The notes beneath the pieces are model-generated. The model was given only the letters and a program-made list of their open reading frames with translations, had not been told where the DNA came from and did not search any database. This document shows, one piece after another, positions 1-44,485 of a stretch of 44,485 nucleotides of DNA (the stretch's first letter is position 1; each line of letters starts with the position of its first letter). The stretch is from Candidatus Levybacteria bacterium RIFCSPHIGHO2_01_FULL_36_15 (GTDB taxonomy: Bacteria > Patescibacteriota > Microgenomatia > Levybacterales > GWA1-39-11): positions 1-44,485 of the forward strand of contig MFNJ01000003.1 of assembly GCA_001782015.1 (NCBI GenBank). The letters are read 5' to 3'. The translations under genes and the position numbers were made by a program.

Positions 1-1005
1 ACATTCTACTCCATTGATCCTTTGATATTCAGGCAGCAGTTATTTTTCTTGATTTTTTCAATTTTTTCTTATTTGATGTTTCTGATGATTGATTATAGAT
101 TTATTGCTTTATATTCACGGAAATTATATTTTGTCATGCTTGGGCTTTTAATCATACTGTTTTTTGTAGGGGTAGAAGCAAGAGGAGCTGTAAGATGGAT
201 TGATATTTTTGGGGTAAGAATTCAGTTTTCGGAGATATTTAAGCCTTTTATGATAATATTTTTCGCAAGCTATTTATCAAAAGATGAATCAAAGTCACTT
301 TCAAAGTTTATAAAAGCTCTGCTTTTGATGCTTCCAGTTTTTTTGCTTACCTTAAGACAACCTGATCTTGGAAATGCAATTATATACATCTTTACGTTAA
401 TTTTTATGCTGTTTATGAATGGTTTTCCAATGAGGTATTTTGTTTCTCTGGGAACACTGGTTTTGATTCCATTGCCCCTTTTTTTTCAGTTTTTGCATGA
501 TTATCAGAAAAAGAGAATTTTTAGTTTCTTTGATTATTCATATGATCCTTTTGGTTCATCGTATAATGCCATACAATCAGTTATTTCAGTAGGAAGCGGA
601 AGTATATTTGGTAAAGGTTTAGGACAGGCCACTCAATCAATTTTGAAATTTTTACCCGAAAGACATACAGATTTTATTTTTGCAACAATAGCAGAGAGTA
701 CAGGTTTGGTAGGAGCATTATTTTTGCTCACAATATACGCAATATTTTTATATCAAATTTTCAGGATTTCAAATAATGTTAGAGACGAATTTTCAAGACT
801 TGCTTTATACGGGTTTTTCTTCCTTTTCCTGATTCATATATTTTTCAATATTGGTATGAACGTGGGGATACTTCCAATAGTTGGGATTACTCTCCCATTT
901 GTTTCTTATGGAGGAAGCTCTCTTCTGTCAAATTTTACTATGCTTGGGTTGATTTCAGCGATGGGTTTTGAATCTAAAAGAGGAATTTCCATAGAAATTA
1001 AATAA
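1..1005 (+). CDS. rodA: RodA/FtsW-family peptidoglycan glycosyltransferase (5' truncated by window)
   Basis: This is a SEDS-family multi-pass membrane protein that polymerises lipid II glycan strands during cell elongation. The frame is open from base 1, and the ORF-track start is a TTG inside the gene, so the true start and first membrane helix lie upstream of the window. Visible family signatures, in order, are GAVRWIDIFG with QFSE, QPDLGNA, YNAIQSVISVGSG, LPERHTDFIFA and, near the C-terminus, GILPIVGITLPFVSYGGSS. These fit RodA better than FtsW (single-domain, ends shortly after the SYGGSS helix), although the FtsW/RodA split is subtle. The next gene, rplU, follows after about 80 bp with its own promoter. 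Family assignment is firm; the exact paralogue is inferred. Confidence 0.9.
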   Translation, partial: TFYSIDPLIFRQQLFFLIFSIFSYLMFLMIDYRFIALYSRKLYFVMLGLLIILFFVGVEARGAVRWIDIFGVRIQFSEIFKPFMIIFFASYLSKDESKSLSKFIKALLLMLPVFLLTLRQPDLGNAIIYIFTLIFMLFMNGFPMRYFVSLGTLVLIPLPLFFQFLHDYQKKRIFSFFDYSYDPFGSSYNAIQSVISVGSGSIFGKGLGQATQSILKFLPERHTDFIFATIAESTGLVGALFLLTIYAIFLYQIFRISNNVRDEFSRLALYGFFFLFLIHIFFNIGMNVGILPIVGITLPFVSYGGSSLLSNFTMLGLISAMGFESKRGISIEIK

Positions 1006-1048
1006 CCTATAGTATATACAGCTAAAAAAATTTATTTTTCACAGTCCC

Positions 1049-1077
1049 TTGCGAAAAAGAAGTAATCTTGGTAAAAT
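1049..1077 (+). promoter_or_regulatory. Leaderless sigma-70-type promoter of rplU
   Basis: A -35 hexamer TTGCGA (1049-1054) and a -10 hexamer TAAAAT (1072-1077) are separated by exactly 17 nt. Seven nucleotides later comes the ATG of rplU, so initiation is predicted at or next to the start codon. The ORF track's TTG start at 1049 is the -35 box itself. Confidence 0.65.
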
Positions 1078-1084
1078 ACTATGT

Positions 1085-1438
1085 ATGAATTATGCAGTTG
1101 TACAAACCGGTGGTAAACAATACAAAGTTGGAAAAGGGACAATTCTTGAAGTTGATAACTTAAATAAAGATTCCCAGGAACTTATTTCTTTTGACAAAGT
1201 TCTTCTTTATGTTAATGAGGGAAAAGTTAATATTGGCCTACCCTTTATAAACAATGTGAAGGTTTTGGCAAAGGTGGAGGGAAATTTTAAATCCAAAAAG
1301 ATAACAGTAGCAAAATTTCGCGCTAAATCAAGATACAGAAGACTTGCCGGTTTCAGAAGGACTTATACGAAAGTTGTGGTAGAGGATATTAAGGAGGAAA
1401 AGCCTTCCGCAGCTGAAGATAAGAAGAAGAAAGTCTAA
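1085..1438 (+). CDS. rplU: 50S ribosomal protein L21
   Basis: This is a large-subunit ribosomal protein that binds 23S rRNA. The 117-aa product begins MNYAVVQTGGKQYKV, the conserved L21 N-terminus, and contains the basic KSRYRRLAGFRR segment typical of the family near its end, followed by a lysine/glutamate-rich tail (KEEKPSAAEDKKKKV). I start it at the ATG at 1085 rather than the tracked TTG at 1049, because the extra 12 residues have no family counterpart and overlap the promoter. There is no Shine-Dalgarno sequence before this ATG, consistent with a leaderless message. rpmA follows 22 bp downstream and is probably cotranscribed, the usual rplU-rpmA order. Confidence 0.95.
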   Translation: MNYAVVQTGGKQYKVGKGTILEVDNLNKDSQELISFDKVLLYVNEGKVNIGLPFINNVKVLAKVEGNFKSKKITVAKFRAKSRYRRLAGFRRTYTKVVVEDIKEEKPSAAEDKKKKV

Positions 1439-1446
1439 AAAATTAA

Positions 1447-1452
1447 AAGGAG
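1447..1452 (+). promoter_or_regulatory. Shine-Dalgarno site of rpmA
   Basis: AAGGAG lies 8 nt before the rpmA ATG. It is one of the few clear ribosome binding sites in the window, and it precedes an operon-internal gene rather than a first gene. Confidence 0.8.
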
Positions 1453-1460
1453 ATTGAATA

Positions 1461-1757
1461 ATGGCACATACAAAATCACAAGGTGCAGTAAAAGGAAACA
1501 GAGACTCGATATCCAAAAGAAGAGGAGTTAAGGTTTTTGGTGGAGAAGTAGTCAGGCCCGGAAACATAATTATCAGGCAAAAAGGTACAAAGTTTTATCC
1601 TGGGCGCGGTGCTTCAATGGGAAAAGATTTTACTATATTTGCGGTGCAAGATGGTAAAGTAGACTTTAGATATCTTAGGGGTAAAAAATACGTTGACATA
1701 GCAAAAGTTCTAAGGAAGGATATCAAACCTTCTGCGAAGAAGATTAAAAATGGATAA
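1461..1757 (+). CDS. rpmA: 50S ribosomal protein L27
   Basis: L27 lies near the peptidyl transferase centre of the large subunit. The 98-aa protein starts [16 protein letters not shown] and has the family core [14 protein letters not shown] and [18 protein letters not shown]. The N-terminus begins directly with the mature-type MAH sequence, with no cleavable extension of the Firmicutes type. A strong SD (AAGGAG) precedes the ATG. The 3' end overlaps parB by 8 nt, indicating translational coupling. Confidence 0.96.
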
Positions 1758-2565
1758 TTCACTGAGAATAATAGAACTGGAAACCAATTTACTTCAGCCA
1801 AATCCACTCCAACCAAGAGGTCTAATTTCCCCGGATTCATTAAATGAATTAGTAAATTCAATAAGAGAACAGGGAATACTTGAGCCGTTGGTAGTGGCCA
1901 AAACTCCAGCGGGATACCAAATAATAGCCGGCGAAAGAAGATGGAGAGCAGCAAGAGTATTGGGATTGGCAAAAGTTCCGGTAGTAATTAAGGAAACTAC
2001 ACCTCAAGGAATGCTTGAAATGTCAATCGTTGAGAACGTTCAAAGGGAAGACCTAAATCCTGTGGAAAGAGCGCAGGCTTACAAGAGATTAATTGATGAA
2101 TTCGATCTTTCTGTAACAGAGGTAGCAAAAAGAGTAGGTAAAAGTCTTCCATATATTTCAAATACTATTAGACTTCTTACTCTTCCAGATGCAATTAAAG
2201 ACGCTTTGGCAGCTGGGGTTATTATGGAAGGGCATGTCAGGCCTCTTATTTCAATAGGGGATCACAAATTAATGTTGGCGGCCTTTAAAAGGATTCTGGT
2301 TGAAGGGATAAGTGTTAGGGGGGCAGAAGAGGTTGCACGTCAGATGAAGTCAGAGGTTCAAAAAAAAGAGCCCCATAAAAAAGGAGACAAAATGTATATT
2401 CCCGAACAGGAAAAAATGGCTCAGGAATTAAAAAACAGGCACGGATTTTATAAAGTGGACTTCTTTCAATCGAGAATACTTGGAAAGATAACAATAGTTG
2501 TTAAAGGTGAAGAAGAAGAAACGACTAAAAGGCTCAAAAATTTGTTTGAGTTACTAATGAAGTAA
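1750..2565 (+). CDS. parB: ParB/Spo0J-family chromosome partitioning protein
   Basis: This is a CTP-dependent DNA clamp family that loads at parS and spreads to organise origin segregation. The 271-aa protein has an N-terminal ParB/sulfiredoxin-like domain with GERRWRA (residues 61-67), the nucleotide-binding signature, then [10 protein letters not shown] (about 95-104) and a helix-turn-helix around 120-145 ([19 protein letters not shown]). The C-terminal part is charged and presumably dimerises. Start and stop codons interlock with rpmA (ATGGATAA), so it is translated from the ribosomal-protein message. No parA is in the window, and I found no palindrome of the canonical parS type. The gene converges with lepB, 15 bp away. 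A plasmid-type or Noc-like role is possible but the context looks chromosomal. Confidence 0.9.
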
Positions 2566-2580
2566 GACCGCGCTTTAATT

Positions 2581-3138
2581 CTATTTCATACCCGAAACTA
2601 TTCTAATCTCTGTTGGCGGCCAGGCAACTATAAAGGACTTTCCAATTATTTTATCAAAACTTACAAATCCCCAATCTCTTGAATCTGAACTATATCTCCG
2701 ATTGTCACCAAGTACAAAATAGTTATTAGATGGCACGGTTACTTCCTGACCGTCTCTTAAAAATTGTTCTCCGTATGTTTTGGAATCAGCCGCAAGATAT
2801 GTTTTTTCATCAAGCAATTCCCCATTTAAATATATGTTTCCGTCTTTTATGATAATTCTATCTCCGGGAAGCCCAATAACTCTTTTAATATAGTCTTTTT
2901 CAAGATTTGGAGGCGCTTGGAAAACTACAACATCTCCCCTTTTTAAAGGATTAAGTCTCAAAGTTATAAGATTTGTGACGATATATTCACCATTGTGGAA
3001 ATTGGGAAGCATGGAATCTCCATTCACTAAAAACAGCCTAAAAAGAAAAGCATATATTACAACAAAAATAGCTCCGGCTATTACAAATGTTTCAAGCAGG
3101 TCAAGAGCAATATAATATAATTTCCTGATTAGTGACAT
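2581..3138 (-). CDS. lepB: Signal peptidase I
   Basis: This membrane serine endopeptidase removes signal peptides from exported proteins. From the chosen ATG the protein is 185 aa, starting MSLIRKLYYIALDLLE, with one N-terminal membrane helix at about residues 16-38. The catalytic serine is in NGDSMLPN (about S42) and the general-base lysine in YIKRVIGLPGD (about K85); the box VLGDNRRYSSDSRDWG follows. All S26A boxes are intact. The tracked TTG start at 3174 is rejected because it coincides with a TTGACA -35 box; the ATG at 3147 is an alternative start. Divergent from tRNA-Val and convergent with parB. Confidence 0.93.
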   Translation of the reverse strand: MSLIRKLYYIALDLLETFVIAGAIFVVIYAFLFRLFLVNGDSMLPNFHNGEYIVTNLITLRLNPLKRGDVVVFQAPPNLEKDYIKRVIGLPGDRIIIKDGNIYLNGELLDEKTYLAADSKTYGEQFLRDGQEVTVPSNNYFVLGDNRRYSSDSRDWGFVSFDKIIGKSFIVAWPPTEIRIVSGMK

Positions 3139-3145
3139 AATTGAC

Positions 3146-3174
3146 ATTTTCGAATATTTTGTTAATTTTGTCAA
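3146..3174 (-). promoter_or_regulatory. lepB promoter, leaderless-type
   Basis: On the minus strand TTGACA (3174-3169), a 17-nt spacer and GAAAAT (3151-3146) lead into the ATG at 3138 after 7 nt. The -35 is near consensus and the -10 is weaker. An alternative pair, TTGACT-17-TTTACT, lies further upstream. Confidence 0.5.
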
Positions 3175-3196
3175 TCAGTAAATTTTCTGGTATCAT
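3168..3196 (+). promoter_or_regulatory. tRNA-Val promoter
   Basis: TTGTCA (3168-3173), a 17-nt spacer and TATCAT (3191-3196) predict a start near 3203, about 13 nt before the mature tRNA. The -35 overlaps the lepB -35 on the other strand: both are read from the same TTGTCAA. Confidence 0.55.
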
Positions 3197-3215
3197 AATA
3201 GTCAAGATTTTACTT

Positions 3216-3287
3216 GCACGCATAGCTCAGTGGTAGAGCGCTTCGTTCACATCGAAGAAGTCTCTGGTTCGAATCCAGATGCGTGCA
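3216..3287 (+). tRNA. tRNA-Val (CAC anticodon)
   Basis: A full cloverleaf of 72 nt can be drawn by hand. The acceptor stem is GCACGCA with TGCGTGC (7 bp), the D-arm GCTC/GAGC, the anticodon stem CTTCG/CGAAG with loop TTCACAT giving anticodon CAC, the variable region AAGTC, and the T-arm TCTGG-TTCGAAT-CCAGA. The discriminator base is A. The following bases are CAA, so the CCA end is not encoded and must be added by a nucleotidyltransferase. The D-loop is short (7 nt). Confidence 0.95.
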
Positions 3288-3310
3288 CAAAAGTATACGG
3301 CATACAAGTA

Positions 3311-3344
3311 GAAGAAGTCAGAGGTTCAAATCCTCTCGAGTCCA
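3311..3344 (+). pseudogene. tRNA 3'-half remnant (variable region, T-arm, acceptor 3' strand)
   Basis: Directly after tRNA-Val the sequence has GAAGTC, a perfect T-arm AGAGG-TTCAAAT-CCTCT (3320-3336), then CGAGTCC and a discriminator-like A. This is the exact layout of a tRNA 3' half. The matching 5' acceptor strand GGACTCG is not found upstream, and no credible anticodon arm can be folded from the preceding 30 nt. I therefore read it as a decayed or recombined tRNA, not a functional one. Confidence 0.55.
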
Positions 3345-3357
3345 CATATTTAAATTT

Positions 3358-3972
3358 ATGAAAATTGTAATCGCAACACATAATCCCGCAAAATTCAAAA
3401 GGTACAAGAGGCTTCTAAAAGACCTCTTGGGCATTGAATTTATTTCTCTTGAGAATCTTGGAATTATTGATAGGATTAGTGAACCTTTTGACAATGCAAA
3501 AGAAAACGCTATTTTTAAAGCAAAAGAATATGCAAAGCTTACGGGGTATTCAACTTTAGCAGTTGACGAACAAATGAAAACTAATTTTTTACCCCGGGAA
3601 AAACAACCAGGAGTATTTGTAAGAAGAATTAAAAAAAACAGTCAGGAGGCAACAGATGAAGAAGTATTAAAATACTGGGAAAAAATTTTCTATAAATATC
3701 CCCAAGAAAATAAAAAATTCATCTGGGATTTTTATATAGTACTCTATAATCCTGCAACAAATAAGTCATATTATTGGAAAGTAATTCAGATTGCAACAGC
3801 TGCTAAGAAATTTTCAAACATATTAGAACCGGGTTATCCTATGTCCAGTTTTTTAATACATTCACAAACAAATAAGCCTTACTCAGAACTTTCTGAAGAT
3901 GAAAAATTAAATGTAGACAAAAAAATTTTTCATAAATTTGTCAGAGATTTCAAAAATTTGATTTCTATATGA
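3358..3972 (+). CDS. HAM1/RdgB-family non-canonical purine NTP pyrophosphatase-like protein
   Basis: The family hydrolyses dITP/XTP to the monophosphate and so cleans the nucleotide pool. The 204-aa product starts MKIVIATHNPAKFKRY, matching the family's substrate-binding N-terminal strand-loop. It continues with NAKENAIFKAKEYAK (family FEENA..KA) and STLAVDEQM, where ADDSGL is usual, then PGVFVRR (family PGVYSAR). The start is set at the ATG at 3358; the tracked start at 3283 lies inside the tRNA. The second aspartate of the ADDSGL motif is kept but the SGL is replaced, so activity or specificity may be altered. About 10 nt separate it from the tRNA remnant. Confidence 0.72.
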   Translation: MKIVIATHNPAKFKRYKRLLKDLLGIEFISLENLGIIDRISEPFDNAKENAIFKAKEYAKLTGYSTLAVDEQMKTNFLPREKQPGVFVRRIKKNSQEATDEEVLKYWEKIFYKYPQENKKFIWDFYIVLYNPATNKSYYWKVIQIATAAKKFSNILEPGYPMSSFLIHSQTNKPYSELSEDEKLNVDKKIFHKFVRDFKNLISI

Positions 3973-4075
3973 CTTTAGAAATATAAATTAATATTAATTA
4001 ATATTTAATAAATTAAAAATAATATTTTGCATAAATTTTTGTTAATAAAAAATTATTTTAAATGTTCATAGTCTG

Positions 4076-5191
4076 ATGAAAATTCTTTTTATAACTCCTT
4101 CTTTTTTTCCGAGAATTGGAGGTGTAGAAAAGCACGTTTATAAAATTTCAAGGGAGTTATTAAAAAAGAAACACGAAATATTTGTACTCACAGAAGGTAG
4201 TTTAGATTATAGATTCAACAAAAACCAAACTTATCAAACAATTACAAATAGTGATAATGAAGCTAAAAAGTCAAAAGAGATTGATAAATCAACCCATTTC
4301 ACATACAAAATTAGTAAAAATCTTAATGTGCTGTCTTTTGAATTCGGAAAAAGAAATTGGTTCAAAAAATTTCGAATATGGTTTACATTTTTGAAGAATA
4401 TAAAATTATTTAATCAATTTAATATTATTCATTGCCATGATGTTTTTATCTGGTATCTTCCAATTAAAATTTTTTTTCCAAACAAAAAAGTTTTCACAAC
4501 ATTTCATGGATATGAGTCTTATCCGATTTCTATAAGGGCCGTAATTATTAGAAAAATTTCTGAAGCCTTATCCAGTGGCAATATTTGTATTGGAGATTTT
4601 ATTAAGAAATGGTATGGAACAAAGCCGGATATAATTTCCTATGGAGCGGTTGATGATAAAATAATTCAAGATTCAAAGTTAGGAGCTGAAATTAATAAAA
4701 AAAATGACTCTGCAGTTTTTATTGGAAGATTAGATGAGCAAACTGGTATTCTTACTTATTTAGAAGCTGTTCAAATCATAAAAAAAGATTTTCCTAATTT
4801 TAAATTTTCAATAATTGGCGATGGAAAGTTTAAAAAACAAATAGAAAAAAATTTTAAAATTAATGGTTTTATAAATGATCCTATTCCATATTTAAGATCG
4901 CATCGTTTTGCGTTTGTTTCAAGATATCTCTCCATTCTTGAAGCAATGGCAGTAAATAGATTAGTATTTGCAGTTTATGATAATCCGGTTAAAGAAGATT
5001 ATTTAAAGATGACACCATTTGCGCCCTATATTGTAGTTTCAAATTCTCCAAAAGATGTTGCAGAGAATGTTTTATATTTTATGCATCATCCGGAAAAAGA
5101 GAAAGAAATAACGGACAAAGCATATAGATGGGTGAAAGATAAAACCTGGAAAAGAATGGTTGATAACTACCTTAATCTTTGGAAAATATAA
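4076..5191 (+). CDS. Family 4-like (GT-B fold) glycosyltransferase
   Basis: A probable retaining cytoplasmic glycosyltransferase acting on a lipid-linked or protein acceptor. The 371-aa protein opens MKILFITPSFFPRIGGVEKH, the GT4 acceptor-side loop with the GGVE motif. The C-terminal half has FIGRLDEQTGILTYLEA (nucleotide-sugar domain entry), SIIGDG, and an E-x7-E-type region in SILEAMAVNRLV. The C-domain is slightly compact compared with typical GT4 enzymes. It stands alone between an AT-rich 103-bp gap with no clear promoter and a convergent membrane protein. The sugar specificity cannot be read from the sequence. Confidence 0.85.
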   Translation: MKILFITPSFFPRIGGVEKHVYKISRELLKKKHEIFVLTEGSLDYRFNKNQTYQTITNSDNEAKKSKEIDKSTHFTYKISKNLNVLSFEFGKRNWFKKFRIWFTFLKNIKLFNQFNIIHCHDVFIWYLPIKIFFPNKKVFTTFHGYESYPISIRAVIIRKISEALSSGNICIGDFIKKWYGTKPDIISYGAVDDKIIQDSKLGAEINKKNDSAVFIGRLDEQTGILTYLEAVQIIKKDFPNFKFSIIGDGKFKKQIEKNFKINGFINDPIPYLRSHRFAFVSRYLSILEAMAVNRLVFAVYDNPVKEDYLKMTPFAPYIVVSNSPKDVAENVLYFMHHPEKEKEITDKAYRWVKDKTWKRMVDNYLNLWKI

Positions 5192-5249
5192 GAATTGACT
5201 TTTAAAAATTTATTAAAATTAAAACATTATCCCCTGTTTATTTATATCT

Positions 5250-7088
5250 TTACCTATTATATTGTCTAATTTTGAAGTTGATATAAATTATTAAACAAAC
5301 CAGTAATGCTGAAAAAGAAATAAAACTTATAATCTTAGAAATACGTCTAATTGGAGTGTCTTCAAAAAAAAGTTCAATCTTATAAATTCCCGGATCAAGA
5401 CTGAATATTATTAAGCCGGAATATTTAGAATCATTATACGTAAACGGATATAGTTTATTGTTAATAGCAAGTTCCCAACCCGGGAAATAAAAAGTATTTT
5501 CTCTTAGTAGGGAAGTTTTTTTAACCTGTATGATATATTCATGTTTTGTTGAGTTTCTTTGTATTGGAGTTATATTTGCTTCTCCATTGATTGTTTCCAA
5601 TTGATAATCGGATGGAGTATTAATCCATTGTGCCTTGGTGTTAACCCAGATGGGAGTTACAAGATCAATGCCGTTATAACTTTTATGCAACAACTCATCT
5701 TTCAAGTAATAGTCATCAATTAAAGGATAAGTTCCCCTGTTTCCCCAATTTAAAATTGTTATAAATATTGTTAAAAAACAAATAAGAATAATGAGGTATT
5801 TGTTCTTAATCTCTTTAATAATTACTGCGGCTATCATGGCGGAAAATAAAGAGGTAAGAGTCAAAAGTCTTGAGGAAAATTGAAAATTTTTAATTAAAGG
5901 TATGATTTTCCATAAAGGTTCCGATGCCGACTGCATCATAAAAAAAACAATAAAAAAAGAAAAAATGAAAAATAGAAAAATATTTTTATTTTTAGTATTC
6001 ATAATAGTTACTCGATTATCTATGTGGTAATTTTTTTTAACTTTCAAAATTTTATTAATTACCATAGATCCGGTTCTTATAATATTCGAAAAGAGCTTAG
6101 TGTTAATAACCAATAAAATTGACAAAAGAATAACAAACAAGTGAATATATCCAATTGCGGGTGACAGTTCACCCATTGGGCCTTGAAATAATAGGCCGAA
6201 TCTCCAGGGAGAATAGAAAAAGCTTAAAAAATCAGGGAATGACGTTTTTGCCACAGTGCTCCAATAAGTGAATTTTCCCTCGAATATAGCAGGGACCCAA
6301 AAAAATGAAGAAAGAATAATTCCCAACAAAAGTGATAAAAAATAATATATTAAATTTTTTATTTTTCTTTTTTTTATTTTTAGCCAGGTAAGAATGCCAT
6401 AAGTTATAATAAAAGGAAAAGAGAAGAGTGAAATTGCCTGGTGTGAAAGTAGTAATAAAAACACGGTTATCCATTGGAGCAGAAAAAAAAGATACCTTCC
6501 ACTTTCTATAAATTTTTTGGAAAATAAAAAACAGAATGGTAGAATCGCATAAGAAACCATTTCTGCAATATCTATCCTAAAATGCATATTTACCAAATGG
6601 TAAGGGGTAAACAGGTAAAATACTCCGGCTGAAAAAGCAGGAATTCGTCCCAGCTCATCTTTTGCCCAAAAGTACATGCCTATTCCGGATATAATAAACG
6701 AAAGCGCAAGAAGAAGCTTAATACTATTTATAAAAGAAAATCCTATTAAATGAAAAATTGAAGTTAAATAATATGGGAACATATACATAAAAATGAAGTC
6801 TGGACAAGAGTGTCCTCCGCAAAGCATGCTTGAGACGCGCGGAATAATATTTCCTTCAGAAAGTGATGTATAAAAATCCATTGCTATCTTTGCGTGTATT
6901 GACATATCTCCGCTTTCATAAGCTCCTTTACGCAAAATACTTATTAAAGGTGGTATAGAAATTATAATCAGCAGGAATAAAAAATTAACACGTTTTTTAG
7001 GATAAATATATATATGTGTAATAAGACCAAATGTTATTATTGCCAAAACGATTAAATTTACGGCAACCATTTTGTATGGATCAATCAT
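5250..7088 (-). CDS. PTPS-related/YfhO-like multi-pass membrane glycosyltransferase
   Basis: A 612-aa protein with roughly a dozen hydrophobic helices and a soluble C-terminal segment. The first extracytoplasmic loop has ESGDMSIHAKIAMDF, resembling the acidic-residue loop of GT-C enzymes and the 6-pyruvoyl-tetrahydropterin-synthase-related membrane family. GIGMYFWAKDELG and a PYHLVNMHFR segment follow. The C-terminal FYFPGWELAINNKLYPF stretch is the YfhO-type 'pyPGW' beta domain, followed by a last helix. A likely role is transfer of a sugar from a polyprenyl-phosphate donor outside the membrane. It lies 47 bp downstream of the GtrB-like gene on the same strand, which could supply that donor. 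The function is inferred from family and context. Confidence 0.7.
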   Translation of the reverse strand: MIDPYKMVAVNLIVLAIITFGLITHIYIYPKKRVNFLFLLIIISIPPLISILRKGAYESGDMSIHAKIAMDFYTSLSEGNIIPRVSSMLCGGHSCPDFIFMYMFPYYLTSIFHLIGFSFINSIKLLLALSFIISGIGMYFWAKDELGRIPAFSAGVFYLFTPYHLVNMHFRIDIAEMVSYAILPFCFLFSKKFIESGRYLFFLLQWITVFLLLLSHQAISLFSFPFIITYGILTWLKIKKRKIKNLIYYFLSLLLGIILSSFFWVPAIFEGKFTYWSTVAKTSFPDFLSFFYSPWRFGLLFQGPMGELSPAIGYIHLFVILLSILLVINTKLFSNIIRTGSMVINKILKVKKNYHIDNRVTIMNTKNKNIFLFFIFSFFIVFFMMQSASEPLWKIIPLIKNFQFSSRLLTLTSLFSAMIAAVIIKEIKNKYLIILICFLTIFITILNWGNRGTYPLIDDYYLKDELLHKSYNGIDLVTPIWVNTKAQWINTPSDYQLETINGEANITPIQRNSTKHEYIIQVKKTSLLRENTFYFPGWELAINNKLYPFTYNDSKYSGLIIFSLDPGIYKIELFFEDTPIRRISKIISFISFSALLVCLIIYINFKIRQYNR

Positions 7089-7135
7089 ATTAATTTATTT
7101 CGGACATAACATTTTGAATAGAAATATGTGAAGAT

Positions 7136-8101
7136 TTAAAACTTATTTTTTTCACTTTTGACTTTGCTGTTGTTAGTTATTTCTTCAATGATATATACCG
7201 GTCTTGACTTTGTTTCTTCAACAATGACTTGAATATATTTTCCAATAGTGCTTATTGCCAATAATTGTATTCCTCCAAATAATACAATAGATACAAAAAT
7301 TGTAATAGATTCCTTGACAGGATTTCCAAAAAATAAAAAAATCAGTAAATAAATAATAATAAAAATAAATGAAGCGGAAACCAAGAAAAAGCCCAAATAA
7401 ATGATTATGTCCAGTGGAAGATAAGAAAATCCAAAAAAACTTCTTTCCGCATGCTTTATATATCTCCAGAAATTATATGAACTTTTACCATATTTTCTTT
7501 TTTGCCTTGCATATTTTACATAGGCAACTTTAAACCCTATCCATGAAATCAGTCCTCTGGTAAAACGATATTTTTCCGGTAGAGACTTAATAGCATTAAT
7601 TGCTTTTCTGTTCAGCAAACTATATCCTGTTGTATTTACAGGAACTTCAATATTGGAAATCTTTTTAAATATTTTATAAAATAATTGTCTTGCTAAACCC
7701 ATTAATAATTTGTCTTCTGATTTTGAGTATATTCCTATTACAATATCGTATCCTTTTTCCCATTTATCAATAAAGTGGAGTATTAAAGATGGAGGATCTT
7801 CCAGATCACATTGAATACCTATAAACGCATCTCCGGTTGAATTATCAATAAGTGCTTGGGTAGATGCTTCAGGACCGAAGTTTCTTGAGAGAAAAATTCC
7901 TATTACATTTTTATCTTTTAAAGCAATTTTTTTTATTGTTTCTTTGGTGCTGTCAGTGCTTCCGTTATCTACAAATATATATTCAAAGTTGTAAGCTTTT
8001 ATCTTTTCAGTAATTTGTTTTATGGTTTTGTAGGTTTCTGGAATATTTAATTCTTCATTAAAACAGGGAACACCTATGGATATTGTTTTTTTATGATTCA
8101 T
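7136..8101 (-). CDS. GtrB/ArnC-type polyprenyl-phosphate glycosyltransferase (GT2 with two C-terminal helices)
   Basis: It transfers a sugar from a nucleotide donor to polyprenyl phosphate on the cytoplasmic face. The 321-aa sequence begins with ISIGVPCFNEELNIPETY, has FVDNGSTDSTKE, RNFGPEASTQAL and the metal-binding acidic motif in QCDLEDPP, then the GYSLLNRKA and RFTRGLISWIGFK boxes. Two long hydrophobic helices at about residues 230-290 match GtrB/DPMS architecture. The product is the donor type used by GT-C enzymes such as the neighbour downstream (47 bp). An extended -10 lies about 35 bp upstream of the ATG. Confidence 0.9.
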   Translation of the reverse strand: MNHKKTISIGVPCFNEELNIPETYKTIKQITEKIKAYNFEYIFVDNGSTDSTKETIKKIALKDKNVIGIFLSRNFGPEASTQALIDNSTGDAFIGIQCDLEDPPSLILHFIDKWEKGYDIVIGIYSKSEDKLLMGLARQLFYKIFKKISNIEVPVNTTGYSLLNRKAINAIKSLPEKYRFTRGLISWIGFKVAYVKYARQKRKYGKSSYNFWRYIKHAERSFFGFSYLPLDIIIYLGFFLVSASFIFIIIYLLIFLFFGNPVKESITIFVSIVLFGGIQLLAISTIGKYIQVIVEETKSRPVYIIEEITNNSKVKSEKNKF

Positions 8102-8134
8102 ACTGTGGATAAATTCATAGATAAGTTTTGCTAA

Positions 8135-8143
8135 ATTATATCA
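8135..8143 (-). promoter_or_regulatory. Extended -10 promoter upstream of the GtrB-like gene
   Basis: Read on the minus strand the sequence is TGATATAAT: a perfect TATAAT with an upstream TG-N. No convincing -35 accompanies it. It would give a leader of about 28 nt before the ATG at 8101. Confidence 0.45.
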
Positions 8144-8290
8144 CAACTAATTCTCAAAGGCTTGATCTTACTGTAGTCGCTATTATCTTTTATGTCAAAA
8201 AATGTAAATTAATAGAAAGTTAAAAATTCTAAAAAATAAAACTGTCTAGGCATTCTACTCTGCTTACGATAGGTGTTTATAATATATAAA

Positions 8291-9436
8291 TTATTCAACA
8301 GCATAACAAATAGTATCGTAAAGGTCAGTGGTGTAATGTCTAAGATATAATTTATATCCAGGATATAAATTTTTAATCAAAAGGGGTATTTTCCATAAAT
8401 GTGAAGTTTTGTGGTATATACTAATTGCCAATTTTGGATGATAGTTTGAAATAATATTTTTACACCCTAATAATGCATTCTTTTCATAGCTTTCTACATC
8501 CAATTTAATTATTGTTGGTTTATCATTCCTTAGAAAAGTATCTAAGTCTGTAGTTTGTATAGTAGTATTACTACTTCTTGTTATTCTTGATCCTGGAGTT
8601 CCATCATTTGTGAATCCTAATGTGTTTTTTTTACTATCGAGTGCCATGCGGTAGATCTTAATTCTGGGGTCATTCGACTGATTAATATTCTTTTTTAATA
8701 GATTAAAAGATTCTATGTCAGGTTCAAAAGCATAAATATTTTTAAATTTATTATTTGATTTTTGTATAAATTTAAGTATAGTATCGCCGTTATATGCTCC
8801 TCCATCTATAAATACTTCTGATTCGTTTTTTAACGGGATTATTTTTTCATCGAAGTATTCATCTTTGTTAGAATTTACAATTTGTTTGAGATACGATCTA
8901 TCAAGGAATATTCTAAATTTAATAATGTTTAATAATGTCTTTTGGGAATATTTGTCTGCAAGAATATTCATACATGCAAAAAGTTCTGTTTTATGTTTTT
9001 TTAAAAGTGTAAAAGAATTAGACCAATATATATTGCTAAATTTATAAGGAAAAAATGTAGAAAAATACATATGGTTCCATATATTACTGTACCCAAGTGA
9101 AATTAGTTGTTTATATATTGCTTCATCATGTTGTGATGTAATAATTATTGAAATATCTTTAGGGAATTTTTTTAAATCTTCAACAGAGATTATTTGAATT
9201 CCTTCAATTCGACCATTTATTTTATTTCTGTCATTGTCGCAAATTGCACTTACGTTTATCTTGTTTTTTTTGCAAAGCCGAATGTATATTGTTCCAAGTT
9301 GCGCAGCTCCAAATAATATAACGTTTTCATGTATTTTTAGGTTAAAAGTGGGAAATTTTTGTAAAATTTTACTTTTTGGTAGAGAAAGCAAATTATATAA
9401 TTCATTATACATATTACTATAGATATTACTTTTCAA
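8291..9436 (-). CDS. FkbM-family methyltransferase with N-terminal Rossmann-like domain
   Basis: Probable SAM-dependent O-methyltransferase of a glycan. The 381-aa protein has two parts. Residues about 35-125 form a Rossmann-like accessory domain (VILFGAAQLGTIYI, then AICDNDRNKINGRIEGI and a basic/acidic repeat). Residues about 205-380 are the FkbM domain, with FIDGGAYNGDTILKF (SAM motif I), YAFEPD, and IIKLDVESYEKNALLG, the canonical FkbM D-VEG-like box. It overlaps the upstream epimerase gene by 4 nt (ATGA-type), so it is the last gene of a four-gene minus-strand operon. A similar accessory domain occurs at the C-terminus of the methyltransferase at 14426. Confidence 0.85.
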   Translation of the reverse strand: MKSNIYSNMYNELYNLLSLPKSKILQKFPTFNLKIHENVILFGAAQLGTIYIRLCKKNKINVSAICDNDRNKINGRIEGIQIISVEDLKKFPKDISIIITSQHDEAIYKQLISLGYSNIWNHMYFSTFFPYKFSNIYWSNSFTLLKKHKTELFACMNILADKYSQKTLLNIIKFRIFLDRSYLKQIVNSNKDEYFDEKIIPLKNESEVFIDGGAYNGDTILKFIQKSNNKFKNIYAFEPDIESFNLLKKNINQSNDPRIKIYRMALDSKKNTLGFTNDGTPGSRITRSSNTTIQTTDLDTFLRNDKPTIIKLDVESYEKNALLGCKNIISNYHPKLAISIYHKTSHLWKIPLLIKNLYPGYKLYLRHYTTDLYDTICYAVE

Positions 9437-10296
9437 GAAAAAAAACTTATTGTCTGTCTAATATACCAGTTATATAAACTTAATAGCGAATCATTTAAAT
9501 CAGTGAATGTAAAATTTTTCAGCTCACGTAACAGTCTTTTATTATTGCATGTGTATTCATTATTTAAACCATTATTTCTTATTATGATTTCAGTTTCATT
9601 TCCTGCTATTCTGCTGATTATTTTCGCTAAGGTGATCAAGTTTACTTTTTTCCCTGTTCCAATATTGTAAAATTTATATTTACAGTTATGTTCTACAAAG
9701 TATTCAAGTATTTTTATGAAATCATCAATATAAACGTAGTCAAAATATACATCTTTTTGTATAGTTATTGATGATTTATTTATGGATTGCAGGATGGAAT
9801 TTGAAATAAATCTGTATCTGTAGTCTTCATATTTTCCGAACAGGCCAAAAATACGAAGATTAGTTATGTTGTTACTTTTTTCTATATATTTTGAACAAAT
9901 ATATTTATAAAAGCCGTATTCATCACGCGGAATTCTTCTATCAAATTCACTCTCTTTTACTGTAATAAGAGGTTTGCTTTTATCATATTCAGCGCCGGAT
10001 CCAAAATGTATTAATTTGCCAAAATGTTTTTTGTTTTTCACTATGTTAAAAAACATAAGAAGATTATCAGCTAACATATTTTTTTTATATTCCTCTTTTC
10101 GGCTTCCGCCGATCACTGCAGAATTAATAACAACATCATATCTATTTTTTTGAAAATATCTTGAAACACAAGATTCACTAAGCAAATCAAGGTCTAATAG
10201 AGAAGGACTATGTATAAGATACTTCTTATTTAGTTTCTCAAGAATATTTTTTCCAATGAATCCTTTTGCACCCAATAATAAAATTTTCCTTTTCAT
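9433..10296 (-). CDS. NAD-dependent sugar epimerase/dehydratase (extended SDR)
   Basis: It likely oxidises, reduces or epimerises a nucleotide-linked sugar. The 287-aa protein has the Rossmann start KILLLGAKGFIGKN (GxxGxxG), NSAVIGGS (NAA-like motif), a serine-containing HFGSGAEYD strand and YGFYK, the YxxxK catalytic pair. It is shorter than standard GalE-type enzymes (about 310-330 aa) and closer to reductase/RmlD-like or fucose-synthase-like members. It overlaps both neighbours by 4 nt, so the order is HAD, ThDP enzyme, SDR, FkbM in one transcript. The substrate is unknown; the operon suggests an unusual deoxy or branched sugar. Confidence 0.82.
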   Translation of the reverse strand: MKRKILLLGAKGFIGKNILEKLNKKYLIHSPSLLDLDLLSESCVSRYFQKNRYDVVINSAVIGGSRKEEYKKNMLADNLLMFFNIVKNKKHFGKLIHFGSGAEYDKSKPLITVKESEFDRRIPRDEYGFYKYICSKYIEKSNNITNLRIFGLFGKYEDYRYRFISNSILQSINKSSITIQKDVYFDYVYIDDFIKILEYFVEHNCKYKFYNIGTGKKVNLITLAKIISRIAGNETEIIIRNNGLNNEYTCNNKRLLRELKNFTFTDLNDSLLSLYNWYIRQTISFFS

Positions 10297-12116
10297 TTCT
10301 CATCCCATAAAGGGATAAACATAATTTTTTTTAGTTCTTCTTTTTTTAAAAATGGGTACATATCTTCAAGAGGCAAAGATATTATTGTTCCGTCAGATAG
10401 TTTTCTAGAAACTGCTTTTGGAATAAATGCCTGGTTGTGAGATAAAATTACTTCACATATAATAGGCCCTTTTGTGGAGAGTATGTTTTTTATTTTATTT
10501 TCAACTTCATAATCATTTGTGATCCGTTCTGTTTTAATTCCATAAGCTTTTGCAATTTTTATTATATTGGGAAGGCTTACTCCGGAATTTTTATTTGATG
10601 CAATAAATTTTCCTCCAAATAAGTTCGTTTGCGTCAATCGGATAGACATATACCCTCCATTATTATAAACAAATATCTTAATTGGAAGTTTATAATGAAC
10701 TATCGTTTGTAATTCCTGAATGTTCATTTGAATACTGCCGTCTCCTTCCAAACAAATCACTTTTTGTTTTTTATTTGCAATACATGCTCCTATTGCAGCA
10801 GGTAAACCATATCCCATTGCAGCGCAACCGGAATTTGTAATGGTTCTTAAACCTTGGGGGAATTTGAGTCCCTGATAAGTACAAATTGAAGATGTTGCAT
10901 TTGCTAGAGCAAGAATATCTTTCCGGTCTAAATATTTTGAAAGAATATATATAAAATAATAAGGACTAACATATCTTTTTTTCATCTTATATCTAGAATT
11001 AATTGTTTGATAATCTTGTTTCCACTTATTAATCGTATTTATCCAGTCATTGGTATTTAGGTTCAAGCGTTGTTTTCTGATTCTATTTATCAATACTCTT
11101 ATGAAATCTCTTGCATCAAAATTTAGCTTAAGATCTATTTTTATAGTTTTTTTATTCATTTCCTCTTTGTCTATATCTACCATTATTTTATATGCAGATC
11201 TTGCAAACGAATCAAAATTATATCCAACCATTCGGATATTTAACCTGGATCCGATAATCAGCAAAAGATCTGAATTTTGTATTACAAAATTGCCGTTTCT
11301 TTGTCCTATTGTGCCCGGCCTTCCAGCAAAATAAGGATTATCAGATGAAATTAGATCAAATCCTGCAAAACTAGTTATAACAGGAATTTTTAATATTTTT
11401 ATCAGTTCTAAAAGATGTTTTTGTGCATGTGCCAGTCGAACACCATTACCAACCATTAGTACCGGTCTTCTTGCAGTCTTCAGTTTACTAATTACTTTCT
11501 CGACAGAATTAATAATTTGTTTTTTGTTTGAATTATAATCTAATTCTAATTCGCTGGGATAAAATTTAATCAATTTCTGTTTATTAATATATGCTGATTG
11601 AATATCTAGAGGAATATCAAGCCAGACCGGACCAGGTCTACCATTTTTTGCAAGCATCATTGCTTTTTCCAGATGATATTGTATCTCATGCGGATCAATT
11701 ATTGTTGTTGCGTATTTTGTAATAGGTTTTATAATGTCTATAATATTAATTTCTTGATCCCCTAATTGTCTTACCCCTTTTCCCGCTCCTATTGTTTCTT
11801 TTTTTATTTGTCCTGATATCACAATCATTGGAATTGAATCAAGCCATGCTCCCATAACACCAGTAATAGCATTTGTACCTCCTGGGCCTGATGTTACAAT
11901 GCATGAACCTATGTTATTAGTAATTCGTGAATAAGCTTCTGCAGCCATTGTGCACGCTTGTTCGTGGTGATTACATATGAACCTTATTTTCCCTTTACCA
12001 ATAGAGTCAATTATATGGATAATACCGCCACCGGAGATAAGAAAAATATCCTTAATTCCTTTTTTATAAAGAAAATCAATTATAAAATCGCTTAATTTTA
12101 TAGTGTTATTAGTCAA
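10293..12116 (-). CDS. Acetolactate-synthase-like thiamine-diphosphate enzyme in a glycan operon
   Basis: A large-subunit-type ThDP enzyme of 607 aa with all three domains. The N-terminal PYR domain has the catalytic glutamate in NHHEQACTMAAEAYS (about E52) and TSGPGGTNAITGVMGAW. A central domain follows, then a C-terminal PP domain with the ThDP-Mg motif GDGSIQMNIQEL and NNGGYMS. Family members decarboxylate pyruvate and transfer the two-carbon unit. No ilvN, ilvC or ilvD lies nearby, and the gene overlaps a HAD phosphatase (8 nt) and a sugar SDR (4 nt). A role in two-carbon branching of a ketosugar (as in YerE or AviB-type enzymes) or another alpha-keto acid step of sugar synthesis is therefore more likely than valine biosynthesis. 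The reaction is inference. Confidence 0.83.
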   Translation of the reverse strand: MTNNTIKLSDFIIDFLYKKGIKDIFLISGGGIIHIIDSIGKGKIRFICNHHEQACTMAAEAYSRITNNIGSCIVTSGPGGTNAITGVMGAWLDSIPMIVISGQIKKETIGAGKGVRQLGDQEINIIDIIKPITKYATTIIDPHEIQYHLEKAMMLAKNGRPGPVWLDIPLDIQSAYINKQKLIKFYPSELELDYNSNKKQIINSVEKVISKLKTARRPVLMVGNGVRLAHAQKHLLELIKILKIPVITSFAGFDLISSDNPYFAGRPGTIGQRNGNFVIQNSDLLLIIGSRLNIRMVGYNFDSFARSAYKIMVDIDKEEMNKKTIKIDLKLNFDARDFIRVLINRIRKQRLNLNTNDWINTINKWKQDYQTINSRYKMKKRYVSPYYFIYILSKYLDRKDILALANATSSICTYQGLKFPQGLRTITNSGCAAMGYGLPAAIGACIANKKQKVICLEGDGSIQMNIQELQTIVHYKLPIKIFVYNNGGYMSIRLTQTNLFGGKFIASNKNSGVSLPNIIKIAKAYGIKTERITNDYEVENKIKNILSTKGPIICEVILSHNQAFIPKAVSRKLSDGTIISLPLEDMYPFLKKEELKKIMFIPLWDEK

Positions 12117-12786
12117 ATTTTTTGATTAATATATTTTTAACAGACAAAACATCCCTACAATAATAGTCAGCATTACAAGAATTTAATTCGCTAATTGTTC
12201 CGTAGCCATATGTGACTCCAACTGAATCTATTTTATTATTTTTTGCAGCAATAATATCATCTTTTCTATCTCCTACCATAACGGTTTCATTTGCAGCTAG
12301 ATGTTTATCGTTGATTAATTTATTTAAAATCCTCGATTTATTTGGTTGTATTTGGGATATGCTTGAACCGTATATGCCATCAAAAAATTGATTGATACCA
12401 AACATTTTAAGTATTTTCAGAGTAAAAACTTTCGGCTTGTTTGTCACCAAAAAAACTTTTATCTCAGATTTCTTTAGGTGGTCAAGAAGTTCCATAACAT
12501 TGGGAAACAGAAAAGTTTTTAATAGTCCTTCTTGGTTATACTTTTTTCTAAAAAATCTCACATATTTTAGTATTAGACTAATATTATTGGTAATTAAAAG
12601 ATTACCGAAAATAGTACTAATAGGAGAACCTATATATTTTAATATTTCTGAGTCTTTAGGTTCTTTTATCCCGTTTGTTTTGAAGGTATACTTTATACAA
12701 TCGCAAATTCCTTTTCTCGTATCACAAATTGTTCCATCAAGATCAAAAACAACATTTTTATAAGAAGTAACACTATTTTTTTGCAT
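12109..12786 (-). CDS. HAD-family phosphatase (phosphoglycolate-phosphatase-like)
   Basis: A probable sugar-phosphate phosphatase of the HAD-IA group. Starting from the ATG at 12786 (M10 of the tracked ORF) it is about 225 aa. HAD motif I is VVFDLDGTICDT with both aspartates, motif II is in VFLVTNKP, the motif III lysine lies around QPNKSR, and motif IV is MVGDRKDDIIAA. The cap domain after motif I has the helical alpha-type pattern. The tracked TTG start at 12813 is rejected because it sits immediately after a TATAAT box. It is first in the HAD-ThDP-SDR-FkbM operon and overlaps the ThDP gene by 8 nt. With the NeuB-like synthase across the divergent gap it could dephosphorylate a nonulosonate or other sugar phosphate. 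Confidence 0.86.
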   Translation of the reverse strand: MQKNSVTSYKNVVFDLDGTICDTRKGICDCIKYTFKTNGIKEPKDSEILKYIGSPISTIFGNLLITNNISLILKYVRFFRKKYNQEGLLKTFLFPNVMELLDHLKKSEIKVFLVTNKPKVFTLKILKMFGINQFFDGIYGSSISQIQPNKSRILNKLINDKHLAANETVMVGDRKDDIIAAKNNKIDSVGVTYGYGTISELNSCNADYYCRDVLSVKNILIKKFD

Positions 12787-12813
12787 TTTTATATTCTGTA
12801 TTTGATTAAGCAA

Positions 12814-12822
12814 ATTATAACA
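12814..12822 (-). promoter_or_regulatory. Extended -10 promoter of the HAD-ThDP-SDR-FkbM operon
   Basis: On the minus strand TGTTATAAT is present: TATAAT with an upstream TG-N. The expected start is near 12807, which excludes the TTG at 12813 as initiator and favours the ATG at 12786 with a roughly 20-nt leader. Confidence 0.5.
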
Positions 12823-12853
12823 TATATATAGATTTTTTTACGTTTCTTCAAAC

Positions 12854-12882
12854 TTGACTTTTACAGTGTTAGATTCTAAAAT
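12854..12882 (+). promoter_or_regulatory. Promoter of the NeuB-like gene
   Basis: TTGACT (12854-12859), a 17-nt spacer and TAAAAT (12877-12882) form a good sigma-70-like promoter. Unlike several others here it leaves a leader of about 32 nt, which contains a two-codon ATG-AAG-TAA upstream reading frame. Confidence 0.6.
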
Positions 12883-12921
12883 GTTTTTAAATTAATGAAG
12901 TAAGAAATTTGCTAAATTAAT

Positions 12922-14079
12922 ATGGCAAGAAATAATGTTTTTGATGATTTGTTTGTCTTGGAACTTGCTAACAATCATTGGGGTGAGGTCAAAAGAGGAC
13001 TTAAAATAATAAGTGATTTTGCTAAAATAGTAAGATTCAACAATGTAAGAGCTGCTATAAAACTCCAATTAAGGGATGTTGATAGTTTTATACATAAGGA
13101 TTATATTCACAGAGATGATGTTCGTTATATAAAAAAAACTCTCGCTACTAAATTATCTGATGAAAATTATGAAATATTGGTGGAAGCAATACGCAAAAAT
13201 GGATGTATCCCTGCGGCTACTCCTTTTGATGAAAGATCCGTAGGTTTATGTGTAAAATTAGGAATAGAAATTATTAAAATTGCAAGTTCAGACATTAATG
13301 ATTGGCTATTAATAGAAAAAATTGCTTCAACAAAAAAACCTGTAATTGTATCTACAGGCGGATCTTCTTTAAAAGACATGGATGATTTAGTGAAGTATTT
13401 TGATAACAGAAATATTCCTCTTGGAGTAAATCACTGTGTTTCATTATATCCAAGTGAGAATTATGAGTTGGAGCTGAACCAAATAGATTTTCTTAAAAAT
13501 AGATACCCAACTCATATAATAGGATTTTCAACTCATGAGTACCAGGATTGGGTTAATTCAATTATAATTGCATATGCAAAGGGTGCCAGAACTTTTGAAC
13601 GTCATATAGATATTGATAAAGATAATATTCATGTCTCACCATACTGTTCTCTTCCGCATCAAATAGATACATGGTTTAAAGCATATCATAAAGCAAGAGA
13701 AATGTGTGGTGCACCGGGAATTTATAAAAGAATTCCTCCGGTAAGAGAAATCAACTATTTAAACGGATTAGTAAGAGGAGTTTATGCAAAAAGAGATCTT
13801 GAGAAAGGTGAAGTTATCTCTGATAAAGATGTTTTTCTTGCCGTTCCGCTTTTAAAAGGTCAAATCTCATGTAGAGAATTAATGTCAGGAGAGATTATGA
13901 TTATTTCATGTAAAAAAGATTCTCCAATATTTATAGATATGATTGATAGTCCTTATGCATATAATGAGGGACTTAAAAACTACATTTACGAGAGAGGTAT
14001 AGCACCAACGTTACTAAAATATAATGATAAAACTAAAAAAAAATTAAGAGGAACTTCAAGCAAAAAAGTTTTAACATAA
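12922..14079 (+). CDS. NeuB-family (N-acetylneuraminate/nonulosonate synthase-like) protein with SAF domain
   Basis: The family condenses phosphoenolpyruvate with a hexosamine-type acceptor to make a nine-carbon sialic-acid-like sugar. The 385-aa product begins DDLFVLELANNHWGEVKRG, has FNNVRAAIKLQL, a TPFDERS box, IKIASSDINDWLLIEKIA, STGGSSLKDMDD, the HCVSLYPS signature and GFSTHEY, then TFERHIDID. A C-terminal antifreeze-like SAF domain lies at about residues 280-345 (VRGVYAKRDLEKGEVIS). NeuA-type CMP-transferase and NeuC-type epimerase genes are absent here, so the activated sugar or the pathway is incomplete in this window. Divergent from the HAD operon; cofunction is inferred. It could alternatively be a SpsE/PseI-type enzyme. 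Confidence 0.88.
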   Translation: MARNNVFDDLFVLELANNHWGEVKRGLKIISDFAKIVRFNNVRAAIKLQLRDVDSFIHKDYIHRDDVRYIKKTLATKLSDENYEILVEAIRKNGCIPAATPFDERSVGLCVKLGIEIIKIASSDINDWLLIEKIASTKKPVIVSTGGSSLKDMDDLVKYFDNRNIPLGVNHCVSLYPSENYELELNQIDFLKNRYPTHIIGFSTHEYQDWVNSIIIAYAKGARTFERHIDIDKDNIHVSPYCSLPHQIDTWFKAYHKAREMCGAPGIYKRIPPVREINYLNGLVRGVYAKRDLEKGEVISDKDVFLAVPLLKGQISCRELMSGEIMIISCKKDSPIFIDMIDSPYAYNEGLKNYIYERGIAPTLLKYNDKTKKKLRGTSSKKVLT

Positions 14080-14425
14080 AGCAATATATCTTTTATTTAA
14101 CTTTTCATTTCTTCATAGCTTTTGTTTATTTAATTATATAAATGTTTAAAGTTTGTTATTCGTTGAAAGCAAGGAATTATAGCCTCAATGATTTATTGCT
14201 TGTGTGCAAACAACAAATACGATTCATAATTATTGTATTTATATTTTTTAATTATAGTTTTATACCCTGACATTTTAAGAATTTTTGATAGAATTTGATG
14301 AGTTTTATAAAAAGGCGGATGCAATTTTTGATAAATAGTATTTCAGCATAAATAATGCATAAAATTTATAATTTAATAAAACCTGACAAAAATTAGTGCT
14401 TTTTATCATGACTATCATCTCGAGT
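14080..14425. other. 346-bp AT-rich intergenic region containing a decayed reading frame
   Basis: Between the 3' ends of the NeuB-like gene (plus) and the C-methyltransferase (minus) there is no intact gene, RNA or clear terminator. The only structured content is a minus-strand open stretch, listed separately, that reads like the C-terminal end of a lost gene. Confidence 0.6.
14193..14342 (-). pseudogene. Possible methyltransferase C-terminal remnant
   Basis: An open minus-strand frame of 49 codons ends at a TAA (14193-14195) and is preceded directly by an in-frame TGA. It encodes KMSGYKTIIKKYKYNNYES followed by YLLFAHKQ. The composition and ending resemble the C-terminus of a class I SAM methyltransferase, but no start codon, SAM motif or continuation exists in frame. 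The next frame upstream offers only a short hydrophobic continuation. I read it as a decayed gene end; it may also be chance coding in AT-rich DNA. Confidence 0.33.
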
Positions 14426-15499
14426 TTAATATTGATTTTTTTTCAATATAATTACCTTGTTTTTGAAATTTTGCAGTTTTATTTGTTTAATTATCTCATC
14501 TTTAAATCTAAATGAAGAAATTAATATTGGTTCGGAAAATATATTTATGTCATTTGGTGATATCACTTCTATGCCATTTATTTTTTTGCCAATTAGATTC
14601 TTATTGCTGTCAACCAATTTATATACTTTAGAATTTAATCCTGTTGTTTCTAGCAGTCTTAGTGTTAGAGATCCTGCACCCCAAACGATTAATTTATTAG
14701 GTAATTTATTAATAACATTGTTGATTTTCTTCAGCTTATTGTTTGAAATAGAAATATATTTAACAATAGACTTTTCAAGATTATTGCCCTTTTTCCATAT
14801 CGAGTATATGATATTATTATCACTTTCAAGATAGCAACATATATAATTATTTAAAAGTAAAAAAAGGTATTTTGCCGAAAAGAAATTAATATGTTCTATG
14901 GAAAATTCTCCATAAGGCTCTTCAAAGTTGGCATAAAAATACGATGTGTCAGGTATGCTTATAAATAAGTATCCATCGTCTGATAAAAGGTTCGTAATTT
15001 TATCTATAGATTTATTTAACTCAGGTAAATGTTCAAGTATTGCAGCAAGTATTACAAGATCATATTTAAACTTTGATTTAAAAGAAAGCAAATTTGCAGT
15101 ATTTACGTTAATATTAAATTTTTTATGCGCAATTTCCTTGCAGTTTGCAGATGGGTCTATTCCAAGTAAATTTACATACCCCTTTTTATTAAATATGCTA
15201 AGTAAATGTCCTATTGCACATCCAACATCAAGAATTCTCAAATTTAGTCTATTATCTTTGTTCTTGAAAAATGTATTTATGATTCGAAAATATTTTTGGT
15301 GAAGTATATGGTCACGTTTGTCTTCATATTTTGATTCTTGTTTGTAATATTTATTGTAGTAATTTTCATTCAATGTATTAGAAACAAAAACAAACCCACA
15401 ATTATTGCAGCAGACTATTTTATGGTCAATATTATTAGCAAATTTTTGTGTGTAGAGATGCTTATTTTCTTTATGACTGCAAATTGGACAGTATCTCAT
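14426..15499 (-). CDS. C-methyltransferase-like protein (zinc-binding N-terminus, SAM domain, Rossmann-like C-terminus)
   Basis: A 357-aa SAM-dependent methyltransferase with the three-part layout of nucleotide-sugar 3-C-methyltransferases. The N-terminal zinc-binding-like module has CPIC plus CCNNCG (about residues 4-38). The class I SAM core has ILDVGCAIGHLLSIF, GIDPSANC and AAILEHLPEL. The C-terminal Rossmann-like domain starts KLIVWGAGSLTLRLLE and includes KVYKLVDSNKNLIGKKINGI, resembling Methyltransf_14 domains. Members act on keto-deoxysugars, and the clustered ThDP enzyme, SDR and NeuB-like genes fit branched-sugar chemistry. It is divergent from the GT2 gene at 15670, with a strong inverted repeat between them. 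The substrate is not identified. Confidence 0.8.
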   Translation of the reverse strand: MRYCPICSHKENKHLYTQKFANNIDHKIVCCNNCGFVFVSNTLNENYYNKYYKQESKYEDKRDHILHQKYFRIINTFFKNKDNRLNLRILDVGCAIGHLLSIFNKKGYVNLLGIDPSANCKEIAHKKFNINVNTANLLSFKSKFKYDLVILAAILEHLPELNKSIDKITNLLSDDGYLFISIPDTSYFYANFEEPYGEFSIEHINFFSAKYLFLLLNNYICCYLESDNNIIYSIWKKGNNLEKSIVKYISISNNKLKKINNVINKLPNKLIVWGAGSLTLRLLETTGLNSKVYKLVDSNKNLIGKKINGIEVISPNDINIFSEPILISSFRFKDEIIKQIKLQNFKNKVIILKKNQY

Positions 15500-15535
15500 A
15501 AATATTGTTGATATCTGACTAAAAAGAATTCTTGC

Positions 15536-15583
15536 GCCAGGAAGAGTTTCCTGTCCCGTATCTATAATTTTTCTCCTCCTGGC
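15536..15583. repeat. Inverted repeat with alternative pairing in a divergent promoter region
   Basis: GCCAGGAAGAG (15536-15546) can pair with CTCCTCCTGGC (15573-15583), 10 of 11 positions. The same 5' arm also pairs with the nearer TTTCCTG (15547-15553). A TATAAT (15563-15568) sits in the loop of the long form. It is the most GC-rich hairpin in the window and lies between two divergent start codons. It could be an operator or attenuator-like element, or a footprint of an insertion. Confidence 0.55.
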
Positions 15584-15649
15584 TTAAATAAATTTATTAT
15601 GCCTATTTTAATGCCGAATAAATTCAGAGTCAATAACATGTTATTGATG

Positions 15650-15655
15650 TATAAT
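15650..15655 (+). promoter_or_regulatory. -10 box of the GT2 gene at 15670
   Basis: A perfect TATAAT ends 14 nt before the ATG at 15670, giving a predicted leader of roughly 8 nt. The best -35 at 17 nt (GAGTCA) is poor. Confidence 0.4.
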
Positions 15656-15669
15656 GTAAATTGATATCT

Positions 15670-16653
15670 ATGTCCAGAAAAAATGAAATGACGGCTTCGC
15701 TTATTATTACCGTTTTGAACGAAGGGAAAACAATAATACAATTTCTCAATTCAGTAGCATATCAATCCAAACAAGTTAAAGAGATGATAATTGTTGACGG
15801 AGGATCAACTGATGATACTTTATCAGCAATTTCCAACTTCTCAGGCCAAAAATCTCAGTTATCCAGTAAAAAAACAGCAAATTTAATTACCAACATTAAA
15901 TTAATAATAAAAAAAGGAAATAGGTCAGTTGGTAGGAATGAGGCAATTAAGAACGCAGCAGGAGATATTATTGTTTGTTCTGATGCGGGGTGTATTTTAG
16001 ATAATGATTGGTTTAAGAATATAATTAAGCCTTTTAGGGATAAAAAAGTAGATGTTGTTGCAGGGTACTACAAAGGAGAAGCAGAAACTGTTTTTCAAAA
16101 ATGTTTGATTCCATATGTTTTGGTAATGCCTGATAGAGTTAATTCAGATACCTTTCTGCCGGCGACACGTTCTATGGCATTTAAAAAATCTATTTGGAAA
16201 AAAATCGGTGGATTTGATGAGAGATTATCTCACAATGAAGACTATGCTTTTGCAAAACGTTTAAAAATAATAAATGTAAAAATAGTTTTTACGAAAGATG
16301 CTATTGTTAACTGGATTCCTCGAAGAACTCTTAAAAAGGCTTTTAATATGTTTTTCCGTTTTGCTTATGGCGATGCAGAAGCAAGAATATTTCGGTTTAA
16401 AGTAATACTTATTTTTTTAAGATACCTAACAGGCTTAGTATTGTTAGCTAGTGTTCTATTCTTTAAATCTCTTTTTTTGTTTGCTGCTGTATTTTTTCTA
16501 ATACTTATGTACTTTATTTGGGCAATAATAAAAAATTATATATATGTAAAAAACTTGAGAGCTTTTTTTTATCTTCCGCTTATTCAAATAACATCAGATA
16601 TAGCAGTCCTGCTTGGTACTTTGGCTGGTTTAATCAAGCGTTTCAATATATAA
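15670..16653 (+). CDS. Family 2 glycosyltransferase with C-terminal membrane helices
   Basis: An inverting GT-A enzyme that probably adds a sugar to a lipid-linked glycan. The 327-aa protein starts SLIITVLNEGKTIIQFLNSV and has MIIVDGGSTDDTL, GRNEAIKNAAGD, CSDAGC (DxD-like acidic pair), GGFDERLSHNEDYAFAKRL (acceptor-side ED motif) and two hydrophobic helices near residues 245-320. The ATG at 15670 is chosen over the tracked TTG at 15661, which would precede the predicted transcription start. Seventeen bp separate its stop from the flippase start, so the two are cotranscribed. Confidence 0.88.
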   Translation: MSRKNEMTASLIITVLNEGKTIIQFLNSVAYQSKQVKEMIIVDGGSTDDTLSAISNFSGQKSQLSSKKTANLITNIKLIIKKGNRSVGRNEAIKNAAGDIIVCSDAGCILDNDWFKNIIKPFRDKKVDVVAGYYKGEAETVFQKCLIPYVLVMPDRVNSDTFLPATRSMAFKKSIWKKIGGFDERLSHNEDYAFAKRLKIINVKIVFTKDAIVNWIPRRTLKKAFNMFFRFAYGDAEARIFRFKVILIFLRYLTGLVLLASVLFFKSLFLFAAVFFLILMYFIWAIIKNYIYVKNLRAFFYLPLIQITSDIAVLLGTLAGLIKRFNI

Positions 16654-16670
16654 TTATTATTATAGTTTCT

Positions 16671-17891
16671 ATGGGTTATACAAAAGATGCATTAAAAGGT
16701 TTTTCTTGGTCCACAGGACTTAGAATTTTTACCAGAGTTTTTGCATTTGTTAAGACGGCCATTCTTGCAAGAATGTTCGGCCCGTTGGAATTTGGAATTC
16801 TTGGGATCTCTACCCTTGTTTTGTCGCTCATAGAAATAGTTACCGAGACGGGAATAAATGTATTTTTGGTTCAGGAAAAAGACGATATTGATAAATTTAT
16901 AGATACAGCATGGATTATCTCAATCCTAAGAGGTTTTATTATTGCATCTCTTATATTTATGTCTGCGCCTCTGATTTCTGCCTTTTTTAATTCGTCCAGA
17001 TCTTATAGTTTAATAGTTTTGATAAGTATAGTACCTATAATCAGAGGGTTTATAAACCCGTCTGTTGTTCGATTTCAAAAAGACCTTCAGTTTAATAAAG
17101 AGTTCTATTACAGATCAGTAATATTTTTAATAGACTTTGCAATTTCTATAACCCTTTCTTTTTATACAAGAAATGTATCAAGCATTATTTGGGGAATGAT
17201 AGCAGGAGCTATTATTGAAGTAGCGCTGTCTTTTTATATAGTCAAACCAACTCCGTTGCTTCGTTTCAAGAAGGATCTTGCAAAATATATTGTTCATCGC
17301 GGAAAATGGATTACTTTGGCTGGACTTTTAAATTACCTTTTTTGCAACGTGGACAATATGGTAGTCGGAAGAATTCTGGGAACGGCATCTCTTGGACTTT
17401 ATCAAACGGCCTACAAGATTTCCATGATACCGATATCTGAAATCTCAGATGTGGTTGCAAAAGTAACGTTTCCGGTATTTGTAAAAATATCCGGGGATAA
17501 AGATAGGCTTCAGAAAGCGTTTCTTAAAAGTGGTGGTGTGGTTATGGTTATTATATTGTTTATTGGATTAGTATTTACCCTTTTTTCAAAGGAAATAATT
17601 ATGATTATTCTTGGAGATAAGTGGCTTGGGTCTTTGAGGGTGTTTCAAATTCTGACAGTTGCAGGGGTAGTCAGGGGAATTTCAGGTTATTCTGCATCTT
17701 TATTTTTGTCAGTAAAAAAGCAGGAATACGTAACACTTGTTTTATTAACGAGTGTTCTTGTACTGGCTTTTTCTATTATTCCGCTTGTATATAAATTTGG
17801 TCTGACAGGAGTGGGTATATCAGTAGTTTTTGCTTCATTGATTTCCACGCCCTTTTTTATATTCTACACAATTAAAGTTCTTAAAAATTAA
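16671..17891 (+). CDS. Wzx-type polysaccharide/lipid-linked oligosaccharide flippase
   Basis: A MOP-superfamily (PST/RfbX) transporter predicted to flip undecaprenyl-linked repeat units outward. From the ATG at 16671 it is about 406 aa with some 11-13 hydrophobic helices. It begins MGYTKDALKGFSWSTGLRI with the family's early AILARMFGPLEFG motif, then ETGINVFLVQEKDD and, mid-protein, NVDNMVVGRILGTASLGLY. The tracked start at 16518 lies inside the preceding GT2 gene in another frame and is rejected. It sits in a typical wzx-next-to-GT arrangement and supports a Wzx/Wzy-like export route together with the ligase-type gene at 42527. Confidence 0.88.
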   Translation: MGYTKDALKGFSWSTGLRIFTRVFAFVKTAILARMFGPLEFGILGISTLVLSLIEIVTETGINVFLVQEKDDIDKFIDTAWIISILRGFIIASLIFMSAPLISAFFNSSRSYSLIVLISIVPIIRGFINPSVVRFQKDLQFNKEFYYRSVIFLIDFAISITLSFYTRNVSSIIWGMIAGAIIEVALSFYIVKPTPLLRFKKDLAKYIVHRGKWITLAGLLNYLFCNVDNMVVGRILGTASLGLYQTAYKISMIPISEISDVVAKVTFPVFVKISGDKDRLQKAFLKSGGVVMVIILFIGLVFTLFSKEIIMIILGDKWLGSLRVFQILTVAGVVRGISGYSASLFLSVKKQEYVTLVLLTSVLVLAFSIIPLVYKFGLTGVGISVVFASLISTPFFIFYTIKVLKN

Positions 17892-17947
17892 TTCCATCAG
17901 TAAAATAAATGTGCTTTATTGTGTTGAACGGATAGTTTTATAATATA

Positions 17948-18766
17948 ATGAAAAATCCGATCATGAAAAAGAGACTAAAAAAAATAATAAATATATTTTT
18001 AGATAAATTTGGACTTGAAATAGTTAGAAAACACGAGAAAATATTTTTATCAACAAAATATCAAGCATTAATTGAAGAGATGCAGATTTTCTTCTGTGAA
18101 GTAATGAGTGAATTTAGATTAAAACGTTCTAAAAGAAGGATAAAGCTAATGATGGAGCTGAACGGAACACAAATAAGTGAGGCATTTTATATTCTTATGT
18201 ATTTGAATAAATCTATAAAGGTAAAAGGAGATGTTTGTGAATTTGGTATTGCAAACGGAACTACTTCTGCGCTACTTGCAAACGAGATAATAAACGTAAA
18301 GAAAAATCTTTGGCTATTTGATTCTTTCAAAGGACTTTCCAGGCCCGGAAAAAAAGATATATTAATTAATGATATTTCCAAATTAGGCTCGATTAGTAAA
18401 TATGAGGGGTCAATGAATTATTCTCAACAAGATGTTGATTTTCGATTGAAAAATATATCATTTCCAAAATCAAAAGCTAAAATTATTGCCGGTTTTATAA
18501 GCGATACTGTTTCGGATGTAAAAATTAAAGATGGTATTTGTTTTGCATATATAGATTTTGATCTGTATGATCCGACTAAGATTGCATTAGATTTTCTGGA
18601 TAAAAATATAAACAAAAAAGGACACATTGTAATTGATGATTACGGTTTTTTTACATCAGGGCCAAAAACTGCTGTAGATGAATTTATGAAAAAACGTGCT
18701 GAAAGTTATAAGGTTTATTATCCTTATAAATTTGCAGGACATTTTTGTATTTTAGAGAAAATATAA
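17948..18766 (+). CDS. TylF/MycF-family sugar O-methyltransferase
   Basis: A SAM-dependent, metal-assisted methyltransferase family acting on deoxysugar hydroxyls. The 272-aa product has VCEFGIANGTTSALLANEI (SAM motif), LWLFDSFKGL, FRLKNISFPKSKAKI, FAYIDFDLYDPTKIALDF (the acidic D-x-D-LY metal/SAM box) and HIVIDDYGFFTSG, which are hallmarks of the family. The N-terminal 60 residues are basic and not conserved. The ATG at 17948 overlaps a TATAAT-rich tract, and an ATG five codons later is an alternative. The gene converges with the methyltransferase at 18780 with only 13 bp between stops. Confidence 0.87.
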   Translation: MKNPIMKKRLKKIINIFLDKFGLEIVRKHEKIFLSTKYQALIEEMQIFFCEVMSEFRLKRSKRRIKLMMELNGTQISEAFYILMYLNKSIKVKGDVCEFGIANGTTSALLANEIINVKKNLWLFDSFKGLSRPGKKDILINDISKLGSISKYEGSMNYSQQDVDFRLKNISFPKSKAKIIAGFISDTVSDVKIKDGICFAYIDFDLYDPTKIALDFLDKNINKKGHIVIDDYGFFTSGPKTAVDEFMKKRAESYKVYYPYKFAGHFCILEKI

Positions 18767-18779
18767 GATTATATTCTGC

Positions 18780-19628
18780 TTAGTTTTCAGGTTTATTATT
18801 CTTCATTTTACAAATAAAAGCCCAACCGAACAGTAAGTTTAAGGGAAAAAGTTTAGATAGAGGATATAGGGTAATCATAAAGTTATAAATCACGGTTTTT
18901 ATGTTTTTTATTTTTTTAAGATATCCTATTTCTATCTCTATTGCTCCGTTAAAGTTATATCTTCTAAACAAATCTTTCAGATAATAATATGTTGGTTCAT
19001 TGACGTGCTGAATTTTTTCTTCAGGAATGCGCGGCTCTTTTGGAAAAGAATCATATGTAGTATTTTTAATTTTTTTATCAATCCAAGTCAGCAATTTGTT
19101 CATGGGGTACATATAGAATTTATACGTAAAATCATAAAGAATTTTATTTGTGACAGTTCTGGCAAACAAAGTACCGTCCTTTTTTAAAACCCGGGATATT
19201 TCACTCATTGCTATCTCAAGCTCTTCTTTATATAGATGTTCAAAAACATCTATACATACAACTATGTCAAAGTAGGAATTTGGGTAACTGATTTTTTTAG
19301 CATTCATTACTTTAAATAAGACTTTTTTTTGTATTTTGCGTGGATAATTTTTTTTGATACATTTTGCAATATCAATAGCATCTTTTGAATAATCTGTTCC
19401 TATGCATTCAATTGCGTTTTTAGCAAGAAAAAGTGTTATATCTCCTCTCCCGCATCCGATATCCAGAATTTTAGAATTTTTATCAATTTTTATTTTACTT
19501 ATTAGTTCTAAAACCTTGGGGTGAAGTTTTTTCCCTTTACTTTTTTTAAACTCATCCGATCCGAGGCAACAATTTAAAAAGAAATCTTTATTATAAATTG
19601 ATGGCTCAACGTACTTTATCTTTTTCAT
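18780..19628 (-). CDS. Class I SAM-dependent methyltransferase
   Basis: A Methyltransf_11-type enzyme of 282 aa. The core has SKILDIGCGRGDITLFLAK (motif I), CIGTDYSKDAI (motif II), YFDIVVCIDVFEHLYKEEL (motif post II) and SRVLKKDGTLFA. The C-terminal region contains PEEKIQHVNEPTYYYLKDL and a hydrophobic end (LYPLSKLFPLNLLFGWAF) that might touch the membrane. The substrate is likely a glycan or lipid intermediate, given the neighbours, but is not identifiable. A TATAAT lies 6 nt upstream of its ATG, so a leaderless transcript is likely. Confidence 0.85.
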   Translation of the reverse strand: MKKIKYVEPSIYNKDFFLNCCLGSDEFKKSKGKKLHPKVLELISKIKIDKNSKILDIGCGRGDITLFLAKNAIECIGTDYSKDAIDIAKCIKKNYPRKIQKKVLFKVMNAKKISYPNSYFDIVVCIDVFEHLYKEELEIAMSEISRVLKKDGTLFARTVTNKILYDFTYKFYMYPMNKLLTWIDKKIKNTTYDSFPKEPRIPEEKIQHVNEPTYYYLKDLFRRYNFNGAIEIEIGYLKKIKNIKTVIYNFMITLYPLSKLFPLNLLFGWAFICKMKNNKPEN

Positions 19629-19634
19629 TACTTT

Positions 19635-19640
19635 ATTATA
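19635..19640 (-). promoter_or_regulatory. -10 box, near-leaderless promoter of the methyltransferase at 18780
   Basis: On the minus strand a perfect TATAAT is followed by 6 nt (AAAGTA) and the ATG at 19628. No clear -35 is seen at 16-18 nt. Confidence 0.5.
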
Positions 19641-19723
19641 CTCTTCGAATTAAAAAATGCTATTGATATAATTCCTATCTCCTAATTTTGCAACCTAAAA
19701 CATTTTGGGAACATAACCGTAAA

Positions 19724-19732
19724 TGATATAAT
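19724..19732 (+). promoter_or_regulatory. Extended -10 promoter of the GT4 gene at 19746
   Basis: TGATATAAT carries a perfect TATAAT with an upstream TG-N. The ATG follows 13 nt after the -10, so the leader would be only about 6-7 nt. Confidence 0.5.
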
Positions 19733-19745
19733 TTCAATAAATTCA

Positions 19746-20855
19746 ATGAAAAGGATTGCTTTTTTCCATGAGTTGCCGCCAGGTGGCGCAAGGCGCGCAG
19801 TTAATGAAATCGGAAGAGTGATAAAAAGAGACGATGTTGTTGATCTTTATATTGTAGATAATTATCAGAACAAAGAAGAAAAAAAATATTTCAACAATAC
19901 TTTTTTTTATGAATTCATTCCTAAAATTTGGCCTGGGCATAACTGGAAAATAAGATTGTATAAAGACACACTGGAACTTATTAAGCTCTATTTTCTTCAT
20001 AGAAAGATTTCTTCCGAAATAAGAAATAAAAATTACGATATAATATTTGTTCATGCCTCTAAATTTACAGAATCACCTTTTTTGTTAAGGTTCCCAAACA
20101 AAATAAAGATATTTTACTGTCATGATCCTCATTATCGAATGATATACGAGAAAATATTTAATATCCCAAAAGAATTGGATCCGGCACGATATCTCTACGA
20201 AAAAATTAACCGTTATTTTAGAAAACTTATAGACCGCGAGAATATAAAAAGGGCTGATAAAATTATTTCTAACTCAAAGTACACAAAAAAAAGCCTTAAG
20301 AAGACTTACAATAAAGAAAGTGTGGTTTGTTATCTTGGCGTTGACCCGCAACTTTTTAGCCCGAATAGACGTATTAAAAAAAATATAGACATTTTATACA
20401 TAGGTTCCAATGAACCAGTGGATGGTCGGTTGCTTCTTATGGAATCATTAAAATTCCTGTCGTTTAAGCCTAAAATTAAGGAAATATTGATAGAAAAAGA
20501 GTGGATTTGCGATGATTATATATTGGTAGATTTATATAGAAGGTCAAAAATAGTTGTTTGTCTTGCGCATAATGAACCATTTGGTTTAATTCCTTTGGAA
20601 GCAATGTCCTGTGGCACACCTGTTATTGCGGTTGATGAAGGAGGTTATACGGAGTCGGTAGTAAACAGAAAAACAGGTTTATTAACAAAAAGAGATCCCG
20701 GTATATTGGCCCGTAAAATTGAGAGTCTGTTGAACAGGCCAAAGGTGGCAGCTAAATTAGGAGAAAACGCCAGAAAATATATATTAAAGAATTGGACATG
20801 GGAATATAGGGCAAAAAAAATCCATGATATACTTTTGAAATTAACTGATAAATAA
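19746..20855 (+). CDS. Family 4 glycosyltransferase
   Basis: A GT-B fold retaining glycosyltransferase of 369 aa. The N-terminus MKRIAFFHELPPGGARRAVN is the GG-containing acceptor loop. The C-terminal domain has DILYIGSNEPVDGR, the classical E-x7-E pair in EPFGLIPLEAMSCGTPVIA and DEGGYTESV, then a final NWTWEYRAKKI tail typical of the family. The start is fixed by an extended -10 just upstream. The fused GT2/GT-C gene begins 2 bp after its stop, so both are in one operon running to 27547. The sugar and linkage are unknown. Confidence 0.9.
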   Translation: MKRIAFFHELPPGGARRAVNEIGRVIKRDDVVDLYIVDNYQNKEEKKYFNNTFFYEFIPKIWPGHNWKIRLYKDTLELIKLYFLHRKISSEIRNKNYDIIFVHASKFTESPFLLRFPNKIKIFYCHDPHYRMIYEKIFNIPKELDPARYLYEKINRYFRKLIDRENIKRADKIISNSKYTKKSLKKTYNKESVVCYLGVDPQLFSPNRRIKKNIDILYIGSNEPVDGRLLLMESLKFLSFKPKIKEILIEKEWICDDYILVDLYRRSKIVVCLAHNEPFGLIPLEAMSCGTPVIAVDEGGYTESVVNRKTGLLTKRDPGILARKIESLLNRPKVAAKLGENARKYILKNWTWEYRAKKIHDILLKLTDK

Positions 20856-20857
20856 AT

Positions 20858-23131
20858 ATGAAACCGATTGTTTCAATAATATACGTATATTATAGTACGC
20901 CTGATTATATCAAAAAATCCCTGGATTCAATTAAAAGGGGGATTGGCGACATACCATACGAAATAATCATAGTTGATAATGCTTCTCCAAAACCAATTCC
21001 AAATTTCTTGGAAATAAAAAAAGTGTCCGAAAGCAGGATTTCAGATAAAAAAACAAAAATAATTCATAATAATGAAAACTTGGGATACGGTAGGGCAATA
21101 AATATAGGCGTAAAAACGGCAAAAGGAAAATATCTTCTTCTGGTTAATCCAGATACCAGTTTTACAGAAGGATCAATAAACTCACTTGTTGAAAAAATGG
21201 ATAAAACTCCAGCAATAGGAATAATTGGTCCTCAGCTGCAAGATAGGAATATGAAGGTACTTCAAAGTATCAACAGTTTTCCCTTTTTGCCTCATGCAGT
21301 TTTTGCTCTCTCTTTCTTTAATAAAATATTTCCTAACAATTTATTTTCAAATAAATATTATCTGCGAAATTTGAGTAGAGATATGGAACAGGAAGTAGAT
21401 GTTGTAGGCGGAGCGTGCATGCTTGTCAGAAAATCAGCCTTTGATAAAGTAGAAGGTTTTGACGAGAGATTCTTTATGTATTTTGAAGAAGCGGATTTTT
21501 GTTTGAGTATTAAAAAAGCAGGATTTAAAGTATTATATTTTCCGGATGCAAAAGTGTATCATTATATAGGAAAAAGCAGTAAAGATAAGGAAAAAATTAA
21601 AAGATTGTTTGAAGAAAGCAGATTCAAATTTATCAGAAAACATCAGGGCTTGATTCCATCATTGATAGCAGAATTTATCATGAGATTAATAAATCCTTCG
21701 GTAATTACGCTTTTAATTATTCTGGCAGTTTCTGCCTTTCTTAATCTATACAAAATAAATACACTTATGATGTTTTTCGGCGATTTTGGCAGGGATTTTT
21801 TGGCAGCGCGGGATATGCTTTTGACCGGCAAAATTCCACTTGTTGGTATTCCTTCGTCTGTTGTTTGGCTTCATCAAGGACCGCTTTCAATTTACATGAT
21901 TGGAATTTCGTTTATATTAGGAAACTTCAATCCTGTTGCTCCTGCAGTTTGGTACGGAACACTTGGAGTTATTTCAACATTTTTTGTATATTTTATAGGT
22001 AAATCAATGTTTAATAAATACGTCGGATTGCTTGCAAGTTTATTTTTTGCTACATCGCCTCTTGTAATTGTTAATGAAAGAATGCCGTACCATACAGCTT
22101 CTATTCCATTTTTTTCATGTATTTTCCTCTTTTTTCTTTATAAGGTCCTAAAAGGAGAAAAGCAATTCCTATTTCTTATGTTTTTCTTTCTTGGTTTATT
22201 ATTCTTACTTGAATTATCAAACGGTGTGTTATTTTTTCTTCTTGGTTTGTTGTTTTCAATATATAAACCAGTTTTTAAAAAAAATGAAATTATAAAATCT
22301 GCCGGCGCTTTTTTTCTGGGAATTTCACCTTTTATTATTTATGATCTTCGTAATGGATTTAAACAGACTTTCGGTTTTATATTATGGGTTTTTAATAGGG
22401 TTCGTTTATTTTTTGGGTTGACAGTTTCGGGAAACTCTACAACAGCACAGGCGCCTGATGCATTGGTAAGAATTTGGGATCAGATCAGCGCTTTTATTTT
22501 TCCAGCTTCCAGACTGGTTGTTGTATTTATAATTTTATTAGTTATTTATGTTTTATGGAAAAAGAAAATTTACCTTCTTGATAAGAAAGACTCCCCTGGG
22601 ATAATAATTTTACTTTCGTGGATTTTAATTTCTCTACTGGGATTTTTTATTCACGCAGCACCGGGAACTGCTTATTTTCCTTTGATTTTTTCTTCTTTGT
22701 CTTTAATTATCGGTTTTTCATTTTACTCTTTTTTTAAAAATAAACAATTGTTGCTGCCTGTTTTTTTTTCAATAGTAATTTTCAACGGCCTTTTTACAAT
22801 TGGAAATGAGTATTTTTTAATGACTAAAAATGCCAGAAATACAATGCCACCCAATAACTATAGCTTTGGTTTTGATATGACCTTTTTAAATGGTACCGCG
22901 GATTTTATAGTTGGGGACGCAGGAAGTGATAGTATCCAAATTCTACCAGGAGGGTATATTTCCAAATTCCAGACTAGTGTTGATAATTATAAATACCTGG
23001 TTCTTTGGAAAGGCGGAAAAGTTGTTAACAAATCCGGTAAAAGATACACTATATACCAGGAAAAAAACGAGATTCCTAAAAAATCAAAAATAATATATCA
23101 GAATAAATATGTTTATGTTGTCAAAGATTAA
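20858..23131 (+). CDS. GT2/GT-C fusion: cytoplasmic glycosyltransferase plus multi-pass membrane glycosyltransferase
   Basis: A 757-aa two-domain protein. Residues 1-270 form a rhamnosyltransferase-like GT2 domain with SIIYVYYSTPDYIKKSLDSI, IIVDNAS, NENLGYGRAINIG, LLVNPDT (DxD-like), GGACMLVRKSAF and FFMYFEEADFCLSIKKAGF. From about 285 onward the protein is a GT-C/PMT-like membrane domain, with MFFGDFGRDFLAARDMLLTG (acidic first-loop motif), a loop with SVVWLHQGPLSIYM and many helices, ending in a small extracytoplasmic tail. The reading frame is continuous across the junction without a start or SD, so it is a real fusion rather than two genes. It may couple addition of one sugar inside and another outside. 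It overlaps the YfhO gene by 23 nt. Confidence 0.88.
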   Translation: MKPIVSIIYVYYSTPDYIKKSLDSIKRGIGDIPYEIIIVDNASPKPIPNFLEIKKVSESRISDKKTKIIHNNENLGYGRAINIGVKTAKGKYLLLVNPDTSFTEGSINSLVEKMDKTPAIGIIGPQLQDRNMKVLQSINSFPFLPHAVFALSFFNKIFPNNLFSNKYYLRNLSRDMEQEVDVVGGACMLVRKSAFDKVEGFDERFFMYFEEADFCLSIKKAGFKVLYFPDAKVYHYIGKSSKDKEKIKRLFEESRFKFIRKHQGLIPSLIAEFIMRLINPSVITLLIILAVSAFLNLYKINTLMMFFGDFGRDFLAARDMLLTGKIPLVGIPSSVVWLHQGPLSIYMIGISFILGNFNPVAPAVWYGTLGVISTFFVYFIGKSMFNKYVGLLASLFFATSPLVIVNERMPYHTASIPFFSCIFLFFLYKVLKGEKQFLFLMFFFLGLLFLLELSNGVLFFLLGLLFSIYKPVFKKNEIIKSAGAFFLGISPFIIYDLRNGFKQTFGFILWVFNRVRLFFGLTVSGNSTTAQAPDALVRIWDQISAFIFPASRLVVVFIILLVIYVLWKKKIYLLDKKDSPGIIILLSWILISLLGFFIHAAPGTAYFPLIFSSLSLIIGFSFYSFFKNKQLLLPVFFSIVIFNGLFTIGNEYFLMTKNARNTMPPNNYSFGFDMTFLNGTADFIVGDAGSDSIQILPGGYISKFQTSVDNYKYLVLWKGGKVVNKSGKRYTIYQEKNEIPKKSKIIYQNKYVYVVKD

Positions 23132-25985
23132 ATTAGAAATAAAGTTGTTTTTTTTAGGGATAATCTTAATTTCTGTTATTTCTTACATACTTCCGGGATA
23201 TCTTTTTCCTTCTGATATCTTAAATAACTTACCAAGTTTTAGCCAAAATGAATGGGTTAAGCCAAAAAATTCGCTTATTGCAGATCCAGTGTTTCAGTTT
23301 GAACCATGGAGGAGCTACGCAAAGCAAAGGATATTAAAAGGTGAATTTCCATTATGGAATGATAAAAACGGTAACGGATCTCCCTTCTTTGCCAATCCTC
23401 AAACTGCAGTTTTGTATCCCTTGAATTTTTTTTATTATATTTTTTCTCCAAAAATAAGTTTGTATTTTATCTCTTTTACCAAACTTTACATTTTATTTAT
23501 ATTTTCTTATTTATATTTTAAGTCTTTGAAATGTTCCAGGTTTGCTTCTTTTGCTGGATCTTTTGTAGCAACATTTAGCGCTTTTCCAATAGTTTGGTTA
23601 TTTTGGCCACAGACCAACGTATTCATTCTACTTCCTGCAATACTTTATTTGACAGAAAAAATTAAAGAATCAAAAAGCAAGAATCTTCACAGATGGCTAA
23701 TTTTACTGGCGGTATCATATTTTTTAGTTATTTTAGGAGGGCACCCCGAAACTCTTTTTCAGATTGCGCTTGTTCACGGAATTTATATCTTATTAAGATT
23801 CAATAATGAAAATGTCAAAATCCTAAAAATTATTATAAGTTGCGGATTGGGATTTGTTTTGGGAGCGGTACAGCTTATTCCCTTTTTAGAATACCTTTTA
23901 AATAGTTTCGCTCTTTCGCAACGGTCAGGATCAGAGCATTTTTATTTTTTGCCACTTAAAAGCTTTATTCTTAATTTATTCCCATTTTTACTGGGTGCTC
24001 CGCATCTTAAATTTTATAAGCCTTTTGAAGTTTTTACTAATTTTCAGGAGACGATTGGAGGATATGTGGGAACAATTGTATTCTTAACTGCCTTAGCAGG
24101 TTTGGTTAAGTTTAGAAAAGATAATATTGTTAAGACATGGACGTTAATAATTGCTGGATCATATTTACTAGCATATAGGATTTGGCCGTTTTCTCTTATA
24201 AATGATCTTCCAGTACTAAATTTTAGCGCTAACCATAGATTGGTAGGTTTTGCGGCTTTTGGATTATCCGTTGTATTCATTGTAACGATAGACAAATTGA
24301 AGAATTTAAAGGTAAGTATAAATAATAAGCAAATTAAAATAGCAAACTATACTGCGATATTTTTAATAATAATTTTATTTATTTTGGGTATAATTGTTCC
24401 AGGAATACTAATAAAATATTTAAACTTAAGGGGAACGATCGAATCTTTTGCTTACTTTTTAGCCGGGCATCTGTCGTTTATTTTGATCTTGTCAATAATG
24501 TACTTATGGATTTTACTGATGTATTTAAAAAAAAGGGTGACAAAAACAGTTTTTATTTTTGTTTTATTTATATTAGTCTCTGCACAAACAATATTTCTTT
24601 TCTGGAATTACAATCCCGTAGTTTCTGAAAAATATTATTATCCTGACACTGAACTAACCCAGCAATTGAAAAGATTACCGACTGGTTTGATTCTTGAGGT
24701 AGGAAATCCCTCTTTGCCACCGGATGTTAACATGATTTATGGAATATCAAACGCCCAAAATTATGATGCTTTAGAAATTTCCGGGTATAAAAAAAATTTT
24801 GATAAATATTTTCCTGTTAAGAATCAATGGGCAAATCCTGATTCTATAACTCTTCCAGCTCTTCAAAAGTTTGGAATAAAATATGTTATTTCAGACCACG
24901 ATATAAATCTTAATAGAGAAATTATCCAACCAGAGAAAGAAAAAATTATAAACATTGCTGGTGTTAAACGTCTTGAAACAGTTATTGTTCCGCAACACCC
25001 ACACTTAAAAGAAATAAGGATTTTGACAGCAAATTTTAACAGAATAAATCATTGCCGTTTAGATATTAATATTTACCAAAAGTTTGAAAATTCTTTGATT
25101 TATAGCAGTAAATTTCCATGCGAGCAGATCAGAAACTACATGTATTATACAATTCCTGTAAACTCGATTAATTTTATTCCAGGAAAAGAATATGTTCTGA
25201 GTTTTAATCAATCTGATTTTTCCATGAATAACAATATTGCCTTTTTGGGAGGTAAAAACGGTAAGGCATATCTGGAATTGCTATTTGACGACAAAAATTC
25301 AATTTACAGAAAAATATGGTCGGAGAAAAATGTGTACATTTTTGAAGTTCCAAATTTTAACTTTATAACAACTACGGACAAATATAATCTCATTTCAAAA
25401 TATCCAGAATTAGTACAATTTGAGATATTTTCTCAAAAAAACCAGCAAATAGAAATAAAAATACCGTACTATCCCGGTTGGGTAGCATCAATAGACGGTA
25501 AAAAAACAGATCTAGTAAACTCTAAGCCTTTTGTGTACGTTAACGTTCCAAAAGGCAGACATCTGGTACAGATAAAATATTCACCCTTTTCTTTTTTGCT
25601 GGGACTGATTTTATCAGTGGCTTCTTTCTCATTGATCCTGATATTGCTTTTAAGATTTGAAAGAAAGCAAAACTGGTGGAAGAATTTTGAGACAAAATAT
25701 AATCAGTGGACAAATTCAGTTAAGCATAGTTATAAGTGGTATCAGCATGCAATTATTATATCAATAGGAATTCTAACTGCTTCATTTATATTTTTGACTA
25801 TATCTATTTTGGTTCCAATAAACTTTGAAACTCCTACTACGACAGCTATTAACTGGTTTACGGTTCATGCTTATCCAAAACAGAAAGATTTCCTGTATTT
25901 TTTTGCAGGCTTTATATTTGTTGTTAACGTCTCTGTTTTTATTTGGATTTTTTGGTTATGGAAAAAAATAAAAAATCATTATTGA
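23109..25985 (+). CDS. YfhO-family giant membrane protein
   Basis: A 958-aa multi-pass protein of the YfhO group, relatives of which add sugars to lipoteichoic or other surface glycans. Early DPVFQFEPWRSYAKQRILKG and EFPLWNDKNGNGSPFFANPQ are the characteristic first-loop motif. About 11-12 helices follow, then a large extracytoplasmic region (residues about 510-820) ending in the beta-type PYYPGWVASIDGKKT box with PKGRHLVQIKYSPFS. Three more helices come near the C-terminus. The gene overlaps the fusion gene (23 nt) and the next GT-C (28 nt), so it is translationally coupled. An alternative ATG lies 6 nt downstream. It may use a polyprenyl-linked donor. Confidence 0.87.
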   Translation: MFMLSKIKLEIKLFFLGIILISVISYILPGYLFPSDILNNLPSFSQNEWVKPKNSLIADPVFQFEPWRSYAKQRILKGEFPLWNDKNGNGSPFFANPQTAVLYPLNFFYYIFSPKISLYFISFTKLYILFIFSYLYFKSLKCSRFASFAGSFVATFSAFPIVWLFWPQTNVFILLPAILYLTEKIKESKSKNLHRWLILLAVSYFLVILGGHPETLFQIALVHGIYILLRFNNENVKILKIIISCGLGFVLGAVQLIPFLEYLLNSFALSQRSGSEHFYFLPLKSFILNLFPFLLGAPHLKFYKPFEVFTNFQETIGGYVGTIVFLTALAGLVKFRKDNIVKTWTLIIAGSYLLAYRIWPFSLINDLPVLNFSANHRLVGFAAFGLSVVFIVTIDKLKNLKVSINNKQIKIANYTAIFLIIILFILGIIVPGILIKYLNLRGTIESFAYFLAGHLSFILILSIMYLWILLMYLKKRVTKTVFIFVLFILVSAQTIFLFWNYNPVVSEKYYYPDTELTQQLKRLPTGLILEVGNPSLPPDVNMIYGISNAQNYDALEISGYKKNFDKYFPVKNQWANPDSITLPALQKFGIKYVISDHDINLNREIIQPEKEKIINIAGVKRLETVIVPQHPHLKEIRILTANFNRINHCRLDINIYQKFENSLIYSSKFPCEQIRNYMYYTIPVNSINFIPGKEYVLSFNQSDFSMNNNIAFLGGKNGKAYLELLFDDKNSIYRKIWSEKNVYIFEVPNFNFITTTDKYNLISKYPELVQFEIFSQKNQQIEIKIPYYPGWVASIDGKKTDLVNSKPFVYVNVPKGRHLVQIKYSPFSFLLGLILSVASFSLILILLLRFERKQNWWKNFETKYNQWTNSVKHSYKWYQHAIIISIGILTASFIFLTISILVPINFETPTTTAINWFTVHAYPKQKDFLYFFAGFIFVVNVSVFIWIFWLWKKIKNHY

Positions 25986-27547
25986 TTAGTTTACTTATAA
26001 TATTGGTAGCTTTTCTGATTGGACCTACTTATACAAGCAGTCCGTTTTTAGGAAATATTAATCTTATTGATGAGGGACAATTCGGGGCTTGGGTTAATCA
26101 TATGTCTCATGGAAAGTACCTTTTTAAGGATATATATCTGACTTATGGTCCACTGTATGTTTATCCATTATATCTAGTTTTCAAAATATTTACTCCGTCG
26201 GCATTTATTATCAGATCCTATCTTGCGCTAGGAAGCACTTTAGGAATTGTTGTTTGTTATTTAATATTACAGAGACTGAATTTATCTAAGGTAATAACTT
26301 TTATAATTATAACTCTGTTAATTATTCTTCCGATCATGCATTTCAGGCAAGCCATGGGACTAATAGTCATTTATTGTTTAATAAGAGCGGTAGAAAAGGC
26401 AAGCAAGTTATGGTTTTTTTTTGGAGGATCATTTATCGCGTTTTCATTTCTTGTGAGTCAGGATATAGGAATATTTACGTTTTTAGTTTTTATTTTTTTA
26501 ATTTTGTACAAATTGATTTTTAATAAAAATTTAAGAATTTTGATTTTTAACCTTATTTTTTCTGTTCTGGGTTTTTCTTTGGTATTTGTGCCTTTTATAC
26601 TTTGGGCAGGATACGAAAAATGGTTAAGCGAATATTTCCAAGTTACTTTGAATGTTATTACGTCTTTTTCAGGTATTAATGTTCCAAACGGACAAAATTT
26701 CCCAAGTCCATTATGTTTTGGTTGTAAAAGTTTTATTTTAGAAATTAAATATATATTTTCTAAGGATGCGCTTTTATATTGGGAGATATTATTTTATATA
26801 TCTGCGCTAATGTATTTTATTGTTAGACTTGTCTTAAAATTAAACAATAAAATGGACGGAAAACTGTTCATCGTTTGGTTATTTGGATTTTTTCTTTACA
26901 TGATTTTGTTAAGCAGAAGTGGGATTGGTCATTTTTATTATACTTTATCACCAATGCTGATTTTACTCGGATATTTTGCCGACAGATTATATAACAAATT
27001 GACCGGTGCTAAAAATCTTACGGAAAAAGCAACATCTATGCTTTTGTTATCCGCTTCAGCATTTTTTTTGTTAAGATTGGTATTGATAAACAGGCCACAG
27101 ATAAAAGAAATTATCAAGATACCTCGTGCAGCTTTGGCAGTAAAAAATAACCCTGATAGGGTGGGATCGGTTCTTATATCTTCATCTCAAAAAAAATATA
27201 TAAAAGACATTCAAGACTATATTCTAAAGAATACCACCAAAAAAGATTACGTCTTCTTTTTAAATGATGAGCCGATGATGTATTTTTTTCTGGACAGGGT
27301 TAATCCAACCAGGTATGATTTGCCGTTTTTGGCTAACACTTTAGAAAAAAGATTGGAACTGCTGAGCGATTTAAACAATAAGAAACCAAAATATATAATT
27401 GAGGATAGGAAAGTTTGGGCTGTAGATGGAATAAATAATCGTACAAGGTTGCCGGAGGTATTAAAATATATAGGCCAGAAATATAAACAGTGTGATTTGA
27501 TTGATAATCAAGTGGTAGTATATTGCTTAATTTATAATAATCAATAA
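25958..27547 (+). CDS. GT-C family membrane glycosyltransferase
   Basis: A roughly 529-aa multi-pass protein of the PMT/ArnT-like superfamily. The first loop is NINLIDEGQFGAWVNHMSHG with KDIYLTYGPLYVYPLY, the acidic DEG and YGPL pattern of this clade. The C-terminal extracytoplasmic tail has DYVFFLNDEPMMYFFLDRVN and then a NPTRYDLPF box that is shared with the protein at 39369. I start it at the ATG (25958) rather than the upstream TTG. The last gene of the operon beginning at 19746. Donor and acceptor are unknown; a polyprenyl-phosphate sugar donor is expected for the fold. Confidence 0.82.
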   Translation: MEKNKKSLLISLLIILVAFLIGPTYTSSPFLGNINLIDEGQFGAWVNHMSHGKYLFKDIYLTYGPLYVYPLYLVFKIFTPSAFIIRSYLALGSTLGIVVCYLILQRLNLSKVITFIIITLLIILPIMHFRQAMGLIVIYCLIRAVEKASKLWFFFGGSFIAFSFLVSQDIGIFTFLVFIFLILYKLIFNKNLRILIFNLIFSVLGFSLVFVPFILWAGYEKWLSEYFQVTLNVITSFSGINVPNGQNFPSPLCFGCKSFILEIKYIFSKDALLYWEILFYISALMYFIVRLVLKLNNKMDGKLFIVWLFGFFLYMILLSRSGIGHFYYTLSPMLILLGYFADRLYNKLTGAKNLTEKATSMLLLSASAFFLLRLVLINRPQIKEIIKIPRAALAVKNNPDRVGSVLISSSQKKYIKDIQDYILKNTTKKDYVFFLNDEPMMYFFLDRVNPTRYDLPFLANTLEKRLELLSDLNNKKPKYIIEDRKVWAVDGINNRTRLPEVLKYIGQKYKQCDLIDNQVVVYCLIYNNQ

Positions 27548-27599
27548 TTATTTAGATATAAATCTAAACAAAATAAAAAATTCGTGCCACATAAGGTTA

Positions 27600-27629
27600 T
27601 TGTTTATTAAGATTTTTTTATGTTAAAAT
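27600..27629 (+). promoter_or_regulatory. Leaderless promoter of the epimerase gene at 27637
   Basis: TTGTTT (27600-27605), an 18-nt spacer and TAAAAT (27624-27629) are followed by 7 nt and the ATG. This places the transcription start on or beside the start codon. Confidence 0.6.
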
Positions 27630-27636
27630 CTTACCT

Positions 27637-28620
27637 ATGACAAGAGTTATTGTAACAGGGGGAGCAGGATTTATTGGCAAAGAGATTGTAAAAAAACTTC
27701 TTAAAAAAGGATACGAGGTTATAGTAGCAGATAATTTGAGTAAATCTAAATTTCATCAAAAAGAAGAGTTTATTCCAAAAGAAAAAAAAGGAAACTATCA
27801 ATTTCTAAATGCGGATTTAACAGATTCTAAATCAACTAATAAATTATTCAAAAAAATTGACGTTTGTATTAATCTGGCCGCAAAAATTGGAGGTATAGGC
27901 TATTTTCATAAAGTTCCAGGGGAAATTATTTCTGAAAATAACAAAATATACTCTTCCACTTTTGAGTCTGCGGCAAAAAATAATCTTAAACGGATGATTT
28001 TTGTATCTTCCTCAATGGTTTTTGAATCAGCTTCAAGTTTTCCTAGTAAAGAAAGCGATATAGGCAAAATGCCTCCTCCGTCAAGCGCGTATGGTTTCTC
28101 AAAGCTTACAGGGGAATATTATTGCAGGGCGTTTTGGGAGCAGTACAAGCTTCCTTACAGCATTTGCAGACCATTTAATGCTTATGGAATAAATGAATAT
28201 CTGGGAAAAGAGGTAGGGGATGCTCATGTAATTCCAGATATTGTTAATAAGATTTTAACGAAACAATATCCTCTGAAACTTTTAGGGGACGGAAATCAAA
28301 TCAGGTGTTTTACCCATGTCAGCGATTTAGCAGATGGGATTATTGCAGTAATGGAAAGCAGAAAAGCTATTAATGATGATTTTAACATTGCAGATCCTAC
28401 TCCAATTAAGATGGTGGATCTTGCAAGATTAATCTGGAAAATGATGGGAGTAAAAAGGCCGCTTACAATAAGATATGTTGAGGGATTTAAGTATGACGTA
28501 AAAGTTAGAATGCCTGATGTGTCAAAAACTCAAACATTAATCGGGTGGAGATCTAAAATAAAATTAAATGATGGGTTAATTGAGACAATAAATTGGTTAA
28601 AGAGTAACTCAAATGATTAG
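27637..28620 (+). CDS. NAD-dependent nucleotide-sugar epimerase/dehydratase
   Basis: An extended SDR of 327 aa. The Rossmann start VIVTGGAGFIGKEIVKKLL has GxxGxxG, with INLAAKIGGIGYF after it. A serine-rich strand FVSSSMVFE precedes YGFSK, the YxxxK catalytic pair, followed by CRPFNAYG. Members are UDP-glucose 4-epimerase-like or GDP-mannose/UDP-GlcNAc dehydratase-like, and the exact one is not clear. Its stop overlaps the start of the UDP-sugar dehydrogenase gene by 8 nt, so the two enzymes probably act in one pathway producing a uronic-acid or modified hexose donor. Confidence 0.88.
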   Translation: MTRVIVTGGAGFIGKEIVKKLLKKGYEVIVADNLSKSKFHQKEEFIPKEKKGNYQFLNADLTDSKSTNKLFKKIDVCINLAAKIGGIGYFHKVPGEIISENNKIYSSTFESAAKNNLKRMIFVSSSMVFESASSFPSKESDIGKMPPPSSAYGFSKLTGEYYCRAFWEQYKLPYSICRPFNAYGINEYLGKEVGDAHVIPDIVNKILTKQYPLKLLGDGNQIRCFTHVSDLADGIIAVMESRKAINDDFNIADPTPIKMVDLARLIWKMMGVKRPLTIRYVEGFKYDVKVRMPDVSKTQTLIGWRSKIKLNDGLIETINWLKSNSND

Positions 28621-29878
28621 AAAGGAAATAATTACAGTAATAGGAATAGGAAGAGTTGGGCTTCCCATGGCTCTATCCTTTGCAAATGAAGGATTTAAGG
28701 TCTTTGGTATTGGACGGAACCTTGACAAAATAGAAGCGATTAACAGAGGAACGATGCCCTTTATGGAAGAAGGGGGAGAAATCTTGTTAAAAAAAATTAT
28801 TAATAAAAAATTCTTTGCTACTACTGATTATTCATGCATAAAAAACAGTCACTATATTATTTTAACTTTAGGAACCCCTGTTGATGAAAACATGAATCCT
28901 GTTTACGATCAAATTAATGCGGCAATTGAAAACAGTAAACCATATTTTAGGCCTGGGCAAACATTAATTCTAAGAAGCACAGTATCTCCCCGTACTACCA
29001 GTTATGTAAAATCATTGATAGACGATTTTAATGGTTTAAAAGTGGGAAAAAACTTTTTCCTGGCTTTTTGTCCGGAGAGAATTTCAGAAGGAAAAGCCTT
29101 AGAAGAAATTAAATCTATCCCGCAAATTATAGGTGGCATTGATAGCGCAAGTTCCAAAAAAGCAAATCTCTTGTTTCAAAAAATTGGAGTTGAAACAGTA
29201 GTTACCGACGCCGTCTCAGCGGAACTTGCTAAATTATTTACCAATATGTATAGATATATTAATTTTGCTGTAGGAAATGAATTTATGTTACTGGCGGCCA
29301 ATTATAATAGAGATATTTATAACATTGTCAATATGGTTAATTACAAATACAAACGCGGTGGCATCAGTTTACCCGGAATGACAGCCGGTCCATGCCTTTT
29401 TAAAGACGGATTTTTCCTGATCTCAGATCTTCCATACACAGACCTTATTTCAACAAGCTGGAAAATTAATGAGTCCATCCCAATATTTTTAATTAAAAAA
29501 ATAAGAGAAAGAATGAAACTGGAAGGAAAGAAAACAATAATATTGGGTTTGGCATTTAAAAGCGGGATAGATGATATCAGAGAATCGTTAAGTTTTAAAG
29601 TCAGAAAGGCTTTGTTGCGCGAGAGATCAAAAGTTGTACTGCATGATCCTTACGTTAAAACTTATGTCAATCAGGAGGTTGTTAGAGATGTCTATCAGGC
29701 AATAGAAGGAGCAGATCTTATATTTGTTGCAACTGCTCACAAGCAATATAAATCATTAGACATGAAGATGGTAAAAAAATTGGTTAAGAAAAATTGTCTG
29801 GTGTGTGATGTTTGGAATGTTTTTAAAACTGATAAAATTATTTATAAATTGAATTATCTTGATAAGAATGAAAAGTAG
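28613..29878 (+). CDS. UDP-sugar 6-dehydrogenase (UDP-Glc/UDP-ManNAc dehydrogenase family)
   Basis: A four-electron NAD-dependent oxidase that makes nucleotide-linked uronic acids. The 421-aa protein has ITVIGIGRVGLPMALSFA (NAD binding), LTLGTPVDENMNP, LRSTVSPRTT, CPERISEGKALEEI and IIGG, then AELAKLFTNMYRYINFAVGN. The catalytic cysteine sits in GMTAGPCLFKDGFFL (about C261). The C-terminal domain has LGLAFKSGIDDIRES. The usual GGHC motif is replaced by AGPC, a variant that keeps the cysteine. The start overlaps the epimerase stop by 8 nt. The family resembles WecC/Ugd-type enzymes, and the sugar is not certain. Confidence 0.92.
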   Translation: MIRKEIITVIGIGRVGLPMALSFANEGFKVFGIGRNLDKIEAINRGTMPFMEEGGEILLKKIINKKFFATTDYSCIKNSHYIILTLGTPVDENMNPVYDQINAAIENSKPYFRPGQTLILRSTVSPRTTSYVKSLIDDFNGLKVGKNFFLAFCPERISEGKALEEIKSIPQIIGGIDSASSKKANLLFQKIGVETVVTDAVSAELAKLFTNMYRYINFAVGNEFMLLAANYNRDIYNIVNMVNYKYKRGGISLPGMTAGPCLFKDGFFLISDLPYTDLISTSWKINESIPIFLIKKIRERMKLEGKKTIILGLAFKSGIDDIRESLSFKVRKALLRERSKVVLHDPYVKTYVNQEVVRDVYQAIEGADLIFVATAHKQYKSLDMKMVKKLVKKNCLVCDVWNVFKTDKIIYKLNYLDKNEK

Positions 29879-30575
29879 AGCTGACATTATTTTGCCAATA
29901 CATCATGAAGAGGATAATGTTGAGAAGGTAGTCATTCAGATAGACAAAAATGTTAAAACCCCGCACCGTCTTTTTTTTGTTTATGACGAAGACAATGATC
30001 CGTCAATATATATCGTAAAAAAATTAAAGAAAAAGTTTCCTAATATTTATTTGCTAAAAAATGATTATGGAAAAGGGATAGTAAATGCTTTAAAAACCGG
30101 ATTTAACCATGCAAAATCAGAAATTATAGTTACAATGATGGCAGACTTATCTGATGACCCGAAGGTAATAGATAAAATGGTTAAAAAAATCGATCAAGGG
30201 TTAGATATGGTTTGTGCATCAAGATACAGCAAGAGCGGAGCAAGAAAAGGGGGACCTTTTATGAAGGCATTAATCTCTTACTTAGGATGTCTAACCTTGA
30301 ATATATTAACTGGCATTCCTACAAGGGACTCAACTAATGCTTTTAAATGTTTCAGGAAAAATATATTAAAAAAAATAGAAATTCAAAGCGTTGGAGGGTT
30401 TGAACTGCCTTTGGAACTGGCGGTCAAATCTTATTTTTTAGGATATAGAATAGGTGAGATACCAACAGTTTGGGAGGAGAGAAAAAGCGGAAAATCCAAG
30501 TTCAAATTTATCCAGTGGTTGCCTCATTATTTAAGATGGTACCTATATGCAGTAAGAAGTAGATACGGGTCTTAA
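29868..30575 (+). CDS. GT2 glycosyltransferase, DPM1-like
   Basis: A compact GT2 enzyme of about 235 aa that probably transfers a sugar to polyprenyl phosphate or a related acceptor. It has ADIILPIHHEEDNVEKVVIQ, FVYDEDND, KNDYGKGIVNALKTGF, MMADLSDDP (metal-binding acidic cluster), CASRYSKSGARKGG, TRDSTNAFKCFRK and GGFELPLELAVKSYFLGYR, ending in a KSKF box. It has no long C-terminal membrane helix pair, unlike GtrB. The tracked TTG start is replaced by the ATG at 29868. It overlaps the dehydrogenase by 11 nt and converges with the minus-strand GT2 gene with a 4-nt stop overlap. Confidence 0.88.
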   Translation: MKSRADIILPIHHEEDNVEKVVIQIDKNVKTPHRLFFVYDEDNDPSIYIVKKLKKKFPNIYLLKNDYGKGIVNALKTGFNHAKSEIIVTMMADLSDDPKVIDKMVKKIDQGLDMVCASRYSKSGARKGGPFMKALISYLGCLTLNILTGIPTRDSTNAFKCFRKNILKKIEIQSVGGFELPLELAVKSYFLGYRIGEIPTVWEERKSGKSKFKFIQWLPHYLRWYLYAVRSRYGS

Positions 30576-31273
30576 TTTTTTAGGCCGGTTTTTAAGATTG
30601 TGATCAAGACCAAAATTCCATGTTTTATTGAATTAACATTTGATGAACCAGATGAACGTTTTTTATAAGTAATCGGTACGTTTAACACTTTATATTTTTT
30701 CTTCACAGCTTTAATTACAAGTTCCGCTTCATATCCAAAGTGATTCTCTTCCGGTTTTATTTCTTTTAGTACCGGGGTTTTGAATCCCTTAAATCCAGCC
30801 ATGACGTCTGTTATTCTTTGTTTGGTAACAGCAGACGTTGCTCCCGAAAGAAAAAAACTCCCTAAAAGTTTTAGGAAAGAAACAGAACCGGGTTCGACGC
30901 TTGAGCCTTTTTGGTACCGTGTACCGAGTGTAACATCATGTCCCTTGGTTAACGGATCAATGAGTCTTGGAATTTCTGAAGGAATAAACTGATAATCTGC
31001 ATCGATTTGCACGACATAGTCTCCTTTTATATGAGGAATAGAGAGCTTTACAGCGTTGCCTTTGCCCATTCCTTTACCAACGTGTACAACCTTTGCGCCT
31101 GATTTTTCTGCTATCTTTCTTGTTTGATCCGTGGTTTTACTGTCTATAATGACAAGTATATTTATATTGTATTTTTTTATTTTAATACAGTCTTTGACCA
31201 TCTTTTCAATAGTTTTTTCTTCATTTACGGCAGGAATAAGAACAGTGACATTAGACAAAGGGTGAGATTTCAT
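30572..31273 (-). CDS. GT2 glycosyltransferase, DPM1-like
   Basis: A 233-aa GT2 enzyme. It has VTVLIPAVNEEKTIEKMVKD, LVIIDSKTTDQTRKIA, GKGMGKGNAVKLSI, VVQIDADYQFIPSEI (DxD-like), LGTRYQKGSS and a MAGFKGF box, then GYEAELVIKAVKKKYKVLN. Relatives are dolichol-phosphate-mannose synthase-like. The ATG at 31273 is preferred because the tracked TTG at 31309 is the -35 box of its own promoter. It overlaps its convergent neighbour's stop by 4 nt. The two DPM1-like enzymes side by side suggest two different polyprenyl-phosphate sugars. Confidence 0.88.
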   Translation of the reverse strand: MKSHPLSNVTVLIPAVNEEKTIEKMVKDCIKIKKYNINILVIIDSKTTDQTRKIAEKSGAKVVHVGKGMGKGNAVKLSIPHIKGDYVVQIDADYQFIPSEIPRLIDPLTKGHDVTLGTRYQKGSSVEPGSVSFLKLLGSFFLSGATSAVTKQRITDVMAGFKGFKTPVLKEIKPEENHFGYEAELVIKAVKKKYKVLNVPITYKKRSSGSSNVNSIKHGILVLITILKTGLKN

Positions 31274-31280
31274 AAAAAAT

Positions 31281-31309
31281 ATTTTACCAGTAATATTCTT
31301 CCAGCGCAA
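31281..31309 (-). promoter_or_regulatory. Leaderless promoter of the DPM1-like gene
   Basis: On the minus strand TTGCGC (31309-31304), a 17-nt spacer and TAAAAT (31286-31281) are followed by 7 nt to the ATG at 31273. The geometry is identical to rplU, and the ORF track's TTG start is the -35. Confidence 0.65.
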
Positions 31310-31360
31310 ATATGAGCCAACAAACTACTTTTGGCTAATATTATAAAATTCATTTGCTAG

Positions 31361-31369
31361 TGGTATAAT
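31361..31369 (+). promoter_or_regulatory. Extended -10 promoter upstream of the GT-C gene at 31411
   Basis: TGGTATAAT has a perfect TATAAT with TG-N. It lies within a stretch holding two direct TTGGCTAAT copies and one inverted AGCCAA. The expected leader to the GTG is about 35 nt. Confidence 0.45.
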
Positions 31370-31410
31370 TTTACTTGTATAGTTGGCTAATTATAGCAAA
31401 GATTTAAGGA

Positions 31411-32943
31411 GTGATCAGGAAAAATTATTGTCTTATTATTTTATTTTTTATAATTGGTATTGCATTGAGGTTTCCTCTTATTGAAAAAATGCAGTCACAT
31501 TGGGACGGTCCTCAATACAGTATAGCTGTTGTAAGGTATTCTTTAATCCAGGAAACTCCGGCTCCTCCCGGTTATCCTCTCTATATTGCAATGGGAAGAT
31601 TATTTTATTTTTTTACTCATGATCCGCATAAGGCGCTTTTGTTTGTTAGTGTGTTGTTCAGCGGAATCGGAGCATCTGTTTTTTACTGGTCTGGCCGATT
31701 AATTTTTAACAAAATAACTGGAATAATTGCCGCTTCTATATTTCTTTCAGGATCCACGTTTTATTATTTTGGATTAACTACTTATGCATACGGAATAACT
31801 CCGGTGGTAATTACAATCTTAATGTCAATTCTATATCTTATTATTTTCAAAAAAAAACAGTTAGGATTAGTATTGGGCTTGGCATTTTCCATTATTGTTG
31901 GAATCCGTCCTCAGGAATTAATGTTTGTTTTGCCCATGTTTTTAGCAGGAATAATTTTTTTGCCTGGTAAACAACGTTTCTTTGCAATTGCTGGATCAAT
32001 AGCTTTTTTCCTAATCTGGTTCCTGCCTTATCTTAAGATTGTTGGGGGTTTGGATAACTACATAAAAGTATCAAATAATTTTGCTAAGGGAGCTATTCTT
32101 CCATTTTCTTTCCAGAATTTGTTCGAATTTTCTGAATTGATGCTTAAAGGATTCTGGTTAAGTTTTGGAGTAGCGGGTATTTTTATTTTATATTATCCTT
32201 ACAAACTGATAAATATACTTAAGAATAATAATTTCAAATTATTGTCAAAGAGGAAAAAGCAAATAATTTTTTTCATGCTTTGGTTTTTACCAAGTTTTTT
32301 ATTTAATTTATTTATAAGAACAGACCATGCCGGATATCAGATGGAGTATCTGTCGGCTTTGACTATATTAATCTCTTTTGCGGTGTGGTCGGTATTAAAG
32401 AAAAAAAATACATTAAACTCTGGAGTATTATTAATAATTTTACTTAATTTATTTATATTTTTTAGGAATTGGGATAAAGATTACTCAAAACCCTATAGGC
32501 CAACATCTTTTCATTACTCTGATATTAGGAAAAATGATCTCATTTTAAGTACAAAAGTTAATTTTATAAAAGAAAAATTTAACCCAAAAACTACTCTTAT
32601 AATAATCACTCCAACCTTATGGCGTCCAATAATGTATCATTTTTCGGAGTATCTTGTGTATGAAATTGACGGTTTGTTTACAAAAGAAAAAAAATTTGAA
32701 AAAATAATAAGAATATCAAGAAATTGGAATTCTGAAATGTATTATTCTGATCAACAAAAATTTACAGTGCCTGACAATATTGAAACATTAATTTTATTTG
32801 ATAGCGAATCTAACTTTTGGATAAACGGAAAAGGCAAAAAAGTGTACAGCTTTGGTAAAAATATAAAAATCACATCTTTACCTGTAAATCAACAAGAAGT
32901 GTTTTCCTATAATTTATATAGCATAGAGAAAGTTGATAAGTAA
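31411..32943 (+). CDS. GT-C family membrane glycosyltransferase
   Basis: A 510-aa multi-pass protein with the first-loop MQSHWDGPQYSIAVVRYSL and the PAPPGYPLYIAMGR box seen in GT-C relatives with an aspartate near the first helix. About ten helices follow, then an extracytoplasmic C-terminal tail. The start is a GTG at 31411, immediately preceded in frame by a TAA two codons earlier. An AAGGAG SD-like motif overlaps that GTG by one base, which is too close to serve it. A non-SD or leaderless start is therefore more likely, and the true initiator is uncertain. The next gene starts 2 bp after its stop. Confidence 0.82.
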   Translation: MIRKNYCLIILFFIIGIALRFPLIEKMQSHWDGPQYSIAVVRYSLIQETPAPPGYPLYIAMGRLFYFFTHDPHKALLFVSVLFSGIGASVFYWSGRLIFNKITGIIAASIFLSGSTFYYFGLTTYAYGITPVVITILMSILYLIIFKKKQLGLVLGLAFSIIVGIRPQELMFVLPMFLAGIIFLPGKQRFFAIAGSIAFFLIWFLPYLKIVGGLDNYIKVSNNFAKGAILPFSFQNLFEFSELMLKGFWLSFGVAGIFILYYPYKLINILKNNNFKLLSKRKKQIIFFMLWFLPSFLFNLFIRTDHAGYQMEYLSALTILISFAVWSVLKKKNTLNSGVLLIILLNLFIFFRNWDKDYSKPYRPTSFHYSDIRKNDLILSTKVNFIKEKFNPKTTLIIITPTLWRPIMYHFSEYLVYEIDGLFTKEKKFEKIIRISRNWNSEMYYSDQQKFTVPDNIETLILFDSESNFWINGKGKKVYSFGKNIKITSLPVNQQEVFSYNLYSIEKVDK

Positions 32944-32945
32944 TT

Positions 32946-33416
32946 ATGATAAAAATTGCAAAATTATTATTCCTATTTTTAATAGTTATATGGTTTTCTA
33001 TCTCATTTTTCAGAACAATATATAATTTCTCAAAGATTTTGACAGAAGAATTAAGGTGGATAAATCTTTCGGATGATCAAAAAAGGGTAAAAATTTTTGG
33101 TGATTACCATCAATTATTCAAACTAATTGAGAATAAAACCAATTTATATTCAAAAATACTTTTTGTTACTACTGACGGGCAAGCTTATTATCTGGGAAGG
33201 TATTACTTGTATCCCAGAAAAGTATTTTGGACACATTCTTTAAAAAGCAAAGACATTTCCATTCTAAAGAATAACTACAATTATCTATTTTTATTTACTC
33301 CAAAAAATTATGCTACTAACAGTAATAGACTTGTTTTTGACCATTCTCCTGTTGCAACTTATTCGGCTTTAAAAAATTTAAATTTATCGGGAGTTTTATA
33401 TTCTTTATATGATTGA
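32946..33416 (+). CDS. Small protein with one N-terminal membrane helix and an extracytoplasmic domain
   Basis: A 156-aa protein I cannot assign to a named family. Residues about 5-25 are a hydrophobic helix (LLFLFLIVIWFSISFF), then a soluble region with RVKIFGDYHQLFKLIENKT and FVTTDGQAYYLGRYYLYPRK. The pattern 'hydrophobic strand - aromatic - YYL..YYLYPR' resembles the C-terminal extracytoplasmic tails of the GT-C proteins around it. It is translated between two GT-C genes, 2 bp after the first and overlapping the second by 8 nt. A detached GT-C tail domain is my inference; it could also be an unrelated accessory subunit. Confidence 0.75.
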   Translation: MIKIAKLLFLFLIVIWFSISFFRTIYNFSKILTEELRWINLSDDQKRVKIFGDYHQLFKLIENKTNLYSKILFVTTDGQAYYLGRYYLYPRKVFWTHSLKSKDISILKNNYNYLFLFTPKNYATNSNRLVFDHSPVATYSALKNLNLSGVLYSLYD

Positions 33417-34776
33417 ATTGCAGGTTTTATTAATAATACTGGCTATTGTTTTCATAGGATACCTATTTATAAGAGTGATTAATGTATTTGAGAAGAGATG
33501 TCTGGCAGAAATTATTTTTTATGCCTACGGAGTTGGAGTTGGAGCAGTTGCTTTCCAGCTTTTTACTTATTCAAGGTTGGGAATTTCCTGGAATCCACTG
33601 TTATTGATTGGGCCGTGGTTATTAATAGTTTTAATTTTCAGAAATAAGATATTTCCCAAGCAATCAATTTTGCCTTTCCAAAAAGTAAAATTGAGATATT
33701 TTGACAAAATAATGATTGTATTAATATTATCTTTAATTTTTTTTGTTGCTTTTGAATCAATTATTCGGCCAGTCCAGGCGTGGGATGGGTGGTCAAGCTG
33801 GTTAATGAAAGCAAAAATATATTATATGGATGGAAAAATAAATCCAAGCAGCTTTTTGTATCTCGATTCTGAGTACCCCTTAACTATTAGTTTAATGTCA
33901 ACCTTTATTTACATAATGATTGGGCAGGTAAACGATAGGGCAGTATTGTTATCATTTTTTATGTTTTATTTTTCTATTGGTGCTGTTACATTTTTTTCTT
34001 TAAAAAATTATGTTGGGTTAACAAGGAGTTTAATCTTTACTTTTCTTCTTCTCTCTCTACAAAACATTATAAGGCATGGTGGACGCTTTGAGGCGGGACA
34101 GGCTGATTTGGCCCTTGGATATTATATACTTGTATCCGGAATTTTGTTAATGGATTTTATTAAAAATTACAATATTAAAACGTTAATTCTTTTAAATTTA
34201 TTTCTTGGGATAACTTCTATGATTAAAAATGAAGGATTACCTTATTCTTTGTTTGTGGAAGTTTTAATAATATACCATATTATTAAAATTAGAAAATATA
34301 ATTATTTACTACCTCTTTTCTTATGGTTGATTCCGCTTTTAGATTGGCAGCTTTTTAAAATAATTAACAGACTGCCAGTTAACTATCTTTTCAGAAATTT
34401 TTATATTCACACAGGAAGGATATTAGATGTAATTTTAACCATATCAAAGGAGTTTATTAATTTGAAAAATTGGAATATTTTATGGCTAGTTTTTATAGCA
34501 AGTATTTTTCTTCCTCTTTCTACAAAAATTAGATCCGTCCTAAGATATTTGTATATTTTAATCTTTTTTCAGCTAATAATGTATTTATTTATATTTCTTA
34601 TTACACCAGTTGATGCCACAGTTCATATTAATAACGTTATTGACAGATTGTTGATACATATTGCTCCGTCATCAGTTTTTTCAATAGCTATTGCCTCAAC
34701 TAATCTTAACTTAAAAAACTATTTCATACTGCAAAAATTAAAATATTCCCTACGAAGATTCCAGTCTTTATTTTAA
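33409..34776 (+). CDS. GT-C family membrane glycosyltransferase
   Basis: A 455-aa multi-pass protein. A long N-terminal stretch of helices precedes PVQAWDGWSSWLMKAKIYYM and a LDSEYPLTISLMSTFIY box, the WDGW...YP pattern of one GT-C clade. GRFEAGQADLALGYYILVSG and MIKNEGLPYSLFVE follow. Unlike its neighbours it ends soon after the last helices, without a large C-terminal tail. That fits the idea that the 156-aa protein encoded just before it (8-nt overlap) supplies the missing tail. It converges with the GT-C gene at 34791 with only 14 bp between stops. Confidence 0.82.
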   Translation: MIELQVLLIILAIVFIGYLFIRVINVFEKRCLAEIIFYAYGVGVGAVAFQLFTYSRLGISWNPLLLIGPWLLIVLIFRNKIFPKQSILPFQKVKLRYFDKIMIVLILSLIFFVAFESIIRPVQAWDGWSSWLMKAKIYYMDGKINPSSFLYLDSEYPLTISLMSTFIYIMIGQVNDRAVLLSFFMFYFSIGAVTFFSLKNYVGLTRSLIFTFLLLSLQNIIRHGGRFEAGQADLALGYYILVSGILLMDFIKNYNIKTLILLNLFLGITSMIKNEGLPYSLFVEVLIIYHIIKIRKYNYLLPLFLWLIPLLDWQLFKIINRLPVNYLFRNFYIHTGRILDVILTISKEFINLKNWNILWLVFIASIFLPLSTKIRSVLRYLYILIFFQLIMYLFIFLITPVDATVHINNVIDRLLIHIAPSSVFSIAIASTNLNLKNYFILQKLKYSLRRFQSLF

Positions 34777-34790
34777 GCACCAAGCGATAC

Positions 34791-36341
34791 TTAATGCTCT
34801 TTGTTAACAAGTAACCAGATTTTAATCAGAGGATCATTATAATCAATGCGGTGTTTGGAATATTTTAAGTTTTGTATTTTGGGGTATTGTGTAGAATGGC
34901 CAGATATTATTTTATAAATAGACAGGTTATCATTGAAATCAATTTGCTTATATTCTTGTATGGCGAAATTCCGGACAAGAGGTTTTAAAACATATTCCTT
35001 TTTGTAAGATAATGAGAGGACATGTAAATACGGCCCGGAATATAGACCATACGGTTCAGAAAGCGCTTGAGATGATATAAAAACAGGTTTTTTACTCTCT
35101 AAATTATCAATAATTTCTTTGTTTAATGCTTCCTTGCTCCATCCCGGCTCTTCCACGAAAATTGTTTTGCCTCGATATACTTTATCCAGTTGAGGTCTTG
35201 CAAAATGACTTTCAATAAATAACCCATTTTGCGGTAGGTTTTTAACCGCTTGAGCCTCAATAATATAAGGTGTGTCTTTTTTGAGAAGTTGAAGTGTTGG
35301 AACTGTTGAAATCAATAGGTATGCTATTACAGAATAATAAAGCAGTCTTTTTTTTCCCAGGGTAAATCCAACTGATAAAGCAATACCAAAACTTGCAATT
35401 AGGGAATGTCTTCCATAAAGAAGTGAATCCCACCATTGATTGGTGATCAAAGCTGGAAATATCCAGAATATTAGAATAATGAATAATTTTTTATTCCTTA
35501 AGTATGAATATACGATGAAAACAAAACTTAATAATGTTAACAAAAGAGTATTGTTCCTCAAAAGAGGAATTGTGAAATTTCTCAAAAAAATCAATACTGA
35601 GCTTAGACTGAATGAAAGATTAGCGTGTTCCCCAAATTTACTGCTGAACAGCTGGAATATTCCGTTAATAATACCGGATTTAATGAGAATAGAAATAAAA
35701 TGTCCGTTCACAACACCTCCTAAAGCAACTGCTATAAGTAAGTATATTATTGATTTGTAAGTATTTTCAGGTTTTGTACGATAAACAGAATAGATTATTA
35801 AGGGAATCCATAAAATTACTATTAAATGCGTAGTAAAAGAAAGAATTAAAAAAATAATCCCTAAAAAAAGATACAAAATTTTGGCATATTTTAAGTTAAA
35901 GTATTTTATGAAGAAGTAGAAAGAGAAGAGGAAAAAAGAAACATACGTGGTTTCCATCATAATAGTTGAATTGGAGATCCAGAAGATTGGGATAATTGAG
36001 GCGATTATTGAGCTTTTTAAGGCAATATTTTTATCAAATAGATTTTTTATGATTTGATAAAAACAGCAAATTCCAAAAAATGCCAATATTGCCTGAATAA
36101 AAATTACTGAAAAAGAAGGTGGTAGCTGAAATGTTTGAGCTAAGTGATAAACCGGCCAGAAAATCATTATATAGCCTGGATGAAGAGGTAAATGTCCGGA
36201 TGATAGAGCATTTAATAAATTATTGTCTGATAGCCTTGTTAGGTATTCAGGTGAGTCAAAAAAAACCGCTTGCGAATTTGCAAAATATAATCTTGAAAGT
36301 AAGAAAATAAAAAAAAACAAAATTAAATATTTTTTATTCAC
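34791..36341 (-). CDS. GT-C family membrane glycosyltransferase
   Basis: A 516-aa multi-pass protein beginning NKKYLILFFFIFLLSRLYFA, with FFDSPEYLTRLSDNNL and SSGHLPLHPGYIMIFWPVYH as first-loop elements and TLLSF-type helices after. A conspicuous RHSLIASFGIALSVG segment precedes a C-terminal tail of about 180 aa containing ESHFARPQLDKVYRG. The start codon is GTG (36341). The out-of-frame ATG that overlaps it is not usable. The Nudix gene ends 32 nt upstream on the same strand, so they are probably cotranscribed. Converges with the 33409 gene. Confidence 0.8.
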   Translation of the reverse strand: MNKKYLILFFFIFLLSRLYFANSQAVFFDSPEYLTRLSDNNLLNALSSGHLPLHPGYIMIFWPVYHLAQTFQLPPSFSVIFIQAILAFFGICCFYQIIKNLFDKNIALKSSIIASIIPIFWISNSTIMMETTYVSFFLFSFYFFIKYFNLKYAKILYLFLGIIFLILSFTTHLIVILWIPLIIYSVYRTKPENTYKSIIYLLIAVALGGVVNGHFISILIKSGIINGIFQLFSSKFGEHANLSFSLSSVLIFLRNFTIPLLRNNTLLLTLLSFVFIVYSYLRNKKLFIILIFWIFPALITNQWWDSLLYGRHSLIASFGIALSVGFTLGKKRLLYYSVIAYLLISTVPTLQLLKKDTPYIIEAQAVKNLPQNGLFIESHFARPQLDKVYRGKTIFVEEPGWSKEALNKEIIDNLESKKPVFISSQALSEPYGLYSGPYLHVLSLSYKKEYVLKPLVRNFAIQEYKQIDFNDNLSIYKIISGHSTQYPKIQNLKYSKHRIDYNDPLIKIWLLVNKEH

Positions 36342-36373
36342 ATTAAATATTGCAAGAGAAATAGGATAACTAA

Positions 36374-36799
36374 TTATTTATCTGTTGCTCTTTCTATAAA
36401 AGATTTAAGGATATCAGGAAGATTTGAATTTAGTAATTTTTCTTTTAAAACCCATTTGAATTGATCATGCTCCCAATTAAGTGATATATTTTTAGATTTA
36501 GTTTTTGCAATATAACCTATCATTACAACAAATTTTCCTCCTTCCATAAAAGAAACAACGTGGATAGGTCTCACGTCTACGATATCCAGTCCTGTTTCTT
36601 CTTTGGCTTCTCTTACTATTCCTTGTATAGGATCTTCTTTTTCTAAACCGCCGCCCGGTAAGCTCCATTTTCCCGCATCTCTACATTTCTCCGATCTTCT
36701 TAATAAGAGTATTTGACCTTTATCATTTGAAACAATAACTTTTTGAGCGATTAAAGCGAAATTTTTAGGAACGTTATAGCCTTCGATATACTTATCCAT
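36374..36799 (-). CDS. Nudix hydrolase
   Basis: A 141-aa pyrophosphohydrolase. The complete Nudix box is visible in GGGLEKEDPIQGIVREAKEE followed by TGL, matching G-x5-E-x7-REUxEExGU with all metal-binding glutamates. A KWSLPGGG lead-in and WEHDQFKWV in the C-terminal part match MutT/ADP-ribose-type relatives. The substrate cannot be decided from sequence. The gene stands between divergent start regions and ends 32 nt before the GT-C gene at 34791. It may control nucleotide-sugar or nucleoside-diphosphate pools, but that is speculation. Confidence 0.93.
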   Translation of the reverse strand: MDKYIEGYNVPKNFALIAQKVIVSNDKGQILLLRRSEKCRDAGKWSLPGGGLEKEDPIQGIVREAKEETGLDIVDVRPIHVVSFMEGGKFVVMIGYIAKTKSKNISLNWEHDQFKWVLKEKLLNSNLPDILKSFIERATDK

Positions 36800-36829
36800 A
36801 AATTATAATTTATCAATCAAATTTTATGA

Positions 36830-36835
36830 TAAAAT
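36830..36835 (+). promoter_or_regulatory. -10 box of the WaaE-like gene (near-leaderless)
   Basis: TAAAAT is followed by 8 nt and the ATG at 36844. No strong -35 is seen at 17-18 nt. The position matches the leaderless pattern of other first genes here. Confidence 0.45.
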
Positions 36836-36843
36836 AATTCAGC

Positions 36844-37638
36844 ATGCAACATGCTCATATGTTAGGTGTAGTCATTTTAACTAAAAATGAGGAGAATAAT
36901 ATAATTGACTGTTTGGAAAGCGTTAGTTTTGCGGATGAAATAATTATTGTTGACGATTTTTCTTCAGACAGAACATTGGACATTATAAGAGACTTAAAAA
37001 ATAAGAAAATTCATGTTTATAAAAGAAAATTGGATAATGATTTTTCTTCACAGAGAAATTTTGGCATTTCTAAGGCAAAAGGCGAATGGATCTTATTTGT
37101 TGATGCTGATGAAAGAGTGAGTGAACAGTTGGGTGGAGAAATACTTAGTGTACTCAGCAACAAGAATTTAGACAATGTGGGATTTTATATTAAGAGATCT
37201 GATGTTATATGGGGTGAGAAGTTGAAACATGGAGAAAGCGGTAATATTCAACTCTTAAGACTTGCAAAAAAGGGTTCAGGATCCTGGGCAGGGAAAGTGC
37301 ATGAAACCTGGAAAATAGATGGAGAAAAATTAAGTTTAAACAATGAATTAGTTCACTTTCCTCATAAAAATGAAAGGACTTTTTTAAAGGAAATAAACTA
37401 CTACACAACTTTACGCGCTGAAGAATTATACAGTCACAATATAAAAACAAATGCTTTTTCAATAATTATTTATCCGGTCGGCAAATTTATCTATAATTTT
37501 ATTATTAATTTTGGTTTTTTAGATAAGATGCCGGGTTTTGTTTTTGCGGTTAATATGAGCTTCCATTCTTTTCTAGTCAGAGGCAAACTGTGGCTTTTAT
37601 GGAAAAAAAGAATAAAAAAACTGTTTTTGGGATACTAA
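36844..37638 (+). CDS. WaaE/KdtX-like family 2 glycosyltransferase
   Basis: A 264-aa GT2 enzyme resembling lipopolysaccharide core beta-1,4-glucosyltransferase (WaaE) and related surface-glycan enzymes. It has LGVVILTKNEENNIIDCLES, IIIVDDFSSDRT, SSQRNFGISKAKGEWILF, FVDADERVSEQL (DxD-type) and the later SWAGKVHETW motif of this subgroup. The C-terminal part is partly hydrophobic. The first ATG (36844) matches the predicted transcription start, with an ATG five codons later as an alternative. It overlaps the following GT-C gene by 40 nt, so the pair is coupled. The acceptor is unknown. Confidence 0.87.
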   Translation: MQHAHMLGVVILTKNEENNIIDCLESVSFADEIIIVDDFSSDRTLDIIRDLKNKKIHVYKRKLDNDFSSQRNFGISKAKGEWILFVDADERVSEQLGGEILSVLSNKNLDNVGFYIKRSDVIWGEKLKHGESGNIQLLRLAKKGSGSWAGKVHETWKIDGEKLSLNNELVHFPHKNERTFLKEINYYTTLRAEELYSHNIKTNAFSIIIYPVGKFIYNFIINFGFLDKMPGFVFAVNMSFHSFLVRGKLWLLWKKRIKKLFLGY

Positions 37639-39206
37639 AAAGTCTTCAAATATTTATTATAGTTCCTATTCTGATTTTTGTATATTTTCTGACTTTAGGA
37701 ATTAATTTGCCTTATGTAGGGCCCAATGCTACAAACTTTAATAACTATTCTCTGATAGCAAGAAATTATAATAAATTTGGATTGCTTAATACTAAGTTTG
37801 CCCAAATAACGTCTGTTAGCAGGACTTTACCTGATAACCCACAGTATTATCTTCACCACCCACCTCTTATTTCCATAATTCAAGCCTTGTTTTTTAAAAT
37901 TCTTGGTGAAAGCTTTATGACAGGCCGGCTGCCGGTAATAATATTTTCTATCCTCTCTTTGGTATTTATCTATTTTATAGGAAAAGAGATTAAAAATAAA
38001 AAGTTTGCTCTTGTTGCGGTTATTATCTATTGTTTTATCCCGGCATCTTCTATTTTTGGGAGAATGATTGGTCAGGAACCTTTGGTTTTATTTTTTTCAC
38101 TTGCATCAATATACCTGTTATTAAAATACTTAAAAAGTAAAAGCAAATTAATGCTTCTATTATTTTTTATTAGCATTGTACTTGGAACTTTAAGCGACTG
38201 GCCAATGATTTATTTTAGCTTCTGGACGAGCTGGTTTTTAATTTTTAAAAAAGAGTACAAGCTGGCTGTTGCCTGTTTTGCTGCGTCTTTACTTACCGGT
38301 ATTGCCTTTTTGCTTAATATTTATTATCTGGTACACGGCTTTTCGGATATTATTGCTGCTTTTCTAACAAGAAGCCCAGGCCAATTACTAAACCTTCCCT
38401 TCTGGCCAATAATCTGGCCCCTTGTTATATTCATCAGATTAAACGTTTATTTTACTCCTCTTTTTACTCTTTTTTCCCTTGTGTTTTTAAAAGGATTTAG
38501 GGAGACAAATAGACAAAATAATAATACAGTACCTATAATTTTTGTCATGTTGTTTTTTGGACTTACTCATATCGCGCTTTTTCCTGAAGGATCGTTTGGT
38601 CATCCATACTGGATTTACTATCTGATACCGTTTATTGTGTTTTACTCAACCTTTACATTGTTCAAATTGTTTTCAAGTAAAAAAATTTTGTTAGCAGTAG
38701 TTTTGGCTGTAAATTTTTATTTTTTTATTAGAGTAGAGAATTGGAAAATAAAAGAAATACAGGCAAATTTGTGGCGCTATGATATTGCCAAGACAATTGA
38801 GGATAAGTACCTTGCGCCATACGAAACAATATCAATAAATTCCAATTCCCTGGTGGATCCGGATATGTTTGCATATCAATTTAATCATGATGTTTTAATA
38901 CTCAACCCAAAGGATATTATTAAAAAAGAAACTAATACGGATCATTATATTTATTCTTGTTTTGGCGAATGTTTGAAAGACAAAAATTTGATAGAATTGT
39001 TGGAAAATAAAAAATATGTAAAAGAAAAGTTTTCACAAGGAGATGTCTATACGATTTTCTTAAAAGAAAAAAGGAAAAATCCCGGCAGTGAAAACCTTTA
39101 TTTATCGGATTCCAGGAACAGTTTAAATATTGTGTCTGGCAAAGAAAGCTTGTTTAAAAAAATATATAATTATTTACTAACTTTTTTGCATATGCCCCAA
39201 CTTTGA
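37599..39206 (+). CDS. GT-C family membrane glycosyltransferase (ArnT/PMT-like)
   Basis: A roughly 535-aa multi-pass enzyme with the ArnT-like first loop: PYVGPNATNFNNYSLIARNY, followed by PQYYLHHPPLISIIQALFFK (HHPP motif), KILGESFMTGRLPVIIFSIL and RMIGQEPLVLFFS. Such proteins use polyprenyl-phosphate sugars outside the membrane. The C-terminal tail contains LVDPDMFAYQFNHD. I use the ATG at 37599 in place of the tracked GTG nine nt earlier. It overlaps the WaaE-like gene by 40 nt, so its translation probably depends on it. A short remnant ORF begins 1 bp after its stop. Confidence 0.84.
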   Translation: MEKKNKKTVFGILKSLQIFIIVPILIFVYFLTLGINLPYVGPNATNFNNYSLIARNYNKFGLLNTKFAQITSVSRTLPDNPQYYLHHPPLISIIQALFFKILGESFMTGRLPVIIFSILSLVFIYFIGKEIKNKKFALVAVIIYCFIPASSIFGRMIGQEPLVLFFSLASIYLLLKYLKSKSKLMLLLFFISIVLGTLSDWPMIYFSFWTSWFLIFKKEYKLAVACFAASLLTGIAFLLNIYYLVHGFSDIIAAFLTRSPGQLLNLPFWPIIWPLVIFIRLNVYFTPLFTLFSLVFLKGFRETNRQNNNTVPIIFVMLFFGLTHIALFPEGSFGHPYWIYYLIPFIVFYSTFTLFKLFSSKKILLAVVLAVNFYFFIRVENWKIKEIQANLWRYDIAKTIEDKYLAPYETISINSNSLVDPDMFAYQFNHDVLILNPKDIIKKETNTDHYIYSCFGECLKDKNLIELLENKKYVKEKFSQGDVYTIFLKEKRKNPGSENLYLSDSRNSLNIVSGKESLFKKIYNYLLTFLHMPQL

Positions 39207-39207
39207 T

Positions 39208-39354
39208 ATGATAAATAAAAAGTATAGAAATTTAAGTTTAAAAAAAATAGGTACTTTACTTTTTTTTCTGTGGAGCGCATATGTATTGTTATCCTATATT
39301 ACTTTCCTTCTGTGCCGGGCCAAAATTTGCATAAATTTTTTTCAAATATTCTGA
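39208..39354 (+). pseudogene. Truncated, frameshifted GT-C N-terminus remnant
   Basis: A 48-codon ORF beginning 1 bp after the stop of the preceding gene encodes a basic start and a membrane helix (KKIGTLLFFLWSAYVLLSY). It ends soon after at a TGA. A second frame continues from about 39288 with a sequence like LYYFPSVPGQNLHKFFSN, which reads as the natural continuation. One frameshift within or after the helix, plus truncation by the next gene's 3' end, would explain this. The 162-bp gap between convergent genes otherwise looks noncoding. It may instead be a genuine small membrane peptide. Confidence 0.4.
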
Positions 39355-39368
39355 CTTACCGCGATTTG

Positions 39369-40832
39369 CTATCTAGTCCAAATAGTAGAAATGTCAATTT
39401 GATAAGAGGGATTGAAGTTATTTTTGATAAAGTTTGCAATAAGAGTATTTTGGTAAATGATGGGAGCATCAGTCACAATCAAGTGAACCTTATTATCTTC
39501 AAGGTTTTGAATAATCTCCTTCTGGTCATTTTCCGACAGCAGGTTTGGAGGAAGATATTCAAACTTGGTGGGATTTTTTCTGTCAGTGAGGAAATAAAAC
39601 AAAGGTGAATAGGTGTAAACAAATATTGGATCCTTAGTCAAAGTATGGTTCTGAATGAATTCGGTTATTTTGGTAATTATATAATAAGATTTACTGTCGG
39701 TAAAAACTCGACTTCTTGGATTTTCCAGAAAATATGAGTGTTTAAGAATTGGGTCTTGCCATCTATAAAATCCTTTGAACAATATAGAATATACCGCTAA
39801 AACCAAAACGAGGATGAAATTAACAGCAATAATACTTCTTTTTCCAGTACTCTTCACTTTTGCCATTAATAAAGCAAAAGGAAAACCAATCAGGGAAAGA
39901 AGTGGCGTGAGGTGTACGTAGTCAGTTGTTGGTCTTATACCTAAAAGATAATAAAAGATGGGAAAAGTTGCAAGAATAAAAAAGCGGGATTTTTTCTTAA
40001 CGGCAACAATCAGTGCGATTAGTGAAATAACCAGTGGAATAAGGTAAAAATATAACTTTATGATAACTTTGGGGATGATATCCGCAGGCAAAAATGGAGT
40101 TGACTGCATACCTTTTAGAATAGTTTGTTCTATCATAAAAAAATAAAAATCTTGCAGAAAAGGAAAAAACGAATGAGAATTTAGAAGATAAGTTAAGAAG
40201 ATTAGAAAAATTAAAAGTAAGCCGGAAAAATACCATAAAAAGTTATATTGTTGTCTTGCTTCCTTTATGAACAGAAAAAAACAGATTACATTGAAAATGA
40301 GTGCAAGGCCAAGATTCTGTTTTAAAATTACTGTGACAGAAGTTAAAATACCCGCAAGAAAAAAATATTTTTTGCTTTTCTTTTTAAGAGCAGTCAGCAG
40401 AAAAAAAACAGTTATAATTCCGCCAGTTACTGCGAGCATGGTTGGCCAAAGAAATGTGATGTGTGTAGGCCCCCATAATATAAACATCAGTGGCGGAAGT
40501 ATTGCAAGTAACGTTGAATTAGTAGTTAGTTTTCCAATCTTGTAACACACGATCACCGTGGTAAATGAGATCAAAATTGCGCCGATTCGAGCGGCTAAAA
40601 TGGATTCTCCAAGAATTTTTAAAAAAAATGCAGCAATAAAAATTGATCCTGGTGTATAAATAAAATGAAAATCTTTATATGGAACATCTCCTTGTAAAAA
40701 GCGTACAGCCGGATGAAGAACCCATCCTTCATCATAAGGAATGATTCCTTTTAAGTGAAAGAATGACAGTAATATAAGCAGTCCCAAAATAATAATAATT
40801 CGCGGAAAGTAGGAAATATAGATCTTTTCCAT
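39369..40832 (-). CDS. GT-C family membrane glycosyltransferase
   Basis: A 487-aa multi-pass protein whose first loop is IIPYDEGWVLHPAVRFLQGD followed by YKDFHFIYTPGSIFIAAF, the DEG...Y.P pattern shared with the enzyme at 25958. About ten helices follow. The tail has KDPIFVYTYSPLFYFLTDRK followed by NPTKFEYLPPNLL, very like the tail of the 25958 product, so these two are close paralogues. Its stop lies in the gap holding a remnant ORF. It is divergent from the GT-C gene at 40953. Donor and acceptor are unknown. Confidence 0.83.
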   Translation of the reverse strand: MEKIYISYFPRIIIILGLLILLSFFHLKGIIPYDEGWVLHPAVRFLQGDVPYKDFHFIYTPGSIFIAAFFLKILGESILAARIGAILISFTTVIVCYKIGKLTTNSTLLAILPPLMFILWGPTHITFLWPTMLAVTGGIITVFFLLTALKKKSKKYFFLAGILTSVTVILKQNLGLALIFNVICFFLFIKEARQQYNFLWYFSGLLLIFLIFLTYLLNSHSFFPFLQDFYFFMIEQTILKGMQSTPFLPADIIPKVIIKLYFYLIPLVISLIALIVAVKKKSRFFILATFPIFYYLLGIRPTTDYVHLTPLLSLIGFPFALLMAKVKSTGKRSIIAVNFILVLVLAVYSILFKGFYRWQDPILKHSYFLENPRSRVFTDSKSYYIITKITEFIQNHTLTKDPIFVYTYSPLFYFLTDRKNPTKFEYLPPNLLSENDQKEIIQNLEDNKVHLIVTDAPIIYQNTLIANFIKNNFNPSYQIDISTIWTR

Positions 40833-40952
40833 AATAAGGTTATGTTATATTATAATAAATTCTTTAATATTTATATCGTCAGAAATGAATTTTAATGTCT
40901 TTATAACAAAAAGTGTAGAATATATCATCCTGCCCGTTATTTAACTATTAAT

Positions 40953-42539
40953 ATGTTTTCTGTAGCCATATACATTGGTTTTTACGCATATTTGGTTTTA
41001 TGCCTAGGGCTGGCAGGTTTGTTATATAAGCAAACAATCTTAATTACTGCTCTTGTTTACCTTATTGTGATTTTGCTGCTAAATAAAAATAATATTACAA
41101 AAATCAGATTTTTAAGATTAAAAATAAATAAAATTTCTATCATATTTTTATCTCTAATTTTTTTACAAGTATTGATTAATCTGCTTGGAGCTTTAGGCCC
41201 GGAGCTTTCATATGATGCCCTTTGGTATCATCTTACAATACCCAAAATATTTCTTGAGAATCATTCAATTTTCCATATTCCCGGAGGTTTATTCTATTAC
41301 TCTGATATGCCAAAACTTACCGAAATGCTCTATATACCTGCGCTTGCTATAAATAATGAAATACTGGCAAAATTAATTCATTTTTCATTTGGGATATTGG
41401 CTCTTTTTGCGCTCTATAAAGTATCGCAAAGTTTTCTTTCCAAAAGCTATTCTATACTTACTTGTCTTATCTTTTATTCAAACTTGGTTGTTGGTTGGGA
41501 ATCAATAAGCGCTTATATTGATTTATCAAGAACATTTTATGAAATTATGACTGTGTGGGGATTTATAAATTATCTGGAAAGCAATAAAAAAAGATGGCTT
41601 GTAATTACCGGATTAATGTTGGGATTTGCAATTTCAACCAAGCTTTTGGCTTTGGGATCTCTTTTAATAATCGTTTTGTTGTTAATTTTGAAATACTTTA
41701 AAAAAAGAAAGAATTCACTATCTGATATTTTTTATATTATTACCCCTGCGTTTTTTGTACCATTACCGTGGTTTATACTTTCCTATATTAATACCAGAAA
41801 TCCAATTTTCCCATTCTTCTCATCATTTTACGATTTTGGGATAAATATTCATCTTTTAAATCCTTTTAACTTTGTGAAAGATCTATGGAATTTATTTATG
41901 TATTCCGCGGATCCAATTTCTCCCGTTTACATACTGTTCTTGCCATTAATAGTTATTTTTTATAAAAAATTAAATCAGAATGCAAAAATTATTGCCGTTT
42001 ATTCATTGATATCCTTGCTTATTTGGTATATTACTCCCCGAACTGGAGGCGGAAGATTCATTCTGCCTTATTTACCCGCTTACTCTATTTTAGCAGCAGC
42101 ATCAATTGGCATTATGCCAATAAAAAGGTTAAGCAAATTTTTAGTATCATTCATTGTTATTGTTTCGGTTATCTCAATTGTCTATAGGGGTTTTGCTAAT
42201 ATTAAATACTTGCCTGTAGTTTTTCTCAAACAATCAAAAAATGAGTTTCTAAACAAAAACCTTAACTTTTCCTACGGAGATTTTTATGACATTGATAGTT
42301 ATTTTAAAAACAAAATTAAAAAAGCGGACAAAGTTTTAATTTTTGGGGGACATAATTTGTATTATGTTTACTTTCCTTTTGTCCACGAATCTTACATCAA
42401 AAAAGGAGATAAATTTAATTATGTGCTTTTAATAAAGCATGATTTACCAAAAAGATTCCGGCATTGGAATCTTGTCTATAAAAATGATATAACAAATGTC
42501 ATGCTCTATACACTGGACAACCAAAAATGGACCTATTAA
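40953..42539 (+). CDS. GT-C family membrane glycosyltransferase
   Basis: A 528-aa multi-pass protein. The first extracytoplasmic loop has LGPELSYDALWYHLTIPKIF, the YDAL.YHL..P motif of a GT-C clade, then HIPGGLFYYSDMPKLTEMLY. WESISAYIDLSRTFYEIM and TPRTGGGRFILPYLPAYSI are further conserved-looking loops. The C-terminal tail includes KVLIFGGHNLYYVYFPF. It overlaps the O-antigen ligase gene by 13 nt. It is probably a polyprenyl-phosphate-sugar-dependent transferase working with the ligase. The upstream region is AT-rich with no clear promoter. Confidence 0.82.
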   Translation: MFSVAIYIGFYAYLVLCLGLAGLLYKQTILITALVYLIVILLLNKNNITKIRFLRLKINKISIIFLSLIFLQVLINLLGALGPELSYDALWYHLTIPKIFLENHSIFHIPGGLFYYSDMPKLTEMLYIPALAINNEILAKLIHFSFGILALFALYKVSQSFLSKSYSILTCLIFYSNLVVGWESISAYIDLSRTFYEIMTVWGFINYLESNKKRWLVITGLMLGFAISTKLLALGSLLIIVLLLILKYFKKRKNSLSDIFYIITPAFFVPLPWFILSYINTRNPIFPFFSSFYDFGINIHLLNPFNFVKDLWNLFMYSADPISPVYILFLPLIVIFYKKLNQNAKIIAVYSLISLLIWYITPRTGGGRFILPYLPAYSILAAASIGIMPIKRLSKFLVSFIVIVSVISIVYRGFANIKYLPVVFLKQSKNEFLNKNLNFSYGDFYDIDSYFKNKIKKADKVLIFGGHNLYYVYFPFVHESYIKKGDKFNYVLLIKHDLPKRFRHWNLVYKNDITNVMLYTLDNQKWTY

Positions 42540-43735
42540 AAAAATTTCTCTATCTTACTTTAATAACTTTTCCTCTGGGAGTTATTATAAGAATAAATAT
42601 TTTTAAATCAACTTATATTTACCCGTTGGATGTTGCCGTATTTGCGGTTTTTTTAACAATCCTATTTATAAGCATCAAAATAAAAAAAAATATTTTTTCG
42701 TTTCCTAATATAAAGGCTTTATATTATTTTATCGGAATTGCTTTTTTTGCTTTAGTTCTCAACTCATATTTTTTAACGCCTCAGACGTTTTTAGTTTCAT
42801 TTTTTTATTTGTTTAGATTTATTATTTATTCAAGCCTTATTTTGGCATTCAATTATCTGGATGCAGGGTTTTCAAAAAAATTTATATACTACCTTTCCCT
42901 TTCCGGATTCTTATTTGTTGTGTTTGGTCTGGCGCAATATTTATTTTATCCAGATCTTAGAAAGTTATATTATTTGGGATGGGATAAGCACTTATATAGA
43001 TTGTTTTCAACGACGCTTGATCCTAACTTTGCCGGCGCAATTATTGTTCTGGAACTACTGCTATTATTTAGTTTATTTCAAAAAAAAATCATCAGAAAAA
43101 ATTTATCTAAAATAATTTATATGGTGGGTTTACTTTTGACTTCAGTATCACTATTTCTCACCTATTCACGAAGTTCTTTTATTATGCTTTCTGTTTCCGG
43201 ACTTTCCTATCTTGTTGTTACAAAACAAAAAAGAGAAATCGTGTTATTAATTGCTTTTATTGTGTTTGGAATTCTGTTTTTACCTAAAAGTCTAAAAAGT
43301 GAAGGAGTAGATCTTTTAAGAAGGGCTTCCATATCTTCCCGAGCGGAAAGCATAGCAAGCGCATTGGATATATTCAAAAATTCTCCTGTTTTTGGCATAG
43401 GTTTTAATACCTATAGATATGCTCAGGAAAGACGCGGAATGCTTGATCCAGAAAATTGGGAAATTACCCATTCTGGAGCAGGCGTACCAAATAGTTTTAT
43501 TTTAGCTCTTGTTACAACAGGTCTAACCGGTTTTATATTCTATTTAAATTTTTGGGTAAGAGTGGTCAGAAAAGCATATTTGGGAATTATACCCGGCAAG
43601 AATTTATATTTTAAAGCAGCAGTCTTTTCTTCATTGATAGGAGTCTTAACTCATGCGTTATTTGAAAATACATTATTTTATTCGTTTGTAATGTTCTGGG
43701 TATTTATACTATTGTCTTTTAAGGATTATAAGTGA
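42527..43735 (+). CDS. O-antigen ligase/polymerase (Wzy/WaaL-type)
   Basis: A 402-aa multi-pass protein of the O-antigen ligase family. The large extracytoplasmic loop near residues 250-330 has SSRAESIASALDIFKNSPVF followed by GIGFNTYRYAQ, and earlier FLTYSRSSFIML. Then comes HSGAGVPNSFILALVTTGLTG, the terminal family motif. Such proteins either polymerise lipid-linked repeat units or transfer the finished glycan to a carrier. It starts 13 nt inside the GT-C gene upstream, so it is translationally coupled. Its stop region overlaps the convergent Ig-like gene by 17 nt. Polymerase versus ligase cannot be decided. Confidence 0.85.
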   Translation: MDLLKKFLYLTLITFPLGVIIRINIFKSTYIYPLDVAVFAVFLTILFISIKIKKNIFSFPNIKALYYFIGIAFFALVLNSYFLTPQTFLVSFFYLFRFIIYSSLILAFNYLDAGFSKKFIYYLSLSGFLFVVFGLAQYLFYPDLRKLYYLGWDKHLYRLFSTTLDPNFAGAIIVLELLLLFSLFQKKIIRKNLSKIIYMVGLLLTSVSLFLTYSRSSFIMLSVSGLSYLVVTKQKREIVLLIAFIVFGILFLPKSLKSEGVDLLRRASISSRAESIASALDIFKNSPVFGIGFNTYRYAQERRGMLDPENWEITHSGAGVPNSFILALVTTGLTGFIFYLNFWVRVVRKAYLGIIPGKNLYFKAAVFSSLIGVLTHALFENTLFYSFVMFWVFILLSFKDYK

Positions 43736-44459
43736 CCTTTATCTTTTTTTCAGTCTGATTCCCTGCAGGATCAGTTGCTGTGATAATAAACGCGTTGTCT
43801 CCATTCTGCAACTTGTAATAATATGAAAAATTGCCATTGTTATCTACTATTGCCACGAACCCATTAACGCTTATACTATTATCCGGATCAGTTTTCCCCT
43901 GCATGTTAATATTCTGATCATATTTTGAAAAACTTGCCCCGTCTGTTGGAAAGTTAATGTCAAGAGCCGGAACTCTTTTTTTATATATCACATCATATTC
44001 CGCACTGAACTCGCTTATTTTGCCGTTTTCATTTTTAAATTGCGTTTTTATAAAATTATCTCCTTCTTCAAGTTCAATATTTTTGAACTTGAATTTTCCG
44101 TCTTTATCTACAGACATTTCTGCTTTTAAGTTGCTGTTAAGATATAGAAGAATTTTCCCATTCTTGTCAATGGAGTTGCCCGTAATATTAATCGAAGCGC
44201 TTTTTGTGGCTTGAATTATTGGATCAAGATGCGGTGGCAAAATTACATAATTATTGTTCGTGTCTTGAACAGATTTTGAAGTACTTCTGATTTCATTAAA
44301 TTTAATGATTACTTTGCCTACTTCCGTTGTTGCAGTTATCCCATATTTGAAAATCAGAAAAAGTAAAATTATAATCCCAACTGTTGAAAAAAAAATCTGT
44401 TTTTTTGTCTGTTTTTCAAGCTTTCTTTTTAGTCTTGATTTACTTGAATAGTTATTCAT
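43719..44459 (-). CDS. Membrane-anchored protein with Ig-like (glucodextranase-B-type) domains
   Basis: A 246-aa protein with a lysine/arginine-rich cytoplasmic start, one helix at about residues 22-40 (IFFSTVGIIILLFLIFKY) and an extracytoplasmic part of two repeats. The second repeat (about residues 165-245) runs INFPTDGASFSKYDQNINMQ, then GKTDPDNSISVNG, GDNAFIITATDPAGNQTEKK and a terminal strand, as in glucodextranase-B or bacterial Ig-like folds. The first repeat (about 80-160) has the related SINITGNSIDKNGKILLYLN pattern. It has no catalytic motif, so a cell-surface adhesin or anchor role is inferred. Its ATG lies 26 bp from the window edge, so the upstream region is not visible. Confidence 0.78.
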   Translation of the reverse strand: MNNYSSKSRLKRKLEKQTKKQIFFSTVGIIILLFLIFKYGITATTEVGKVIIKFNEIRSTSKSVQDTNNNYVILPPHLDPIIQATKSASINITGNSIDKNGKILLYLNSNLKAEMSVDKDGKFKFKNIELEEGDNFIKTQFKNENGKISEFSAEYDVIYKKRVPALDINFPTDGASFSKYDQNINMQGKTDPDNSISVNGFVAIVDNNGNFSYYYKLQNGDNAFIITATDPAGNQTEKKIKVTYNP

Positions 44460-44485
44460 ATTTTCTGAGCCGTCTGTGAGATTCG

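Follow-up and report, generated by a model that had tools for sequence, protein, structure and literature searches.

Promoter boxes and start codons in the window

The DNA analysed, hereafter the window, is the whole 44,485-nucleotide contig C3 of a Candidatus Levybacteria genome (the host, G000), a metagenome-assembled genome (MAG) of 1.37 Mb in 60 contigs, with approximately 35% GC and 91.7% completeness. Pfam supports the assignment of genes in the window to bL21, bL27, ParB, signal peptidase S26, family-2 glycosyltransferase (GT2) and epimerase. A base-by-base check bore out the promoter geometry that the earlier note had described for several of these genes: at rplU, the GT2 (DPM1-like) gene and lepB a -35 box, a 17-nt spacer, a -10 box and 7 nt lead to the ATG (TTGCGA-17-TAAAAT-7-ATG in rplU), the epimerase gene at 27637 has an 18-nt spacer (TTGTTT-18-TAAAAT-7-ATG), and the -10 boxes of genes 36844 and 19628 lie at the distances from the ATG that the note had given (Table 1). 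The internal gene rpmA carries the AAGGAG ascribed to it. Two of the starts have in-frame alternatives: lepB has a second ATG at 3147, which makes its start ambiguous between 3138 and 3147, and gene 36844 has another at 36859.

Table 1. Promoter boxes, start codons and ribosome-binding site read at genes of the window.
Feature	Position	Strand	Basis
rplU -35 box, TTGCGA	1049..1054	+	Read from sequence
rplU -10 box, TAAAAT, 7 nt 5' of ATG	1072..1077	+	Read from sequence
rplU (bL21) ORF; ATG is the predicted transcript 5' end	1085..1438	+	Pfam PF00829, 1.7e-28
rpmA (internal gene) Shine-Dalgarno, AAGGAG	1447..1452	+	Sequence; rpmA (bL27) by Pfam PF01016
lepB -35 box, TTGACA	3169..3174	-	Read from sequence
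lepB -10 box, GAAAAT, weak, 7 nt 5' of ATG 3138	3146..3151	-	Sequence
GT2/DPM1-like gene -35 box, TTGCGC	31304..31309	-	Sequence; Pfam PF00535
GT2/DPM1-like gene -10 box, TAAAAT, 7 nt 5' of ATG 31273	31281..31286	-	4.8 nats at -13, spacer 17
NAD epimerase gene 27637 -35 box, TTGTTT	27600..27605	+	Sequence; Pfam PF01370
NAD epimerase gene -10 box, TAAAAT, 7 nt 5' of ATG 27637	27624..27629	+	4.8 nats at -13, spacer 18
Gene 36844 -10-like box, TAAAAT, 8 nt 5' of ATG; -35 weak	36830..36835	+	Sequence
Methyltransferase gene 19628 -10 box, TATAAT, 6 nt 5' of ATG	19635..19640	-	3.1 nats at -12, spacer 16

The best named relative of the window's bL21 is that of a Levybacteria (Microgenomates) MAG, with 51% identity, which points to a place for the host in the Patescibacteria. 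The N-terminal Met of rplU is invariant across seven family members, and in six of the seven the gap between the -10 box and the ATG is 7-12 nt (minus-strand cases measured by hand), L098 being the exception; in the Levybacteria relative the gap is 8 nt.

Elsewhere in the window a tRNA-Val occupies 3216-3288, and directly behind it a stretch at 3297-3350 (agaagtcagaggttcaaatcctctcgagtccaca) resembles the 3' half of another tRNA. This stretch was not called by ARAGORN and is perhaps a tRNA remnant.

Position of promoters relative to start codons in the host genome

Gene starts throughout are the output of a home-made, hexamer-based ORF caller, which gave 1271 genes in the host (85.6% coding, 92% starting with ATG). 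Promoters were sought upstream of 598 first genes with a two-block EM search that had no position prior. The rplU gene missed this first-gene set by one base (a gap of 79 against a threshold of 80) and thus did not contribute training data. The motif recovered was TTGACA-17-TATAAT, with the 17-nt spacer in 64% of cases. Expected -10 sites numbered 31.3 at -12, 30.6 at -13, 21.6 at -14, 21.9 at -15 and 14.8 at -16, against 2.6 at -11 and about 3 per position further upstream; among sites scoring at least 4 nats there were 40 at -12 versus 4 at -11. Such a one-sided cliff at -11 is expected if the transcript must retain the start codon. Simple counts of TANNNT agree, with 15.8% of 556 first genes carrying it at -12 and 11.0% at -13, compared with approximately 4% elsewhere and with 5.7% and 4.3% at the same two positions in 370 internal genes. 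When the EM search was confined to -97 to -25 of the host first genes no promoter motif was recovered, so that promoters with long leaders may be few or weak.

Expected starts of the -35 box were 27.9 at -38, 21.9 at -37, 27.8 at -36 and 25.4 at -35, falling to 3.9 at -34; the four positions from -38 to -35 are used about equally, -36 among them. The earlier note had anticipated a sharp -10 peak at -13 and a sharp -35 peak at -36 once first-gene starts were aligned. The -10 peak is there, at -12/-13, but the -35 box is spread over -38 to -35.

The two boxes are coupled. Upstream of TANNNT boxes at -14 to -12, TTG was found 48 times at a 17-nt spacer, 21 times at 18 nt and 2-9 times at other spacers, and this coupling marks the box as a promoter rather than merely AT-rich sequence. 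It also bears on the idea that the AT-rich box acts in translation, as an S1 or unstructured site. Such signals have been discussed for genes without a Shine-Dalgarno (SD) sequence (PMC5397173), and A-rich stretches do precede internal genes of the host, but a translation element would need no -35 box 17 nt upstream and the internal genes lack the two-box signal; we regard this reading as highly improbable.

The arrangement can also be seen without gene calls, by scanning for TTGAC-18-TANNNT-d-ATG, where d is the distance from the -10 box to the ATG. The host has 16 matches at d=6, 17 at d=7 and about 3 at each other distance, which amounts to 33 at d=6-7; the control distances d=20-21 and d=3-4 have 5 and 3.

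Shuffled controls and a second genus

The host has approximately 35% GC and a TANNNT background of about 4% per position, so the fitting examples in the window might have been picked from boxes that AT-rich DNA produces by chance. Two-fold cross-validation with a site threshold of at least 5.5 nats gave 85 promoters at -18 to -12 in the host, against 2.4 in dinucleotide shuffles. A second genome, from another genus of the same family (G001, of which 1.0 Mb was used), gave 72 against 1.4. The EM search recovered the same motif there, with 31.6 expected -10 sites at -12, 19.4 at -13 and 20.4 at -14, and 2.3 at -11. Together with the coupling of the -35 box at 17 nt, this margin over the shuffles and the repetition of the positional peak refute chance, to which we give practically no weight.

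Internal genes rarely have a cross-validated near promoter (1.3% in the host, 1.7% in the second genome). Among 112 genes of rplU-centred loci in Bacillales, a small comparison set, TANNNT occurs in 0% at -15 to -12 and SD 5-mers in 61%. For 127 orthologous pairs both members are first genes in their Patescibacteria genomes, and near promoters were shared between them more often than expected (11/26 versus 18/101; odds ratio 3.4, p=0.016), while the promoter sequences of these pairs had themselves turned over.

Share of genes and Shine-Dalgarno usage

A strong two-box promoter at -18 to -12 was found for 83 of 286 divergent first genes, 70 of 312 other first genes and 15 of 350 internal genes of the host. 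Counted by the -10 box alone, at -17 to -12, the excess is 37% among divergent first genes and 29% among the others. The full two-box near promoter is found in about 23-26% of first genes, and the arrangement as such is present in only about 20-35% of them. Homologues of glyA, trxA, mreB, rnhB and tgt (named by eye from their N-termini) belong to the near-promoter set.

SD 5-mers precede 0.7% of near-promoter first genes in the host and 0.0% in the second genome, against 12.5% and 13.9% of other first genes; the low values are partly trivial since the -10 box occupies the same space. SD 4-mers before divergent first genes of the host are at background (10.1% versus 11.9% in the control). Internal genes of the host have SD 5-mers in 8.3% of cases, compared with 4.9% in a control window. 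Given this weak contrast, the AAGGAG of rpmA is an exception. The anti-SD CCTCC is intact at the 3' end of the 16S rRNA (GGATGGATCACCTCCTTT, G000:C2:12501-12518). Ribosomal protein S1 scored 139.6 bits in the host against a curated cut-off of 577 bits, below which 12 of 14 control genomes also fell.

These counts divide the proposal that first genes begin at the ATG without an SD while internal genes are SD-led: a class of first genes with a near promoter and no SD exists, but the internal genes are hardly SD-led. The proposal that the geometry is a genome-wide rule fails. In its strict form, with every first gene having its -35 box at exactly 36 nt and no SD and with SD-led internal genes, it draws on five or six genes of the window that fit loosely. 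Set against it are the even spread of the -35 box, the roughly 75% of first genes without a strong near promoter and the slight SD enrichment of internal genes, and it is very unlikely to be right. The distance is instead a distribution that breaks off sharply at -12 on the ATG side and trails off to about -18.

Two features of start-codon context were recorded alongside. In every gene class of the host and the second genome, 52-63% of starts have T directly before the ATG; the figure is 32% for intergenic ATGs and 29% for starts in Bacillales. A T at -1 might lengthen the pairing with the initiator tRNA. No initiator tRNA was found among the ARAGORN matches in the host, where the sole CAT tRNA has its first acceptor pair paired and resembles an elongator or Ile2 tRNA. 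Internal genes of the host are A-rich at -8 to -2 (50%) and at +4 to +15 (50%), and have little SD despite the intact anti-SD.

Distribution across Patescibacteria

The gene-call-free scan of 145 genomes of the phylum gave 813 matches at d=6-7 versus 406 at d=20-21, with 102 genomes up and 30 down. In ten genomes of the host's class besides the host, the 75 matches at d=6-7 compare with 24 at d=20-21 and with 19 at d=3-4 (hand-summed). The spread is patchy, with no excess in several families (f68, f24, f66). Outside the phylum, nine genomes, mainly of Bacillota, showed no excess in the same comparison (88 versus 83 matches), their density being about 2.4 matches per Mb compared with 24 in the host.

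An excess at d=3-4 was considered as a second geometry and rejected. Only 1 of 30 sampled d=3-4 ATGs, from five other genomes, opens an ORF of at least 60 aa, and the true starts lie downstream, often behind an SD. In families f27, f53 and f64 a false ATG of this kind follows the -10 box after 3-4 nt; in f27 and f53 the real starts are preceded by AGGAGG-type SD sites, which indicates that the mode of initiation differs by lineage. At L240, L250, L260, L265, L248, L253, L247 and L262 (f27, f53) the promoter is followed after 3-4 nt by an ORF-less ATG (often ATGT), in many cases with the true start further downstream at an AGGAGG-type site; this resembles an initial transcribed sequence that recurs in lineages using SD sites.

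These look-alikes are the cases for which it holds that starts were mis-called, the true ATGs being downstream and the promoters ordinary ones with leaders. Extending that explanation to the d=6-7 arrangement is very improbable: 28 of 30 sampled d=6-7 ATGs from six strong families (one of the host's class) open an ORF of 60 aa or longer, wrong starts would smear the peak rather than yield a cliff at -11, and the N-terminus of rplU is conserved.

Discussion

The reading that best fits these observations, and in which we have high confidence, is that part of the first genes would be transcribed by a sigma-70 polymerase into leaderless mRNAs or mRNAs with ultra-short leaders. A housekeeping sigma-70-type RNA polymerase would use ordinary TTGACA, 17 bp, TATAAT promoters that are pressed against the ORF, and the first nucleotide of the transcript would be the A of the ATG or lie one to about five nt ahead of it. 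The resulting mRNAs would have no leader or almost none and would lack an SD, and the ribosome would have to initiate on a 5'-terminal AUG. The promoter motif, its spacing, its placement with respect to the ATG, the cliff at -11 and the lack of an SD recur in a second genus, and the arrangement is found in several families; from these we infer where transcripts begin and how ribosomes are loaded.

A variant of this reading, not exclusive of it, holds that most transcripts start 1-6 nt 5' of the ATG and that strictly leaderless ones are a minority. The tail of -10 boxes out to -18 means that many transcripts would carry leaders of 1-6 nt: about half of the near sites have a -10 start at -14 to -18, and the rplU gaps of relatives are 8-12 nt. 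On the other side, in both genomes the highest individual bins are those at -12 and -13, directly followed by the cliff. We consider the variant possible but lean against it.

Leaderless expression is already known in bacteria, in Deinococcus and Actinobacteria. About a third of D. radiodurans genes have a TANNNT located 6-7 bp upstream of the ORF and no SD; leaderless mRNA is inferred there with the backing of RNA data and promoter assays, and a -35 box raises expression (PMC12340547). The host resembles this system in that its TANNNT peaks 6-7 nt before the start and its near-promoter genes have no SD, but it differs in showing a clear TTGACA -35 box at 17 bp, in being a member of the Patescibacteria with a genome of about 1.4 Mb, and in being known here from sequence alone. 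GeneMarkS-2 work predicts leaderless transcription in 21.6% of bacterial species and for up to 40% of transcripts (PMC9581028). The genomes so described resemble the host, with a promoter-like signal at part of the gene starts and an SD for few, but the leaderless clades named in that paper are Actinobacteria and Archaea; candidate phyla go unmentioned, and neither 'Candidatus' nor 'Patescibacteria' occurs in it (PMC9581028). Mycobacteria are likewise reported to translate a large share of genes from leaderless mRNA, on the basis of RNA-seq and ribosome profiling in place of the genomic evidence used for the host (PMC4633059).

We found no report of leaderless expression in Patescibacteria, the CPR or its groups in a literature search that was thin in subscription journals and preprints, and absence from the literature searched is not proof of novelty. 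As a tentative wider proposal, which we rate as possible but short of an even prospect, the Patescibacteria may be split by lineage between leaderless and SD-leader initiation. Some families, the host's among them, would keep the anti-SD but hardly use it, with first genes being leaderless and internal genes relying on a U at -1 and an A-rich context; this mode would be new for the phylum.

What is known of the Patescibacteria, a vast and mostly uncultured branch, comes from DNA alone. Should leaderless first genes be common among them, callers that are geared to the SD would place starts poorly, promoters could be read straight off genomes, and the customary leader and ribosome site should be left out of expression constructs for Patescibacteria. 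The promoter near the ATG also offers a clean sequence signature for tracing the change of initiation mode across the Patescibacteria.
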